This document shows positions 1 to 64,000 of a stretch of 64,000 bases of DNA, one piece after another. This DNA is from Gammaproteobacteria bacterium (GTDB lineage: Bacteria; Pseudomonadota; Gammaproteobacteria; Eutrophobiales; Eutrophobiaceae): assembly GCA_004297165.1 (NCBI GenBank), contig SCUJ01000006.1, forward strand, positions 248,001-312,000, read 5' to 3'. The notes below the pieces were generated by a model. The model saw only the letters and a program-made list of their open reading frames with translations, did no database searches and was not told where the DNA came from. The translations under genes and the position numbers were made by a program. Every line of letters begins with the position of its first letter. Position 1 is the stretch's first letter.

Positions 1-110
1 ATCCGGAGCGGGAAACCTCGGTCTACGAGATCGTTTGCGGCCACGCACTTGGCTTTGGAGGATCGGCAAATTCTGGGCTGGAGCACGACGACATCGAGGA
101 AGGTTTTCAG

Positions 111-512
111 GTGACGACGGGAGCGCCGTTGAGCGACGCTGGGGTCGTGGTAGACCGGAAGGCCCTTGCACAGTACCAAGCACGCTTCCAGCTGCTGACC
201 ACCGAGAAGGCGGAAGCCGAGGAGGATGGTGATCACCAGCGTGTGGAAGAGATCGATGTCGAGATGGCTCAAATTTTTGAAGCCATCACCGGCGGGACTG
301 CCAAAGGCGGAAAACTACGCAAAGCAGGAGACAAGCGCAAGAACGTCCGCGATGCCTTCCGTAATGCCGTCAACCGCGCCATCAAGCAGATCGAGAAGTA
401 CGACAAGCCACTGGCCGCTCACCTAAAGGCCAGCATCAAGCACGGCAACGAGGTGGTCTACCGGCCTGAGACGTCGATCACCTGGGACGTCCGGCCCATT
501 GTGAACACGTAG
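111..512 (+). CDS. Small conserved hypothetical protein (133 aa)
   Basis: The function is not recognised. The GTG start at 111 is chosen because GAGGAAGG lies seven bases upstream; the frame also stays open to the left edge, so a longer upstream-truncated reading cannot be excluded. The protein is highly charged and probably mostly helical, with an acidic N-terminal half and a Lys/Arg-rich segment (about residues 65-110). It ends in a motif around YRPETSITWDV that resembles C-terminal tails of uncharacterised regulator-associated proteins. There is no signal peptide or membrane segment, so it is probably cytoplasmic. No operon partner is visible downstream, where 513-733 holds no convincing gene. 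Confidence 0.6.
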   Translation: MTTGAPLSDAGVVVDRKALAQYQARFQLLTTEKAEAEEDGDHQRVEEIDVEMAQIFEAITGGTAKGGKLRKAGDKRKNVRDAFRNAVNRAIKQIEKYDKPLAAHLKASIKHGNEVVYRPETSITWDVRPIVNT

Positions 513-733
513 TCCCGTTCCCCGGCCGGGTCGCCCGCGTGTAGGCTGTTTCCCAGACGAACAAGGAGCCGGAAACCGGCGCCAATGCTGGAGAAGGTGC
601 GGCGGCGTCCTTCGCAGAAACAGAGAATAGGCTGAGACAGAGACCGAAAAAGCGCCCGAAACCGGGCTATTGGGGACAGCGACGTCCGTCGCAGCGGAGC
701 CCGAACACGCGCCAACACTGGGTGGAACGGGCG

Positions 734-765
734 AAAAAAAACCAACCGAGAGTGGTTGGTTTTTT
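734..765 (-). terminator. Rho-independent terminator of tRNA-Ala
   Basis: AACCAACC and GGTTGGTT form a hairpin around a six-base loop, flanked by A-runs on the left and T-runs on the right. Read on the minus strand it lies just downstream of the tRNA 3' end and is followed by a T-tract, as expected for an intrinsic terminator. Its symmetry means it could also act on plus-strand transcription. Confidence 0.8.
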
Positions 766-771
766 AAATAA

Positions 772-847
<76 letters not shown>

Positions 848-895
848 GTGTGATGTCTGGGTGAAGACGGCGGCCCGGACGGGCAACCGGGCGCT

Positions 896-924
896 ATTGT
901 AGCCCGGCACATGGGCTGGAGCAA
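896..924 (-). promoter_or_regulatory. Sigma70-type promoter of tRNA-Ala
   Basis: On the minus strand TTGCTC (919-924) and TACAAT (896-901) are separated by exactly 17 bases. This predicts a start about 40 bases before the mature tRNA 5' end, leaving a short leader to be trimmed. The promoter lies under the unused 5' extension of the glycosyltransferase frame, which supports the start chosen for that gene. Confidence 0.6.
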
Positions 925-991
925 ATGCGAACGGCGCGCGTCTTGTGAAGACTTGAGTGCATTCCGCGTCGCTGGCGTTATCCTATCCCCG

Positions 992-1666
992 ATGCGGATC
1001 TCCATCATTATCCCGGTTCTCAATGAAGCGGCCATCGTGCGCGAGGCCCTGCTGGCCTTGCAGCCCGTGCGCGCGGAGGGACATGAACTTATCGTTGTCG
1101 ATGGCGGCAGTGAGGACGCGACCTGCATGCTTGCCGGACCGCTCGTGGATCGCCTGCTGACAAGCGCTCCGGGCAGGGCACGGCAGATGAACGCGGGCGC
1201 AGCGGCGGCACGGAATCCATTGTTGGTGTTTCTGCATATCGATACCCGCATCCCCTTCAATTTGCAGAGAGTGCTTGGCGAAATTGTCGGTGACGTCTCA
1301 GCCTGGGGCCGCTTCGATGTGCGGTTATCCGGGGCGCATCCACTCTTGCGGGTCATCGAGTTCATGATGAATCTGCGTTCGCGTCTGACCGGGATTGCGA
1401 CCGGCGATCAGGCGATCTTCTGTACGCGGGATCTGTTTCTACGCGCAGGCGGTTTCCCGGAGATCGCGCTAATGGAGGATATCGCGATCTCGACCTTGCT
1501 CCGGAGGCTGGCATCTCCTCTGTGTCTGCAACAGAAGGTGATTACCTCCAGCCGGCGTTGGGAGACGCAGGGGACCATCCGCACGGTGTTGCAGATGTGG
1601 GGCCTGCGTTTGCTGTATTTCTTTGGGGTAAGTCCGGAGGTGCTGGCAAGGTTATACCGCGGTTGA
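992..1666 (+). CDS. Family 2 glycosyltransferase, TIGR04283-like
   Basis: This is a 225-residue GT-A fold protein. It opens with the nucleotide-sugar binding strand ISIIIPVLNE, followed by ELIVVDGGSEDAT, the GRARQMNAGA motif typical of the 'transferase 2, rSAM/selenodomain-associated' group, the metal-binding HID (DxD equivalent), and GDQAIF and MEDIAIS in the acceptor half. The start at 992 places the first beta strand at residue 3; longer starts add only unrelated sequence overlapping the tRNA promoter. It has no membrane anchor. Acceptor and sugar cannot be told from sequence. The usual radical-SAM or TIGR04282 partners are not next to it, so it stands alone here. Confidence 0.8.
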   Translation: MRISIIIPVLNEAAIVREALLALQPVRAEGHELIVVDGGSEDATCMLAGPLVDRLLTSAPGRARQMNAGAAAARNPLLVFLHIDTRIPFNLQRVLGEIVGDVSAWGRFDVRLSGAHPLLRVIEFMMNLRSRLTGIATGDQAIFCTRDLFLRAGGFPEIALMEDIAISTLLRRLASPLCLQQKVITSSRRWETQGTIRTVLQMWGLRLLYFFGVSPEVLARLYRG

Positions 1667-1672
1667 GTCGCG

Positions 1673-2191
1673 TCAGGGTACCGTGCGGTCGCGAAACAAC
1701 TCGTTGAGTTGCTTTATCGGCAAATACAGTCGGGCCGGTTCCCCGGCGACGGGGATGAAACCAAAGTGCAGGTAGAAGGTTCGGGCTGTGGTGCTCGCGG
1801 CCTGCACCATGACCAGGCGGGTGCCGGTCTGGGCGCTGGCGTCTTCGATGCGTTGCAGGGCGTCGATCAGGAGGCTCGCGCCCACGCCCTTGCGGGCGCA
1901 GGTCTTGTCGACGGCGAGGTGCGAGATGAAGGCGGCGGGTATGGGGTATTCCGTTACCGATGGCGGCAGCGTCTCGGGACGGTTGGCGAATTCGATGTTG
2001 ATGGCGCTGACGGCATAATATCCCAGGACTTTTTGACGCTCATCGATTGCCACGATGACCCGGCTGGAATGAGAATTCTCCTGATGCTGAAGCAGTCCTG
2101 CGTTGACCTGGGGATCGCTGCAATCGAATTCGGAGATGTACTGTCCGGGTGCGAGCGGCGTTATCCTCAGGTTTGAGGGCAATTCACTCAC
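1673..2191 (-). CDS. GNAT-family acetyltransferase toxin (TacT-like)
   Basis: This 172-residue GNAT protein has the layout of type II tRNA-acetylating toxins. A divergent N-terminal strand with DCSDPQVNAGL is followed by the central strand VLGYYAVSAI, the strand AFISHLAVDK, the acetyl-CoA loop CARKGVGASL (R/Q-x-x-G-x-G/A type), and the C-terminal ARTFYLHFGF with the conserved Tyr. The gene lies 12 bases downstream of a DUF1778 antitoxin gene in the same direction, the classic antitoxin-first order. Family members acetylate aminoacyl-tRNA and arrest translation; toxin activity here is inferred from family and context. Confidence 0.85.
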   Translation of the reverse strand: MSELPSNLRITPLAPGQYISEFDCSDPQVNAGLLQHQENSHSSRVIVAIDERQKVLGYYAVSAINIEFANRPETLPPSVTEYPIPAAFISHLAVDKTCARKGVGASLLIDALQRIEDASAQTGTRLVMVQAASTTARTFYLHFGFIPVAGEPARLYLPIKQLNELFRDRTVP

Positions 2192-2203
2192 GGCGTGATT
2201 CGT

Positions 2204-2479
2204 TTAACGAATGGCGAATCTGCCGGCCGCGCGGCGCAATGCCTTGCCGGGCGCCGAGCGCGTGGAGATGGCGTTCAGCAGCATGTCGCGCGCCTGGTTG
2301 TTCAGGACGATGCGTTCATGCTGATCGATGATGTGCATCGCCCGATCCCGGACGGATTCCAGGATGAAGGTGTTGATGCTGACCCCCGATATTTCCGCTG
2401 CTCTGGCGAACAGGTTTTTGAAGTCACCGCTGACCCGTAATTCGATTCGCTCTTCTTTCGCGGCGCTGATGTTTTTCAT
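2204..2479 (-). CDS. DUF1778 (TacA-type) antitoxin
   Basis: This 91-residue protein has an N-terminal ribbon-helix-helix domain: the strand ERIELRVSGDFKNLF is followed by helices ARAAEISG and INTFILESV. A helical C-terminal tail of the kind that wraps the GNAT toxin follows. It is the first gene of a two-gene module with the GNAT toxin. Antitoxins of this family repress their own promoter with the toxin as co-repressor, so an operator is expected in the AT-rich 256 bases upstream (2480-2735). That gap holds no gene, and I could not fix the operator. Confidence 0.85.
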   Translation of the reverse strand: MKNISAAKEERIELRVSGDFKNLFARAAEISGVSINTFILESVRDRAMHIIDQHERIVLNNQARDMLLNAISTRSAPGKALRRAAGRFAIR

Positions 2480-2735
2480 GACAGTTTAGGAATTATGGTT
2501 ATGTGCTTGATCCATTAAGCGTAATCATATTGCAAACAGGCTGTAACTATAAATTAATTGCCCCCGCATGAAAAGACTGGAGTTGAAGATTGGCTAGTGA
2601 GGTTATCGCTTAGGTGGTCATAATGAGGAGTTCTGTATAAATATTGTGCAGAGGTGATCATGATTATTAGCATGCTTCTATTACATATTAAAAATCATAA
2701 AGATACAGTCATATTCTGAATTATATTCTCATGAG

Positions 2736-4925
2736 CTAAAATCGGAAGGTGTAATTGGCCTTGAAGGTTAGTTCGGAGGCCGTCGAGCGGAAACCTTCCT
2801 CGCTGTCGATGGCGTTGTAGTTGATGACGAAATAGACATTCCTGCCCGCCTGCGGGATCCAGTGCAGGCGGCTGTTGATGCCAAGGTTGTCCGAGACATT
2901 GTCGAATTGCAGGATGTTGGTCCAGGACAGGGTGTTGGAAAAAACGATATCGGATTTAAGACTGTACTGCCGGGTGATGAAATGCAGACCCTGCACCGTA
3001 AAGTCGTTGAAGTCGAATGCCCCACCCAGACTGAAACGCATGTTCGGCCTCCAGGTCAGAGCGCCCTCCACCGAAAATCTCTGCCCGTTGAAGTATTCCC
3101 CATTGAAGACCTCCAGCATACCGGAGATCGGGCGTGCGGGGCTCGATTCCATCCATACGCCATAACGATAGAAGGAATATAAACCGGGTTGCAGGGGCAG
3201 ACTCTTGCCGTTCCTCACATCCTTGGCCGGCAGGGGATGCATGAACACGGCATCCAGTCCCTCCTTGATGTTCAGAATTCTCAATTGCAAACGGTCGCCT
3301 TGAAAGTTGGCGAATTCCATCGGTTTGAGCAACATAAACTGGGTTTGCAGTTTTTCATCGCCGAGTCGGGTGACATTACGGAAATCGAAACCGGCGCTAA
3401 TCTCGCGCAACCACTCGATGTCGCGGGGCCGATAGATATAGCCGACATTGGCGAAGGTATCGCGTACATCATGGCGGGTGATGAAGCCAAGCGCCGGGTT
3501 GTAGTTCTTCTGAAATTCCTTGATGCTGAAATTGCCATACCAGCTTTCACTGTTCGGCATGTGAATGCCAGCGCCCCAGGCGGCGTTGTCATTCTCCAAC
3601 CCTTCCGTGTGGGTCTGCTGGTACCAGAGTTCGCCTGAGATCACCTTGCCGTTCGCAAGCCGGGTATTGAGATAGCGAAAGTCGATGCCCGCGAGCGCGT
3701 TGTCCCGATCCGAGACCGGGTCGCCGTAAGTGAAGATGCCGCCGAGCGAGGATTCCTCGAAAACATTGTGCGAGATCCGGGCGACCAGCAGATCATCGTC
3801 TTTCAGCGTACCCGTTCCCTCCTGGCGGACGGCCAGCGCGCCAATATTCCAGGCGCCAATGCGGCCGCTGAGTTTGCCGCCAAAGTCGAGATTGATGGGC
3901 TCGCCTCTCGGGCTGAGTCCGATCCGCCGCGAGAAGAATGGGCCTTCGTTGCCCGTATTGCCGAACTCGAAGATGTCCGAGTCCTTCAGGAAGAAATCGC
4001 GTTTTTCGGGGAAGAACAGGCCGAAACGCGTGAGGTTGACCTGCCGCTCGTCCACCTCGGTGGCGGAGAAATCCGTGTTGTAGGTCAGGAGTCCGTTCAA
4101 CGACGGGGTGATTCGGTAATAGACATCGAGCGAGGGTTCGAGCTGCCAGTCGGATTTGCCGTTCACGATGTCCCGTTTCCGGCGCATGCTCATGGAGGGC
4201 ACGATGTCCAGGCCCTTGCCGATGTCCAGGTCCGTCATCCCGGTCATCTCGCCGGAGGCGGCGGGGTTGAAGGCGCGGTTGTGCGAGACCCAGCCCATCA
4301 TCTCGTCGTTGCGCATGACCTGACGCCAGACATTCAGTCCCCAGGTCTCGTCCGCCTCGTCAAAGGACAGGGTCTTGAAGGGGATCGCGAATTCGACGGT
4401 GTAGCCGTCTCCTGTGAGTTCCGCATCCCCTTCCCAGATTCCGTCCCAATTCGGTGCGAATTCGGTGGGGCCGTTGAACAGGCCATCGAGACGCACCCCG
4501 TTGGGATTCACCTCGAACATGAATCCGCTGCGCTTGTCGTTGAAGGGACTGAGTACGATGCCAACGCGGTCCTCGTTCATCAGCATGTCGCCCTGTTTCA
4601 GCACCCTCGCGGTAATCGCCTGCGGATTGCTGTCCCAGGCGCGCACCCCAACGTACAGGGCGTCCTTGTCGTACATGATATAAAAGATCGTGCGTTCTCC
4701 AGGTTGTTCGTACTCGTGCGGGGCGACTTGATGGAGGTCCTCGATGACAGTGGCCTGCTGCCAGGCCGCGTCATCCAGACGGCCGTCGATGATTGGAGGG
4801 GTGTCGATACGGGTGGCTACTATCCGCTTTTCCTCGTTTACAGGCGTTTCCGCGGCCCCAACCGCGTTTGCCACAAACGGAACCAGGAGGATGACGGGAT
4901 ACAAAACACTTGAAAAAACTTTCAT
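2736..4925 (-). CDS. DUF5916 outer-membrane protein with CBM9-like N-domain
   Basis: The product is a 729-residue exported protein. After a signal peptide (about residues 1-25, ending near VGAAE) comes a CBM9-like domain (about 30-230) with the family phrases IDGRLDDAAW, YVGVRAWDSNP, MFEVNPNGVRLDG and WGLNVWRQV. The rest is the DUF5916 domain, rich in alternating amphipathic strands (for example NGLLTYNTDFSATEVDE and FPEKRDFFLKDSDIF) and ending in the aromatic tail TFKANYTFRF, as expected for an outer-membrane barrel. The start at 4925 directly begins the signal peptide. The function of DUF5916 is unknown; CBM9-like folds bind glycans. A second, divergent copy is at 26312-28531, but this one has no sigma-factor partner. 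Confidence 0.85.
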   Translation of the reverse strand: MKVFSSVLYPVILLVPFVANAVGAAETPVNEEKRIVATRIDTPPIIDGRLDDAAWQQATVIEDLHQVAPHEYEQPGERTIFYIMYDKDALYVGVRAWDSNPQAITARVLKQGDMLMNEDRVGIVLSPFNDKRSGFMFEVNPNGVRLDGLFNGPTEFAPNWDGIWEGDAELTGDGYTVEFAIPFKTLSFDEADETWGLNVWRQVMRNDEMMGWVSHNRAFNPAASGEMTGMTDLDIGKGLDIVPSMSMRRKRDIVNGKSDWQLEPSLDVYYRITPSLNGLLTYNTDFSATEVDERQVNLTRFGLFFPEKRDFFLKDSDIFEFGNTGNEGPFFSRRIGLSPRGEPINLDFGGKLSGRIGAWNIGALAVRQEGTGTLKDDDLLVARISHNVFEESSLGGIFTYGDPVSDRDNALAGIDFRYLNTRLANGKVISGELWYQQTHTEGLENDNAAWGAGIHMPNSESWYGNFSIKEFQKNYNPALGFITRHDVRDTFANVGYIYRPRDIEWLREISAGFDFRNVTRLGDEKLQTQFMLLKPMEFANFQGDRLQLRILNIKEGLDAVFMHPLPAKDVRNGKSLPLQPGLYSFYRYGVWMESSPARPISGMLEVFNGEYFNGQRFSVEGALTWRPNMRFSLGGAFDFNDFTVQGLHFITRQYSLKSDIVFSNTLSWTNILQFDNVSDNLGINSRLHWIPQAGRNVYFVINYNAIDSEEGFRSTASELTFKANYTFRF

Positions 4926-5058
4926 GATTACCAAGCTATCCGAATGGGTGTGTGCAAACAAGGCGCCCTTTGTAACGATGGCGCGAAGATTAACATGCCG
5001 GAATCGAACCGGCGCGTGGCGCAGTTCGATTCACGTTACAGGAAGGTCTTGAGAAGAA

Positions 5059-5090
5059 TCCCGTCCACCATTTTTCAGTGATGGACGGGA
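5059..5090 (-). terminator. Possible terminator hairpin
   Basis: TCCCGTCCA and TGGACGGGA make a nine-base perfect stem around a 14-base interior. It lies downstream of the minus-strand gene ending at 5154. The minus-strand sequence after the stem (ATTCTTCTC) is pyrimidine-rich but lacks a clean T-run, so termination is plausible rather than certain. The rest of the 4926-5153 gap shows no gene. Confidence 0.4.
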
Positions 5091-5153
5091 GATTAATAGG
5101 AAACTATGGAATAAATATGAAACGGAAGGAATATGGTCGTATGACCATCATCT

Positions 5154-5777
5154 TCATTGAATGAAGTCCTTCAGGTCGACTTCCGGGGCTGTTACGTTTG
5201 TGTCTCCGTATCGGCGTGCCTTTTCCTTATAGACTACACCTTTCAACTGGTTATATTTGACGATGGCCTCCAACAACTCCGGGTTCTCATTGATGGAGGC
5301 GACCATCTTCTGATGAAAGATCGGAAAGTGATGATAAAGCTGCACTGCGAAATAGGATGCCCCGCTCGGGTCGGTGGCATAGGGGCTGCCTTCCATATAG
5401 GCATGGACCGTTCGCGCATTGTCACTCTGCGCATTTAGCACGAAATTTGGCCGGCAGGAGCGTCTTTTGATGTGAGAATTAATAGGCGCCTCCCAGCGGC
5501 AGGCCACGTCATACCTTTTGTCGTCGTTCATGCTGTTGAAGATGTCGTAGATACGATCCTCCGCCTTCATGATCAGGTGCGTGAGGGATCCCATCGAGCG
5601 GTCCCCGACGATGGTGATCTCCTCCAGGACCTCATCGACCTCCGCCCCGGTCTTGGCGATTCTGTCGGCGGTAGATTCCGCGAATGCAGGTGATAAGTTG
5701 AATATCAGGGACAGGAAAACGATGGATCGGATTGAAGTATTTCCAACGGACAATCTAACTGGCTTGATGATTGCCAT
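5154..5777 (-). CDS. Secreted protein of unknown function, paralogue 1
   Basis: This 207-residue protein starts with a signal peptide ending near SPAFAES. The mature part begins with an acidic stretch and the motif LEEITIVGDRS, which looks like the TonB box and plug entry of TonB-dependent receptors. A conserved block follows: LIMKAEDRIYDIFNSMNDDKRYD, with Cys in VACRWEAPINSHIKRRSCRPNF that could form a disulfide. The C-terminal half is helical. AGGAG lies seven bases before the start. It is 70 bases downstream of its paralogue and may belong to the alcohol-dehydrogenase operon. No function is known to me. Confidence 0.75.
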   Translation of the reverse strand: MAIIKPVRLSVGNTSIRSIVFLSLIFNLSPAFAESTADRIAKTGAEVDEVLEEITIVGDRSMGSLTHLIMKAEDRIYDIFNSMNDDKRYDVACRWEAPINSHIKRRSCRPNFVLNAQSDNARTVHAYMEGSPYATDPSGASYFAVQLYHHFPIFHQKMVASINENPELLEAIVKYNQLKGVVYKEKARRYGDTNVTAPEVDLKDFIQ

Positions 5778-5847
5778 AATCCACTCCTTGCAAGGCGTCA
5801 GGTGTTCCTGAAATTTAGACCATCAATGTACTGGCAGCAAGGTTATC

Positions 5848-6366
5848 CTATTCATCCTTGCCAAATCGGTGGTTGATTTCCTTTCGAACTTCGCTCTTCA
5901 GTTCGGCATATTTGATGACGGCATCGAGAAACTCAGGGTTTTCTTTCATTATGACGGCAATCTTCCTCCGCAGGATGGCGTTATCCTGAGCAATTCTGGC
6001 GTGGATATCGACGCCTGGAGTGCCGTCCATGAAGGACCGCGCCTCGTCAGCCGTGGCCAGGTCCACAAATCTGGGTCGACAGGCCCTGCGTTTGATATGC
6101 GAATTTATGGGCGCTTCCATGTAACAATAGATGTCGTAGTATTTGTCGTCGTTCAGGGTGTTGAAAAGGTCGTAGATCCTGTCCTCCGCGCGGATGATCA
6201 TTTGCCTGAGTGAATAGGTGGAGCGTTCGCCGATGACAACGATTTCCTCCAGGATCTCGTCCTTCCCGGACTTGGGCAGGTCCGCTTCATCGGCGGGTTG
6301 GGCCGCGACGGAATGCAATATCAAAACTGACAATGCGAATGAAGCGATCAATTTACTTGCGTCCAT
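5848..6366 (-). CDS. Secreted protein of unknown function, paralogue 2
   Basis: This 172-residue paralogue of the next gene has a signal peptide (about residues 1-23, ending VAAQP), the same TonB-box-like motif LEEIVVIGERS, and the same core (RAEDRIYDLFNTLNDDKYYD, then two Cys in YCYMEAPINSHIKRRACRPRF). The C-terminal helix carries ENPEFLDAVIKYAELK, matching ENPELLEAIVKYNQLK in the other copy. The variable middle is shorter. AAGGAGAGG precedes the start. It lies 64 bases after the PQQ alcohol dehydrogenase gene in the same direction, so co-transcription is likely. Duplication followed by divergence is inferred. Confidence 0.75.
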   Translation of the reverse strand: MDASKLIASFALSVLILHSVAAQPADEADLPKSGKDEILEEIVVIGERSTYSLRQMIIRAEDRIYDLFNTLNDDKYYDIYCYMEAPINSHIKRRACRPRFVDLATADEARSFMDGTPGVDIHARIAQDNAILRRKIAVIMKENPEFLDAVIKYAELKSEVRKEINHRFGKDE

Positions 6367-6430
6367 ATTCCTCTCCTTGAGTTGCCTGAAATTGAAGGTG
6401 GCGTGGATTATTTATCCAGTATAGATAATG

Positions 6431-8632
6431 TCATTTCCTTTGCGCTTGGGTTTCCCGATAGGCATCCCAGGATATCGCGATGATGTAGGCATGAATCGCC
6501 TCCAGGTCCGCGTCGCTCAGGACATCGTTCCAGCGGGGCATGCCGAGCGGGAGATACACGCCGTCCATGACGATCTCCCTGAAGCGGTCGTGCGTCTCGC
6601 GGCTCATGCGGCGCAGATCCGCCACTGGCGCGCCCGTCATGTTGAGATGGCAAATCGCGCACATCCCGGCATAGAGTTGCGCCCCGCGCGCCACAGCCTC
6701 CGTGTTGGCGGTTTGTGGCGGCGGCTCGGGGATCGGAGCCACGGGCGGCAGCGGTTCGGGCAGGGGGACCGGCCCGCCGTCGAGTTTGAAGGCCAGGATC
6801 CGTCCCGCGTTGCCGTAGCGCAGGAAGGCGGCCCCTTCCTGTGGGATCATCCAGCCGCCGCCGCCCCAGCCGGCCATTACGGCGACATACTGCACGCCAT
6901 CGATTGCGTAGGTCGTGGGCGCCGCGATGATGGAAGTCCCCACCTCGATACTCGTTAACAGAGTGCCGTTGTCCGCAGCGTACACATTCAACTGTCCGGT
7001 GGCCGTGCCCTGGAACACCAGTCCGCCGCCGGTCGCAAGCACGCCGCCGTGGTCCCAGTAGGCCGCGGCCTCATGTTCCCAGACAGCGGTCTTTTTGATT
7101 GGATCCCACGCCCGCAGCAGGGCCCGCATTTGCAGTTCGGATTCGTCCCCAAAGAGTTCGCCTGACTCCATCTTCGCCTTGACCTCGGGAGGCAGACCGG
7201 CCGCGCTCAGGGTAAGCCCGATGGGTTGGAAGATCGCGACGCCGCCATTCAACAAAGAGGGGATATAGTCATGGCCGGCGGTCGGATCGAAGAGGAAATT
7301 CCCGGCTTCGATTACCGGGATGTAGACCAATCCGGTATCCGGACTGTACGCCATCGGGTTCCAGTTGTGACCGCCCATGGTCGAGGGAAAGACGAATTTC
7401 ACTCCGTTCGAATAATCGCTGGTCGCGGCGTTCACCACCGGCCGGCCGGTTTCCATGTCAACATGGCTCGCCCAGCTTGCCGGGACGTATTTTTCCGCTG
7501 AGAGCAATTCGCCGCTTACGCGATCGAGGATATAGAAAAAGCCGTTCTTAGGGGCCTGCATGATGACCTTGCGCGGCGCGCCGTCGATTTGCAGATCGGC
7601 GAGGATCAGCGGTTGCGTGGCGGTGTAATCCCAGCGATCGCCCGGGGTCTCCTGGTAATGCCAGATCAGTCTCCCGTCGTTCGGATTGATCGCGAGGATC
7701 GAGGCGAGATAGAGATTGTCGCCACCGGCCGGACTGCGTTCCGCCTGGTTGTAGAGGGCTGCATTGCCCGTGCCCACGTAGAGGACGTCAAGTTCCGGGT
7801 CGTAGACCATCGCGTCATACACCGTGCCGCCGAGACCGACATCCCAGCGGCTGTTCGGATCCCAGGTCTTCGCCGCCGTTTCCAGTTCAGGGTGTTCGTA
7901 ACCCAGTTTGGGATCGCCCGGCACGATGAAGAAGCGCCAGACCTGTTTGCCGGATTCGAGGTCGTAGGCCGTGATGTAGCCGCGGGCGTCGTATTCGCTG
8001 CCGGCATTGCCGATGACCACGGTTTTGCCGGCGATCTCCGGTGCGCCGGTGCTCGTATAGCCGCGCTTGTGGTCGATGATGGTATCGACCTCCCACAAGA
8101 CCTTGCCGGTCGCCGCAGCGAGCGCGAACAGACGGCCATCCAGAGAGGCGACATACACCTTGCCCTGCCATACGGCCACGCCGCGATTCACCTGGTCGCA
8201 GCAGGCGGCGCGATTCGCCTGCATGTCGGCCTGCGGATCGAAGGTCCACAACTCGCTACCGGTGCGGGCATTGAGGGCATAGACCCGGCCCAGCGGGCCG
8301 GAGGTGTACATGAATCCGTCCACCACGATGGGCGTGGCCTCGAGTCCCCGTTTGGTTTGAGTCTGGTATTCCCACGCGAGCCCCAGGCGATCGATATTCG
8401 TCTTATTGATCTCAGCGAGCGGGGAGAAATGTGATTTGCCGAAATCCCGACCGGTGCTGAACCAGTTCTCCGGCTCGCTATCCGCGGCGAGCAGACGCTC
8501 CCGGTCGATGCGGCCAGGGGATTTGACAGCCGGCGCGACACTGACCGGTGTCTGCTCGGGGGCCTCCGGGGCGCAACCGCACAGCGTCAGCAATAATAAC
8601 GCATAGGTCAGGAGGGATCGGGTCATCGTCAT
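6431..8632 (-). CDS. PQQ-dependent alcohol dehydrogenase with C-terminal cytochrome c
   Basis: This 733-residue quinohemoprotein would oxidise a primary or secondary alcohol in the periplasm and pass electrons through its haem. Its signal peptide ends in a lipobox-like LCGC (Cys20), suggesting a lipoprotein. The eight-bladed PQQ propeller spans roughly 45-600, with the vicinal Cys144-Cys145 pair and the catalytic Asp335 in DRWDYTATQ. Residue 337 is Thr, not Asp, which points to the calcium rather than lanthanide type. A cytochrome c domain with CAICH (658-662) follows a Pro-rich linker. The gene overlaps the DUF8021 gene by four bases, at the end of a catabolic operon. The substrate is unknown. 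Confidence 0.9.
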   Translation of the reverse strand: MTMTRSLLTYALLLLTLCGCAPEAPEQTPVSVAPAVKSPGRIDRERLLAADSEPENWFSTGRDFGKSHFSPLAEINKTNIDRLGLAWEYQTQTKRGLEATPIVVDGFMYTSGPLGRVYALNARTGSELWTFDPQADMQANRAACCDQVNRGVAVWQGKVYVASLDGRLFALAAATGKVLWEVDTIIDHKRGYTSTGAPEIAGKTVVIGNAGSEYDARGYITAYDLESGKQVWRFFIVPGDPKLGYEHPELETAAKTWDPNSRWDVGLGGTVYDAMVYDPELDVLYVGTGNAALYNQAERSPAGGDNLYLASILAINPNDGRLIWHYQETPGDRWDYTATQPLILADLQIDGAPRKVIMQAPKNGFFYILDRVSGELLSAEKYVPASWASHVDMETGRPVVNAATSDYSNGVKFVFPSTMGGHNWNPMAYSPDTGLVYIPVIEAGNFLFDPTAGHDYIPSLLNGGVAIFQPIGLTLSAAGLPPEVKAKMESGELFGDESELQMRALLRAWDPIKKTAVWEHEAAAYWDHGGVLATGGGLVFQGTATGQLNVYAADNGTLLTSIEVGTSIIAAPTTYAIDGVQYVAVMAGWGGGGWMIPQEGAAFLRYGNAGRILAFKLDGGPVPLPEPLPPVAPIPEPPPQTANTEAVARGAQLYAGMCAICHLNMTGAPVADLRRMSRETHDRFREIVMDGVYLPLGMPRWNDVLSDADLEAIHAYIIAISWDAYRETQAQRK

Positions 8633-9573
8633 GGGCCCCAGGGCGAAGGCATGCGATAGGGTACGGTCATGAAATTGGCCTCGATCTGCTGGATCGCGCC
8701 ATCCCGGATCTTGAACAATTCAAGAAGATAATAACTGTGCGGCCGCCGGATGGGGGAAGACAACGCCGTGCCGTCGGTAAGGGTGTACTCGCCCAGCCGG
8801 CCTTCGTGATCGATGAAACCCGCGGCGAGCACGAGCCCGCGTTCCTCGTCCACCAGGTGATAGCGGCGCGCGCGCAGACGGTCGTCATAGCGGTAATTGC
8901 CGAGGCGGAACTGGGCCTCGCAGCTCAGGCGCGCCACCGGGACCTGGGGAAAATCCGGATTGTTGGTGCTCTGCACGCCGTTCTCGACGCGATTGCAATC
9001 GGGATGAAACACGGTGCGCAGGGTCCCGTCATTCCTCTGCAAGGTATCGAAGTAACCATCCGCCAGCCGGATCATCCCGTCCCTGTCCAGGCGTTCCCCT
9101 GGAGGGATGATCTCGTTCAGAACCGGCTTGTGTTCGAATTTCTGCTGTTCGAATTTGAAGCCCTCATCCGCCTGGCGGGCGATCAGGGATTCAATCTCGA
9201 CGATCCGCCTGTCGACGACCTTGAGGCGCAGGGCGAAGGCGGAGACGTCCCGCGTCTCGGTGACGGTGCCGAAGAAACCCACCGCGCCATTCACGGGATC
9301 GGCGAAGCGCAGGTCGTAATCGCCGAGTGCGGTCAGCGTGCCCCACAGGCCATCGCCGATCTCCAGCGCCACATTGTTCTCGGTAAATTTGTAATCCCCG
9401 GCGAGCGGCAGGCGCTTGGGGTCCCGCTCCGCGAGCGCCGCCAGGTAGGAATCGAGCACGCCGTATAGACAGGTGCGATCACAGGCTTCAGCGGCTCTTG
9501 AGCTTTGTGGCGAGGCAAGCGTCATGATCAGCAGCGCCTTGATAAAGATCTTTGCAGGGAATTTTCGCGACAT
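8629..9573 (-). CDS. DUF8021-like periplasmic protein
   Basis: The protein is 314 residues from the ATG at 9573. It has a signal peptide ending near SSRAAEA, then CDRTCLYGVLDSYLAALAERDP, a phrase I associate with the DUF8021 group. Two SnoaL/NTF2-like segments seem to follow: TENNVALEIGDGLW, and in the second half MIRLADGYFDTLQRNDGTL with HPDCNRVENG. Such folds bind small hydrophobic ligands, but no enzyme activity is established. The gene begins seven bases after the SDR stop and its stop overlaps the PQQ-ADH start, so coupled translation and a shared pathway are likely. Confidence 0.7.
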   Translation of the reverse strand: MSRKFPAKIFIKALLIMTLASPQSSRAAEACDRTCLYGVLDSYLAALAERDPKRLPLAGDYKFTENNVALEIGDGLWGTLTALGDYDLRFADPVNGAVGFFGTVTETRDVSAFALRLKVVDRRIVEIESLIARQADEGFKFEQQKFEHKPVLNEIIPPGERLDRDGMIRLADGYFDTLQRNDGTLRTVFHPDCNRVENGVQSTNNPDFPQVPVARLSCEAQFRLGNYRYDDRLRARRYHLVDEERGLVLAAGFIDHEGRLGEYTLTDGTALSSPIRRPHSYYLLELFKIRDGAIQQIEANFMTVPYRMPSPWGP

Positions 9574-9580
9574 GGGTGCA

Positions 9581-10402
9581 TCATCCCGGTTTGCCCGCGG
9601 CATTCTGCCGGTGCGATCGCAATCTCTCTTCGAGGTCCTCACGGACATCGAGGTACTGGCCATTCAATTCGTCATAACGACCTGACAGAAGACTCAGGCA
9701 GAGATCGGCGCACCTGGTGAGCCCGGTTTGGGGATCGGATTCCCGTTGCGATTGTTCAATCAACTGAATGAGTCCTGGCGCCCATTGCCTCACCTCTGGC
9801 GAGGCCAGCGCCTCGTCCGCCATGCGGGTGTGGATGGTGCCGGGCTCGACCGCGAAATTCAGCAGACCGTGTTCCGCGGTTTCGGCGGCGGTGTACGCCG
9901 TCAGGCGGATCAGGCCGGCCTTGGCCTGGGAATAGGCGGAGGAATAGGGCGGCATGATCATCCCGGCGAGCGAGACGATGTTGATGATGCGCCCCCGGCG
10001 GGCCTCGACCATCTCCGGGAGGACCTCGTGCAGGTAGTGAAAGGCGCCCCTGATATGAATCTCCTGGGTGCGCCACCAGAACTCGGGATCGACCTTCCAG
10101 AGCGGACCGAAGGGGCCCGAGACCCCGGCGTTGTTTACCAGGATTGAGATCCGGCCGAATTGCATGCGGGTCTCGGCGACGACTCGCAGCACGTCCATGA
10201 GATTGGTGACATCGCCCGCCACCGCGAGCGCCCGTCCGCCGGATTCGTTAATGCGCGCGGCGGTCGCGTCGATCTCGGCCTGGGTGCGCGAGGTCAGGGC
10301 GACGGCGGCGCCGGCCTGCGCCAGACGCAGGGCGATCGCCTGGCCGATTCCGCGTCCGCTGCCTGTCACGATGGCCACCTGGCCGGTTAGATCCGCGATC
10401 AT
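9581..10402 (-). CDS. SDR-family NAD(P)-dependent oxidoreductase
   Basis: This is a classical 273-residue short-chain dehydrogenase. It shows the cofactor motif TGSGRGIG (about 13-20), SRTQ after beta-2 (a hint for NADP preference), AGDVTN, the NNAGVSG motif, catalytic Ser in NIVSLAG, and YSQAK (Tyr-x-x-x-Lys). PGTIHT follows the sixth strand. It is cytoplasmic. It lies between the quinone-oxidoreductase-like gene (20 bases) and the DUF8021 gene (7 bases) in one operon, so it probably reduces or oxidises a keto/hydroxy intermediate of the same compound. The substrate cannot be named. Confidence 0.9.
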   Translation of the reverse strand: MIADLTGQVAIVTGSGRGIGQAIALRLAQAGAAVALTSRTQAEIDATAARINESGGRALAVAGDVTNLMDVLRVVAETRMQFGRISILVNNAGVSGPFGPLWKVDPEFWWRTQEIHIRGAFHYLHEVLPEMVEARRGRIINIVSLAGMIMPPYSSAYSQAKAGLIRLTAYTAAETAEHGLLNFAVEPGTIHTRMADEALASPEVRQWAPGLIQLIEQSQRESDPQTGLTRCADLCLSLLSGRYDELNGQYLDVREDLEERLRSHRQNAAGKPG

Positions 10403-10422
10403 TTATCCCCCAAAAAGTACGT

Positions 10423-11400
10423 TTAAGGCACGATGACGATTTTCCCCTTCGCCTTTCGCGCCCCCAAATAATCCAGCGCCGCGACACCCTCCGCGAGCGG
10501 AAATTCCCGATCGATCTCTGGATGCAGGGGCAGTTCCTGATGAAGCTTGAGCAGACCGCCATACACGGCCTGCCTGACACTCGCATGCGCCGCATACTCG
10601 CCGCCGAAACCCACTCCCAGGACGGACAGATTTTTCATCAGGATATAGCCCGCGGAGATCTCCGGTATGCTGCCACCGGCAAAGCCCACGAGCAACAGTC
10701 GCGCCCCGCGGCCCGCGGCCCGCAGGGAGGTAGCGAAGATCTCACCGCCCACATTGTCGAGCAGGACCTCGTAACCGCGACCGCCGGTGAGATCCAACAA
10801 GCGCCCGCGCAGGTCTTCCCGATTGTAATCGATCCACGCGGTTGCCCCGTGCGCCGCCGCAATCTCAAGTTTGTCGGCGGACCCCGCCGCCGCGATGACC
10901 TTGACCCCGATCCGGACGGCGATATCGATGGCGGCGAGTCCGACGCCGCCGCCTGCCCCGGTGATCGCGAGCGTGTCCGAGCTTTGCAACCTGCCGCGAT
11001 CGTGCAGGGCGTAATAGGCGGTGCCGTAGGCGATGATGAAACCCGCCGCCTCGGACCAGGACATCCCGGTCGGGACCGGCAGCAGATGATCCGCACCGAT
11101 GGCGATGTATTCCGCGAAACAACCGCCGGCTGGCGGCGCCCCGATAACATGATCGCCCGGTTTCCAGCCGGTGATATTTTTCCCGACAGCTTCAATGACG
11201 CCCGCGAACTCCGACCCCGCGATGAACGGCGGTTCGGGCCGCACGTAATATCTCCCGGCCAGCATCAGGGTATCGGCAAAGTTGATGCTGGCCGCGCGGA
11301 TCCGCACCAGCACTTGATTGTCATCGGGGACGGGGGTGGCGATCTCCGCGACCGCGAGTCGGGGCGGTGTGCCGGTGGCCTGACAGAGGAGGGCGCGCAT
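10423..11400 (-). CDS. Zinc-independent quinone oxidoreductase-like MDR enzyme
   Basis: This 325-residue medium-chain dehydrogenase/reductase has the N-terminal GroES-like domain (VLVRIRAASINFADTLMLAGRY, GSEFAGVIEAVG, GWKPGDHV) and the NADPH fold with AGGGVGLAAIDIA and LDNVGGE. The catalytic and structural zinc Cys sets of alcohol dehydrogenases are absent, placing it with NADPH:quinone reductase or enoyl reductase-like members. It is cytoplasmic. It is second in a leftward operon after the MFS gene (21-base gap). In this setting it may reduce an alpha,beta-unsaturated intermediate; that is inference. Confidence 0.88.
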   Translation of the reverse strand: MRALLCQATGTPPRLAVAEIATPVPDDNQVLVRIRAASINFADTLMLAGRYYVRPEPPFIAGSEFAGVIEAVGKNITGWKPGDHVIGAPPAGGCFAEYIAIGADHLLPVPTGMSWSEAAGFIIAYGTAYYALHDRGRLQSSDTLAITGAGGGVGLAAIDIAVRIGVKVIAAAGSADKLEIAAAHGATAWIDYNREDLRGRLLDLTGGRGYEVLLDNVGGEIFATSLRAAGRGARLLLVGFAGGSIPEISAGYILMKNLSVLGVGFGGEYAAHASVRQAVYGGLLKLHQELPLHPEIDREFPLAEGVAALDYLGARKAKGKIVIVP

Positions 11401-11421
11401 ATTCAGATTATATCCCTGCGA

Positions 11422-12672
11422 TCAGGCCGCTGCCGCCCGCGCGATATCCTGTTTGATGTAACGGGTCGCGATGAACAACAGGATCCCGGCGACCAGGGAG
11501 ACCACCGGGATCAGCAGCATCGAATAGCGGATCGACTCCGCGCCATACGTTGCCGCCAGCCTGTCGTTCATCAGGCCGACGCTCAATGGCCCGAGTCCGA
11601 GGCCGATGAGATTTGTCATCAGTTGCAGGAACGCGGAGGCGGTGGAGCGCATGCGCAGGCGGGTGATGCTCTGCACGATCGCCCAAGTCGGGCCCATGGG
11701 CGAACTTGCAAGGAAGGAGACCAGCGCGATCCCGATCACGGCCAAGCCGACGCTATCGGACAACAGGAAGAGCAGACCGGCCGGAAAGATCAGGATCGAG
11801 GCGAATGTCGGGTAATACAGTTTGCGTTTTTCTTCCTGCCGGCCGAGATAATCCGAGACAAAACCGCTGGTAAAGGCCCCGAGGAGCCCCGCGATCCCGT
11901 AAACCGTGCCCAGATAGAATCCGATCGTCGCCGCGTCCAGTTGATACACCCGGCCCAGGAAGGCCGGTCCCCACACGGTGGTGACGAAGAGCGGCCAGGC
12001 GTTGAGGGCGCTGGATAGCATGATGAGCCAGAAGCATTTCTGGCCGAACAAAAAGCCGATCGTCTCCAGGAAATTTGCCTTGTCCGCTGCCACGGGATTC
12101 GTCTCCGCCGCGCCGCGCACCGGTTCGGTGGTGGTGAAACGCAGGACCAGGGCGAGCAACAGACCGGGGATGCCGAGAACGAGCAGGGTGGTCCGCCAGC
12201 CGTAATGCAGATGCAGCCACCCGGCGCTGGTCATGCCGAAGATGATCCCGATGGGCGGACCCATGCTGAAGACCGCCATGGCCCGGGCGCGCACGCGTTT
12301 TTGAAAGAGATCCGCAAGGATGGCGATGGAGGGGGCGAGCTGGGTCGATTCGCCGAGCGCGAGCGCCATGCGGCCCAGCAACAGGTGCCAGATGTTCTGG
12401 GCGAAGCCGGTCAGCGAGGTCGCCAGACTGAAGACCACCAGGCCGCCGGAGATGATGTTGCGGCGGTTGGCGTGATCCGCCCACCAGGCCATGGGGATCC
12501 CGGAGATCCCGTAGAGCAGGGCGAAGCCGAAGCCGGTGATGAGACCCATGACGGTGTCCGAGACCTGCATGTCGGTCTTGATGGAGTCGAGCAGCAGGCC
12601 GATCACGGAACGGTCCAGCAGGCTGAGCGAATACACCAGCATCAGCAGCAATAGTGTCCAGTACCGTTTCAT
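11422..12672 (-). CDS. MFS transporter, spinster-like
   Basis: This 416-residue permease has twelve predicted hydrophobic segments. MFS signatures include SLLDRSVIGLLLDSIKTD in TM1, WADHANRRNIIS in the loop 2-3 region, and LGRMALALGEST in TM4. It resembles proteobacterial spinster-type carriers found in catabolic operons. It is the first gene of the leftward operon (MFS, MDR, SDR, DUF8021, PQQ-ADH) and divergent from the acyl-CoA synthetase, so it probably imports the operon's substrate. A related permease is at 20979-22370. Confidence 0.85.
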   Translation of the reverse strand: MKRYWTLLLLMLVYSLSLLDRSVIGLLLDSIKTDMQVSDTVMGLITGFGFALLYGISGIPMAWWADHANRRNIISGGLVVFSLATSLTGFAQNIWHLLLGRMALALGESTQLAPSIAILADLFQKRVRARAMAVFSMGPPIGIIFGMTSAGWLHLHYGWRTTLLVLGIPGLLLALVLRFTTTEPVRGAAETNPVAADKANFLETIGFLFGQKCFWLIMLSSALNAWPLFVTTVWGPAFLGRVYQLDAATIGFYLGTVYGIAGLLGAFTSGFVSDYLGRQEEKRKLYYPTFASILIFPAGLLFLLSDSVGLAVIGIALVSFLASSPMGPTWAIVQSITRLRMRSTASAFLQLMTNLIGLGLGPLSVGLMNDRLAATYGAESIRYSMLLIPVVSLVAGILLFIATRYIKQDIARAAAA

Positions 12673-12804
12673 TCAGTCTCTCCCCCAGGTTGAACGGTCG
12701 GCAGGCAATCGATTCCCGGATGCGCACGCAACCGCCAGAGGTTTGCCGTTATGGTTATGGGCGGGTGCGCGGGATGCGGGGAATCTGTGGGTTGGGATTA
12801 TAAC

Positions 12805-12837
12805 GTGTGTTACAAAGTTATGTTAACCCACTATAAT
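12805..12837 (+). promoter_or_regulatory. Promoter with overlapping inverted repeat, acyl-CoA synthetase
   Basis: TATAAT (12832-12837) lies 17 bases after GTTACA (12809-12814). An imperfect inverted repeat, GTGTGTTA-N11-TAACCCAC (12805-12831, 7 of 8 matching), covers the -35 box and the spacer. It is placed as a repressor operator would be, for example a TetR-type site. No regulator gene is adjacent. The divergent MFS promoter must lie in the same gap (12673-12868). Confidence 0.5.
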
Positions 12838-12868
12838 GCGGCGCTTTGAAATTCATGGGATTCCCTCG

Positions 12869-14395
12869 ATGAGACTTATCGGCGATCTGTCGCGCATGAA
12901 CGCCATCCGCTATCCGGACAAGGCCGCGCTGATCATGGAAGATGTGGCGATGACCTACGCCGAACTCGACCGGCGCTCGAACGCTTTGGCTCATGCCCTG
13001 ATCGCCGCAGGCGTCAAACCGGGCGATCGGGTGGCCCTGTTGTCCATGAACCGCCTGGAATACCCCATCGTCACGCAGGGTGTGGCAAAGACCGGCGCCA
13101 TCCTGGTGCCGTTGAATTTCCGCTTCGGCGCGCGCGAGATCAAATACGTCCTCAGCAATTCCGAGCCGGTCTGTCTCATCATGGAGTCTTCGTACCAGGC
13201 TGTCGTGGACGAGGCCCTGACCGATGGCGGCCTTGCCCTGAAGCGGTTGTTTATTGATGCTCCAGCGGATGCCCCCGAATCCATGGCGGGGATCATGGCC
13301 GCCGCCCCGATCACCGATCCAGGCATCGATATCGATCCCGCGGCGCCCTGCGTCATCATGTACACCAGCGGGACCACCGGCTTCCCCAAGGGGGTCCTGG
13401 TCTCGCACAACACCTACTACCGGATGTACGCGGCCCACGCCATCGAGGCGCGCCTCACGCATCTGGAGGTTTTCCTGATCGCCGTGCCCATGTTTCACGC
13501 CGCGGGGATGAACATGGCCCTGCATCAGACCTTTTATCTCGGCGCGACCGGCATCGTGCATCGCGGCAAGTTCGATGTGGATGTAATCCTCGGGTTGATC
13601 CAGCGTCACAGGATTACGCTGGTCATCCTGGTGCCGATGACAGTGAGCCTGCTGGCCCATCATCCGCGTCTCGGCGAGTATGACCTGACGAGCCTCGACA
13701 AGATCTTCTACGGCTCGGCCTCGATCACGCCGGACATCCTGAACAAGGCGCGGGAGGTCTTCCCGACGGCGAAATTCACGCAATTCTACGGTTCCACTGA
13801 GGGCGGCATGGTCAGCGTCCTGCGCTCCGAGGACCACGCCCGCTTCTCCCAGACCTCGGGATGTCAGACCATCCTTTCCGAGACCCGCATCGTCAAGGAC
13901 AACGGCGAGCCCGCCAAAGTGGGCGAGACCGGCGAGGTGATCGTCCGGCAGTGTTCGATGGGCATGATCGGTTACTGGCGCAACGAGAAGGCAACGGCCG
14001 AGACGATCCGCAACGGCTGGATCTACACCGGCGATCTCGCGCGCGTGGAACCGGAGGGTTTTCTCACCGTAGTCGATCGCCGCAGCGACCTCATCATCAC
14101 CGGCGGTGAGAATGTCTATCCACGAGAGGTGGAACTCGTGCTGGCTGAACATCCGGCGGTTAGGGAAGTGGCGGTTTTCGGCGTCCCCGATCCGCTCTAC
14201 GGCCAGTCCGTGCGCGCCGCGGTCGCCCTGTGGCCGGACCAGAAGGTCGACGAGAAGGAATTGATCGAGTTCGTCAGGAAGCGCATCGCCGCCTACAAAT
14301 GTCCACGCCGCGTGGATTTCCACGACAATCTTCCCCGCAACGCCGCCGACAAGATCCAGAAGAACATCCTGCGCCAGCAGGCTGAATCCCGCTGA
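12869..14395 (+). CDS. AMP-forming acyl-CoA synthetase
   Basis: From the ATG at 12869 the product is 508 residues and begins with RLIGDLSRMNAIRYPDK, typical of the family. An upstream ATG at 12836 overlaps the -10 box and is unlikely. Adenylation motifs are YTSGTTGFPKG (P-loop), FYGSTEGG, YTGDLARVEPEGF and GENVYPREVE. The C-terminal YKCPRRVDF...NAADKIQK carries the catalytic Lys of the thioester half. It activates a carboxylic acid to acyl-AMP and then acyl-CoA in the cytoplasm. Divergent from the MFS/PQQ-ADH operon, it likely handles the acid produced by alcohol and aldehyde oxidation. Confidence 0.92.
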   Translation: MRLIGDLSRMNAIRYPDKAALIMEDVAMTYAELDRRSNALAHALIAAGVKPGDRVALLSMNRLEYPIVTQGVAKTGAILVPLNFRFGAREIKYVLSNSEPVCLIMESSYQAVVDEALTDGGLALKRLFIDAPADAPESMAGIMAAAPITDPGIDIDPAAPCVIMYTSGTTGFPKGVLVSHNTYYRMYAAHAIEARLTHLEVFLIAVPMFHAAGMNMALHQTFYLGATGIVHRGKFDVDVILGLIQRHRITLVILVPMTVSLLAHHPRLGEYDLTSLDKIFYGSASITPDILNKAREVFPTAKFTQFYGSTEGGMVSVLRSEDHARFSQTSGCQTILSETRIVKDNGEPAKVGETGEVIVRQCSMGMIGYWRNEKATAETIRNGWIYTGDLARVEPEGFLTVVDRRSDLIITGGENVYPREVELVLAEHPAVREVAVFGVPDPLYGQSVRAAVALWPDQKVDEKELIEFVRKRIAAYKCPRRVDFHDNLPRNAADKIQKNILRQQAESR

Positions 14396-14400
14396 ATATA

Positions 14401-14697
14401 TTATCTATGGCGCCAATATCCCGGATGCCTGCGCTGATGCATAACAGCGACCACTTCAACAACGGGATTCAAACGGTATATAAGCGTATAAGGATAATGC
14501 GAAGGGAACACATAATGCCTGCATTCATCGTTTCGTAGCGGCCATTGCAGCGGAGCGTCCAATACTGCCCTTATGGCTTCGTCGAGGGCCAGAAGAAAAC
14601 CACGCGCCGCTAAAGGACTGCGTTCGGTATACCAATCACGGGCATCCTCGGCATCCAGAATCGCCTCCGGATGCCATTTCGGTTCACTCGTAGCCAC
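14401..14697 (-). CDS. ParE/RelE-superfamily toxin
   Basis: This 98-residue protein has the compact toxin fold. It begins with an N-terminal helical pair (AILDAEDARDWYTERSPLAARGFLLALDEAI), then the strands RHYVFPSHYPYTLIYRL and VVEVVAVMHQRRHPGYW. The YxxIYR and H-x-R/R-xPxYW elements are typical of ParE-like members. Its start overlaps the antitoxin gene by 14 bases, so the two are translationally coupled. It marks the left edge of a lower-GC accessory patch and ends six bases after the convergent acyl-CoA synthetase gene. The target (gyrase or ribosome-bound mRNA) cannot be decided from sequence. Confidence 0.85.
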   Translation of the reverse strand: MATSEPKWHPEAILDAEDARDWYTERSPLAARGFLLALDEAIRAVLDAPLQWPLRNDECRHYVFPSHYPYTLIYRLNPVVEVVAVMHQRRHPGYWRHR

Positions 14698-14914
14698 GGA
14701 AGAGGCGTTCCCTTACCTCTGACCACGGGATTGTTTTTACAGCATGCGTATCCAGTTCTGAGATTCGTCTCTTTATTTCCTGTTCCCAAGTCGCGTCAAT
14801 ACCAGGTTCGACCTTACCGTGGAGACTTTCAATTAACGCACCAGCAATGGATGCCCGATCGTTTTCGTCCAGTGTCAGGGCCTTGTGCAGGAGTTCTGTA
14901 GCAGTTTTGCTCAT
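14684..14914 (-). CDS. Addiction-module antitoxin (PF09720/TIGR02574-type)
   Basis: This short helical protein (76 residues from the ATG at 14914) carries the family core LTLDENDRASIAGALIESL, then a linker with GIDATWEQEIKRRI and the tail PWSEVRERLF that would bind the toxin. A longer start at 14962 adds 16 unlike residues and is not favoured. It lies directly upstream of the ParE-like toxin gene. A broken second copy of the same core lies at 15400-15496, showing that such modules have come and gone here. Confidence 0.8.
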   Translation of the reverse strand: MSKTATELLHKALTLDENDRASIAGALIESLHGKVEPGIDATWEQEIKRRISELDTHAVKTIPWSEVRERLFRGYE

Positions 14915-15303
14915 GCCGTAAGTATACAACTTCCGAAAGATGGGGAAAGCAGGCAGGTGCAAAACACCTTTGATGCGGGCATGATTGGAGGGGCGTCAGG
15001 AACCTCAACACTTGGGTTCGTTGGATGTTGGGTCTCTTGAGCCACCAGGCTGAATCTTGATAAATCGGGATGCCGCAGGAAGCGCATACATGGGCAAAGG
15101 CGGATAAATAGGATTAAAATGTCGACAAAATCGACAGGATTTGCCAATGGTCAGCGATCCCTTCATCTCGCCAGGAATTGCAATAGATAAATCGGCATTC
15201 TCTGTCTCCAGCCTTTCCAGTCGATCCGGCGACCGGGACTATTGGCTGCAGCAATCAGCATCGGATCGTCTTCACCATGTCCAATTTCTGCGACTCATGA
15301 ATT

Positions 15304-15372
15304 ATGGAAATCGAGCTGCCGCAAGACTTCAAAGAGTTCTTGAGATTACTGAACTCCATAGGGGTTAAATAT
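15304..15372 (+). pseudogene. N-terminal remnant of a nucleotidyltransferase-like gene
   Basis: An ATG at 15304 opens MEIELPQDFKEFLRLLNS then IGVKYL, closely matching the start of small nucleotidyltransferase-fold proteins (DUF6036 or MNT-like), where a GGYAVGYHG motif would follow. Instead the similarity ends abruptly and the antitoxin remnant begins on the other strand. Only about 23 codons survive. The rest of the 14915-15303 stretch shows no recognisable gene. Confidence 0.5.
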
Positions 15373-15399
15373 CTCCCAAAAGGATCTCGACGATCTGGA

Positions 15400-15496
15400 A
15401 AATCTGCCATGACGCCAAGCTCGGTCTTGCCGTAGAGATTTTCAATCAGCACACTCGCGCGATGGATGCCGGATAGTTTTCGTCCAATGTCAGCCA
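15400..15496 (-). pseudogene. Broken copy of the addiction-module antitoxin
   Basis: Read on the minus strand, the sequence encodes LTLDENYPASIAR, and after a two-base frameshift VLIENLYGKTELGVMAD. This aligns with LTLDENDRASIAGALIESLHGKVEPGIDA of the intact antitoxin at 14684-14914. The first codons are lost where the MITE-like element begins at 15497. No toxin partner remains. Confidence 0.65.
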
Positions 15497-15672
15497 TAGG
15501 GTGGGCACGTTTTCTGTGCCCACGCAGTTGACTTAGAGCACCACCCCTAGTAACGCATTTCGATGAAAACTCGAATAGGGCCGCGCCACCACGTAATCGC
15601 ACTACCCATATTTGGCGTGGTTGTAATGCACATGGTTATATCCGCGTGGGCACCAACGACGTGCCCACCCTA
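15497..15672. mobile_element. MITE-like 176-bp element with terminal inverted repeats
   Basis: TAGGGTGGGCACGT at 15497-15510 is repeated exactly as its reverse complement at 15659-15672. Each end is itself part of a longer palindrome (GGGTGGGCACG...TGTGCCCACGC). CCA flanks both sides and could be a three-base target duplication. The interior has no coding potential. Similar GTGGGCAC palindromes are widespread small elements in proteobacteria; mobilisation in trans is inferred. Confidence 0.55.
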
Positions 15673-15696
15673 CCAGACTGCCAGAATCCAGCAAAC

Positions 15697-15767
15697 GTAG
15701 CCCGGATGCAGCGCAGCGGAATCCGGGTTATGTCACCTTGGATTACGGTGCACTTCATCGAGGCTAC
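15697..15767. repeat. REP-like imperfect palindrome (GTAGCCCGGATG family)
   Basis: GTAGCCCGGATGCAGCGC and the following CGGAATCCGGG are answered about 40 bases on by a degenerate inverted copy ending in ATCGAGGCTAC. This gives a 71-base hairpin-forming unit of the extragenic repeat class common in gammaproteobacteria. A further half-unit (GGATTCCGTTTCACTTCATCCAG) lies near 16322-16345, in the gap before the Mrr gene. The repeat overlaps the last four bases of the DUF2442 gene. Confidence 0.6.
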
Positions 15768-16000
15768 TCTTGCTTTAATCCGGCGACCAGCGTTTCTGGG
15801 GCGATATCTTGATCATGGGGCCACGTGACTGCTCCCAACGAGACCGAGACCTGGGTGAAGTAATCTCTGTCTTGAAGCTCTCTGAATACCCCATGATTCA
15901 AATAAGGTTTCAGATCGAAGACACCTTCCCGGCCATCCTCCAGTTCGACGAAGATCCGGTAGTCGTCCAAAGGCCGTACCGTTTTTACATCCCAATACAT
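15764..16000 (-). CDS. DUF2442 protein
   Basis: This 78-residue protein starts MYWDVKTVRPLDDYRIFVELEDGREGVFDLKPYL, the hallmark of DUF2442, and ends with AVTWPHDQDIAPETL. It is a small beta-rich protein with no membrane segment. The ATG at 16000 is preferred to a longer start that overlaps its partner. It follows the DUF4160 gene by seven bases. The two families are often adjacent and are suspected toxin-antitoxin-like partners, DUF2442 being the likely DNA-binding or neutralising member; this has not been shown here. Confidence 0.8.
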   Translation of the reverse strand: MYWDVKTVRPLDDYRIFVELEDGREGVFDLKPYLNHGVFRELQDRDYFTQVSVSLGAVTWPHDQDIAPETLVAGLKQE

Positions 16001-16007
16001 GTTAACC

Positions 16008-16274
16008 TCACAGGGGTTCGATTTTATATGGCGTCTCGCCGGCAACGGCTAATGCCCAATCTGCCATTAGTTCATCCCTGTGCAATTCAATCCATGCCTG
16101 TACCAGACGTAACTGCTTACGCGGCAATTCTCCGGCTAAAACCTCGCCATCGTCAATCCGGACTGATGCTTCAAAATCCGCGTACAGCGCGTGTATGTGC
16201 GGTGCATTATGGTGTTGATTGTCTAGAAAATACATCCGGATGATAATCCCGAAGAACATCGAAATCACTGGCAT
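16008..16274 (-). CDS. DUF4160 protein
   Basis: This 88-residue protein carries the DUF4160 signature: MPVISMFFGIIIRMYF, HHNAPHIHALYADFEASVRIDDGEVLAGELP, and a C-terminal helix pair (LRLVQAWIELHRDELMADWALA). The HxxPHIH histidine cluster could bind metal. The ATG at 16274 is chosen because AGGAG is nine bases upstream, whereas the earlier ATG at 16283 touches it. It is first in a two-gene unit with DUF2442. Function unknown; TA-like pairing is inferred from gene order. Confidence 0.8.
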   Translation of the reverse strand: MPVISMFFGIIIRMYFLDNQHHNAPHIHALYADFEASVRIDDGEVLAGELPRKQLRLVQAWIELHRDELMADWALAVAGETPYKIEPL

Positions 16275-16372
16275 TCTCAGCATCTCCTTATTGAGTGTTT
16301 AGTCCACTATGAATATTCCCCTGGATTCCGTTTCACTTCATCCAGTCTACTCTTGTACTCCTTCTTCTGGCA

Positions 16373-17290
16373 TCAATCTTCAGAGAAAAAGTCTCCGTCT
16401 ATATGCTTCAATTCGTAAACTGCTTCTACTGTGACGCCAACATTATTTTCAATCATAAAATCTGCCAGGGCCTTGCCGTCAATAAGAATGATTTTTGTCT
16501 CAATGGTACTGACAAAGTCATGGGCTTCACGCGTAAACGAAGATGTAGTTATGAAAATTCCCTTTCGGGCTCTCTGGCCTTGCAAAGCCCCTGCAAATTT
16601 CTGAATCTCTGGCCGTCCGATCACAGCTTCCCAACGCTTCGCTTGTAGATAAATTATGTCGAGACCGAGACGGTCCTCCTTAATAATGCCATCGATACCT
16701 TCGTCTCCTGACCTGCCAATCGCTTGTCCAGCTTCACGTCGTGATCCGCCATAGCCCATTTTTACGAGGAGATCGACCACTAATTGCTCAAAGAAAATGG
16801 GTGAACATCTTTTTACAGTCTCCAAGATCTCGTTTGCGAGATCGGTTCGTAGACTCAGGTATGCTGATTCGAGGGCTTCTTCAGGTGTCTTTTCGTCGAA
16901 CTCCACGTGCAACGGGGACGATGAAATTGTAGTTTCATTCCTTTCGCGCCTGAGCGCACGGAACTCCAAGAATTCTGGAAATCGTTCAAGAAATTCAACG
17001 TTTATTACGTGAGGTTTATCTTGAAGAACAGATTTTCCACGTTCTGATATCTGGAAAGATCCGCGTTTCGGCGAGATGAGCAGACCAGCCTTTGTCATAT
17101 AGGTGCGCGCCCAGCCTACTCGGTTATCGAAAGTTGGCTGTTTGCCGCTGGGGAGCAGTTCGCGTCGCTCATCCGGCGTCAAGCGAAAGTGCTCGGACAG
17201 AGATTCGACAGCCAGGCGGTACGTGTGGATCTTTCCATCTGCGGCATGTTGCAGCAAAGGAAGCATGATTGACTGATAGTCAGGTATTGC
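16373..17290 (-). CDS. mrr: Mrr-type restriction endonuclease
   Basis: This 305-residue protein has the two-domain Mrr layout. The N-terminal winged-helix Mrr_N domain (about 1-95) has MAIPDYQSIMLPLL, ELLPSGKQPTFDNRVGWARTY and KAGLLISPKRG. The C-terminal PD-(D/E)xK nuclease (about 165-290) has FEQLVVDLLVKMGY, SGDEGIDGII with the catalytic Asp, and the QAKR motif, then GIFITTSSFT. Mrr enzymes cut DNA with foreign methylation. The start at 17290 matches the family N-terminus. No methyltransferase is nearby, which fits a type IV enzyme. It sits in the lower-GC accessory patch, suggesting acquisition. Confidence 0.9.
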   Translation of the reverse strand, partial: AIPDYQSIMLPLLQHAADGKIHTYRLAVESLSEHFRLTPDERRELLPSGKQPTFDNRVGWARTYMTKAGLLISPKRGSFQISERGKSVLQDKPHVINVEFLERFPEFLEFRALRRERNETTISSSPLHVEFDEKTPEEALESAYLSLRTDLANEILETVKRCSPIFFEQLVVDLLVKMGYGGSRREAGQAIGRSGDEGIDGIIKEDRLGLDIIYLQAKRWEAVIGRPEIQKFAGALQGQRARKGIFITTSSFTREAHDFVSTIETKIILIDGKALADFMIENNVGVTVEAVYELKHIDGDFFSED

Positions 17291-17324
17291 CATAGGTGGT
17301 TTTCTTATAAATGCGGGAGTCCTA

Positions 17325-19448
17325 TCACGGCAACGCAAACACCCAGATCGTCGAGCTCTGCGCGTGCGGGAGGTCGATCTCCGGCGTGAGCTTCGCGAAG
17401 GTGACCGACTGGCCGGAGCCGTAGCCCACCACCATGGCGATGTATTGTTTGCCGTTCGCGCTGAAGCTGATCGGCGCGGCGCTCGGTACGTCGTTCAGAC
17501 GGTTCTGCCAGAGGAGCTTGCCGTCCCGGTCGTCGTAGGCGCTGAACCAGCGATCCAGAGCGCCGGCGAAGATCACGCCGCCTGCGGTGGCGACGATGCC
17601 GGTGGATTGCGGCGCGCGCTGGCGCGTGGTCCACACGGTCTTGCGGGTCGCGAGATCGACGGCCTGGATGCGGCCGAAGCGGCCGTCGCTGTCCAGCCGC
17701 GGGCGGATGGTGAAGCGTATCCCGCTGGAGAGACCCAGATCGCCCGGTTTAGAGGGCACGAGGTCGGCGCAGGACTCCACGATGGGTTCGAACAGGATCC
17801 GGGTCTCGGGATTGATCGAGCCTGGGATCCAGTTCTTGGCCCCGCCGCCGTGCGGGCAGATGGTGATGGTCTTGTCGCCGTAGGGGATCTTGCTTTTATC
17901 GATGGTCTTTTTGCCGGTCACGGGGTCGATTGCGGTGATGAGATTCTGCACACCGAGATCGAAGGAGGCGATATAGCCGCCGGTCTTAGCATCCAGGATG
18001 TCGAAGACCGCCTCCTTGCCGCCGGTCACGACCACTTTCTTATCTTCGCCATCGACAGATAGTGTGAGGATCTGGCGTTCGAAGGCCCAGTCCATGTCCC
18101 ACTGGTCATTGGCGAAGTGCTGGTAGTGCCACACGAGTTCCCCCGTGGCAGGCCGCAGGGCGATGGTGGAATCCGTGTAGAGGGCATCGTTGGTGATGCC
18201 CGGTTTCTGCACCAGGTCGCGCAACGGACCGGTGTCATAGGTGGGCGCGGGACCGAAATAGGCGAGCTTGAGTTCCGGATCGTAACTCCCCGGGGTCCAG
18301 ACCGAGCCGCCCGAACGCTTGTCCTCCGGGAGATCATTCCAGGAATCGCCGCCCGGCTGGCCCGGACTCGGAATGGTGTTGAAGCGCCAGAGTTCCTTGC
18401 CGGTCTCGATATCCAGACCGATGACATAGGCCCCGCCCGGCGCCTGACCTTGAACTCCCTGCATGACCACGCCTTCCGCCACCAGCGGTCCACTGGAGAG
18501 GCTCCAGCGGGGATTGGCGTCCGCCACAGGCTGATCCCATATCACGCGTCCGCTGCGGGCATCCAGCGCGAGGACGTGATCGTCTGAGGTGCTCATGAAG
18601 ACCTTGTCTCCGTGTAGCGCCAGATTGCGCTTTACACCGGGACGTTGCTCATCGGACAACAGCCGACCGTAATGCCAGATCTCCTCGCCTGTGGCGGCAT
18701 CGAGTGCCTGCAAGTGATCGCCATAGCTAAGGACGAAGATCACGCCATCATGCACCAGCGGCGTGCCCGTGTTGGGACCGGCCGGCAGACTGAGCGACCA
18801 GGCGAGACGCAGGTCCTTCACGTTATTGCGGTTGATCTCGGCGAGCGGCGAGAAACCGAGGCCGGCGTAGGACCGCCGCCAGGTCAGCCAGTCGCCAGGG
18901 GCAGGATTGGCCAACATGGCCTCGGTGACAGCAGTGTAGTTGTTCATCGGATTGGCGGGTTCGGGCCAAGCGGGAAGGGCGATGCCGCTGGCGAGCGGTC
19001 CGCCGGGGCTCCACAGACGCAGCCGGTCCTGATCGGAGAGGCGTTCTCCCGGCATGACCATGGCCGTAAGGCCATCGAGTTGCACCGGTACCGGTTTGGT
19101 CCCCGCCGCGATCCCGTTCTTCTCCAGGACATGGGCGATGATGGCGGCATAGGCGCGATTGGCGATCGAACCCGCGAGACCTGGCGGCATGGTGGCGTGC
19201 ATGTAGGTGAAGAGTTCCGCGAGATCCCGTCCGCTCCAGCGCTGCATGAAGGTTTGTCCGGACAGCGGTGGCCCGAACTGACCGTCGGTCAGGGCGGGTC
19301 CGTGACACGAGGCGCAGTTCAGGTTGTATTCGCGCTCACCTTCCCGGGCCTGATCGGCAGTGAAGCCTGGCGCCTCCTGCGCGTTGATGGAGCAGACGGA
19401 TGACAGCAGTAATGTGACAATAATGCCTTTGGCGCAGACGCGATTCAT
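17325..19448 (-). CDS. Cytochrome c-PQQ propeller dehydrogenase, lanthanide-type motif
   Basis: This 707-residue periplasmic protein has a signal peptide (to about SINAQ), then an N-terminal cytochrome c domain with CASCH (45-49), then a PQQ-type propeller (about 165-705). Haem before propeller is the reverse of the ADH at 6431. The catalytic-site segment reads NDQWDMDWAFE: Asp451 aligns with the catalytic Asp and Asp453, two residues on, is the extra Asp that marks lanthanide-dependent enzymes. The vicinal Cys pair of methanol/ethanol dehydrogenases is missing. It is followed by a PQQ sugar dehydrogenase-like gene 57 bases upstream in the same direction. The substrate is unknown. Confidence 0.82.
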   Translation of the reverse strand: MNRVCAKGIIVTLLLSSVCSINAQEAPGFTADQAREGEREYNLNCASCHGPALTDGQFGPPLSGQTFMQRWSGRDLAELFTYMHATMPPGLAGSIANRAYAAIIAHVLEKNGIAAGTKPVPVQLDGLTAMVMPGERLSDQDRLRLWSPGGPLASGIALPAWPEPANPMNNYTAVTEAMLANPAPGDWLTWRRSYAGLGFSPLAEINRNNVKDLRLAWSLSLPAGPNTGTPLVHDGVIFVLSYGDHLQALDAATGEEIWHYGRLLSDEQRPGVKRNLALHGDKVFMSTSDDHVLALDARSGRVIWDQPVADANPRWSLSSGPLVAEGVVMQGVQGQAPGGAYVIGLDIETGKELWRFNTIPSPGQPGGDSWNDLPEDKRSGGSVWTPGSYDPELKLAYFGPAPTYDTGPLRDLVQKPGITNDALYTDSTIALRPATGELVWHYQHFANDQWDMDWAFERQILTLSVDGEDKKVVVTGGKEAVFDILDAKTGGYIASFDLGVQNLITAIDPVTGKKTIDKSKIPYGDKTITICPHGGGAKNWIPGSINPETRILFEPIVESCADLVPSKPGDLGLSSGIRFTIRPRLDSDGRFGRIQAVDLATRKTVWTTRQRAPQSTGIVATAGGVIFAGALDRWFSAYDDRDGKLLWQNRLNDVPSAAPISFSANGKQYIAMVVGYGSGQSVTFAKLTPEIDLPHAQSSTIWVFALP

Positions 19449-19505
19449 TGTTGTTATTCCCCCCTTGGTGATTCTCAAAAGCTTAAACCTGCAATTCAGT
19501 AATTG

Positions 19506-20801
19506 CTACTCGGTAGCCGGCGCCAGCTTCAGTATCTTTCCGTTGGCCTCGCCGGTGACCACATAGATCGCGCCGTCAGGACCCTGGCGGATGTCCCGGA
19601 CCCTGGGTTTGTCCAGTTCCGTCAACAGATGCTCCTCGGCGATGACCCGTTCGCCCTCGATGACGAGACGCATCAGAAAGCGCCCCTGGGTGGGCGACAT
19701 GGCGCCGATGAACAGGTTGCCGCGCCATCCGGGAAACAACTTGCCGGTATAGAAGAGCATCCCCGAGGTGGCGACCGAGGGATTCCAGTAATAGATCGGT
19801 TGTTCCATGCCTTCCTGCGCGGTCTTGCCGGATCCAACAGGCGCCCCGGAATACTGCCGTCCATATGAGATGACCGGCCAGCCATAATCACGCCCCGGAC
19901 GGATGATGTTGATCTCATCACCGCCTTGCGGCCCGTGTTCGGTCAGCCAGAGTTCTCCGGTTTGGGGATGAATGGCGGCGCCTTCCGGATCGCGATGACC
20001 GATGGACCAGGTCTCCGGCGGGACGGTTGGATCGGTGAGAAAGGGATTCTCCGCGGGGATGGATCCGTCGGTGTTGATCCGGGCCACACGCCCTGAATAG
20101 ATCCGGCGAATCGCTGGATCCAGGATTGGGCCGTCCGGACCGTCCACATCGGATTCGTAGAAGCGGAACCGATCCGCGCCGGTGATGAATAATTTACCGT
20201 CAGCCGCCGGGACGATACGGCGGTTCACGCCTTCGAGCAGGACCTCCACATCCTCCAGGCTGCGGTAGTCTTCGCTGAGACGCGCACGCGCCAGGCGTTC
20301 GTGGCCGATTTGCATTGTGCGGCGTTCGGCCAGCGGCTTGCTCACCACCCGATCATAAAAATAATCGATCGGCCAGACCCCTGGCGTTTCGCCTTTGGGC
20401 GGGGCGAAATAGGTGAAATAGATGATCCGGTTGTTGCTGAAATCCGGATCGATGGCCACATCGTGCAGACCTTCCGCTGCCACCGACTTGACATCAGGCA
20501 TTCCGGAGATGGGCGCGAAGTAAACGCCATCCGGCCTGACGATATGCAGAGAACCGCGGGCCATCGAGACCAGCATGTTGCCGTCCGGCAGGAAGGCGAG
20601 CGACCAGGGATTGTTCAATCCCTGCACGATGGTCTCGACCTTGTAGGTGGATTTTTTCGCGGGCGCCGGGGCTTGTGTCTGTCCGGCAAAGGCCGGTTCC
20701 GGCAAGGGGACTGATGGTTGTTCCTGCGCTGTGAGGGAGAGTGAGGTGAGGAGCAGGGCAATAACGAAGAGATCGGTAGACACTGCGGATCGAACAGTCA
20801 T
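19506..20801 (-). CDS. PQQ-dependent sugar dehydrogenase (soluble GDH/Asd family)
   Basis: This 431-residue exported protein would oxidise aldose sugars or another alcohol in the periplasm using PQQ. The ATG at 20801 has AGGAGA upstream and opens a signal peptide ending near SLTAQEQ, followed by a Pro/Ala linker. The six-bladed propeller shows GLNNPWSLAFLPDGNMLVS, AAEGLHDVAIDPDF with the catalytic His, the EHGPQGGDEIN motif and WNPSVATSGMLFYTG. No haem motif is present, so electrons need a partner; the cytochrome-bearing protein encoded next in the operon is a candidate. Confidence 0.88.
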   Translation of the reverse strand: MTVRSAVSTDLFVIALLLTSLSLTAQEQPSVPLPEPAFAGQTQAPAPAKKSTYKVETIVQGLNNPWSLAFLPDGNMLVSMARGSLHIVRPDGVYFAPISGMPDVKSVAAEGLHDVAIDPDFSNNRIIYFTYFAPPKGETPGVWPIDYFYDRVVSKPLAERRTMQIGHERLARARLSEDYRSLEDVEVLLEGVNRRIVPAADGKLFITGADRFRFYESDVDGPDGPILDPAIRRIYSGRVARINTDGSIPAENPFLTDPTVPPETWSIGHRDPEGAAIHPQTGELWLTEHGPQGGDEINIIRPGRDYGWPVISYGRQYSGAPVGSGKTAQEGMEQPIYYWNPSVATSGMLFYTGKLFPGWRGNLFIGAMSPTQGRFLMRLVIEGERVIAEEHLLTELDKPRVRDIRQGPDGAIYVVTGEANGKILKLAPATE

Positions 20802-20861
20802 GACATTCTCCTGGTCCGGGGCTTCGCCTGGCAGGCTACAATCAGCATCGCGCCATGTAAA

Positions 20862-20900
20862 GGTTAACCCACTCTGCAATCGCGGTATTTCCGGTATACT
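20862..20900 (+). promoter_or_regulatory. Possible promoter/operator of the MFS gene
   Basis: TATACT at 20895-20900 is a fair -10 box, but no good -35 lies 16-18 bases upstream, suggesting activator dependence. The palindrome GGTTAACC (20862-20869) continues into CCACT. The 11-mer GTTAACCCACT is identical to the sequence just before the -10 box of the acyl-CoA synthetase promoter (12822-12832). Confidence 0.3.
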
Positions 20901-20978
20901 GAGGGCGTCGTTGTATTCTGAAACAATAATAATGAAAGGCGGCCGGTTCATGCGCCGCCGCTGTCCGGGGGAGCGAAC

Positions 20979-22370
20979 GTGGGGAACAATTCTAGTAAGA
21001 CCGGCGCGGGCCGATCAGGTCCCGCCGCCGATAGTATCTGGCCGAGCCCGTTCCGTGGCTGGTATGCCGTGGCGGTCTTCAATCTCGCCCTGGTCTTTTC
21101 CTTCATCGACCGGCAGATCATGTCGCTGCTGGTGCAGCCCATCAAACATGATCTCCAGATCACCGATACCGGGATGAGCCTGCTGATGGGCACGGCCTTC
21201 GCGGTGTTCTATGTGCTGGTCGGCATCCCCATCGGCCGGCTTGCTGATTCCAAGAACCGGCGCCTGATCATCGGCATTGGCATCGCCCTCTGGAGCGCCA
21301 TGACCGTCGCCTGTGGCACGGCCAAAAACTATGCGCAACTGTTCCTCGCGCGGGTGGGGATCGGCGTGGGGGAATCCTCGCTCTCGCCGGCGGCCATGTC
21401 CATGCTCACCGACATGTTCCCCCGCACCAAGCTCCCACTGGCCGCCTCGCTCTTCGCGATGGGCAGCAGCCTGGGCATGGCGCTTGCCCTCTTGATCGGC
21501 GGTCTGGTCATCTCCATGGTGGCCGGCACGGAAGAAGTCACCGTGCCGATCATCGGGACCATCCGTTCCTGGCAGTTATGTTTCATCCTGGTCGGCCTGC
21601 CCGGCCTCCTGATCGCCCCGCTGCTTTATACGATCCCCGAGCCGCCGCGCCGGGGCCTGATGGCCACGGGGGAGAACAAGAAACCCAAATCCATCCCGGT
21701 GCTGGACATCATCCGTTTCATGCTCAGCGACTGGCGCACTTATTTTCCAATCGTCGTGGCGCTCGCATTGAAATCCCTCCAGGGTTTCGGCACTGCCCAG
21801 TGGGTGCCGACCTTCTTCATCCGCACCTATGGCCTGGAGGCAAGCGAAGTCGGTTACATGCAGGGCATGGTGACCCTCATCGGCGCGCCGCTTGGGATGA
21901 TCGCGGGCGGCACGCTGGCCTCGTGGTATTCCCGGCGCAACTATAATGACGCCAATCTGCGAGTGGTGTTGATTGCGGCCGTGCTCGTGATACCTTTCAT
22001 CGTCCTGTATCCCCTGATGGACAATTACAAGGTTGCCTTGTTGCTGTACGGCGGCAACATGTTCTTCAGCTCCATGAGCGCCGGTCCCGCGGCTGCGGCC
22101 CTGCAACTCATCGCCCCCAACCAGATGCGCGCCCAGATCCTGGCCTTCTATTATTTCATACTCAACCTCGTGGGCTACGGTCTTGGCCCCACCGTGGTGG
22201 CGCTGTTCACCGATTACTTGTTCGTGGATGAGAATTCTCTCAACCTGTCGATCGCTGTCATATCGATCACACTGGGTCCCATCGCGGCCCTGGTGACGTG
22301 GTCCGGTTTGAAGTCTTATGGAAGGAGCGTGGCGCGCGCGGAGCAGTGGCACAAAACGATATCTGCCTGA
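20979..22370 (+). CDS. MFS transporter, spinster-like
   Basis: This 463-residue permease with about twelve membrane segments starts at a GTG preceded by GGGGGAG. Signatures include FSFIDRQIMSLLVQPIKHDL in TM1, GIPIGRLADSKNRRLII in the 2-3 loop and ARVGIGVGESSLSPAAMSML in TM4/5. It is related to the permease at 11422-12672. It is divergent from the PQQ sugar dehydrogenase/cytochrome-PQQ gene pair and upstream of the methyltransferase-family gene. A role in uptake of a substrate or product of those quinoproteins is likely but unproven. Confidence 0.85.
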   Translation: MGNNSSKTGAGRSGPAADSIWPSPFRGWYAVAVFNLALVFSFIDRQIMSLLVQPIKHDLQITDTGMSLLMGTAFAVFYVLVGIPIGRLADSKNRRLIIGIGIALWSAMTVACGTAKNYAQLFLARVGIGVGESSLSPAAMSMLTDMFPRTKLPLAASLFAMGSSLGMALALLIGGLVISMVAGTEEVTVPIIGTIRSWQLCFILVGLPGLLIAPLLYTIPEPPRRGLMATGENKKPKSIPVLDIIRFMLSDWRTYFPIVVALALKSLQGFGTAQWVPTFFIRTYGLEASEVGYMQGMVTLIGAPLGMIAGGTLASWYSRRNYNDANLRVVLIAAVLVIPFIVLYPLMDNYKVALLLYGGNMFFSSMSAGPAAAALQLIAPNQMRAQILAFYYFILNLVGYGLGPTVVALFTDYLFVDENSLNLSIAVISITLGPIAALVTWSGLKSYGRSVARAEQWHKTISA

Positions 22371-22456
22371 TCGAGGCCACATCACCAGCCTCTGCGCATT
22401 GCTTGTAATCCGGTAGACTTTTCTGAAAGTAGCTTTATGAAACCAGTGGAGAACAT

Positions 22457-23404
22457 ATGGAATCGATCTTGACGCGATTGGCGACAGGTCAAAGACTGGT
22501 GGCCGATGGCGCGATTGGCTCCCTGTTGCTGCAGCGGGCCGGGGAGTTGATCAAGGGGTCCTGCCCGGAGACCATCAACCTGACCCGGTCCGATATCCTC
22601 TCGGAGATCGCAGGCTTGTATCTGGAGGCAGGGGCGCAGATCATCCAGACCAATACCTTTGGCGGTTCGCCCCTCAAACTCGCGGATTCCAGGCTCGACG
22701 CGGAAACCGAGGCCATCAATGCGACGGCCGTACTCGCCGTGAAGCAGGTCACTGGGGATCGCGCCCTCGTGTTGGGGTCGTGCGGACCCAGCGGTAAACT
22801 GCTCAAACCTTTCGGCAAGGTGAGCCCCGGCGAGATGTTCGAGAACTATACCCGGCAAATGGCGGCGCTGATCGGCGCCGGGGTGGACCTCATCTGCGTG
22901 GAGACCATGACGGATATCGAGGAAGCCAAGATCGCAGTCCGCGCCGCGAAGGCGATCTCCCCCTCGCTACCGGTCGCAGCGACCATGACCTTCGATGCCA
23001 AACCGCGCGGGTTCTATACCATCATGGGCATCGGCATCGAGCGGGCCGCCAGAGAGTTGGAAGAGGCCGGCGCGGAGATCCTGGGCTCGAACTGCGGCAA
23101 CGGCATCGAAAAGATGATACTCATTGCCAGGGAATTCCGCACACATACCTCGCTGCCCTTGATCATCCAGTCCAATGCCGGCCTGCCGAGCACCGGCCCG
23201 GATGGTCTGCATTATCCGGAGACCCCGGAGTTCATGGCGGAGAAAAGCCGGGAGTTGATCGAGGCCGGGGTTGCCATCATCGGGGGGTGCTGCGGGACCA
23301 CCCCGGAGCACATCCGGCAAATAGCGCGGGTGGTAACTGCCTATAAAGAGTCTTGCTGGGGGAATAAGGGCGGTACTTGCGGCGTGGCCACCGGTGGAGA
23401 GTAA
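22457..23404 (+). CDS. Homocysteine S-methyltransferase-family protein
   Basis: This 315-residue TIM-barrel protein has the complete zinc site of the family: GSNCG (about residue 216) and the vicinal pair in IGGCCGTTPEH (about 277). Other family phrases are VADGAIGSLLLQRAG and IIQTNTFGGSPLKL. It resembles betaine-homocysteine methyltransferases and the methyl-donor-binding modules of MetH and corrinoid systems. It would transfer a methyl group to homocysteine, or from a methylated compound. The start at 22457 is the first ATG of the conserved barrel. It is followed closely by the HIT gene. Confidence 0.87.
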   Translation: MESILTRLATGQRLVADGAIGSLLLQRAGELIKGSCPETINLTRSDILSEIAGLYLEAGAQIIQTNTFGGSPLKLADSRLDAETEAINATAVLAVKQVTGDRALVLGSCGPSGKLLKPFGKVSPGEMFENYTRQMAALIGAGVDLICVETMTDIEEAKIAVRAAKAISPSLPVAATMTFDAKPRGFYTIMGIGIERAARELEEAGAEILGSNCGNGIEKMILIAREFRTHTSLPLIIQSNAGLPSTGPDGLHYPETPEFMAEKSRELIEAGVAIIGGCCGTTPEHIRQIARVVTAYKESCWGNKGGTCGVATGGE

Positions 23405-23405
23405 A

Positions 23406-23879
23406 ATGCGACACGACTGGGAGACCAGGTTGGCTGGGCGCGATTGTCCTTTCGACAAACCTGCGCCGGTAAATTCCGACTCTCTGTTTTTTGTACGCTC
23501 GCTACAAGTTAGTTCGTTGTATCTCGATCGCAATCAGAACTATCGCGGACACTGTCTCCTGATCTTCGATCCCAGGCATGTCGCCCGGATCGATCAACTG
23601 ACTGGCGGGGAATGGGCTGCGTTGAGCCGCGATTTATATGTCGCCGAGTGCGCCATCTTCCGGGCGCTGCGTCCGGATCACATCAACGTGGAGAGTCTCG
23701 GCAATGTAACGCCGCACCTGCATTGGCACATCACACCGCGCAATATAGAGGATGATCGCTGGGGCGGCGCGATCTGGACTACAAGTCCGGAAGAGATGGG
23801 CCATAAGACCCTGACGGAAGGGGAATACCGCCAACTCGCCGACATTATCGACCGCGAGGTTGAAATACTTCTACGCTGA
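23406..23879 (+). CDS. HIT-family hydrolase/transferase
   Basis: This 157-residue protein carries the histidine triad HLHWHITPR near residue 108, plus the upstream strand GHCLLIFDPRHVARIDQLT typical of HIT domains. It would hydrolyse or transfer a nucleotidyl group from a nucleotide conjugate in the cytoplasm. The ATG at 23406 is chosen because GGAG lies seven bases upstream; this Shine-Dalgarno overlaps the end of the preceding gene, so the two genes are coupled. The specific substrate is unknown. Confidence 0.85.
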   Translation: MRHDWETRLAGRDCPFDKPAPVNSDSLFFVRSLQVSSLYLDRNQNYRGHCLLIFDPRHVARIDQLTGGEWAALSRDLYVAECAIFRALRPDHINVESLGNVTPHLHWHITPRNIEDDRWGGAIWTTSPEEMGHKTLTEGEYRQLADIIDREVEILLR

Positions 23880-23998
23880 TCCCCGGCGCGGACGACCTTT
23901 CATGTTCTAACGCTCAGGCATGCGCTCGATTCGCAATACCTTCATGTCATCGTTGAGGTCGGCCATGTTTGTCCGTGTGGGCACAGGTTCATGGTCGG

Positions 23999-25159
23999 CT
24001 AATCGTTTTTGACGGCTTGGGAGTCCGGCAGGTAGGTTTCCCGATAGATGGTGATGAAAGCCAGCAGCACGGCGATCAAGATCGGTCCGATGATAACTCC
24101 GGTAAAACCATAGACATTGACGCCCCCGATGATGCCGCAAAAGATCAGCAAGATCGGCATCCGCGCCCGATTGCCAATCAAGATGGGTTTTAGCAGGTTA
24201 TCCGCCAGGCTGACCACAAAAAAACCCCAGACAAAGATGAAAATGCCCCAACCCGGACTTGTAGCAAAGATGAATAACCCGATCGGCGCCCAGATAAGGC
24301 CGGCGCCGACCACCGGGATCATGGCCGCGACGCCAGTGACGACGCCAAAAAAGATCGCCAGCGGTACTCCGGCCACAAGATAACCCAGCATGGCGAGCAA
24401 ACCCTGAGCTCCGGCGGTCAGCAGAGCGCCGCGGATCACCGCGGTAACCGTTTGATATATCCTTAACCCCACCGACTCGACATGATCGGTCGGCATGGGA
24501 ACGATCTCGAACAACCAGTGCAGGAAACGTTCGCCGTCCCGGAAGCAGAAGAACATCAGGATCAGGATCAACACCAGATTCACGAAGCCCACCAGCACGT
24601 TGCGGGCCGCGGCGGCGCCAAAATTCGCAATCATGACGCTGGCGGCATCGACGTTGGAGAGCAGGAACTGCTTGAAATCGAACCGCGACAGCAGTTCGCT
24701 GCGATCGATGTAGGCGCTGGCCCGACTCCAATAATCCAGCAGGAACGCGGGTAGATGCTTGGTGAGGGAGCCGCTGCCCTCGACACGGAATTCGGCGACC
24801 CATCCGCTTACCGTCGGATACACCTGCGCCGACTGCTGAATCACGACCCAGGAAATGAACAGGATCGGCAGCAACACCAGCAGCAATACTCCCAGCGTGC
24901 TTGCCGCCGCCGAGGTGTTAACGCGCTGTGGCAGCTTCCTCTGCACATATTTATGGACGGGCATGAACACCAGCGTCAGCGATGCCGCCCAGATGATCAC
25001 ATCGGCGAACAGGGCGAGGATCTGCAGCAACTGATAGATGAGAAATATGAACACAACGAAGAAAAACCAGCGGAAGATGTTGCGCTGATCCTGTTTCGAG
25101 GGAAGCAGAAAAGGATCGATTAGCTCAGGCTTTTCTGGGGGGGTGGTTTCGTCGCTCAC
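23999..25159 (-). CDS. AI-2E family permease
   Basis: This 386-residue membrane protein has about eight hydrophobic segments: paired helices at about 30-85, a large extracytoplasmic stretch (about 120-190), and the conserved C-terminal region (LLTAGAQGLLAMLGYLVAGVP, PVVGAGLIWAPIGLFIF, DNLLKPILIGNRARMPILLIFCGIIGG). Members include the E. coli AI-2 exporter and Na+(Li+)/H+ antiporters, so the transported species cannot be fixed. It is convergent with the HIT gene, and the 119 bases between them (23880-23998) hold no gene. A second family member is at 46047-47063. Confidence 0.85.
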   Translation of the reverse strand: MSDETTPPEKPELIDPFLLPSKQDQRNIFRWFFFVVFIFLIYQLLQILALFADVIIWAASLTLVFMPVHKYVQRKLPQRVNTSAAASTLGVLLLVLLPILFISWVVIQQSAQVYPTVSGWVAEFRVEGSGSLTKHLPAFLLDYWSRASAYIDRSELLSRFDFKQFLLSNVDAASVMIANFGAAAARNVLVGFVNLVLILILMFFCFRDGERFLHWLFEIVPMPTDHVESVGLRIYQTVTAVIRGALLTAGAQGLLAMLGYLVAGVPLAIFFGVVTGVAAMIPVVGAGLIWAPIGLFIFATSPGWGIFIFVWGFFVVSLADNLLKPILIGNRARMPILLIFCGIIGGVNVYGFTGVIIGPILIAVLLAFITIYRETYLPDSQAVKND

Positions 25160-25302
25160 GCTTCTATCCTGTCTAAATTGATTCGTTCCGGGCGGTAACT
25201 TTACCGGCGACAGTATATGCCTGTGTAAAGCCTCGCATATATTATAGACGGAAGCATATTAGCCAAACTTTGCTAAGTCCAATGATAAACCGGGGAATCC
25301 CC

Positions 25303-25356
25303 ATGGCTACAATAAATAGGCACGATGCCAAGACCCAGTTTTCGCGCCTGGCCCGG
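25303..25356 (+). pseudogene. Remnant of a Phd/YefM-type antitoxin
   Basis: The ATG at 25303 starts MATINRHDAKTQFSRLARI, closely like the MxTINxHEAKTHFSRL start of Phd-family antitoxins. The frame then runs into unrelated sequence until a stop at 25458. The operator-binding helix is present but the rest of the domain and any toxin gene are missing, so it is read as a remnant. Confidence 0.4.
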
Positions 25357-25427
25357 ATCGATCAGCAGACGAATATGGATTGCTGGCAACTGACTGAGGC
25401 GAACATCCGCGAGTTCGAGATATTCCT

Positions 25428-26306
25428 CTACAACTCCAGTCTCGCCTTGAACAAATAACTGACGCCGGTATCGTTATCCGCCGCGAGATGGATCTTCATG
25501 CTTTGGTTCCTTTCCGATTGGATGCACACCGATTCAATCTTGTATCTGGCGAATGCCTTGTCTGCTTCTGAGAGATCCAGAAGTTCATCCAATTCCAATC
25601 GGGTGTTTTCGGGGACGATCTTCTGGAGGAAATTTTCGACCTTCCCGAGATAGCTCTTGCCGATGGGTCCGTCATCAAGGGCATTCCCGGTATCTTCGGT
25701 GGAAAGGGTATAGAGGAGACAATCGTGTCTTGCGGAATAAGCCAAGCCCGAGATCCGGGATGATTCTCCAGTTGACGGTAATTCTGCTCTAACCACTTGC
25801 AACGGCGCCGTATCCTGCCGGTTGAAAAAATCGGTAGTGGTAATAATCAAATGATTGACCGGTTGGGACTTGTTCCCACGGTTGGCCAGGACCAGCCGTT
25901 CTCCCACCGTCGCCGCCCCCTCGATATTCAAGGCGGGCACGCCCGAATTGCGGAGACGCTCATAAAACAGCGTGATATCAATCGAGGCGACCGAGTGGTC
26001 ATTCAGCTTTACGAGAATGGCTTGATTGCGTGGCGGGGCGGAACCGGAGCCGAGGATCAACAGGTGCGGCTGTTTTGCAACCTGAATGAGGCTCATGGCC
26101 TCCAGATCCAGTTTGGCTTTCTTCGGCAGGCGCTTCTCCGCGGATTGGACTAGAGGTATCAACCTGCGCTTCTTCCATCTCCTGTTCATCACCAGGAGAT
26201 CGCGGGCGTCATCGCCCGCGAGGTAGATCACTCCCTCGTGGAACTCCAAGGCGGAGCCGGAAGGATAGTCTTTGATTTCAGTAGTATTGAGTAATTTCAA
26301 TTTCAT
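25428..26306 (-). CDS. Beta-propeller-like protein of unknown function (DUF6929-like)
   Basis: This 292-residue protein is built mostly from beta strands with repeated blade-like phrases (GSALEFHEGVIYLAGDD, HLLILGSGSAPPRNQ, ISGLAYSARHDCLLYTLST). I judge it similar to the DUF6929 group, but only by general resemblance. There is no obvious signal peptide from the ATG at 26306; an alternative TTG at 26315 overlaps the DUF5916 stop. It is the last gene of the ECF-sigma operon, almost touching the DUF5916 gene, so translation is probably coupled. A role linked to the DUF5916 product is inferred. Confidence 0.6.
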   Translation of the reverse strand: MKLKLLNTTEIKDYPSGSALEFHEGVIYLAGDDARDLLVMNRRWKKRRLIPLVQSAEKRLPKKAKLDLEAMSLIQVAKQPHLLILGSGSAPPRNQAILVKLNDHSVASIDITLFYERLRNSGVPALNIEGAATVGERLVLANRGNKSQPVNHLIITTTDFFNRQDTAPLQVVRAELPSTGESSRISGLAYSARHDCLLYTLSTEDTGNALDDGPIGKSYLGKVENFLQKIVPENTRLELDELLDLSEADKAFARYKIESVCIQSERNQSMKIHLAADNDTGVSYLFKARLEL

Positions 26307-26311
26307 CTTAA

Positions 26312-28531
26312 TCAATACATCCAGGCATAGCTCACCTTCGTAAACACCGTGCGGTTGGTCTCTTCCAGGCTGTCGAGGGTGTCGTTCTGCATGGTGCTGT
26401 CCGAGAAGCCGATAAAGAAACGAGTCTGCGGGTTGATCTTGTAGCTGTAAAGCAGCAGCAGGTTGAGGTTGCGGGTGCGGTCTTCCACCGGGAACCGGTA
26501 CAGTCCAGCCTCGCGTTCGGTCTGGGAATACTGGATGGTGGCGCGCAGGAAACTCCGGGTGTTGAACTGATAGGTCAGGCGCACGTCGCTCAGGTTGGTG
26601 GTGTAGAGGGTCGCCCCGTTGATGAACATGGTCTGGAAGCTGTGTTGCAGGCCCAACTGCAAGTGCTTCCCGATAAACAGGTTGGCGCGCGGCGCGATGG
26701 TGAGGATCTGGCCGAGGCGGGCATTGGCAAAGTCGATGTTGTTCCCGCCATTGAGATTCAGGCCGATGAAGACGCCGGCGCGCGGTTTCATCTGGCCGAA
26801 GAAGTTGAGGAAATACTCATCGAAATATTGGTTTTCGAAGGAACGCCGGCGCAGACCGCCGCCGAGCAGCATGAAGGATTGCCAGGGTCCTTCGGCATTG
26901 ACGGTCGCCTCGATCTCGCGTTCCAGTTCGCGCCCGTCCTGATCGAAGGTGATGTCCAGGTCGCCGCCGAGGCCGATCCGGCTGAATCTCGATCCGGGTC
27001 CGTAGCGCCAGTTATGGCCGCCGCCGATCAGGCCCTGCCGGTAATTCGCCTGGTTGATGAAACCGAGATCGGCGCGGAATTCCTCGCCGATGTCCGTGTA
27101 GCGCATGTTCCAGTTCCAGACGCCATCATCGTGTTCGTAACCCAATTGTGCGGCGTGACCCGCCAGCGCGCGCGGCTGATTGTATGAGGTCTGAATTTGC
27201 AAAGGATATTGCGAGTTCGTGTGAATGACCTGCGCCGAGATGCGATCGCTGTCGCGGAGGCGGATGTCGCCATCGACGCCGATCAGCAGGTTGTGATAAT
27301 CGTCTGCAAGACGGCCGGTCCCGATGAGGCCCACATTGGTTTTGGCGTTGATGTCGTAGCGGTAACGCACGGCGGCGTTATAACTCTCTTCCTCTCCGAG
27401 CGAGGCCACGCTGGATCTCTGGCTGCCGGGGATCAGGAAGCTGGTGTTGGCATCGTTGGCGAGAAAGAGGCCGAGGGTGTGATCCGCGTACTTGCCGGTC
27501 AGCTTGGCGCCGAAGTCGGGCGCGGCAATGTTGCGGGTATGCACGAGGTTGGTCTGGGTGTTGAAATAATCCGCGCCGTCGAGAAAGAACTCGCGCCGTT
27601 CGGGATAGTAGAGCGAAAACGTATTGTTGATGTCCACTTGGGCGACATCCGCCTCCACCTGGGAAAAGTCGGGGTTATAAGTGGCGTTCAGGTAGATATC
27701 CTGAGTAATGCCCCAGCGCACATCCATGCCGGCCTCCGCCGTGAAGTTGTCATCCCAACCCGCGGCGAACGGGAAGTCGCGGTCCTGCGCGTAGGTGGAA
27801 GTGACCGTCGGCACGAGCTGCAGATTGGTCTTGGATTCCAGGTTGGCGAAACCCTCGACTTTATCGAGCTGGCAGAGGTAACAGGAGACACTGTAATCCG
27901 AGGTGTTGTTGGACAGCCGATGCCGCTTGTCCCGCGGATAGAAGCGCAGGAGATCGATGCCCCAGGTCTGCATTGGAAGCCCGCCGGTGAAGCGCAGTTG
28001 CTTTAGGGGGATCTTGATCTCCACCACATAACCCGTGGCGGTGATCTGCCCGGCGCTGTCCCAGATGGCGTTCCAGGAGGAATCCTCGCGCCGGGTGATG
28101 TCGTCCTGGATCAGATCCATCTGCGCCCCGAGCGGATTGACGAAAAACTCGAAGGCCCGCCGCTCGTCATTGAAGGTGTCGATGACAACGCCCACAAAAT
28201 CGTCATCCCAGGCGGAATCCCGGTCGCGGAAGAAGGCCCGGATTTTGCCGGGTTCCGGGTCCTCGGCGATGAAGGCGACGTAAAAATTCTCACCGTCCTC
28301 CTGCATGAGGACCTCCGTCGCCACCAGGGCGGGGACATTCTGTGAAGGGTGGGTTTCGTTGAGGAGTTGCACACGCAACGCCGTGTCCCATTCGTTGTCA
28401 GCGATCACGCCATCGATCTTCGCCCCGGCCGGGACGGAAGGGATGGGATCGTCGAGATGACGACCCGCGGCGACCGAACTCAGCGGCGCAAAAAAAGACA
28501 GGGTGAGACAAAGACCGAACAACTGTTTCAT
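26312..28531 (-). CDS. DUF5916 outer-membrane protein, ECF-operon copy
   Basis: This 739-residue exported protein begins with a clear signal peptide (to about SSVAAG), then a CBM9-like domain (IDGVIADNEWD, EFFVNPLGAQMDLIQ, TWGIDLLRFYPRD), then the DUF5916 barrel domain (NATYNPDFSQVEADVAQVD, YYPERREFFLDGADYF) and an aromatic C-terminus (TKVSYAWMY). An insertion in the N-domain carries a CxxC (CYLC), which could form a disulfide or bind metal. It lies two bases after the DUF4097 gene and is fourth in an operon headed by an ECF sigma factor. The family's function is unknown; a role in the envelope is inferred. Confidence 0.85.
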   Translation of the reverse strand: MKQLFGLCLTLSFFAPLSSVAAGRHLDDPIPSVPAGAKIDGVIADNEWDTALRVQLLNETHPSQNVPALVATEVLMQEDGENFYVAFIAEDPEPGKIRAFFRDRDSAWDDDFVGVVIDTFNDERRAFEFFVNPLGAQMDLIQDDITRREDSSWNAIWDSAGQITATGYVVEIKIPLKQLRFTGGLPMQTWGIDLLRFYPRDKRHRLSNNTSDYSVSCYLCQLDKVEGFANLESKTNLQLVPTVTSTYAQDRDFPFAAGWDDNFTAEAGMDVRWGITQDIYLNATYNPDFSQVEADVAQVDINNTFSLYYPERREFFLDGADYFNTQTNLVHTRNIAAPDFGAKLTGKYADHTLGLFLANDANTSFLIPGSQRSSVASLGEEESYNAAVRYRYDINAKTNVGLIGTGRLADDYHNLLIGVDGDIRLRDSDRISAQVIHTNSQYPLQIQTSYNQPRALAGHAAQLGYEHDDGVWNWNMRYTDIGEEFRADLGFINQANYRQGLIGGGHNWRYGPGSRFSRIGLGGDLDITFDQDGRELEREIEATVNAEGPWQSFMLLGGGLRRRSFENQYFDEYFLNFFGQMKPRAGVFIGLNLNGGNNIDFANARLGQILTIAPRANLFIGKHLQLGLQHSFQTMFINGATLYTTNLSDVRLTYQFNTRSFLRATIQYSQTEREAGLYRFPVEDRTRNLNLLLLYSYKINPQTRFFIGFSDSTMQNDTLDSLEETNRTVFTKVSYAWMY

Positions 28532-28533
28532 TT

Positions 28534-29337
28534 TTATTTCGCCTTACGGATAAAGATGTCGCCACTGACGCTGCGCAAGGAGACCTCGACGCCGCCGCCG
28601 TTCAGCATGGCGTTGACATTGACGGCGCCCGGAAATCCTGAATAAACGCCCTTGCCCTTGCGGCGGGACTCACCGGAAAGGTTTTCGGCATCGAAATCGA
28701 GGTCGGTGTAAATCTCGCCGGATGTCGTGCTGATGGAGAAATTACCCTTGCTGTCCGCTGGCAGGGAGATATCAACGTCCCCCGAGATGGAGGCAAGCGC
28801 CGTGGGTGAGGCCTGACTCAACTCGGTGAACACCACGTTGATGTTGGCGCTGAGGGTGCTTGCCACCAGGGGGCCGGTGACATCCATGAAGGTGAGATCG
28901 CCCACCTGGGATTTGATCTCCACCTCATTGGTCATGCCCCGGATGATGATGTCATCCGACTGGAAACTGCTGTAGTCGATGCGCAGGCGGATATTGGCCG
29001 GGAGCATGATCGTATAATCCGTGTCATCCATATGGCGATGGGCCCCGGAGATGATTACGGTATTGCCATCCTGTTCGATATTCAGCCCGATGCCGGAGTT
29101 GTCCGGACCCGTCGCAGACATAGGTCTGAGCCCCGCGGCCTTTTCCGGAGGGCCTTCGTAATCCTCGGCGATGATCCTGATCTCGGCGTCCTTGGTGCCG
29201 ATGATCTCCAGATCGGAATAGAGATTGCGCACGTTCACGATGATCTCCGGGATGGCGCCCTTGGGTTTGTAGGAGTATTCCTGCGCCGCAGCGTTTAACG
29301 ACGCAAGCAAAAGAACGGCTAAGATGAGTTTATTCAT
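28534..29337 (-). CDS. DUF4097-type beta-strand repeat protein
   Basis: This 267-residue exported protein has a signal peptide (MNKLILAVLLLASLNAAAQ) and a DUF4097-style right-handed beta structure with repeated short strands (LEIIGTKDAEIRIIAEDY, NTVIISGAHRH, ISGDVDISLPA, TTSGEIYTDLDFD, SVSGDIFIRKA). AGGAGA lies eight bases before the ATG. It sits between the anti-sigma gene and the DUF5916 gene. DUF4097 proteins often accompany ECF sigma/anti-sigma pairs and may be periplasmic signal or scaffold proteins; no biochemical role is known. Confidence 0.8.
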   Translation of the reverse strand: MNKLILAVLLLASLNAAAQEYSYKPKGAIPEIIVNVRNLYSDLEIIGTKDAEIRIIAEDYEGPPEKAAGLRPMSATGPDNSGIGLNIEQDGNTVIISGAHRHMDDTDYTIMLPANIRLRIDYSSFQSDDIIIRGMTNEVEIKSQVGDLTFMDVTGPLVASTLSANINVVFTELSQASPTALASISGDVDISLPADSKGNFSISTTSGEIYTDLDFDAENLSGESRRKGKGVYSGFPGAVNVNAMLNGGGVEVSLRSVSGDIFIRKAK

Positions 29338-29365
29338 GGGGTCATTCTCCTTGGGGAGGCACAGT

Positions 29366-30130
29366 TCAAAGCAACGAATTCATCGCGATCTCCGCCGCGC
29401 GTCTCACATCGGGCGGGGAGTCGGCATTTTCCACATAGTTCCGCAACGGCGCGATCGCGGCCTTATCGCCGGTATCGGTCAGGGCCTTGATGATGGCGAT
29501 CTGCGCCAGCGGGTCTTCCTGGGTCTTCAGCGCGCGAACGAGTTGCGCCCTGACCACTTCGTCATCCGTGAAGCTGGACAGCGCGAGGATGGCGGCATAC
29601 CGGACATTGGGATTCACGTCGTTGTTCATCCTGCCGATCAAGCCATGGACCAGGACCGGGTCCGGCGTCATGGTCGATTCCGCCAACGCATGGATTGCCT
29701 GCAAGCGCTCACTGGCCGAATGGTCCTGCAAGGTGTTCAACAGGACCAGTTGCTGGAGCGAGCGGACATCCGCCTGCAATGCCGCCAGCTCGGTGCCGTC
29801 GGCGCCATGCCCAGGACTCAGGCGACCGGCGGTGAACCCAGCGATCAAGAGGACCACCGCCGCGGCGATCCGGTACAGGTTGCTTCCTCGGTTGTTGCGC
29901 GTCGTCTCGTGATCGAGGCGTTGTCGGAAGGCATCGAGCATGCCGGGCGGCGGTTCGCGGCTCAACTCCGCTGACAACGCCTCATCGAGATGTTGAAATT
30001 CCTTCAGCCGCCGTTGAGCCGATGCGGAGGCGCCGATCCAGGCGGCGATCTCCGCGGTGGTCTCAGCGTCCAGATCCCCGGCCAGATAGGCGACGATATC
30101 CGCATCGGTGAATTTTTCAGTTTCAGTCAT
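29366..30130 (-). CDS. Anti-sigma factor with C-terminal HEAT-like repeats
   Basis: This 254-residue protein has a cytoplasmic N-terminal region (FTDADIVAYLAGDLDAETTAEIAAWI, about 5-75) like anti-sigma domains, but no zinc-binding HxxxCxxC. One membrane helix follows (about 89-107, IAAAVVLLIAGFTAGRL). The periplasmic part is made of HEAT-like repeats (SERLQAIHALAE, NPNVRYAAILALSSF, DPLAQIAIIKALTD, PDVRRAAEIAMNSLL). The ATG at 30130 lies inside the end of the sigma gene with AGGAGG upstream, so the two are coupled. It would hold the sigma factor at the membrane and release it on a periplasmic signal. Confidence 0.8.
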   Translation of the reverse strand: MTETEKFTDADIVAYLAGDLDAETTAEIAAWIGASASAQRRLKEFQHLDEALSAELSREPPPGMLDAFRQRLDHETTRNNRGSNLYRIAAAVVLLIAGFTAGRLSPGHGADGTELAALQADVRSLQQLVLLNTLQDHSASERLQAIHALAESTMTPDPVLVHGLIGRMNNDVNPNVRYAAILALSSFTDDEVVRAQLVRALKTQEDPLAQIAIIKALTDTGDKAAIAPLRNYVENADSPPDVRRAAEIAMNSLL

Positions 30131-30671
30131 TTTTAACCTCCTCAAAATAGATCTCCCTGATCCGGGCGATCGCCCGGTGTACTTGCACCTTCAAGGCGCC
30201 GACAGTCGTGTTTCTGATCCCGGCGATGTCTTCATATTTCATGCCCTGCAACTTGCTCATGACCAACAGCTCGCGCTGGTGTGCGGGCAGCAGCGCCAGG
30301 GCCTGCTGCATCCGGGTCTCCCGCGCCTGGAGTTCATCCGTGTGCGCGGCGCGTTCATCTTCCCGGCTGTGCGTCTCCGGATCGAAGGCATCATGGATAT
30401 CCGGATTCTCCCGAAAATGATCCCTTACCCGATTCCGCGCGATCTGGAACAGCCAGATCCGGAACACCCCATCCTGTTTAAATGAATGCCGGTACTTCAT
30501 TACCCGTATGAACGCATCCTGGGTCAGATCCCGGCTCGCCTCGCGGTCCAGCGTACAGCTCAGGAAATAGTTATAGAGCGGCTTTTGATATCTGAGGAAC
30601 AAGGTCTCCAGATGAATCAATTTATCCTGCTGCACCAGGGTCATTAAATGTTCGTCACTAAGTTCCGACAA
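30123..30671 (-). CDS. ECF-family RNA polymerase sigma factor
   Basis: From the TTG at 30671 the protein is 182 residues. Sigma-2 (LETLFLRYQKPLYNYFL, RDLTQDAFIRVMKYRHSF, FRIWLFQIARNRVRDHFR) and sigma-4 (LALLPAHQRELLVMSKLQGMKYEDIAGI, TVGALKVQVHRAIARIRE) are both complete. The frame is open back to 30875, but that extension is unlike any sigma factor and would cover the candidate promoter. ATG at 30644 is an alternative start. It directs transcription of a regulon probably including its own operon, under control of the coupled anti-sigma factor. Confidence 0.85.
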   Translation of the reverse strand: MSELSDEHLMTLVQQDKLIHLETLFLRYQKPLYNYFLSCTLDREASRDLTQDAFIRVMKYRHSFKQDGVFRIWLFQIARNRVRDHFRENPDIHDAFDPETHSREDERAAHTDELQARETRMQQALALLPAHQRELLVMSKLQGMKYEDIAGIRNTTVGALKVQVHRAIARIREIYFEEVKND

Positions 30672-30699
30672 GGGCGGTTTCCGTCCTGTTACTGATTCA

Positions 30700-30728
30700 A
30701 GATACTGGGGATGAGAAGAAAGGTTACA
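30700..30728 (-). promoter_or_regulatory. Candidate ECF-type autoregulated promoter
   Basis: On the minus strand TGTAACC (30722-30728) is followed after 16 bases by GTATCT (30700-30705). A GTAACC-type -35 with this spacing resembles promoters read by ECF sigma factors. It would start transcription about 25 bases before the sigma gene's TTG. The remaining gap to 30967 is a divergent regulatory region without a gene. Confidence 0.35.
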
Positions 30729-30967
30729 CGCGAACCCGAAAATAACTTGTGCCAGTCCGCGACAATGAGACTTTGAGTAATGGAAAAACACCCAGTTGCA
30801 ACGGGTCAGGATATTTCGCCAAACGAATTCTGTATGGCCTTGTCTAAACCCACGCGTCCCATATGGATACTTCAACCAGATGTGGTGATTATCCCGCCGG
30901 CGCTGTCAACCGGCGACAGACCGGGGCGTTAAGGCAAATACGGAATCCAAACTCTGCGGAGAACAAC

Positions 30968-31447
30968 ATGAAAGCGAAGATAACGGGCATATTGGCGGTA
31001 CTGATACTGGTCACTGGATGCGCGACCGATTCCTATCGTGGCAGCCGGGAGGTCACCGGGGGCATGGCGGGCGCGGCGCTCGGCGGGTTCCTGGGGTCCC
31101 AGATGGGACACGGCAGCGGCAACATGGCGGCGACCGCGGCCGGGGTATTTCTGGGCGGACTGCTGGGCAGCGAGGTCGGTCGCTCGATGGATGAGGTGGA
31201 TCGGATGCGGGCCGGGCAGGCCCTGGGACAGGCGCAGACCGCGCCGCTCGGCGAGAGCATCACCTGGAACAACCCCCGCAATGACCATCACGGCGCCGTG
31301 ACGGCAGTGCGGGACGGATATTCCGATTCCGGGCGGTATTGCCGGGAATTCCACCATACGGTAACCATCGGCGGAAGGTCGGAAGAGGCCTATGGCACCG
31401 CCTGCCGCCAACCGGACGGTTCCTGGGAGATCGTGCCGCAAGGCTGA
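30968..31447 (+). CDS. Glycine-zipper outer-membrane lipoprotein
   Basis: This 159-residue lipoprotein begins MKAKITGILAVLILVTGC, a type II signal with lipobox VTGC. A glycine-zipper 2TM segment follows (GGMAGAALGGFLGSQMGHGSG ... AGVFLGGLLGSEVGRSMDE). Its C-terminal domain (YCREFHHTVTIGGRSEEAYGTACRQPDGSWEIV) is the type found in 17-kDa surface-antigen-like proteins, with two Cys that could pair. The start at 30968 begins the signal peptide. It is divergent from the ECF sigma gene and could be a target of that regulator, though no matching promoter was found on this strand. Confidence 0.85.
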   Translation: MKAKITGILAVLILVTGCATDSYRGSREVTGGMAGAALGGFLGSQMGHGSGNMAATAAGVFLGGLLGSEVGRSMDEVDRMRAGQALGQAQTAPLGESITWNNPRNDHHGAVTAVRDGYSDSGRYCREFHHTVTIGGRSEEAYGTACRQPDGSWEIVPQG

Positions 31448-31471
31448 GATCTAACATTTTAAATGATTTGA

Positions 31472-31501
31472 CCGGAGTGCCGGGCGTGTTCGGCACTCCG
31501 G
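31472..31501 (+). terminator. Terminator hairpin after the lipoprotein gene
   Basis: CCGGAGTGCCG and CGGCACTCCGG form a perfect 11-base stem with an eight-base loop, 25 bases after the stop codon. The trailing sequence (CTGCGTTTG) is only weakly T-rich. It insulates the qhp cluster from the lipoprotein gene. Confidence 0.65.
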
Positions 31502-31562
31502 CTGCGTTTGGCGCATCGAATTCACCTGGTGGCAGGACGGAGCCTGTCCACTCCCAGACATT

Positions 31563-31568
31563 TATAAT
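31563..31568 (+). promoter_or_regulatory. -10-like box before the qhp cluster
   Basis: A perfect TATAAT lies 63 bases before the qhpA start. No -35 box matches at 16-18 bases upstream, which would fit an activator-dependent promoter; in Paracoccus an AraC-type activator (QhpR) drives this cluster. No qhpR gene is visible here. Confidence 0.35.
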
Positions 31569-31630
31569 ATGATGCGTCCTCGAATAAGATAACAACGTAA
31601 AGGGGCTTTGACCCCAGTCTGGGGAGGAAC

Positions 31631-33235
31631 TTGGGCTTGCGACTACTTAAGCTGATTCCCGCGCTTATCGAAGTATTATCCTTTCTCGTTTTTCCCGCCT
31701 GTGCGGTTGCCGCCACGGGTGCCGAACTGATCCAGGCCAACTGTGTAGGCTGCCATATCCCGGACGGGGAGGGCCGGCTCAGCCACATCGCCAACCAGCG
31801 CAAGACGCCGGAGGGCTGGCTGATGACCATCACCCGGATGCAGCTCATCCATCAACTCAACATCAATGCCCTGGACAGCGCGGATCCCGTATCCGAGATG
31901 GTCAAACACCTCGCGGATGCCCAGGGGCTCGCTCCCGCGGAGAGCCAACCTTTTCGCTATATCCTGGAGCGGCGGCTGAACACCATCGAAAATCTGGATG
32001 ATGAACATTTCGCCGGTGTCTGCAGCCGTTGCCATACCGGGGCCCGCGCCGCGCTGCAACGCCGCAACGAGGAAGAATGGACGCGCCTGATCCATTTTCA
32101 TCTCGGACAATACCCCTCCATCGAGTATTCCTCGGGCGGACGCGACCGGGAATGGTTCAAGTTCGCACTGAACGAGGTAGTCCCCTGGTTGACCGAACAC
32201 TTCCCCCTGGAATCCCCCGCATGGAGCGAATGGCGGGAGGCCGCGAAACCCGTGCAGACCGGGGCCTGGCGGGTCATCGGGACCATGCCTGGCAGGGGAG
32301 AATTCGCAGGCTATATCGAGGCGGAGGAAACGGCGAAGGATCGCTACACGGTTAAATTCCGCGGCGAATTCGACAGCGGCGAGGCCCTGCAAGGGGAGGG
32401 CGATGCCATCGTCTATACCGGTTACGAGTGGCGGGCAAGCCTCTCGCTTGGCAACGGCGAATATCGCCAGGTCCTGGCTGGCAGCGCCGACGGCGCCACC
32501 ATGCAGGGCCGCATGTATCTGCTGGACCATGAAGAGACCGGGATGGATCTCACTGCGACCCGCATCGCCGGCAGCCGGCTGCTCGCCGTTACGCCCAACC
32601 GGATCCGGGCCGGGACCAGCGCCCAAGTGCGCCTGTCGGGTTTCGGACTGGAAGGTGAGATTACCTCCGATCCCGGACTGAAGGTTATCTCGATAGTAGA
32701 ACAGGGCACGGATGGCGCGGTAGTGGAGATACAGTCCGACGCCGACGCCGCGCCCGGAGTGCGGACGATCAAGTTCGGAGGGAGCGCCTTGTCGCCGGCC
32801 CTCACTGTCTATCCAAAGATCGACTATATCAAGGTGCTGCCGGAGGTCGCCATGGCCCGCGTGGGCGGCAACGGCGGCAGTCAGACGCCCGTGAACGCGG
32901 CCTTCGAGGCCTGGGGCTGGAGCAACGGCGCGGACGGCGCGGCGAATACCGAAGATGACCTTCGCATTGGCGTCTTTCCGGCCACCTGGTCGGTGCACGC
33001 CTGGGACGAGGTGGCGGAAAAGGGAGATGACGTCCGCTATGCCGGCGTCATCGATCCCGCCACCGGGGTCTTCACCTCGCCCGCGGCCGGTCCGAATCCG
33101 GACCGTCCGGGCGGGGTGAATAATTTTGGGAATCTGGCCGTAGTGGCGGAGGTGAAGGATGGCGAGACAACCGTGCGCGGCGAGGCCCATCTGATGGTGA
33201 CCGTGCAGCGCTGGAACAACCCGCCGCTGCGTTAA
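31631..33235 (+). CDS. qhpA: Quinohemoprotein amine dehydrogenase, alpha subunit
   Basis: This 534-residue dihaem subunit of the periplasmic enzyme that oxidises primary amines to aldehydes starts at a TTG with GGGGAGGAAC directly upstream. A signal peptide (to about CAVAAT) is followed by the two haem motifs CVGCH (38-42) and CSRCH (131-135). The remaining beta-rich domains (from about 180) match the four-domain alpha subunit. The haems pass electrons from the CTQ cofactor of the gamma subunit to an external cytochrome or cupredoxin. It heads a tight cluster qhpA-D-C-B-F-E. Confidence 0.93.
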   Translation: MGLRLLKLIPALIEVLSFLVFPACAVAATGAELIQANCVGCHIPDGEGRLSHIANQRKTPEGWLMTITRMQLIHQLNINALDSADPVSEMVKHLADAQGLAPAESQPFRYILERRLNTIENLDDEHFAGVCSRCHTGARAALQRRNEEEWTRLIHFHLGQYPSIEYSSGGRDREWFKFALNEVVPWLTEHFPLESPAWSEWREAAKPVQTGAWRVIGTMPGRGEFAGYIEAEETAKDRYTVKFRGEFDSGEALQGEGDAIVYTGYEWRASLSLGNGEYRQVLAGSADGATMQGRMYLLDHEETGMDLTATRIAGSRLLAVTPNRIRAGTSAQVRLSGFGLEGEITSDPGLKVISIVEQGTDGAVVEIQSDADAAPGVRTIKFGGSALSPALTVYPKIDYIKVLPEVAMARVGGNGGSQTPVNAAFEAWGWSNGADGAANTEDDLRIGVFPATWSVHAWDEVAEKGDDVRYAGVIDPATGVFTSPAAGPNPDRPGGVNNFGNLAVVAEVKDGETTVRGEAHLMVTVQRWNNPPLR

Positions 33236-33239
33236 ACCC

Positions 33240-34676
33240 ATGAACGCCCCGTTGAAGATCCGCTTGGAGAACCTGCACACCCTGAAGGTGGCGGAGCAGG
33301 ATCTGTTATTTCATGTGCCGACCTGCGGGCTCTTCGAGATGGATGATCTCACCCGGCGGGTCCTGGAGGAATTCGAATCATGTCCGTCGCTCACCGAAGA
33401 GCAAGTCACCGGCAATCTCCGAGAGAATTTTGCCGCGGGCCCCGTACACGATGCCGTAATGGAGCTGCGTAGTCTTGAGGTGCTTGCCCCAGAAGGGGAG
33501 ACAGCACCCGTTCAACTGGGTTTTCAACGCGATAAATCGCCCATCACCGCTATCGTTCTTAATGTAAACAGCGGGTGCAATCTTTCTTGTACATACTGCT
33601 ACAAGGAGGATGTGACGGCCCCGGCCAACGGGCGGCGTATGGACTTCGAGACCGCGCGCGGTGCGGTGGATCTGCTGCTGCGGGAGTCCGGTAGTGCGAC
33701 GCGCCTCAATGTGGTTTTCTTTGGCGGCGAACCGCTCTCGAACCTGCCACTGATCCGCGCGGTGGTGGATTATGCGGAGCAGGCCGGACCCTCCTGTGGC
33801 AAGGAGGTCGACTTCTCGCTCACCACCAATGCCACGCTCTTGAGCGACACGGTCATCGCTTATCTCGATGCTAAGGGTTTCGGGATCACCATCAGCATCG
33901 ACGGTCCCCGCGAGATCCATGATCGCAACCGGATCACCCGCGGCGGACAGGGCAGTTATGCAGTCGTCGCCGAACGCAGCCGGCGTCTGTTGGAGCGCTA
34001 TCGCTCGCGACCGGTCGGGGCGCGGGTGACGCTCACCCATGGCGTGACCGATGTCCGGGGGATCTGGGATCATCTGTACAACGACCTGGGATTTTACGAG
34101 GTGGGTTTTGCCCCGGTCACGTCCGGGACGGATGATGCCTTCGCCCTGACGGGCGTCGAGTTGCGAGAGGTCTTCGCGGGTTTCAAATCCCTGGGAGCGC
34201 ATTTTCTGAATGAAGCCCTGGCGGGGCGCCGCTGCGGTTTTTCCAACCTGCAAAGATTGATCAACGACCTACACGAGGGGACGCGCAAGCTGTTGCCATG
34301 CGGGGCGGGGGCGGGGATGCTGGCGGTGGATCAGAACGGCGGGATCAATCTCTGTCACCGGTTTTCCGGGAGCGATCTGCCGCGCTTTGGCGACATCGCG
34401 CAGGGCATCGATCACCCGCGCCTGAACCAATTCCTCGGTGAACGCATGGATCGCGCGGGCCTGCCCTGCGCCGAATGCCGGATCCGCAATCTCTGTTCGG
34501 GCGGTTGTTACCATGAGAGCTACAGCCGTTTTGACGATCCCGGCCATCCGGTCACGCATTATTGCGATCTGTTGTGCGAGTGGATCGATTTCGGGATTGA
34601 AGTCTATGCGCGCATCCGGAGTCATAATCCCGATTATTTCAATCATCATGATCATCTGCGGAGGTCCGCGACATGA
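33240..34676 (+). CDS. qhpD: Radical SAM maturase of the amine dehydrogenase gamma subunit
   Basis: This 478-residue radical SAM protein has CNLSCTYC (Cys113, Cys117, Cys120) for the AdoMet cluster and the FFGGEPL motif. Its C-terminal SPASM-type region ([24 protein letters not shown] ... [17 protein letters not shown]) would hold auxiliary Fe-S clusters. By family knowledge QhpD forms the intrapeptide Cys-Asp/Glu thioether crosslinks in QhpC. The N-terminal about 90 residues resemble a peptide-recognition domain. It starts four bases after qhpA and overlaps qhpC by four bases, so enzyme and substrate are made together in the cytoplasm. Confidence 0.93.
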
Positions 34677-34999
34677 AGCACCTCAAGTCACTGAACCGGA
34701 AGGCGAAGAAGCTGGATCACGCTGTGCAGGAGGACAACCTGGAGGAGGTCATGGCCATGCAGGCCACGGCCGGTTGCACCTCGGTGACCGACCCAGGCTG
34801 GGAGGTGGACGCCTTTGGCGGACTCTCCAATCTCTGTCAGCCCATGGAGGCGGATTTGTACGGCTGCACCGATCCCTGTTGGTGGCCGGCACAGGTCCCG
34901 GACACCATGATCAGCCATCCGGACTGGAATGCGGACGCCCCATCCGCGGCGGATGACTGGCGCAAACTGGGCGATGTCTTTCCGAAGAAGGGCAGATAA
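34673..34999 (+). CDS. qhpC: Amine dehydrogenase gamma subunit precursor (CTQ, thioether-bridged)
   Basis: This 108-residue precursor has a Lys-rich 28-residue leader, then a mature part starting MQATAGC. Numbered from Met29 as 1, every crosslink residue known from Paracoccus and Pseudomonas falls exactly in place: Cys7-Glu16, Cys27-Asp33 and Cys41-Asp49 thioethers, and Cys37-Trp43 for the cysteine tryptophylquinone cofactor. The signature [12 protein letters not shown] and CWWPAQ is intact. The leader is for maturation, not Sec export, and is expected to be removed by QhpE before or during ABC export by QhpF. Confidence 0.95.
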
Positions 35000-35019
35000 G
35001 AACGGTGAACGGGATACCT

Positions 35020-36150
35020 ATGCTGAGCGTGAAAGATCTCAAGCAACATTTGTGGAGTCTGGCGGCCGTGCTGCTCGTGGGGGCCTGTTCGCAATCGACC
35101 TCGGAACAGACCCCACCGGCGAATCCGGCTATAACCGGTTACATGGTCGCGGTGAACCGGCCCGACAACATGCACCTTATCGATCTCGCCACGAACTCCA
35201 TCGTCCGCACCTGCAAGCTCCCGGCCTATGCCGCTCCGGGCACGGTCTTGATCAGCCCGGACCGCACCGTTGCCTATGTCCTGGCGAACCGATTCCGCGA
35301 GGTCTACGGACTGAACATCGACACCTGCGCGCTGGTATTCTCGACCCGGCAGAATCACGATAACCTGCGCGTGATCAGTTACGGCACAATCGCGCTCAGT
35401 CCGGATGGCAGGGAATTGTACGTCCATCAGAACCCGACCCTGATCATGAACGACCATTACGAGGTTCAGGACACGCAGATCGCCGTCTTCGACACCGCCG
35501 CCGGCCTCGAGGCCGCGCCTGTGCGCAGCCTGCCGGCGCCCCGGCAGATCATGATCATGAACACTGACGCAAAGGGGACGCTGTATCTCATGGGCCCGGA
35601 TGTGCACGCCATGGACGTGCAGAGCGGGGCGTTGACTACGGTCATTCAGGGCCGCAGCCAGGATGACCCGCGCTATGGATCGCGGGACGCCTTGACCATC
35701 TGGCCGATTGGCGCGGTCGCTAACGAATTGATCCGTCTCTATACAGTCGCCAAATACAAGGACGAATCCCGCAACCTCGAAACCGCGGACTGGCTCTGGG
35801 GCTATGACAAGATCGATCTGACCACCGGCGCGGCGGAATCCCGGGAATTCGCCCCGCTGGAGGCGGTGTATTTCAGCGGCATGCACCGGCCGGGGCATCC
35901 CGATCAGATCTACATGACCTTCAACCAGTTGAAGCGGTTTGATGTCAATGCCATGACGGAGACCGGATCCGCGGACCTCGACCATAGCTACTATCAGGTG
36001 AACTTCTCTCCCGACGGCAACCGGGTGTATGTGTCCGGTGCGCTGCACGATATCCTGGCCTTTGACGCCGAGACCCTGGAACAGGTCGGGAAGATAACGC
36101 TTCCGGGCGGCGATATGGCCCTGTCCACCACGGCAGTCTTCAAACGGTGA
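35020..36150 (+). CDS. qhpB: Quinohemoprotein amine dehydrogenase, beta subunit
   Basis: This 376-residue beta-propeller subunit covers the catalytic face of the gamma subunit. It starts with an export signal whose end LLVGACSQ looks like a lipobox, so it may be membrane-anchored, unlike the soluble homologues. Repeated blade phrases include NMHLIDLATNSIVRTC, TVLISPDRTVAYVLAN, IALSPDGRELYVHQN and VNFSPDGNRVYVSGA. A GTG at 35005 is an alternative start five codons earlier. It lies 20 bases after qhpC. Two Cys (in RTCKL and DTCAL) may form a disulfide. Confidence 0.92.
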   Translation: MLSVKDLKQHLWSLAAVLLVGACSQSTSEQTPPANPAITGYMVAVNRPDNMHLIDLATNSIVRTCKLPAYAAPGTVLISPDRTVAYVLANRFREVYGLNIDTCALVFSTRQNHDNLRVISYGTIALSPDGRELYVHQNPTLIMNDHYEVQDTQIAVFDTAAGLEAAPVRSLPAPRQIMIMNTDAKGTLYLMGPDVHAMDVQSGALTTVIQGRSQDDPRYGSRDALTIWPIGAVANELIRLYTVAKYKDESRNLETADWLWGYDKIDLTTGAAESREFAPLEAVYFSGMHRPGHPDQIYMTFNQLKRFDVNAMTETGSADLDHSYYQVNFSPDGNRVYVSGALHDILAFDAETLEQVGKITLPGGDMALSTTAVFKR

Positions 36151-36154
36151 TTCT

Positions 36155-37831
36155 CTGGCCTGGCTTTATTCCTTTCTCAAACCGCATGTCCGGCAGATAA
36201 TTCTGCTGCTGATCCTCTCGCTTGCGGCCAGCGGGTTGGTGCTGGCGCAACCCTGGTTGACCAAAAGACTGATCGACGATGGACTCCTCGCCGGGTCCTT
36301 TCCGATCCTGTGGCGGACGGCGGCGGCGGTATTTGCCGCCGGGGTCTGCGCCAACATACTCGCCGGGATCAACCGCCTGCTCCACACCCATTTGTCGGCG
36401 GAGGTCCTCTTCGCCTTGCGGGAGTCCGTCTATGCCCATCTGCAGACCCTGCCACCGACCTTCTATCAGCGGCAACGCACGGGCGACATCCTCTCGCGTC
36501 TGGATGGGGACATCGCCGAGGTCCAGCGCTTCGCGGTGGACGGCCTGCTGGCCGGATTCAGCGGCCTGGTGGGGCTCGCTGGCGCGTTGATATTAATGAG
36601 TATGCTGAGCTGGCGACTGACCCTGCTGGTGGCCATGCTCGTCCCCCTGCAATGGTTCTATCTCCGTTTCATGCGGCCGCGCGTGGCGAAACAGACCCGG
36701 CGGCTGCGGGAGCGCACCGCGGACATCTCCGCCTTCCTCGCCGAGACCCTGCCGGCGATGAAGTACATCCAGACCGCCGTGGCCGAGGAGCGCGAACTCG
36801 GACAACTGCAACATCTCAACCGGACCTTTCTCGGCGATCTGCTGCGCCTGCAATGGATCGAGTACGGCACCGCCGCCGTGCCGGCGGCGCTGACCGCGGC
36901 GGCGCGGCTCGCGATCTTTACGCTCGGCGGCTACTGGGTCATCCAGGGTGAATTCGCCCTGGGCGCGCTGATCGCCTACTCGGCCTATCTCGGGATGGCC
37001 ACAGGTCCGGTCCAGACCCTCCTCGGCCTCTATCTCGGCTGGCGGCGCGCGCGTGTCAGTCTGGAGCGGGTCCGGGAGTTGACCGGGGAGCAGGCCATCG
37101 CGCGGCCGGGAGTGGGCAGCCCCGTGCCTCCCGGACTCAAGGGCGAGGTCCGTTTCGCCAAGGTGAGTTTCACCTTCCCCGGATCCAGCGACAGGATCCT
37201 GGATGCAGCGGATTGTCTGACCGCGGCAGGTTCCAAGGTGGGCGTGCAAGGACCTTCCGGGGCGGGCAAGACCACACTGACAGATCTATTGCTGCGGCAT
37301 TTCGAACCGGAGGCTGGGGAGATATTCATCGACGGCCGCCCGATTACCCACTTCGAATTACGCGACTGGCGGCGACATATTGCCGTTGTGGCGCAGGATA
37401 TCGTCCTGTTTGGCGGCAGCATCGCCGATAACATCCGCTATGTCCGACCCGCGGCAACCAGTGAAGAGGTGGAGTCGGCGGCGCGGGCGGCGGGGCTCGA
37501 TAAATTCATCGCGACACTGCCGGAGGGGATTGATACCGCCATCGGCGAACGCGGGTCGCGTCTCTCCGGCGGCGAACGGCAACGGCTCGCAATCGCCCGG
37601 GCCCTGCTGCAAAGACCATTGATCGTTATCCTCGATGAAGCGACCTCCGCCGTCGATCCGGAAACCGAGCAACAGGTGCTCGCGGCCGTCGATCGCCATT
37701 TCGTGGGCGTGACCCGGTTTGTAGTCAGTCACCGCGAGGCCCCCATTGGAGATGCCGATTACATACTCACCATCAGGTCGGGGAAACTTTTGCTGGAGCG
37801 GGGCAGGGCGGTCCAATCCGATTATGATTAG
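36155..37831 (+). CDS. qhpF: ABC exporter for the processed gamma subunit
   Basis: This single-chain ABC exporter has an N-terminal membrane domain (six segments to about residue 310) and a C-terminal ATPase with GPSGAGKTT (Walker A), LSGGERQRLA (signature), VILDEAT (Walker B) and a switch His in SHRE. It would move crosslinked QhpC to the periplasm. The first usual start codon is TTG 36236, but in-frame sequence before it encodes the expected first helix (SFLKPHVRQIILLLILSLAA). No ATG, GTG or TTG exists between the stop at 36095 and 36236, so CTG 36155 is given as the likely start. Confidence 0.8.
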   Translation: MAWLYSFLKPHVRQIILLLILSLAASGLVLAQPWLTKRLIDDGLLAGSFPILWRTAAAVFAAGVCANILAGINRLLHTHLSAEVLFALRESVYAHLQTLPPTFYQRQRTGDILSRLDGDIAEVQRFAVDGLLAGFSGLVGLAGALILMSMLSWRLTLLVAMLVPLQWFYLRFMRPRVAKQTRRLRERTADISAFLAETLPAMKYIQTAVAEERELGQLQHLNRTFLGDLLRLQWIEYGTAAVPAALTAAARLAIFTLGGYWVIQGEFALGALIAYSAYLGMATGPVQTLLGLYLGWRRARVSLERVRELTGEQAIARPGVGSPVPPGLKGEVRFAKVSFTFPGSSDRILDAADCLTAAGSKVGVQGPSGAGKTTLTDLLLRHFEPEAGEIFIDGRPITHFELRDWRRHIAVVAQDIVLFGGSIADNIRYVRPAATSEEVESAARAAGLDKFIATLPEGIDTAIGERGSRLSGGERQRLAIARALLQRPLIVILDEATSAVDPETEQQVLAAVDRHFVGVTRFVVSHREAPIGDADYILTIRSGKLLLERGRAVQSDYD

Positions 37832-38498
37832 CGTCGGGATCATCGACAGTGGCGTCCCTGAGCCAGCGCCCGCCTGCCTTATGGAGGCGCGCGGGTTTCG
37901 TTACGAGCAGGGGCGGGTGGTGGAACGTGATAACGAGTCAGGCGACAGGCTGGGTCATGGCGGCATGATTACCCGCATCATTATTGCCGGCTCGCCGGAG
38001 GTGGCGCTGTATTCGGCGCAGGTCTTCCAGGAAAAGTTGCTGACCCGTCCAGCGCAGGTTGCCGCGGCCATCGACTGGTTGTTGGAACGGCGGGTGCGGA
38101 TCGTCAACATGAGTTTCGGACTCGGGGCGGATCGCGCGATCCTGCGCGAGGCCTGCGCCCGCGCCGTGAAACAGGGCGTGGTCCTGGTGGCGTCGGTTCC
38201 GGCGCGCGGCAGTGCCGTTTACCCCGGGGCCTATCCCGGCGTGATCCGGGTGAGCGGCGATGCCCGTTGTGGCCCGGGGGAGATCAGTTCAATAGACGGC
38301 GACCTGTGTTATTTCGGGGCGTATGCGGATGGCGATGCCGGCAGCGGTTCCAGCGCCGCCGCCGCCCGCGTTTCCGCGGCAATTGCCATGATACTGTCGG
38401 CTTACCCCACAGCGGGGGATGCAGACGTCTTTAACAGGCTGAAGAATAGCGCCGCTTACGTTGGCAGGGAACGTAGAATTCCCAAAACGCCTGCATGA
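37824..38498 (+). CDS. qhpE: Subtilisin-like protease processing QhpC
   Basis: This 224-residue cytoplasmic serine protease has the subtilase triad in order: Asp8 in GIIDSG, His45 in GHGG, and Ser176/177 in GSGSSAAAARVSAAI. It lacks both a signal peptide and a propeptide. By family knowledge QhpE cleaves the leader from crosslinked QhpC. The ATG overlaps the end of qhpF by eight bases. The gene ends only seven bases from the convergent V-ATPase operon, so no qhpG follows in the usual place. Confidence 0.9.
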   Translation: MISVGIIDSGVPEPAPACLMEARGFRYEQGRVVERDNESGDRLGHGGMITRIIIAGSPEVALYSAQVFQEKLLTRPAQVAAAIDWLLERRVRIVNMSFGLGADRAILREACARAVKQGVVLVASVPARGSAVYPGAYPGVIRVSGDARCGPGEISSIDGDLCYFGAYADGDAGSGSSAAAARVSAAIAMILSAYPTAGDADVFNRLKNSAAYVGRERRIPKTPA

Positions 38499-38505
38499 CC
38501 GACCT

Positions 38506-38934
38506 TCACATGATCATCAACGCAAAGACAAGGGCAAACAGGGCAAAGCTTTCTATCATGCCGATCGCGGCAAAGCACTTCCCGAAGATTGCGGGCTGCT
38601 TCAGCGAAGCCTCGATGCCTGTTGCGCACACCTGGCCCTGGAGTATGGCGGAAATCATGATCGCCGAGCCGCAAGCTATCCCGATGGCAAGACCCGAAAG
38701 TGGCGCCAAGTCGCCGGCGACGATCTTTTGACTCATTAGCAGCATCAGAATAAAACCGTAGATGACCTGGGAAGAGGGGGCAGCCGACATCCCGATAAAT
38801 TTACCGTGTCCCTCTTCCGTTCTGGCCATCGCTGCATGAGAAGCCATGCCGGAGATGCCGCAGCCGATGCTGCTGCCGATGGCCGAAAGGCCCAGCGCGA
38901 AGGCGGGTCCCGCCATATCGAAATTTAAACTCAT
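38506..38934 (-). CDS. ntpK: V-type ATPase rotor (proteolipid) subunit K
   Basis: This 142-residue protein consists of two hairpins, four membrane helices in all. The first hairpin has the Na+-type motif PSSQVIYG (Ser55, Gln56, Tyr59) and the second carries the ion-binding carboxylate Glu128 in MIESFALF, with Gln99/Gln101 in helix three. These line up with the Thr64-Gln65-Tyr68, Gln110 and Glu139 ligands of the Enterococcus sodium ring, except Ser for Thr. The first hairpin lacks a carboxylate, as in V-type rings. GAGGAGG precedes the start. It is the last gene of the operon. Confidence 0.9.
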   Translation of the reverse strand: MSLNFDMAGPAFALGLSAIGSSIGCGISGMASHAAMARTEEGHGKFIGMSAAPSSQVIYGFILMLLMSQKIVAGDLAPLSGLAIGIACGSAIMISAILQGQVCATGIEASLKQPAIFGKCFAAIGMIESFALFALVFALMIM

Positions 38935-38946
38935 ATTAGCCTCCTC

Positions 38947-40860
38947 TCAGAGATGTTTGATTTCAAGCGGCTTAAACGTTTTGCCGCCTCCTTCAAAGGA
39001 GTAGTGATACCACTCCAGGAAATTCAGACGCAAACCATGTATCACCCCTCCCATGATGCCGAGCAGCATATTCACCAGATGCCCAATTGCGATCAGGGCG
39101 ATCGCCAAGAGGAAAGGTAACAGGGCGGCGACGTCATTAATGGTCGCGCTCACAATCGATCCGGACAATCCTAACGCGTAAAGACGCAAGTAGGACAAAA
39201 CGTCGCCAAAAACCTGGATGAGGTTCATCGCCTCGGTCAGCCCGAGCACCCCTTTTTTAATTACCGCAAGCACAATCGCCAAAGGAATGCCCACAGCGAT
39301 CAATTGCAGGCCAATCGCGCCTCCGCGATCGAGGGGTAAGCCCCACCAGTAATTAATGAATGAAGGCGCCTGGAGGTAGCTTGGGAAATAGAGCAGCGAC
39401 CCTGCGAGAAAGATTATCCAGCCGATGTATGGAGGATTCCTGGGAAGATAGCGCACGAGACCGAGCAGGATGTGTATCACGCCAATCACAAGCGCAAGCT
39501 CCAAAAGAATCTGATCCGTCAGCGTTGCAAGGAGACCATAGTTACGCACCCCGTTATTTTCCGTGTAACCGAGGAAAATGAGGTTCTGACCCTCTTGGGC
39601 CTCGTGCAGGGTTGGATATTGCTTAACCCACTTTTGGAAAGTTCCGTCTTTTTCAACCGCATGGTATTCCGCTTTTTTCTCGGCCAGAAAGGTCACCAGA
39701 GAGACTTTTCTTATCGGATTATCCGGCGAAACCGCGATCCCGAAAAAGGAAGAGGAGAGCAGTCCCCAGCCTATGCACCCCACGCAAAGGAGCGTAAACA
39801 GATTCAGCAAGCGCTTTTTCGCGCCTTTCAAAAGCGGATATTTATGGCGTATGTATAAGGCCAATCCAAGGTAAACAGAACCATATCCGCCATCTCCCAC
39901 GATGATGGAAAAGAACAGCAGAAAACTGAAAAGCACAAAAATCGAGGGATCCTTGTCGGTATTGGAGGGGGTATCGTAGATCCCGACAAGATCCTCCCCC
40001 AGTCTGCCCAAATTTTCATTTTCCAGGCAGGTGGGGGCCATTTCATTCGTCGCGGGCGCCACCTCCTCCATATGGACGGCAAGATCCCGGGCCAGGGTCC
40101 GCAGGGAATCGATTCGATTTGCGGGCGCCCAGCCGGTAGCCGCGAAGAGAGAGCCTTCCAGGACAGGCCGTGCTTTTCCTTCGGCGCGCTTGAGTTCGTT
40201 ATGGTTGAGTTCCGCATAAAATGCCCGGTGCAGATACTGTGAATAGACGGCCATTGCATGCAACGCTTTTTCAAGTCGTTGCTTCTCGTCGTGCGCAGCG
40301 ATCAAATCCTGCTGTAAAAGATCGAGCGTTCGATCGAGCTTCATTTCAACCAATCCATCGTAGGAAGTCTGCGTTGAATGAATGCCCGCAAAATAGTCCA
40401 GGCCATGATCGCTATCGATATAGATCAAATATTGTTGTCCGGAGACGCGTTCCCGCACCCCCTTCTTGCCGCAATAGAACTGGATAATCCGGCGGCCTCT
40501 TTCGCGCAGGTCCTGGATCTCATTCAGGTCAAAATGTCCGAAGACGGCAATCCTGCCGATCTCAAGTCGAGTTACGCGAATCTTTTCTTCGATTAGATCG
40601 AGTTCCTTTTTATAACCCAGGATGGCGTCAGCAATCTGTGTGGCAGGCGAAAGATCGGCGATCTCCAACTGCTCTTCAGGCGGCATGCCGCGCAATATTT
40701 TTATCGCATCGACATGGCGGCTGGGTTCCAGTTTATGGGCAGAGGCGTCAGCGGGGGCATCGATGAAATCGATCAGGCCAAGCCTTTGCGCCTGCTCGAA
40801 AAAGGCGCCGCGCTCCTCTTTGATGCCGATAAAGAGAAATTTTTTCACATCAACGCGCAT
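38947..40860 (-). CDS. ntpI: V-type ATPase membrane stator subunit I
   Basis: This 637-residue stator has a soluble N-terminal half (about 1-310) rich in coiled-coil and alpha/beta segments, and a C-terminal membrane half with seven or eight helices. The ion-path helices include SYLRLYALGLSGSIVSATIND with the essential Arg, and LVNMLLGIMGGVIHGLRLNFLEWYHYSF. It forms the half-channels against the K ring and anchors the peripheral stalks. Its start overlaps the D gene by 11 bases. The length matches the bacterial chlamydia/spirochaete-type subunit. Confidence 0.92.
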   Translation of the reverse strand: MRVDVKKFLFIGIKEERGAFFEQAQRLGLIDFIDAPADASAHKLEPSRHVDAIKILRGMPPEEQLEIADLSPATQIADAILGYKKELDLIEEKIRVTRLEIGRIAVFGHFDLNEIQDLRERGRRIIQFYCGKKGVRERVSGQQYLIYIDSDHGLDYFAGIHSTQTSYDGLVEMKLDRTLDLLQQDLIAAHDEKQRLEKALHAMAVYSQYLHRAFYAELNHNELKRAEGKARPVLEGSLFAATGWAPANRIDSLRTLARDLAVHMEEVAPATNEMAPTCLENENLGRLGEDLVGIYDTPSNTDKDPSIFVLFSFLLFFSIIVGDGGYGSVYLGLALYIRHKYPLLKGAKKRLLNLFTLLCVGCIGWGLLSSSFFGIAVSPDNPIRKVSLVTFLAEKKAEYHAVEKDGTFQKWVKQYPTLHEAQEGQNLIFLGYTENNGVRNYGLLATLTDQILLELALVIGVIHILLGLVRYLPRNPPYIGWIIFLAGSLLYFPSYLQAPSFINYWWGLPLDRGGAIGLQLIAVGIPLAIVLAVIKKGVLGLTEAMNLIQVFGDVLSYLRLYALGLSGSIVSATINDVAALLPFLLAIALIAIGHLVNMLLGIMGGVIHGLRLNFLEWYHYSFEGGGKTFKPLEIKHL

Positions 40861-41467
40861 AGGCCGCCCTTGCCGCTTCGATCTTCGACTTCGCCACTTT
40901 TGCGCGAGATACGGCAGCCAATAGCTGGTCGCCGAGAAACACCTTGATTTTCCTGATGTTCGCTTCGGCGCGGGGGATCAATACCTTTTCGAAGAGGTTC
41001 ACGCGGATCGACACCTCGCGCAGTTCCCTCTCCAGGGCCCTTTTCTTCGCTTCTGCAATGGCAAGCGTAATCTTACAGGAGGCTAACTTCTTAAGGTGTA
41101 TAAGAGCGCCATCAACCCAGGCCGGAGTGTCAATCAGCGCATAGTCGAAGGGGCGGAATTCGATCGCATCGAGACTGGGCACTTCCACGCCGGCTATGTT
41201 CTCGTAGCGCGTTTTCACCTCGAGAATGGAAACGGCTGCGGCAATTGGGAATGAAAGGCGGTCAGTCAATACCGCGGCAAAATCGTCGGTAATTTGCATT
41301 TGCGCCGCATAATCCCCTTCCGCTCTGGCAATCTCCGTGCGCGCCTCGCCAACCTCCAACTGCAACAGCGCCTTTTTCAACTGCAAGGTCGGCAGGTACT
41401 TCAAAAGCAGATTAAGCCGATTCTGCTGAGCCCTCAGCTCATTTTTGGTTAATTTAATTTCCGCCAT
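40850..41467 (-). CDS. ntpD: V-type ATPase central-stalk subunit D
   Basis: This 205-residue protein is largely helical, with N- and C-terminal antiparallel coiled coils ([28 protein letters not shown], and [27 protein letters not shown]). It forms the rotor axle inside the A3B3 hexamer. It overlaps the B gene by 19 bases and the I gene by 11 bases. No separate subunit F gene, which usually caps the axle, is seen in the operon. Confidence 0.92.
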
Positions 41468-42759
41468 GGCCCATATTTGTCGATTAACGCCTGATTAATC
41501 CCCACCTCGCCGGCATCGAAAACTTCTGCCAGCATTTGCCATCCCAGGTCCAATGCTGCTTCGAGGGCATAATTCACTTCGAGATTCATCATGCGATCTT
41601 CGAAGAGTTGTGAGTAATGGAGAAGTTTTTCATCCCACTTCGAGAGTCTGAACCCCATGCTCTGGCGCTCGCGCGCCTTTTTCGATTCCGCGTAAAGACG
41701 AATCATCGCATTCGCCAGGTCGCCGTGGTCTTCACGGGTGACTTTGCCGATCACCAGTTGCTTTAACCGGGAAAGAGATCCAAAAGGATCGATTCTGCCG
41801 CCGTGAAGGTAGAACTGTCCCTCTGTGATATAGCCCGTGTTATCCGGAATCGGGTGGGTGACATCGTCGCCAGGCATGGTGGTTACGCCCACGATCGTGA
41901 TCGATCCGCCACCCTCAATCAACACGGCTTTTTCATAACGCGAAGCCAGATCGGAATAGAGCGAGCCGGGATAGCCGCGGTTGGAGGGCACCTGATCCAT
42001 GGTGATCGCAATCTCCTTGATCGCATCCGCGAAGGCGGTCATGTCGGTAAGTAAAACCAGCACATCCTTGCCCTCCACGGCAAACTTCTCAGCGCACGCA
42101 AGCGCCATATCGGGCACCAACAGGCACTCGACGGGAGGATCTATCGCCCGGTGTATAAACATGACCGTTTTATTCATCGAACCGTACGCCTCGGCGTTTT
42201 CGATGAACGCCTGGTATTCCTGAAAGGTCAATCCCATGCCGCCAATAATGACCACATCGGCATCGGTTTGGTTGGCGATACGCATCAACAACTGATTGTA
42301 GGGCTCGCCGGGGATCGAAAAGATCGGAATCTTCTGCGATTTTACGAGGCAGTTGAAAAGATCGATCATCGGGATGTTGGTGCGCACCATTTCCCTGGGG
42401 ATAATCCTTTTCACCGGGTTGAATGAGGTTGTGCCGATATTCACTGTTTCTCCGACAACTTTAGGGCCACCGTCGATGGGCTCGCCCACGCCATCCAGTC
42501 TCCGCCCCAAAAGGGCATCGCCATAGGTCGCTTGCATTTCACGATTCAGAAACATCACTTTATCGTTGGTGGCGATCCCCCGGGTGCTTTTAAACACCTG
42601 TAACGTCACCTCGTCGCCATCGATTTTCAACACCGAGGCAAAGATTTTGGCGCCGTCGTGCAAATGCACCTGAGCCAGTTCTCCCAACCTTGCGCCTGCG
42701 GCGGTCACCGTGATCAGATTTCCGCGCATGTTGTTGATGCGGTCGTATACTTTTTTCAT
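41449..42759 (-). CDS. ntpB: V-type ATPase catalytic-hexamer subunit B
   Basis: This 436-residue non-catalytic nucleotide-binding subunit has [21 protein letters not shown] in place of the Walker A loop, which is degenerate as expected for subunit B. The conserved [36 protein letters not shown] and [15 protein letters not shown] follow. It alternates with subunit A in the head. Its start overlaps the A gene by four bases (ATGA), giving translational coupling and near-equal expression. Confidence 0.94.
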
Positions 42760-44537
42760 CGTAACTCAACCGATTCTTCTATTATCCGATGTGCGTTACG
42801 GTACATTTCCGAGTTAAACGGCATGAAGTTCATGTTCTTGATCTGGTTTTGCAGATTGAGGAAGAACCCGCGCGCTTCGTCATGACTCGTGAATTTGAAT
42901 TTCTTGTCGAAGATTTTGTTGATCAGCTTGAACAGGAGCATTTGTCGCTCCAGGGGGCAGTAAGCATCCTCTTTATCGAATGCGTTTTGTTGCAGATAAC
43001 TAAAGTCATACAATTCCGCCTTAAGATAGATCTGCATGTCGTCCATCGACGTGCCTTCTTCCCCCACCACTTCCATTCTGCGGCCGATTTCATTGCCCTG
43101 AAGCAGAAATTTATTGGCGCGTTTGACCATCGCGCTCCATTCGGGAATCTGATGGTCGAGTTCGTGGCCGATCGTGTCCACATACTTTGACCAGGAAATC
43201 AGGGGATCGATTGCCGGATAGCGTCTGGAGTCGGACCGTTCCCTGGATAATCCCAAAAACGCCCCGACAACGGCAAGGGTGGCTTGCGTCACGGGCTCTT
43301 CAAAGTTACCGCCGGCGGGAGATACGGCGCCGCCTATCGTGATCGACCCCTGCGCTCCATCTGCGAGGGCGATCACGCCTGATCTTTCATAGAACTCCGC
43401 GATGCGGGAGCCTAAATAGGCGGGAAACGCTTCATCGCCAGGAATCTCCTCCAGCCGGCCAGACATTTCCCGCAGCGCCTGCGCCCAGCGGGAAGTGGAG
43501 TCCGCCAGCAACAGCACATCCAGACCCATCTGACGGTAATACTCGGCAATGGTAATGCCCAGATAGATCGACGATTCGCGCGCCGCCACCGGCATGGAGG
43601 AAGTGTTGCAGACGATCACGGTGCGATTCATCAGGCTTTCGCCGGTGTAGGGATCGGTCAAGTGAGGAAACTCGCGCAGCACTTCCACCACTTCCCCGGC
43701 GCGTTCGCCGCAGGCCACCACGACGACGATATCCACTGAAGAGTATTTCGACAGATGGTGCTGCAAAACCGTCTTGCCGGCGCCGAAGGGACCGGGAGTA
43801 CAAAATGTTCCGCCTTTGATCAGCGGAAACTGCGTATCGACGATCCGAACGCCGGTGCCCATCATTTTTGTCGGTTTGATTTTCTCGCCCTGCGCCAAAG
43901 AGTTCTTGATCGGCCATTTTTGCGTCATCGTAAAGGCATGTTCGCGACCAGCCGGGTCTACGGCTTTGGCCACGATCTGATCGACATTGTAGAAGCCGCG
44001 CGGGGCAGTCCAGGTAATCCTGTAGACGCCATACAAGGCAAAGGGCACCATGATGCGGTGAGTGAAACGCCCTTCGCTGGTGGTTCCCACGGTATCTCCG
44101 CGCTTGAGCGACGCGCCTACGGCAGCGACAGGGATATAGTCCCACTTTCTTTCGCGATCGAGCGGTGCAATATAAACACCCGTGGGCAGAAAATATCCTG
44201 ACAGTTTGGCCACCTCTTCAAGCGGGTTTTGCAACCCGTCTACTATCGAAGTCAAAAGGCCGGGTCCCAATTCCGCCTCCAGGAGATCGCCGGTCAGTTC
44301 AACCTCCGTGTTGAAATCGACGCCGCGCGTATCTTCGAACACCTGGAGTTTGGCCAGGGCGCCTGCGATTTCGATCACCTCCGCCTTCAGTTTTCTGTCG
44401 CCCACCTTCACAAATGCCACTTCGCCCTGACGGACGCGCCCAGCGAATCTGACTTGCAGCAGATTACCGAACGCTTTTTCCACTTTGCCGGCAGCAGAGG
44501 CTGCTGCCGGCTTTTCCGGTGACAACGATTCACTCAT
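42756..44537 (-). CDS. ntpA: V-type ATPase catalytic subunit A
   Basis: This 593-residue catalytic subunit has Walker A GPFGAGKT, the V/A-type non-homologous insert in its N-terminal half ([21 protein letters not shown]), the catalytic glutamate in [14 protein letters not shown], and [38 protein letters not shown]. It carries out ATP hydrolysis or synthesis. Its end overlaps the B gene, and its start overlaps the DUF2764 gene by eight bases. The operon has more A and T at wobble positions than its neighbours, consistent with transfer. Confidence 0.95.
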
Positions 44538-45315
44538 AAGCGATACTCTGAATAATTGTGTTTACGATCTGTCGACCGTCATTGCGATCGAGAAGGATCC
44601 ATTGTTCCGCCAGAATCCATTGGAAAATATAAGCGAGCACTCGATCGAGTGTAAACACTTCCAGACCGACTAGCTCATCAATTTTACGGAAACGGTATTC
44701 TGTGAGGGCCTTTTGCAACTCCAAAGGATCCTCTCGATGCTGTTCGTGGAGTGAACGCAATTCTTGATATTCTTCCGGGGGGTCATACGCTTTGGCATCC
44801 TTCTGCGCCAAAATTTGCGCAACCAGCGGATCTCCCGAATCCTCGTATTGAAATTCGTAAAGCGGATCGCGCCCCTGTATTTTTGCGCGCAAAGCGGCTA
44901 TAACGAGCCTTTGTTCCCGTTCGGTCTTCAGCATCCGGCGCATGAAGCCGTTCGATCGGGCAATCTCCTCGCGAAAGCAGGCGCTGAGAAGCGAAGCAAA
45001 GTGTTTGAGGCGATCTTCCTTGTTTTCATAACGATCCATGTAGTCATATACGTAGGCTGGAAGTCCGGTACGCCCTGCCAGGGCTTCTTCCAAAGACGCT
45101 GCGTCGAAATTACCTTCGTGATTAAGAGGAAAACCGCTCCAGAAAGAGCGGATGTTCTCAATATCCATAAAATATTTGACCCGATAAACCTGGGCAAGAT
45201 CCGCCCGCGATAAATTCGTTTCAAGAAGAAATGTTATTTCTTGCAGCGACAGATCGGGAGGCGATCCGATTTGAAGCACGGGAAGAGCAGTTACCAGATA
45301 AAAGTAACGCGCCAT
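44530..45315 (-). CDS. DUF2764 protein, subunit C-like component of V-ATPase
   Basis: From the ATG at 45315 this is a 261-residue, mostly helical protein starting MARYFYLVTALPVLQIG, the DUF2764 N-terminus. It occupies the position of subunit C between E and A. In Chlamydiae, Bacteroidetes and spirochaetes DUF2764 replaces the canonical C subunit, which links the rotor axle to the K ring. That role is inferred from gene order and general fold; I know of no direct biochemical proof. Longer in-frame starts overlap the E gene and are not favoured. Confidence 0.8.
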   Translation of the reverse strand: MARYFYLVTALPVLQIGSPPDLSLQEITFLLETNLSRADLAQVYRVKYFMDIENIRSFWSGFPLNHEGNFDAASLEEALAGRTGLPAYVYDYMDRYENKEDRLKHFASLLSACFREEIARSNGFMRRMLKTEREQRLVIAALRAKIQGRDPLYEFQYEDSGDPLVAQILAQKDAKAYDPPEEYQELRSLHEQHREDPLELQKALTEYRFRKIDELVGLEVFTLDRVLAYIFQWILAEQWILLDRNDGRQIVNTIIQSIAYE

Positions 45316-45322
45316 CGTCAAG

Positions 45323-45979
45323 TTATCGACCAAAAACCCATTTTCTAAAATCTTTGCGGATAAAAGCCGACAATAACTCCCGCAGCGCATCATCGCTCAT
45401 GTCCACGGTCATATTCTTGTTCACCAAGCGTACTTTGGCCCCGCCTTTGAACGCGCCTGTCTCCACGCCTTGAGGCATCAATTTTTCAGCGACGCTGCTC
45501 ACGAGGAGAGCGGAGATTTCTTTCGGGCTGATATTCTTTGGGACATAAGCGACCAGATCGCTCACCAGTCCTTCGCGTTCGACGGCTTTAACGATAGCTT
45601 CGATGATCCGGGCAATCAGTTGCGAATCTTTCGCCTGGTCGGAGATCAACCGCTCAAGTTCAGGCGCAAATAGTGTCTCCTGGATCTGTTGTCTCAGCAT
45701 CTCCACGCCTTGCTTGCCTGACTGGAGCATCGATAATTCGAAGATTTTGCGCTCCTGCTCCATTTCGGCCTGAGCCTTGCGGATGATTATTTCTGCTTCT
45801 TTCTCTGCGTCTAAAATAATCCTGGAAGCTTCCGCTTGGGCTGATTCGAGGATCTGGGCGGCGCGTTTTTCGGCAGGCTCCAGGGTATCCTTGCGCAGGA
45901 GATCGCAGATTTTCTTGATCTTGTCCTGATCGGTATCCAATGGTTTCACGTTTCGGTCGGGAGGTTCGTTTCGTATCAT
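45323..45979 (-). CDS. ntpE: V-type ATPase peripheral-stalk subunit E
   Basis: This 218-residue protein has a long N-terminal coiled coil (AAQILESAQAEASRIILDAEKEAEIIIRKAQ ..., about 35-95) and a globular C-terminal domain ending in ALRELLSAFIRKDFRKWVF. It forms the peripheral stalk. The ATG at 45979 has AGGAG six bases upstream and is preferred to a GTG at 45994. It is the first gene of the seven-gene operon (E, DUF2764, A, B, D, I, K). A stalk partner (subunit G/H) is not seen. Confidence 0.88.
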   Translation of the reverse strand: MIRNEPPDRNVKPLDTDQDKIKKICDLLRKDTLEPAEKRAAQILESAQAEASRIILDAEKEAEIIIRKAQAEMEQERKIFELSMLQSGKQGVEMLRQQIQETLFAPELERLISDQAKDSQLIARIIEAIVKAVEREGLVSDLVAYVPKNISPKEISALLVSSVAEKLMPQGVETGAFKGGAKVRLVNKNMTVDMSDDALRELLSAFIRKDFRKWVFGR

Positions 45980-46046
45980 GTCGCTCTCCTTCACAGATCA
46001 AGCAGTCACTCAGAAGCGCCGGCGCCAGTCCGCGCACGCAAGGTTT

Positions 46047-47063
46047 TCAGATGAGGCCTTTGGCGCGCAGTTCATCCTTGAGATAGGCATAATAGATCGG
46101 CGCCGCAACCAGGCCCGCGATCCCGAATGCCGCTTCCATGACCAGCATGGCAATCAGCAATTCCCAGGCGCGCGCCCGTATGGATCCGCCAATGATGCGC
46201 GCGTTCAGGAAATATTCCAGCTTGTGGATGACGATCAGATAGGCCAGCGAGGCGAGGGCCACAAGCAGCGATTGACTCAGGCTGACGATGAAGATCGCCG
46301 TGTTCGAAATCAGATTCCCCAGGATTGGAATCAGACCCGCGATGAAGGTGACGAGGACCAGGGTCTTCGCGAAGGGCAGTTCGATCCCGAATAACGGCAG
46401 GACGATGACCAGATAAAGCGCGGTGAATAAGGTATTGATCGCCGAGATCCAGATCTGGGCGAAGACCACTCTGCGGAATGCCTCGGCCAGCCGTGTTGCG
46501 CGTTCGGCGATGGCGCGCGTCAAGGGCCCCCATTCCCGCCCGCTCACCGCGCTCTCCAGGGACAGGAGCGCCCCCACGACCATGCCGATGAGGATATGCG
46601 CGAGCGCCCGGCCGAGACCGGCGCCCGCCACCTGGAAGGTCTCGGCATGACTGCGCAGCCAGCGCACCAGATCGTTCTGCAGTTCCGTGGCGTCTTCGGG
46701 GAGGTATTGCAATAACCAGCCTGGCAGCCGCTCGCGCGAATTTTCGATGATCTCCGCCATGCGTTGGATCAGGGCTGGGATATCCTCGCCGCTGCCGCGC
46801 AGGAGGGCGGAGATGCCGAATCCGGCAGTCGACACCAGCGCGATGACCACAACCGCGATAATCGTGACCGCGGCCAGCCGCGACCATTCGATGTCCGGGA
46901 TGGGTAGTTTGGTCACGAGGATGTGAACGATGGCATAGACCAGCAAGCCGGCGATCAAGGCCGTGAGCAATTCGAGGCGCAGCGCGATCAGCAACACGAG
47001 GGGGAACAGACACATGGCGGCCAGTTCGAGACGGGTGATAGGGACCTGCTTCACATCGGTCAC
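46047..47063 (-). CDS. AI-2E family permease (second copy)
   Basis: This 338-residue membrane protein has about eight hydrophobic segments. The conserved late region is TLVLVTFIAGLIPILGNLISNTAIFIVSL, with KLEYFLNARIIGGSIRARAWELLIAMLVMEAAFG. It is shorter than the member at 23999-25159 and lacks that protein's charged N-terminal tail. It lies between the MFS gene upstream (39 bases) and the V-ATPase operon downstream (67 bases), all leftward. Some family members are Na+/H+ antiporters, which would suit the sodium-type ATPase next door; that link is speculative. Confidence 0.82.
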   Translation of the reverse strand: MTDVKQVPITRLELAAMCLFPLVLLIALRLELLTALIAGLLVYAIVHILVTKLPIPDIEWSRLAAVTIIAVVVIALVSTAGFGISALLRGSGEDIPALIQRMAEIIENSRERLPGWLLQYLPEDATELQNDLVRWLRSHAETFQVAGAGLGRALAHILIGMVVGALLSLESAVSGREWGPLTRAIAERATRLAEAFRRVVFAQIWISAINTLFTALYLVIVLPLFGIELPFAKTLVLVTFIAGLIPILGNLISNTAIFIVSLSQSLLVALASLAYLIVIHKLEYFLNARIIGGSIRARAWELLIAMLVMEAAFGIAGLVAAPIYYAYLKDELRAKGLI

Positions 47064-47102
47064 GAGTCGCTGATCGTTTCTGTCGGAAGCGAGGGTTGAA
47101 TG

Positions 47103-48470
47103 TTAATTGGGCGCATGATTGAGCTTGAGGAAGCTGAGCAGACTGGCGGCGACCAGCGACCCCAGGGACATCAGCAGGGCCACGGACGAGAGCGGCAACC
47201 CGGCCGTGAACAGGATGCCCGCGAGAGGGGGCGCGAGCATGGAGCCGCCGCGGCCGACGCCGATGGCAAAACCGGTGCCGAAGGCCCGCGCGTGGGTCGG
47301 GAAGCCCTTGGCGAAGATCGCGTACATCCCGGTGATGGCCCCGTTGGTGAAGAATCCCGTTGCGGCGCAGACCATGGATAATAGCGCGAGGTCGGGCGCC
47401 GTTCGCCCGAAGATGAAGACCATGACGGTGGAGCACAGCATGACGCCAATGGTGATCAGTTTCACGTCGAAGCGCTGGGTCAGCAGACCGACCACTGTGC
47501 CGCCCAGCGCGCCTCCGGCATTCGCCCAGACCAGGACATTGGCCGCCGAGGAGGCCACGAAACCCATATCGACAACAATCTTGGGGATCCACTTCAACAT
47601 GAAGTAGAAGGTGATGATATGGAAGAAATAGGCCGCGGTGATGATGACTGTCAGGGCGATGAGGCCGGGACGGAAGATGTCGCTGACGGACCGGCGGCGT
47701 TCCTCCGCGGTGATTGTCGGCAACGCTGTAATGATCGAATGGCCCATCCGGCGAAGCGTTCGGTTGATCTTTTCCAGGGCGCCCGCCGGTTGCTTCTGGG
47801 ACAGCCAGTGGACCGACTCCGGTATCAGGAACCAGATCAGGGGGAGAAAGGAGATCGTGACCCCGCAACCCAGATAGAACACCGACCGCCAATCGTGGCT
47901 GGCCAGCAGTCTTGCGGCAATCAGCCCCCCGAGCACGGCGCCGCAGGGATAGCCGATGGACATCAGGGATACGCACATATCGCGGCGGTGGCTGTTGGAA
48001 TATTCGGCGGCCATCGCGTTGATTGACGCCAGCATCCCGCCGATGCCGATCCCGGTGATGATGCGCCAGATGGAGAGATCGACGAGCCTGCGGTCGAGCT
48101 CCGTCCCGAATACCGCGGCGATGACTGGGGAGACCAGGCCGCCCAGGATGGCATTGGTGGTGGTGACCATGAACATGCCGATCGCCATGGTGATGAGGCA
48201 GCCCAGCATGGTCGGCCGGCGGCCGATCTTGTCGGCCACGCCGCCCAGGTACATCGAGCCGAAGGCCATGCCGATGAGTTCCATCGACAGCACGAAACCG
48301 AGCGCGGTGCGGTCCATGCCCCATTCCGCGGCGATGCCGGGCGAGGCGAAACTGATGGACAGCACGTCGAATCCGTCGAGGGCGTTCAAGCCGATGGTGA
48401 TGGCGATGATGAGTATCTGCAGCCGGCCCATGGGGGACCGGGAAATCAAAGTACGCGGGTCATTGTTCAC
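47103..48470 (-). CDS. MFS transporter, aromatic/organic acid:H+ symporter type
   Basis: This 455-residue permease has twelve membrane segments. Its signatures resemble the AAHS/sugar-porter branch: DGFDVLSISFASPGIAAEWG in TM1, GGVADKIGRRPTMLG in the 2-3 loop, MAAEYSNSHRRDMCVSLM in the 4-5 region, and a second GLLTQRFDVK in the 8-9 loop. It probably imports a carboxylate with protons. It is divergent from the BKACE-family gene, suggesting that the carboxylate is related to that enzyme's substrate. Confidence 0.85.
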   Translation of the reverse strand: MNNDPRTLISRSPMGRLQILIIAITIGLNALDGFDVLSISFASPGIAAEWGMDRTALGFVLSMELIGMAFGSMYLGGVADKIGRRPTMLGCLITMAIGMFMVTTTNAILGGLVSPVIAAVFGTELDRRLVDLSIWRIITGIGIGGMLASINAMAAEYSNSHRRDMCVSLMSIGYPCGAVLGGLIAARLLASHDWRSVFYLGCGVTISFLPLIWFLIPESVHWLSQKQPAGALEKINRTLRRMGHSIITALPTITAEERRRSVSDIFRPGLIALTVIITAAYFFHIITFYFMLKWIPKIVVDMGFVASSAANVLVWANAGGALGGTVVGLLTQRFDVKLITIGVMLCSTVMVFIFGRTAPDLALLSMVCAATGFFTNGAITGMYAIFAKGFPTHARAFGTGFAIGVGRGGSMLAPPLAGILFTAGLPLSSVALLMSLGSLVAASLLSFLKLNHAPN

Positions 48471-48506
48471 TACGAATTTCCCCTTATTTATTGGTGGCGA
48501 TAATCC

Positions 48507-48536
48507 TTGCTTTCCGGATGATACATCCCTTATAAA
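48507..48536 (+). promoter_or_regulatory. Sigma70-type promoter of the BKACE-family gene
   Basis: TTGCTT (48507-48512) and TATAAA (48531-48536) are 18 bases apart, predicting a start near 48543 and a leader of about 30 bases that contains the Shine-Dalgarno GAGGGGAG. It lies in the short divergent gap shared with the MFS gene. Confidence 0.5.
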
Positions 48537-48571
48537 TGCAGATTCAATCCAGACCTGAGGGGAGTCGTGTT

Positions 48572-49705
48572 ATGTCAGAAGACCACAGCATCAACCGGGA
48601 CAAGAAGGAAGCGGTACAGGAGTTATGTGCGCGCGTTTCGCGCAGGGATTTCACCTTGACTTCGTTGGCCATGTTCGCAGCCTCCGCCGGCACTGTCTTC
48701 GCCCAGAGCGGCCGGCTCGAACCGCCGAAGACGCCGGAAGTTGTGAAAGGCAAGATGCCGCCCATCCCGGTGTCGCCGGAACAGGCCCAGGCAATGTTCC
48801 CGGTCGATCAGGAACCCAGGATCACGACCATGGACAAGCCGTTGCTCATCATGTCTTCCTGCCCCGGCTGGCAGATCGGCGGCAAGCGTTATCCGGCCGT
48901 GCCGTTCACCATCGAGGATCAGGCGCAGGAGATCGCCGATTCGTTCAACGCGGGCGCGGTGGGACATCACGTCCATCCCCGTGATCCGAAGACCGGCCTG
49001 GCCCAGATCAGCGCCGCGCTGCTGAAGCAGGTGCTGGATGCCTCTTTCGACAAGGTTGGCGATTTCGTCACCATGTCGCACACCTGGTATCCGCGCGAGG
49101 GCGGCATCGATTACATCGTGGACACCGAGGAATTGCTGGAATGGGGGGAGGGCAATAAATACTGTCAGGGCGCGGTGGTCCTGCCCTTCTCGAATAACGT
49201 CAGGGCCAACGTGGATAAAGGTTTACGGTGGCTGGAGGCGCACGATGTCAAACCACTTTTCGAGTTCTACGACACCTCGGCCCAGCTCCATTTCAAACAA
49301 TTGATGGATGAAGGCGCGGCCAAACCGCCTTACGCGATCCACGTCAACCTGGGCAAGCACGATTCCACTGCCATCCACCAGGACCCGGGGTCCTATCTGA
49401 ACGCTATCGCCAATCTTGACATCGTCAAGAGGACCTTCCCTGGAGCGCACATTGGCTGGCGCACAGGCGGGCGCAACTGGCTGCCGATCATGGTGCTCGG
49501 GGTTATTATGGGGGTCGATGTGGTGCAGGTCGGCATCGAGGACGCGTTCTGGCGCTGGCCGCACCGGGATGAAATCATCAAGAAGAATTCCGACAGCGTG
49601 AAGTGGGCCGTCGATATCGCCAATATTCTCGGCCGCCGGGTCGTCACCGATCCCAACGAAGCGCGCCGCATAATGGATATGAAACTCACCTCCAAGTTTG
49701 CCTGA
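48572..49705 (+). CDS. BKACE-family (DUF849) enzyme with Tat signal
   Basis: This 377-residue protein of the beta-keto acid cleavage (3-keto-5-aminohexanoate cleavage) family carries the zinc motif HHVHPRDPKTG, VNLGKHDS and GIEDAFWRW with the Glu zinc ligand and catalytic Asp. It differs from typical members by a 50-residue N-terminus with SRRDFTLTSLAMFAASAGTVFAQ, a twin-arginine export signal. ATG 48572 has GAGGGGAG eight bases upstream. Classical BKACE enzymes use acetyl-CoA in the cytoplasm; a periplasmic location would exclude CoA, so the reaction here is uncertain. A strong terminator follows. Confidence 0.85.
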   Translation: MSEDHSINRDKKEAVQELCARVSRRDFTLTSLAMFAASAGTVFAQSGRLEPPKTPEVVKGKMPPIPVSPEQAQAMFPVDQEPRITTMDKPLLIMSSCPGWQIGGKRYPAVPFTIEDQAQEIADSFNAGAVGHHVHPRDPKTGLAQISAALLKQVLDASFDKVGDFVTMSHTWYPREGGIDYIVDTEELLEWGEGNKYCQGAVVLPFSNNVRANVDKGLRWLEAHDVKPLFEFYDTSAQLHFKQLMDEGAAKPPYAIHVNLGKHDSTAIHQDPGSYLNAIANLDIVKRTFPGAHIGWRTGGRNWLPIMVLGVIMGVDVVQVGIEDAFWRWPHRDEIIKKNSDSVKWAVDIANILGRRVVTDPNEARRIMDMKLTSKFA

Positions 49706-49720
49706 TCCCCGCCTCGAAGC

Positions 49721-49756
49721 GGCGCTGTCCACAAAGTGGGCGGCGCCGTTTTTTTT
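49721..49756 (+). terminator. Rho-independent terminator of the BKACE-family gene
   Basis: GGCGCTGTCCAC and GTGGGCGGCGCC form a 12-base stem (10 pairs matching) with an AAA loop, followed by a run of eight T. It lies 15 bases after the stop codon and separates this gene from the nar promoter region. Confidence 0.85.
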
Positions 49757-49815
49757 GAATGTAATGAACTGTAATGTATTGCAAGTTCAATGAACGTCAG
49801 TGTGGCGAAGAATTA

Positions 49816-49829
49816 TTGATATTTATCAA
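49816..49829. promoter_or_regulatory. FNR box upstream of the nar operon
   Basis: TTGAT-ATTT-ATCAA is a perfect match to the FNR/Anr consensus. Centred at 49822.5, it would place a class II start near 49864 and leave a leader of about 170 bases before the cytochrome gene. The 49757-50032 stretch holds no gene. Oxygen-responsive activation of the operon is strongly suggested. Confidence 0.75.
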
Positions 49830-50032
49830 TTAATCCAAGGCGCTTCTGCTTTACCCTTGCCTCGCCCATCCGGTTCCATCCCGATAACCACCAAATCGGT
49901 CAAGAAAAGTATGCGGCATTAATGAGGTTTTCAGGGCATAAGTTTTGTAGGGGCGGCGTCCTGGGGCCGGCTAAATCAAGAGCATATTTCATATCAGCGA
50001 GCGTTAGGATCGATTTTAAGGTTGAAAAAGTT

Positions 50033-50971
50033 ATGAATAGAGAATTTCGAAAAAATAAGCGAGTGTCTGTTCTGGGGACTTTGACGATCGTACTCGGTTT
50101 GAGTTTTTCCACTCAAACCCTGGCGGCGGAGCCGGGCGAACAGGAATACACCACATTCTGCGGGATCTGCCATACCATCGGCGGGGGAACGCTGATCGGT
50201 CCGGATCTGGCCGGGGTCCATGACCGCAGACCGCAGGAATGGCTGGAAAAATTCGTGGCCTCCTCGACGTCCGTGATCGGCAGCGGCGATGCCTATGCCG
50301 TCGAACTGTTCGAGAAGTTCAACAAGATCACCATGCCCGACGCCACGGTGCCGCCCGAGAAGATCAAGGAAATCCTGAATTACATCAAGATCAGGGCCGC
50401 GCAACCCGCCCCGGCTACCGCTGCTGCGACCGCATCTCCGGCGACAGCGACGCCGGCCGACGCAACTGCCCCAGCGGCGCCAACCGCGGCCCCGGCGGCA
50501 CCGATCAAGGTAGCCACGGAAGAAGACATCCTGCTCGGGCAAAACCTGTTCGAGGGGACTGCCCGGCTGGAGAAAAGCGGGCCATCCTGTGTCACCTGCC
50601 ATCATATAAAGAATGATGCCATCATCGGCGGCGGCGTACTTGCGAAGGAATTGACCGATGTATTTACCCGTCTCGGCGGCACCGGCGTCCGCGCAGTCCT
50701 GAACAGCACCCCCTTCCCGGTCATGCAGGCGGCCTACAAAGGCAAACCGCTTTCGGAGCAGGAAATATTCGCTCTGCTGGCCTTCCTCGAAGACGCCGGG
50801 GCGAAGCACCTCTTCCAGCACCCCAAGGATTATGGCACCGGTCTGCTGCTCAGCGGATTCATCGGCGCCGCCGTATTGCTGGTGCTCTACTCGCTGATCT
50901 GGTTGGCCAGAAAGAAGGACTCGGTCAATCAGAAGATCTTCGACCGGCAGGTCAAGTCAACCTGGGAATGA
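50033..50971 (+). CDS. Membrane-anchored dihaem cytochrome c of the nar operon (NarC-like)
   Basis: This 312-residue protein has a signal peptide (to about TLAAE) and a first haem domain with CGICH (43-47). An Ala/Pro/Thr-rich linker follows (about 123-160), then a second haem domain with CVTCH (186-190) and a C-terminal membrane helix (about 266-285, LLLSGFIGAAVLLVLYSLIWLA) with a short basic tail. It lies 60 bases before narG in the same direction. A dihaem cytochrome in this place is known from Thermus and some halophiles and sulfur oxidisers as NarC. It may connect nitrate reductase to periplasmic electron carriers. Confidence 0.85.
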   Translation: MNREFRKNKRVSVLGTLTIVLGLSFSTQTLAAEPGEQEYTTFCGICHTIGGGTLIGPDLAGVHDRRPQEWLEKFVASSTSVIGSGDAYAVELFEKFNKITMPDATVPPEKIKEILNYIKIRAAQPAPATAAATASPATATPADATAPAAPTAAPAAPIKVATEEDILLGQNLFEGTARLEKSGPSCVTCHHIKNDAIIGGGVLAKELTDVFTRLGGTGVRAVLNSTPFPVMQAAYKGKPLSEQEIFALLAFLEDAGAKHLFQHPKDYGTGLLLSGFIGAAVLLVLYSLIWLARKKDSVNQKIFDRQVKSTWE

Positions 50972-51031
50972 CGGCTGGCGGTTTTCGGCAAGGTCACACG
51001 ACAATTTACATATCGCATAGGTAGAAAGAAC

Positions 51032-54000
51032 ATGAGCTGGATACAAGACATCATCTCTCCACAGACACGGCAATGGGAAGAATTCTACAGAAACCGGTTT
51101 CAGCATGATCGCATCGTCAGAAGCACCCATGGCGTGAACTGCACCGGCGGTTGTTCCTGGCAGGTCCATGTAAAGGAAGGCATCGTGGTGTGGGAGACCC
51201 AGCAACTGGATTATCCGCTGCTGGAGGATTCGCTGCCCCCGTACGAGCCGCGGGGTTGTCAGCGCGGCATTTCCTACTCGTGGTATCTATATAGTCCGTT
51301 GCGCATCAAATATCCGCTGATCCGCAGCGCCCTTGTCGACGCCTATCTGGAAGAAAAGAAAAAGACCGGCGATCCACTCAAGGCATGGGAGGCATTGCAG
51401 GCCAATCCGCAGAAGCGCAAGGCCTACCAGAATGCCCGCGGCAAGGGCGGTTTCCGGCGCGCCCATTGGGACGATGTTCTGGAGATCATGGCCGCGGCGA
51501 ATATTTACACCGCCAAGAAGCACGGCCCGGATCGGGTCATCGGTTTCTCGCCGATTCCAGCCATGTCAATGCTGAGCTACGCGGCGGGCGGCCGTTTCCT
51601 GCAACTCTTCGGCGGCGTCAATCTGAGCTTCTATGACTGGTATTGCGACCTGCCGACCGCCTTCCCCGAGATTTGGGGCGAACAGACAGACGTGTGCGAG
51701 AGCGCGGACTGGTACAACGCCAAGATGATCGCGGACATGGGCGCGTGCCTGAACATGACCCGCACGCCTGACTGCCATTTCTTCGCGGAATCCCGGCACA
51801 ACGGCACCAAGGCGGTCGTCTTCTCCCCGGACTTCTCCCAGGTCTGCAAGTACGCCGACCAATGGGTACCGCTGCACGCGGGATCCGATGGCGCGTTCTG
51901 GATGGCGGTCTCGCATGTGATCCTGAAGGAGTTCCACCACGACAAGAAAACCCCGTACTTCCTGGATTATGCCAAGCAGTACACCGACAGTCCGATGCTG
52001 GTAAAGCTGGAGAAGGAGGGCAATCACTACAAGCCCGGCCGTCTGCTGCGTGCGAACGAACTCCAGGCCCACAAGGACATCAGCAACGGCGATTGGAAGT
52101 TCGTCAACATCGATGAGGGCACCGGCAACCTCGTGATCCCGAAAGGCGCGATGGGCCATCGTTGGGACAAGGAGCCAGGCAACTGGAACATGAAGTTCGA
52201 GAACTCCGTGGACAACAAATCCTACAACCCCACCCTCAGCCTGCTCGCGAAGAACGATGGAGTGTTGCAGACGGAATTCGTCGAATGGGGTCTGGACAAA
52301 AAGGCCCTGCGAGGCGTTCCGGTCAAAAACATCGCCACTGTCAACGGCACGGTACCGGTCACCACGGTCTATGATCTCATCATGGCGCAATACGGCGTCG
52401 GCCGCGGCCTGGCTGGCGAATATCCCAAGGATTACACCGACAAGGATGCCGCCTACACCCCGGCCTGGCAGGAGATCTTCACCGGCGTGGATTCGAAGAC
52501 CGTCCTCCAGTTCGCCAGGGAATGGGCGAATACCGCCAATACGACCCAGGGCAAGTGCATGATCATCATTGGGGCGGGCATCAATCACTGGTACCACGCC
52601 AACCTGATGTACCGCGCCGGCGCCATGGCCCTCATGCTGTCCGGTTGCGTGGGCCGCAACGGTGGCGGTCTGAACCATTATGTCGGCCAGGAGAAGCTCG
52701 CCCCCGTGGATTCCTGGGGCACGATCGCCTTCGGCCGCGACTGGGTGGACGCCGTCCGGCTGCAACAGGCCCCGCTCTGGCACTATATCAATACCTGCCA
52801 ATACCGGTATGACGGGCAATATTCCCGCTACAACACGGTGCCCGACAACGAGATGACCCGCGCACACACGGCGGACACGATCTTCAAATCGGTGCGCAAC
52901 GGCTGGATGCCGTTCTATCCGCAGTTCAAACAGAACACCCTGGATATCTCCAAACAGGCGATCAAGGCCGGGGCCAAAACGGACGACGACATCAAGAAAT
53001 ATGTGCTGGACAAGCTGAAGTCCCGGGAGATCGAATACTCCATCGCCGATCCCGAGGCCCCGGAAAACCACCCCAGGGTCTGGTACATCTGGCGCGGCAA
53101 CGCCATTACCGGCAGCATGAAGGGCCATGAATACTGCCTGAAGCATTACCTCGGCACCCACAACAATGTCATCGCCAAGGATGCGGAAGATCACACCAAG
53201 GAAATGAAGTGGCACGATGTCGCCCCGGTCGGCAAGATGGACCTCGTGGTCGACTTGAACTTCCGCATGGACTCCTCGGCGCTGTATTCCGATATCGTCC
53301 TGCCCGCCGCCTCCTGGTACGAAAAGGCGGATCTCAACAGCACCGACCTGCATTCCTTCATTCACCCGCTGTCGCAGGCCGTGGCCCCCGTCTGGGAATC
53401 CAAGACGGATTGGGACATCTTCCGCAGCATCGCGAAGGCGACCAGCGAACTGGCCAAGACTCATTTTGCCGAACCCCAGAAAGATATCGTCGCCTCGCCG
53501 CTGTCCCACGACAGCGCCGACGAAATCACCCAGCCGACGATCAAGGACTGGTACCACGGGGAATGCGAGGCCGTTCCGGGCAAGTCCATGCACAAACTGG
53601 CTGTGGTCAATCGCGACTACACCAAGCTCTACGACAAATACATCACGCTCGGCGACAACATCAAGGCCAGGGGCCTCGGCGCGCATGGCAACCACTTCCT
53701 CTGCGCCGACGAATACGATCTGATGATCGAGTCCCGGCATTTCCCCACCCGGACCATGGACGGCAAGGTCTATCCCTCCATCGAGGAGGACGAGTGGGCG
53801 GCCAATGCGGTGTTGCACCTCTCCTCCCTGACCAACGGCAAACTCAACGTCCGGGCCTACGAGAACATGGAGAAGAAGACGGGCCTCAGCCTGGTCGATC
53901 TCGGGAAGGGCAGCGAGGACGTGAGGATTACCTATGCCGACCTGCAAGCCCAGCCGCGGCGCTATAACACCTCGCCGCTGTGGTCCGGATTGATGAATGA

Positions 54001-54646
54001 CGGCCGGGCCTATGCCGCTTACACCTACAACTACGACAAGTTGGTGCCATGGCGGACCCTGACCGGACGGCAGCACTTCTACCTCGATCACGAGATGTAC
54101 ATCGGTTACGGCGAGCATCTGCCTACCTACAAGCCGGCGCCGAAGCCGGAACTGTACGGCGACCTGAAAGAGACGATGAAGCAAGGCGATGCCCTGGTGC
54201 TGAATTACCTCACCCCGCATGGCAAGTGGCACATCCACTCGACCTACATGGAAACCCTGCGCATGCTCACCTTGTCGCGCGGTTGCGAACCCTGCTGGCT
54301 CAGCGAGGTGGACGCCAAGAAACTGGGTATTGAGGACAACGACTGGGTCGAGGTGCATAACGATCACGGCGTCTACTGCACGCGCGCGGTGGTCAGCACC
54401 CGCATCCCCCGCGGCGTCTGCATCGTGTACCACGTCCCGGAGCGCACTGTCGGCATTCCCAAGTCGCAGATCCGCGGCAACAAGCGGGCCGGCGGTCACA
54501 ACAGCGTGACCCGTATCCATCTGAAACCGAATTACCTCTCGGGCGGATATGGCCAGTTCAGCTATCACTTCAACTACTGGGGGCCGATCGCTCCCCAGCG
54601 CGACACACACGTGATAGTCAAGAAGATGAATAAAGTGGTTTTCTAA
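51032..54646 (+). CDS. narG: Respiratory nitrate reductase, alpha subunit
   Basis: This 1204-residue catalytic subunit binds the bis-MGD molybdenum cofactor and reduces nitrate to nitrite on the cytoplasmic side. The FS0 cluster ligands His33, Cys37, Cys41 and Cys76 are in place ([10 protein letters not shown] and PRGCQRG). Other conserved parts are [55 protein letters not shown] and the C-terminal [23 protein letters not shown]. The N-terminus lacks a twin-arginine export signal, as expected for the inward-facing NarG type. AGGTAGAA lies before the start, and a similar site precedes narH. Confidence 0.97.
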
Positions 54647-54664
54647 CTTATAGGTAGAACGACG

Positions 54665-56218
<1,554 letters not shown>

Positions 56219-56220
56219 CG

Positions 56221-56904
56221 ATGAAACTGCGCGCGCATTACCAGTCTCTGGCGGACCTCTTCGAGTATCCGGACATCGGCTATCCCGCCAGGGTCATAAA
56301 GCTGACCCGGTTGCTCGACGGGAACTATGATCGCGCGGCGGCGGAACTGGAGCAGTTCATCGAGCTGCTCCCGTCCGACGATCTCCGGGCGATGCAGGAA
56401 TTGTACACCCGTACTTTCGACATACAGGCGATTACCACGCTGGATATCGGCTACGTGCTGTTCGGCGACGATTACAAGCGTGGCGAACTGCTGGCCAACC
56501 TGACGCGCGAGCATCGGCAGGTCAACAATGACTGCCGTCAGGAACTGGCTGATCATCTGCCGAACATCCTGCGCCTGATCGGTAAACTCAAGCAGGACGA
56601 CCTGCTGGATGAACTTATCGACGAGATCGTGGCCCCTGCGGTCGCCATCATGATCCGCGAGTTCAACCCGGATCAGGTCGACCGGAAGAACGAAAACTAT
56701 CTGAAACACTACAAGACCCTGCTGGAAACGCCATCCGACCGGAAAGACGTCGCCACGTTATATCGGCACGCCCTGAATGCCCTGTACGCCGTCCTGAAGC
56801 AGGATTTCAGCTTCACGGAGAAGACACGCAAGATGCATACCAGCGATTTCCTGCGCCTGGTGACGAGGGAAAACGAGATCGAAGCCGAGGCGAATCACGC
56901 TTAA
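56221..56904 (+). CDS. narJ: Nitrate reductase assembly chaperone
   Basis: This 227-residue, all-helical cytoplasmic protein belongs to the NarJ/TorD-like chaperones. Conserved parts are LADLFEYPD, ELYTRTFDIQAITTLDIGYVLFGDDYKRGELLANL and LADHLPNILRL. It binds the NarG N-terminus and guides molybdenum-cofactor and Fe-S insertion before membrane attachment; it is not part of the final enzyme. The gene follows narH after two bases. The length is normal for the family. Confidence 0.95.
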   Translation: MKLRAHYQSLADLFEYPDIGYPARVIKLTRLLDGNYDRAAAELEQFIELLPSDDLRAMQELYTRTFDIQAITTLDIGYVLFGDDYKRGELLANLTREHRQVNNDCRQELADHLPNILRLIGKLKQDDLLDELIDEIVAPAVAIMIREFNPDQVDRKNENYLKHYKTLLETPSDRKDVATLYRHALNALYAVLKQDFSFTEKTRKMHTSDFLRLVTRENEIEAEANHA

Positions 56905-56929
56905 ATCTTATCGAGTATGAGGTATACCA

Positions 56930-57658
56930 ATGACCGCACTGAATAACTTCCTGTTTATAGCCTTTCCCTACATCGCCATTGGCATCTTCCTGGTGGGGTC
57001 GGTCTGGCGCTACCGGACCAACGGTTTCAAGGTCTCAGCCCTGTCCTCGCAGTTCCTGGAGGGCAAGGCGGGTTTCTGGGGCATCGTGCCGTTCCATATC
57101 GGCATTCTGGTCCTGTTTCTCGGACATCTATTCGTGTTTCTCTTCCCCGAGACGGTGATTAACGTGAATGCCAACCCCGTCCGACTGGTCACTCACGAGG
57201 GCATCGCCTTCACCTTCGGCATCTCGGTGCTCGTGGGCCTCATCTTCCTGATGACCCGGCGCCTGACCCATCCGCGCATACTGGCGGTGACCACCAAAAT
57301 GGATATCGTCATCGAATTGCTTCTGCTTTCGCAGATCCTGCTCGGCTGTTGGGTGGCGCTCGGTTATCGCTGGGGCTCATCCTGGTTCGCGTCCGATCTC
57401 TCGCCCTATCTGTGGTCGATCTTCAAGCTGAACCCGGACATCACCGCCGTCGCTGCCCTGCCGGTCGCCATAAAATTACATATCGTCGGCGCCTTCACCA
57501 TCCTGCTGTTAATTCCGTTCACCCGGCTGATTCATTTCCTGGTCGCCCCATTCCATTACCTGTTCCGCCCCTACCAGGTGGTCATGTGGAATTGGGACAA
57601 GAACGCCATCCGTGAACCCCGCACCGCCTGGCAGATCTTCCGTCCCCGGAACAATTGA
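56930..57658 (+). CDS. narI: Respiratory nitrate reductase, gamma subunit (cytochrome b)
   Basis: This 242-residue membrane protein has five helices. The His residues that would hold two b haems are in FHIGILVLFLGHLFVF and KLHIVGAFTILLLIPFTRLIHFLVAPFHYLF. It oxidises quinol at the periplasmic side and anchors NarGH to the membrane. The conserved FKVSALSSQFLEGKAGFWG precedes helix two. GAGG lies upstream of the ATG, 25 bases after narJ. The length is near the usual 225-245 residues. Confidence 0.95.
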   Translation: MTALNNFLFIAFPYIAIGIFLVGSVWRYRTNGFKVSALSSQFLEGKAGFWGIVPFHIGILVLFLGHLFVFLFPETVINVNANPVRLVTHEGIAFTFGISVLVGLIFLMTRRLTHPRILAVTTKMDIVIELLLLSQILLGCWVALGYRWGSSWFASDLSPYLWSIFKLNPDITAVAALPVAIKLHIVGAFTILLLIPFTRLIHFLVAPFHYLFRPYQVVMWNWDKNAIREPRTAWQIFRPRNN

Positions 57659-57717
57659 TATCGAGGGCAGCGCCATTTCCCGCCTATAGATGATCCTGTT
57701 ATAAGGAGCGTTTTGTC

Positions 57718-59244
57718 GTGGAACAAGTCGTAACGATGAGGGCCCATAAGGCCCTCTTTTTGAATACCTCGGCCTTCACCATCTGTTTTGCGGCCTGGAT
57801 GTTGAACGGCGTGCTGGTGACATTCCTCATCGGCAATCGGGTCTATACCTGGAGTCCGGTGGCGGTCGGGTGGCTGATCGGCATACCCGTCCTCTCCGGT
57901 TCACTCCTGCGCCTGCTGACGGGCATGCTGACCGACAAGTTTGGCGGCAAGCCAATCTTCTGTTCATTGTTGCTAATCTCCGCGATACCGATGTATCTGC
58001 TGTCGACCACGGACTCGCTGATGGGGTATGCGCTCTGCAGCGCGGGGTTCGGCATCGCGGGCGCGAGTTTTTCCGTAGGCATAGCCTACACCTCCGTTTG
58101 GTATCCGCAGAAATGGCAGGGCACGGCGCTGGGGATCTTCGGTGCCGGCAACGCCGGCTCGGCCCTGACCACGCTGTTTGCCCCCACGCTGCTTAATAAA
58201 TTCACCGATAATGGCGCAAACCTCGAAGGCTGGCGGCAACTGCCCGTCCTGTATGCCGCGCTGCTGGCTGGCATGGGCATCCTCATCCTACTGCTGGCCG
58301 ACAATAAGAAACCCGATAAAAAAGGTCTCACCCTGGTCGAGCAACTGGTCCCCTTGAAGGACATCCGGGTCTGGCGTTTCGGGCTCTATTATTTCCTGGT
58401 GTTTGGCTGTTTCGTCGCCTTCGCCCAGTGGCTTGTCCCGTATTTCGTCAACGTCTATTACCTGCCGCTGGTAACGGCGGGGCTGCTCGCCTCCATGTTC
58501 AGTTTTCCTTCCGGCGTCATCCGCGCCATCGGCGGCTGGCTGTCGGATCATTTCGGCGCCAGGCAGGTGATGTACTGGGTGCTGGGGTTGTCATGTGTGT
58601 TCAGCTTCCTGCTGATAGTGCCCAAGATGGATGTCTATTCCCCCGGCGCCGGAGTTATGGCAAACCGGCCGGGCACGGTCGCCGAGGTGACGGATGCTTA
58701 TATCAAGGTGGACGATCAACGTTATGACTACCAGGGCGAAGACGGCTCCGGCGCCAAGCTCGAAGCGACCAAACTGATATTCCCGGCGAAACTCAATTGG
58801 CAGGAGCCCATCGTGGAGGTGGGGCAGAAGGTCAAGCGCAATGAGGTCCTGGCGCGCGGCGTCACCCGGATCCATTTCCAGGCCCATGTCTGGGTCTTTA
58901 CCGCGTTTGTCATCATCCTGGGCACCGCCTGGGGCATTGGCAAGGCCGCGGTCTACAAGCACATCCCCAACTATTTTCCCCACGGAGTCGGCGTGGTTGG
59001 CGGAATCGTGGGCGTGATTGGCGGTCTCGGCGGTTTCGTTTGTCCCATCATCTTCGCCTATCTGTTGCAATGGACCGGGCTGTGGACGAGCTGCTGGATG
59101 CTGATGTGGGTTATCTCGGTGGTATGTCTGATCTGGATGCATCAGGTCATCCAGAAGATGATGCGCGACGCGGCCCCGCAGGCCATCCAGCATTTCGATA
59201 AGGTGGACCCGGAAGACGAGGCCGAGGCAGAAACGCAATACTGA
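57718..59244 (+). CDS. narK: Nitrate/nitrite MFS transporter with internal insert
   Basis: This 508-residue NarK-family permease starts at a GTG with AAGGAG ten bases upstream; ATG 57736 is an alternative. The nitrate-signature helices are GNAGSALTTLFAPTLL and, late, GVVGGIVGVIGGLGGF. Unlike ordinary NarK it has about 85 polar residues at 303-388 between membrane segments, containing AKLNWQEPIVEVGQKVKRNEVLARG. That stretch resembles the folded half of a lipoyl/barrel-sandwich domain without a modified Lys motif. The gene is the last of the nar operon and precedes a strong terminator. Confidence 0.9.
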   Translation: MEQVVTMRAHKALFLNTSAFTICFAAWMLNGVLVTFLIGNRVYTWSPVAVGWLIGIPVLSGSLLRLLTGMLTDKFGGKPIFCSLLLISAIPMYLLSTTDSLMGYALCSAGFGIAGASFSVGIAYTSVWYPQKWQGTALGIFGAGNAGSALTTLFAPTLLNKFTDNGANLEGWRQLPVLYAALLAGMGILILLLADNKKPDKKGLTLVEQLVPLKDIRVWRFGLYYFLVFGCFVAFAQWLVPYFVNVYYLPLVTAGLLASMFSFPSGVIRAIGGWLSDHFGARQVMYWVLGLSCVFSFLLIVPKMDVYSPGAGVMANRPGTVAEVTDAYIKVDDQRYDYQGEDGSGAKLEATKLIFPAKLNWQEPIVEVGQKVKRNEVLARGVTRIHFQAHVWVFTAFVIILGTAWGIGKAAVYKHIPNYFPHGVGVVGGIVGVIGGLGGFVCPIIFAYLLQWTGLWTSCWMLMWVISVVCLIWMHQVIQKMMRDAAPQAIQHFDKVDPEDEAEAETQY

Positions 59245-59319
59245 CGTGGCTTTGTATTAAAGCTTCACCGGGAAAGCGCTTAACATGCGCCAAGTTCCGT
59301 TCAGATGATTACCTCTCGT

Positions 59320-59350
59320 ATGCCGGGCCAAGCCCGGCATTACGTTTTTT
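59320..59350 (+). terminator. Rho-independent terminator of the nar operon
   Basis: ATGCCGGGC and GCCCGGCAT form a perfect nine-base stem around CAA, followed by TACG and six T residues. It lies 76 bases after narK and just before the convergent two-TM gene. The minus strand lacks a T-run after the stem, so it acts mainly on the plus strand. Confidence 0.85.
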
Positions 59351-59367
59351 GCAGAACCAGATAGTTA

Positions 59368-59724
59368 TCAGATATCGATATCCGTCCCGTTCGGGTCGCT
59401 GTCCATCGCCCCGCTGAGATACATGAACGAACCCACAAGCCAGAGCAGGGTGCCAAATCCGATGACCCCAAGCGCTGGCCCGACCAGCCACCGCGGGTTC
59501 TCCAACAGGGCCGCGCTGACATCCGGGTCGATGCTGGCGCCCAGGCAGGCGACACAATAGCCGACGATGCCGGCTATCGCGACAACAAAACCGCCGATTA
59601 CCAGTTTTTTTCCGCGCACCATCCGGCGCACGGCCGCAACGTAAAGCTCTTTTTTAGTCGGCAGCGTAGCCATAGACGGGGCGCTCTCAAACAAGTGAAG
59701 GTGTGATTTCGTAATGCTAGTCAT
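59368..59724 (-). CDS. Small two-helix membrane protein of unknown function
   Basis: This 118-residue protein has a basic N-terminal region (LPTKKELYVAAVRRMVRGKK) and two membrane helices (about 43-62, LVIGGFVVAIAGIVGYCVACLG, and about 80-102, LVGPALGVIGFGTLLWLVGSF). An acidic tail follows (DSDPNGTDIDI). GAGG lies nine bases before the ATG at 59724. It is 30 bases downstream of the TDT permease gene in the same direction. I do not recognise the family; location suggests a link to nitrate respiration or to the permease. Confidence 0.65.
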   Translation of the reverse strand: MTSITKSHLHLFESAPSMATLPTKKELYVAAVRRMVRGKKLVIGGFVVAIAGIVGYCVACLGASIDPDVSAALLENPRWLVGPALGVIGFGTLLWLVGSFMYLSGAMDSDPNGTDIDI

Positions 59725-59754
59725 GGTTGTATACCTCGCTTTTAACATTGGTTG

Positions 59755-60903
59755 TCAACGATTGGGCGCCAGCGTCCCACCCTGCAATGCGCCGGTCATG
59801 TTGCCCTTGTGTCCGAGCAGCATTGCATACAGCATCCACCTGGCCAGTCCCAGGAAGGTCAGCAGCCACGCGACCGCCGCGGCTATCACGAACACCCGGG
59901 AGATCCAGACCAGCTGCGTCAGTTCGAGCGCCTGTGCCAGCCGGTAGGTGCAAACCGAATACATGCCCAGTGGAAACACCAGTCCCCAGTACAAGGGGTC
60001 GTAGACCAGCCGGACTCCACGGATGCGGTGCCGCCAGACGCCGAGCACCAGCAACATGGGTATCCACCAGGTCGCAGTCGCCCAGAACATTAGGGTGAGT
60101 CCAAGGATGAACGGATGCAGCGGCGCGAGCGCCGTGCCCGCGACGAAACCGGACAGCAACGCCCCGGCTAGCGTGGAAATGGCGACCGCGCCCATGTTGA
60201 TCCAGTACGGCGGCATCAGATCGTGCGGGGAGAACGGCAAAAACATGTAGCGATAGAAGATCAGTCCGATGATCCACAGATAGAGCATGCCGCCTCCCAG
60301 CCAGAACGACGCCAGCACGAATGCGGTCATGTCCCTGTCTCCCAGAATCGGTTCGTTCAGGCTCGCGCCGAGCACGCAAACAGACTGGGTGGCGACCACC
60401 GCCACCAGCCACCCGCCATTGATCCCTTCAGCCAGCGTGGGCTTCTGTTCCCGCACCGTCAGCAGCGTGAAAACAGTGTAGGTGCATAATACCCAGAGGA
60501 TGATGCAAACCCACCACAGAATCTGCCCCCAGACGACCATTTCCTGCACCACCGTCAATTGCGCGCCCAGGGTGCCGGTGGCGGCGACACAGGTAAAATA
60601 TCCGGGCGAGCGCTTGTGATCGTTGAGATCCGCTACCACCCGATCGGGAAAAACTTTCCAGCGCGCTAGAAACAGGACCCAGAGCGCCGGATAGATGATC
60701 AGATTGAGCCAGGAGAGTGCGGTGGCGAATTCGCGCAGACCGAAGATATGGCACGCGATTGCGACAATCCCGGTGGCCATGGCCAGGGCGAAATAAGCCG
60801 GATGCATGACGGCCAGCCGTCCCTGTAGAAATATGGCCAGCGGCGAGGCGCTCTGGTCGCGATAATCCGTGCTGCTTAAATAGGCTTGTTGCGCGATGTT
60901 CAT
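59755..60903 (-). CDS. TDT-family permease (TehA/SLAC1-like)
   Basis: This 382-residue membrane protein has ten predicted helices. Features of the tellurite-resistance/dicarboxylate transporter family are HPAYFALAMATGIVAIACHIFG in helix one, YFTCVAATGTLGAQL, WIIGLIFYRYMFLPFSPHDLMPPYWINMGAVAISTLAG, and VYDPLYWGLVFPLGMYSVCTYRLAQ. The family includes anion channels and C4-dicarboxylate or sulfite exporters. Between narK and the two-component genes it may carry nitrite, nitrate or another anion, but substrate assignment is open. A TTG two codons earlier is an alternative start. Confidence 0.85.
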   Translation of the reverse strand: MNIAQQAYLSSTDYRDQSASPLAIFLQGRLAVMHPAYFALAMATGIVAIACHIFGLREFATALSWLNLIIYPALWVLFLARWKVFPDRVVADLNDHKRSPGYFTCVAATGTLGAQLTVVQEMVVWGQILWWVCIILWVLCTYTVFTLLTVREQKPTLAEGINGGWLVAVVATQSVCVLGASLNEPILGDRDMTAFVLASFWLGGGMLYLWIIGLIFYRYMFLPFSPHDLMPPYWINMGAVAISTLAGALLSGFVAGTALAPLHPFILGLTLMFWATATWWIPMLLVLGVWRHRIRGVRLVYDPLYWGLVFPLGMYSVCTYRLAQALELTQLVWISRVFVIAAAVAWLLTFLGLARWMLYAMLLGHKGNMTGALQGGTLAPNR

Positions 60904-60983
60904 GCGCAAACAATAGTTAGATCCTCAGCGATCCGGTATCGGTGTCGCTCCGAAATTTCCGTAAGATGATGCGAAGTTGCTTA

Positions 60984-60998
60984 TAGGGGTTTGTCCTA
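60984..60998. promoter_or_regulatory. Short palindrome upstream of the TDT gene
   Basis: TAGG-GGTTTGT-CCTA lies about 80 bases before the TDT gene start and just past the end of the response-regulator gene. The symmetry suits a dimeric regulator, possibly the NarL-type protein encoded next to it. Only one copy was noted, so this is tentative. Confidence 0.3.
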
Positions 60999-61005
60999 CA
61001 TGGTC

Positions 61006-61641
61006 TTACTGGACCAGTCCATGTTGGATGGCATAGCGCATCAGTTGGGCATTGGAGTTCATGCCCAGTTTTTCGAGGATCCGGGTGCGGTAAGTGCTGA
61101 CGGTCTTTACGCTCAAATGCAATTGGGTGGCGATCTCGGAGACGGATCGCGCGGACGCCAGCAACAGCAGGACCTCGTATTCGCGGGGTGAGAGGTGTTC
61201 GTGCGGGGCCTCGGACCCGGAGCCGGCCAGCGCCATGTAATCGGCGAGTTGCCGCGCCACGGTCTCGCAGAGATAACGTTTCCCCAGGAGCACGCTGCGC
61301 ATCGCCTGCAACAACTCCTCGGGCGCGCGATCCTTTGTCAGATAACCCGATACTCCAGCCTGCAGGGCGCGGACCACGAACTGGCGCTCGCTGTACATGC
61401 TCAGGATTATGATTGCCATACGCGGTTGCATGACCCTGAGTTCCGGGACCAGATCGAGGCCGTTTTCGCCGCCCAGCGCGATATCGAGCACCAGCATGTT
61501 CCAGGTTGCCTGCCGCATCTTCTCGCGCAACTCTCCGCAGGAACCCGCCTCGCCGATAATGGAATCGGGAAAGGCGTCGGCGACGATCCGGCGCAACCCC
61601 GAACGCACGATGGCGTGATCGTCAGTCAGGAGAATTTGCAT
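61006..61641 (-). CDS. NarL/FixJ-family response regulator
   Basis: This 211-residue protein has a receiver domain (ILLTDDHAIVRSGLRRIV at the N-terminus, phospho-acceptor Asp in NMLVLDIALGGENGL, Lys in GYLTKDRAPEEL). Its C-terminal LuxR-type HTH reads LSPREYEVLLLLASARSVSEIATQLHLSVKTVSTYRTRILEKL. The ATG at 61641 lies within the end of the kinase gene with AAGG upstream, so the pair is coupled. It probably controls the nar and TDT genes in response to the partner kinase. Whether it senses nitrate, as NarL does, cannot be read here. Confidence 0.9.
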   Translation of the reverse strand: MQILLTDDHAIVRSGLRRIVADAFPDSIIGEAGSCGELREKMRQATWNMLVLDIALGGENGLDLVPELRVMQPRMAIIILSMYSERQFVVRALQAGVSGYLTKDRAPEELLQAMRSVLLGKRYLCETVARQLADYMALAGSGSEAPHEHLSPREYEVLLLLASARSVSEIATQLHLSVKTVSTYRTRILEKLGMNSNAQLMRYAIQHGLVQ

Positions 61642-63445
61642 CGGCAACCTTCGGGATTGGTTGAGCGGGCGCGGTAACGGTGACCGTCGTGCCTTTGCCT
61701 GGGGTCGCCTGGATCGACAGGCGGCCGTTGATCAGCATCGCGCGCTCGCGCATGCCGATGATGCCCAACGATTCGATGTTGTCGAGGGCGCGGTCGGCGA
61801 TACCCACGCCGTTGTCGCTTACCATCAGGATCACCTCTCCCTCCGCGCTCTTGAGTTCAATATCGATCATGCTCGCCTGGGCGTGGCGAATCACATTGGT
61901 CAGCGCCTCCTGGGCGATGCGAAACAAGGTCACGGCGACCAGTTCGTCCAGGGCCGGGTTGGCATGTTCCGCTTCGACCTGCACGACCAGGTCGGTATGG
62001 GCCTCGATCTCGCGGGCCTGCCATTCGAGGGCCGCGGTCAGACCGAGTTTGTCCAGGACCACGGGGCGCAACTCGGAGGAGATGCGCCGCACCAGGTCAA
62101 CGGAGGCGCCGATCTGCCGGTTGATTGCCGCCACCTCGTCCTGGAGTTTAGCCGAGCACGATCGCACCTGGGGCCCTGGCGGGCAAAACGCCGGCAGCCG
62201 CGACAGGTCTATTTTCAAAGAGGTGAGAACCTGACCGATCTCGTCATGCAGATCGCGGGAGATGCGGGCGGCCTCCGCTTCGCGGGCCATGTGCAGGCGG
62301 TGCGCGAGCGCCCTTAACTGCGCTTGCGCCTCGATGGCCTCGTTATGTCTGGCGGCCAGGGAATCGGCCATGGCGTTGAAGGCCGTCGCCAGGGATGACA
62401 ATTCGCCATACCCGCGCGGCAGAATAGCGCGGGTAGATAGATCGCCGGAGCCAAGGCGTTGCGCCGCATGGGCCAGCGCGCGCAATCCACGCAGGATCCC
62501 CAGTTCCGCGGCGATGAACACCGCGGCGATGGTGAATAACGTCAGGATCCCAAGTCCTGACAGGGTCCGGTAAAAAACTGAAGAGGCCTGCTGCATGATT
62601 TGCTCGTAGGGCAGGCTGGCGGATACATAGAGCCCCGGGGCCTGTTCCAGCGGGACGGCCACGAAATACCGCCGGATGCCGGCGCCGGCGAGTTCCAGCA
62701 TTCTGCCATGCTGCGCACGGGAGAGTTCGGATATGCCTGAAATCCGTAATTTCCCGATATCCGTCAGTTCGGGGTCTGCGGAGCCGCCGAACGCCAACAC
62801 CCGATCCTCCCGATCCGTGATAATCAGGGAGATGCCGTCCGGCAGGTAGCTCTGCCGGGCCATCTTTGAGAGCCATTCGAGGTCAAGGCCGTTGAATAAC
62901 ACCGCGATTACCCGGCGTTCGGAATCCCGGACCGCGTAGGCGTGATTGAGTGTGGGCCGATCGAAGATTGGCGAGATGATGTAAGAGCCGGCCGCAACGG
63001 TATCGGAAGTCATCGCCGCGCGGTAGGCCGGGTTATCCTGCCAGCTCCGGTAACTGGATAGCGGATAGGCGCTGGCAAGCACCTGCCCTTCGGGGGAAAG
63101 AACGCCAATGTTGGCCAACTGCGGATGACCCACCAGCAGGGCCTGCTGGAAATCGGGATCCGTGAGGATTGGCGATTGCCGCCCTTCGCGGGTCAGCTTT
63201 GTGCCAAGCCATAAGAGCAACTCGCGGGCGCCCTGGATCTGATGGGCGTGTTCGCGACTCGCGAGGCTCGCCAAGTGCAGGGCATCGCGCTCCATGCGGG
63301 TAAGGGTCGCGGCGCGCTCGTTTTCAGCCGCGAAGAAGGTGAAAAGGATGGCGGGCAGTGTGGCAAGGCAGATCAAGAACAAGAGCCTGCCGCGCAGCGA
63401 AAAAAACCATGAACCGTGTGCTGGCAGGTTGGGCAGGTTTGTCAT
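61622..63445 (-). CDS. Sensor histidine kinase with periplasmic Cache domain
   Basis: This 607-residue membrane kinase is laid out as TM1 (about 19-41), a double-Cache-like periplasmic domain (about 50-285), and TM2 (about 295-318). A HAMP segment follows (about 320-375, GLRALAHAAQRLGSGDLSTR), then a HisKA_3 domain with phospho-His in ISRDLHDEIGQVLTSL, and an ATPase with FRIAQEALTNVIRHA (N box) and VSDNGVGI (G1). The NarX/NarQ nitrate-binding P-box is not recognisable. It is co-transcribed with the NarL-type regulator and divergent from the second narK gene. Confidence 0.9.
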   Translation of the reverse strand: MTNLPNLPAHGSWFFSLRGRLLFLICLATLPAILFTFFAAENERAATLTRMERDALHLASLASREHAHQIQGARELLLWLGTKLTREGRQSPILTDPDFQQALLVGHPQLANIGVLSPEGQVLASAYPLSSYRSWQDNPAYRAAMTSDTVAAGSYIISPIFDRPTLNHAYAVRDSERRVIAVLFNGLDLEWLSKMARQSYLPDGISLIITDREDRVLAFGGSADPELTDIGKLRISGISELSRAQHGRMLELAGAGIRRYFVAVPLEQAPGLYVSASLPYEQIMQQASSVFYRTLSGLGILTLFTIAAVFIAAELGILRGLRALAHAAQRLGSGDLSTRAILPRGYGELSSLATAFNAMADSLAARHNEAIEAQAQLRALAHRLHMAREAEAARISRDLHDEIGQVLTSLKIDLSRLPAFCPPGPQVRSCSAKLQDEVAAINRQIGASVDLVRRISSELRPVVLDKLGLTAALEWQAREIEAHTDLVVQVEAEHANPALDELVAVTLFRIAQEALTNVIRHAQASMIDIELKSAEGEVILMVSDNGVGIADRALDNIESLGIIGMRERAMLINGRLSIQATPGKGTTVTVTAPAQPIPKVADANSPD

Positions 63446-63494
63446 GGCGTCAGATTGTAGTCCGATTTAACCCTTATGGAATATATGGCATTCA

Positions 63495-63535
63495 TTGATA
63501 TAAATCAGTTTTGCCCGCGTTCAGGATGGCATAAT
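63495..63535 (+). promoter_or_regulatory. FNR box and -10 of the second narK gene
   Basis: TTGAT-ATAA-ATCAG (63495-63508) matches the FNR consensus except for the last base. CATAAT (63530-63535) follows at the distance expected for a class II FNR promoter, with the site centred about 41 bases before the predicted start near 63542. The leader to the ATG at 63694 is about 150 bases and holds no gene. Confidence 0.7.
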
Positions 63536-63693
63536 TAATCGAATTTATATATTTCCGACAGTTCTTGCCACCAGAGGTAACCCGAAGCGCCGCGCTTTAC
63601 ACCGCCACTGAATAGCACCGGATTAGCTGACCCAAATGGTCATAAAACTGGTCGGTTACAAATTCATCATCACAACTAATAAGGTACGAAACA

Positions 63694-64000
63694 ATGGCTG
63701 ATATCACCGAATGGGTAGTGGAGGACCAGAATTTCTGGGACAAAACTGGCAAGGCTGTGGCGCGAAGGAATCTCTGGATCTCTATCCCTTGTCTATTATG
63801 CGGCTTCGCGGTCTGGATGATCTGGGGGGTCATTACAGTTCAAATGTTGAACCTCGGCTTTCCCTTCACCCAGGCTGAGTTGTTCACGCTGTCTTCCATC
63901 GCCGGCCTGAGTGGCGCCACCTTCCGGATCCCCAGCACCTTCTTTATCCGCATCGCCGGCGGCCGGAATTCGGTTATTTATACCACCGCATTGTTGATGA
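63694..64000 (+). CDS. narK: NarK-type nitrate/nitrite transporter, N-terminal part
   Basis: An ATG at 63694 opens a frame that runs off the right edge (102 codons). The sequence MADITEWVVEDQNFWDKTG is followed by helix one (CLLCGFAVWMIWGVITVQML), then SSIAGLSGATFRIPSTFFIRIAGGRN, which is typical of the NarK2/NarU branch and distinct from the narK at 57718. Two different carriers, such as a nitrate/proton symporter and a nitrate/nitrite antiporter, often occur together in denitrifiers. The rest of the gene lies outside the window. Confidence 0.85.
   Translation, partial: MADITEWVVEDQNFWDKTGKAVARRNLWISIPCLLCGFAVWMIWGVITVQMLNLGFPFTQAELFTLSSIAGLSGATFRIPSTFFIRIAGGRNSVIYTTALLM

Follow-up and report, generated by a model that had tools for sequence, protein, structure and literature searches.

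The gene and its surroundings

The window, a stretch of 64,000 nucleotides of gammaproteobacterial DNA, carries on its forward strand at 48572..49705 a coding sequence of 377 amino acids plus stop, with no internal stop codon. The encoded protein belongs to the BKACE family, as the preliminary description had proposed: PF05853 matches residues 104–369 with 94.8 bits (E 7.2e-27), well above the Pfam gathering cut-off of 24.8, and the fold is that of a Kce-type TIM barrel. The NCBIfam equivalog models for Kce (58.9 bits against a cut-off of 382), 3,5-dioxohexanoate (67.5 against 430) and 3-oxoadipate (54.2 against 350) score far under their cut-offs, which points to a superfamily member that yet has none of the named activities. 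No second BKACE gene was found in the genome of the window. The gene is one of a clade of four from three genomes, here termed Tat-BKACE: the window gene itself (P0001), L018 and L017, both from the same-genus genome G002 and 79% and 65% identical to it, respectively, and L019 (66%) from genome G019. Genome annotations would probably label such genes as "3-keto-5-aminohexanoate cleavage protein", which would be misleading for this clade.

The gene is preceded by a likely promoter, TTGCTT-18-TATAAA (48507..48536, plus strand), which was read by eye, is unlisted by the consensus scan and is conserved in L018. A palindrome, GGATGATACATCC, identical in L018, lies between the likely -35 and -10 elements (48516-48528), a position that suggests a regulator and makes it a possible operator. 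An upstream start codon at 48536 is probably not used, since it falls inside the conserved TATAAA.

On the opposite strand, a divergent MFS transporter gene (47103..48470, minus strand) encodes a protein that comes closest to the aromatic acid/H+ symport family, with 300.7 bits to that model, under its cut-off of 418.55. The divergent pair also occurs in L018, while the 65–66% relatives L017 and L019 have other neighbors; the transporter may be linked to the enzyme. Downstream, a terminator-like hairpin with a T run (49716..49752, plus strand; one such hairpin found against a shuffle mean of 1.7) would end the unit. Beyond it lie an FNR-type box, TTGATATTTATCAA (49816-49829), the window's sole perfect match to this type, and then two genes, 49922-50971 for a membrane cytochrome c and 51032-54646 for a NarG-like molybdopterin oxidoreductase. 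The clade gene precedes the cytochrome c and NarG-like genes in both the window and L018, and a link to nitrate respiration was considered. It was dropped because the hairpin and a separate FNR-type box intervene and no nar genes neighbor L017 and L019 in the stretch read, so the two genes are regarded as neighbors rather than partners.

Two further observations concern the surroundings. A DUF2165 small membrane protein is encoded upstream of the clade gene at L017 (2613-3083), with a similar frame at the same place in L019; a DUF2165 search of the window's genome gave no match, nor did its controls. Elsewhere in the window, the minus strand at 42756-45994 encodes an A/V-type ATPase catalytic subunit and, alongside it, DUF2764 and a weak V-ATPase G-like hit that stays under the cut-off.

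Barrel fold and active-site residues

The catalytic domain is predicted by profile alignment and by a structural model to be a TIM barrel spanning residues 87–371 (48830..49684, plus strand). The model, built from 11 sequences, has a mean pLDDT of 60.9 and a pTM of 0.68; one built from two sequences (pLDDT 34.2) was discarded. When superimposed onto Kce (2y7d_A), model residues 86–371 give a Z score of 28.5 and an rmsd of 2.7 over 259 aligned residues. The other top matches are further DUF849 proteins as well as BKACE15 (Z 27.3), a cis-epoxysuccinate hydrolase (25.8) and ObcA (24.9), and the next rows fall to 16.9. All the best matches span residues about 86–375, which places the first 85 residues outside the barrel. 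Two loops that hold much of the change, residues 261–272 and 324–335, have a pLDDT below 50, which is too low to derive their geometry. Kce and BKACE15, which use acetyl-CoA, are about 22–24% identical to the window protein over the structural alignment and have in common with it the barrel, the zinc ligands, the Glu base and the Tyr. In both, the barrel starts almost at the beginning of the chain and no signal precedes it, whereas the window protein carries a predicted N-terminal signal region.

The zinc ligands H133 and H135 form an HVH motif (48968..48976, plus strand) and are both kept in all 57 other homologues; alignments give E323 (49538..49540, plus strand) as the third ligand. E231 aligns with E143 of Kce and E171 of BKACE15, and Y233 with Y145 of Kce (49262..49270, plus strand). 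The Kce numbers E143 and R226 agree with a constant chain-numbering offset and with Tyr145, a number given in PMC12871164. The roles of these residues come from excerpts of two studies, in which E171 is the base of BKACE15, R254 having been proposed earlier (PMC11961710), and Tyr145/Tyr173 mark the Tyr position (PMC12871164).

One position departs from this conserved set. Alignments place Q319 (49526..49528, plus strand) where Kce has R226 and BKACE15 R254, and a profile-profile alignment sets it on the same Arg. That residue is Arg in 57 of the 57 other homologues aligned and in all nine viral-contig BKACEs that were aligned (9 of 14 loci), and it is Gln in the three clade members readable there, the fourth being masked, all from one bacterial family. 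The count of 57 omits the four clade rows, two sequences that are not BKACE-like (L077, L079), two that are second or partial views (L025, L026) and three excluded by name (L076, L078, L028); the first residue alignment also left out repeat views (L002-L004, L013, L014, L016, L020-L023, L028). The preliminary description had called the zinc and catalytic motifs intact. This stands for H133, H135 and E323 and for E231 and Y233, but not for the catalytic set as a whole, in which Gln319 takes the place of an Arg that is otherwise universal. A second departure lies beyond the E-x-Y strand, where residues 260–275 (49349..49396, plus strand) form a loop specific to the clade, LGKHDSTAIHQDPGSY (KHD...IHQD), present in all four genes in place of the Gly-rich loop of the others, e.g. 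GIPWGAP.

The window protein can be compared with two relatives that depart from the classical reaction. BsfD of the flavophos pathway (PDB 9ZSC and others) is a BKACE-superfamily member with changed chemistry that still uses acetyl-CoA; in the portion of PMC12871164 that describes its sites, zinc is bound by His48, His50 and Glu247, and the CoA adenine is held by Arg226 and Lys254. BsfD has Phe where the window protein keeps Tyr, and it keeps the Arg (R243 by alignment count) that is Gln in the window protein. Its Arg226 corresponds to R301, which the window protein retains, so that some contact with CoA could persist. The D-tartrate-forming cis-epoxysuccinate hydrolase CESH[D] (PDB 5ZMU, 5ZMY) shares the fold (the match with Z 25.8) and is given in excerpts of PMC6429283 as a CoA-free hydrolase acting by one-step hydrolysis, with two Kce ligands kept and Glu14 as the third metal ligand. 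Its catalytic set is R11, D115 and E190. A CoA-free step on this fold is thus plausible, although the metal site of the window protein, with all three Kce-type ligands including E323, is of the Kce type and not that of CESH[D].

A different type of BKACE was seen in the same bacterial family at L005 (988-2025) and L006 (1453-2499): its N-terminal extension lacks a signal, the Glu base is replaced by Ala, and the Arg is kept.

The N-terminus and the translation start

The first 44 residues (48572..48703, plus strand) form a predicted Tat signal peptide. The twin-arginine motif SRRDFT (residues 23–28; 48638..48655, plus strand) is followed by an uncharged stretch with a mean hydropathy of 1.06 that ends in VFA|QSG, with a predicted cleavage site VFA/QS. 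We evaluated this region with a home-made rule, which asks for RR no further along than residue 40 and, after it, an uncharged hydrophobic run of 13 residues. Of 20000 shuffles of residues 2–60, 50 passed the rule, as did two window ORFs out of the 98 that reach 150 amino acids, the gene under study and one other. Among the 65 rows of the BKACE search, it was passed by four, exactly the clade genes, and no Tat-type N-terminus was found by it in the remaining rows. SRRxFT is kept in four of four clade genes, though residues 1–44 are just 34% identical (15/44) between P0001 and L017, and the 40-residue linker that leads from the signal to the barrel is likewise conserved in the clade. The window's genome also encodes a TatC, found in a search for that protein with E 4.3e-68. 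The presence of a Tat-type N-terminus on this BKACE protein, the central claim of the preliminary description, is therefore confirmed, and the comparison with homologues that share it finds the same type of signal in four genes of three genomes. Export of the folded, metallated protein to the periplasm would follow from such a signal. Our literature search found no paper joining "3-keto-5-aminohexanoate cleavage" with "twin-arginine", or "DUF849" with "Tat"; among the 20 matches listed of 849 in a broader search, one, PMC10673610, holds the enzyme name once.

The description had also raised the question of whether translation begins after the Tat region. A ribosome-binding site, GAGGGGAG (48557..48564, plus strand), precedes the ATG at 48572, and a strong site lies ahead of the equivalent start in all four clade genes. 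Over codons 1–44, dN/dS is about 0.14 between P0001 and L018 (0.182/1.34) and about 0.13 between L017 and L019 (0.051/0.39), which indicates that the N-terminal stretch is translated and under purifying selection.

Could the protein nevertheless be an ordinary cytoplasmic, acetyl-CoA-dependent BKACE, with an N-terminus that is only Tat-like or no longer directs export? The retention of the zinc ligands, E231, Y233 and R301 is what such an enzyme would display, and the described relatives use acetyl-CoA, CESH[D] aside, as far as excerpts of PMC11961710, PMC12871164 and PMC6429283 go. We nonetheless consider this reading unlikely: the RR motif is kept in all four genes against an otherwise divergent N-terminus, the motif occurs in no examined BKACE row outside the clade, the invariant Arg has become Gln, and conservation extends over the 40-residue linker as well.

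A second start could instead give rise to two forms, one exported and one cytoplasmic. M87, where the classical BKACE barrel and the profile match to classical BKACEs begin, is conserved in four of four clade genes, and AGGA stands 8 nt before it in P0001 and L018. AGGA is absent from this position in L017 and L019, however, and the conserved promoter and strong ribosome-binding site belong to the first start, which makes dual localization quite improbable.

Proposed function and distribution of the clade

We hold it slightly more probable than not that the clade gene encodes a Tat-exported, zinc-dependent, CoA-independent periplasmic enzyme, either a lyase or a hydrolase, whose substrate would be a small carboxylic acid and which is possibly linked to the transporter. 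The barrel would fold and be loaded with zinc in the cytoplasm and would then be exported to the periplasm by the Tat pathway. There, zinc held by H133, H135 and E323 would bind a small oxo- or hydroxy-carboxylate, with E231 as the base, aided by Y233. Q319 and the new KHD...IHQD loop may allow water to attack the carbon skeleton, in a hydrolytic retro-Claisen reaction, with no transfer to acetyl-CoA; alternatively, the skeleton could be split without a nucleophile, by retro-aldol cleavage or decarboxylation. The divergent aromatic-acid/H+-type symporter may carry the product or the substrate. That the same barrel instead serves as a non-catalytic binding or sensing protein in the periplasm, as the long branch and the loss of an otherwise universal active-site Arg might suggest, seems to us a shade less probable even than dual localization, given that the zinc ligands, the Glu base and the Tyr are kept wherever readable and that the new loop is strictly conserved, which together suggest catalysis.

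CoA is not expected in the periplasm, and the clade protein would accordingly make no use of it. The preliminary description had reasoned in this way that the reaction must differ from the classical acetyl-CoA-dependent cleavage. The replacement of Arg by Gln strengthens this proposal without proving it, while the retained R301, a contact for CoA adenine in BsfD, weighs on the other side; on balance, the enzyme probably performs a different, coenzyme-A-free reaction. Export, the loss of CoA use, the type of reaction and the role of the transporter are what we infer from these comparisons. More tentatively, the clade may represent a novel type of enzyme, a zinc C-C hydrolase or lyase of the periplasm that needs no cofactor and derives from an acetyl-CoA-dependent ancestor, which would have gained a Tat signal, lost the universal Arg and built the KHD...IHQD active-site loop, with water replacing the thioester. 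A clade that is exported and retains the zinc site with a changed Arg would constitute a natural experiment on how an enzyme family sheds its cofactor upon moving to another compartment. It would also make the disputed role of this Arg, earlier proposed as the base and later displaced by the Glu in the account excerpted from PMC11961710, testable by comparison.

Within the genomes searched, the clade is found only in one gammaproteobacterial family. A clade profile matched in three of the 53 genomes of this family, which also make up the whole set searched for the order, and phylum-wide in one of 398 genomes, the window's own; it detected no member in the other 368 of the 369 class genomes. 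Three further class genomes gave weak partial matches (E 6.9e-9 to 7.2e-7) onto classical-looking BKACE frames. A scan of named genomes, which is pattern-limited and did not return the L017-type gene, gave one locus, MGYR01000008.1, from a gammaproteobacterial MAG. The viral collection scanned with A1 and A2 yielded no relative, and the 63 records of a plasmid search were all below 60% identity, those among the 20 matches listed being at most 28% identical. In a tree of 60 rows, a branch of 2.9 changes per column (support 100/100) separates the three clade rows used from all others; the tree tool also flags long branches that join in other parts of the tree, so that the tree does not fix the nearest relative of the clade.

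Two observations on individual sequences may be added. In the clade gene of L019 (6824-7906), about 22 residues are missing at the first barrel strand with the frame still open, as a result of a real deletion, decay or an assembly fault. Fourteen contigs of the viral collection (L080-L093) also carry BKACE genes, which are 40–45% identical to the classical query and may be either phage genes or host flanks.
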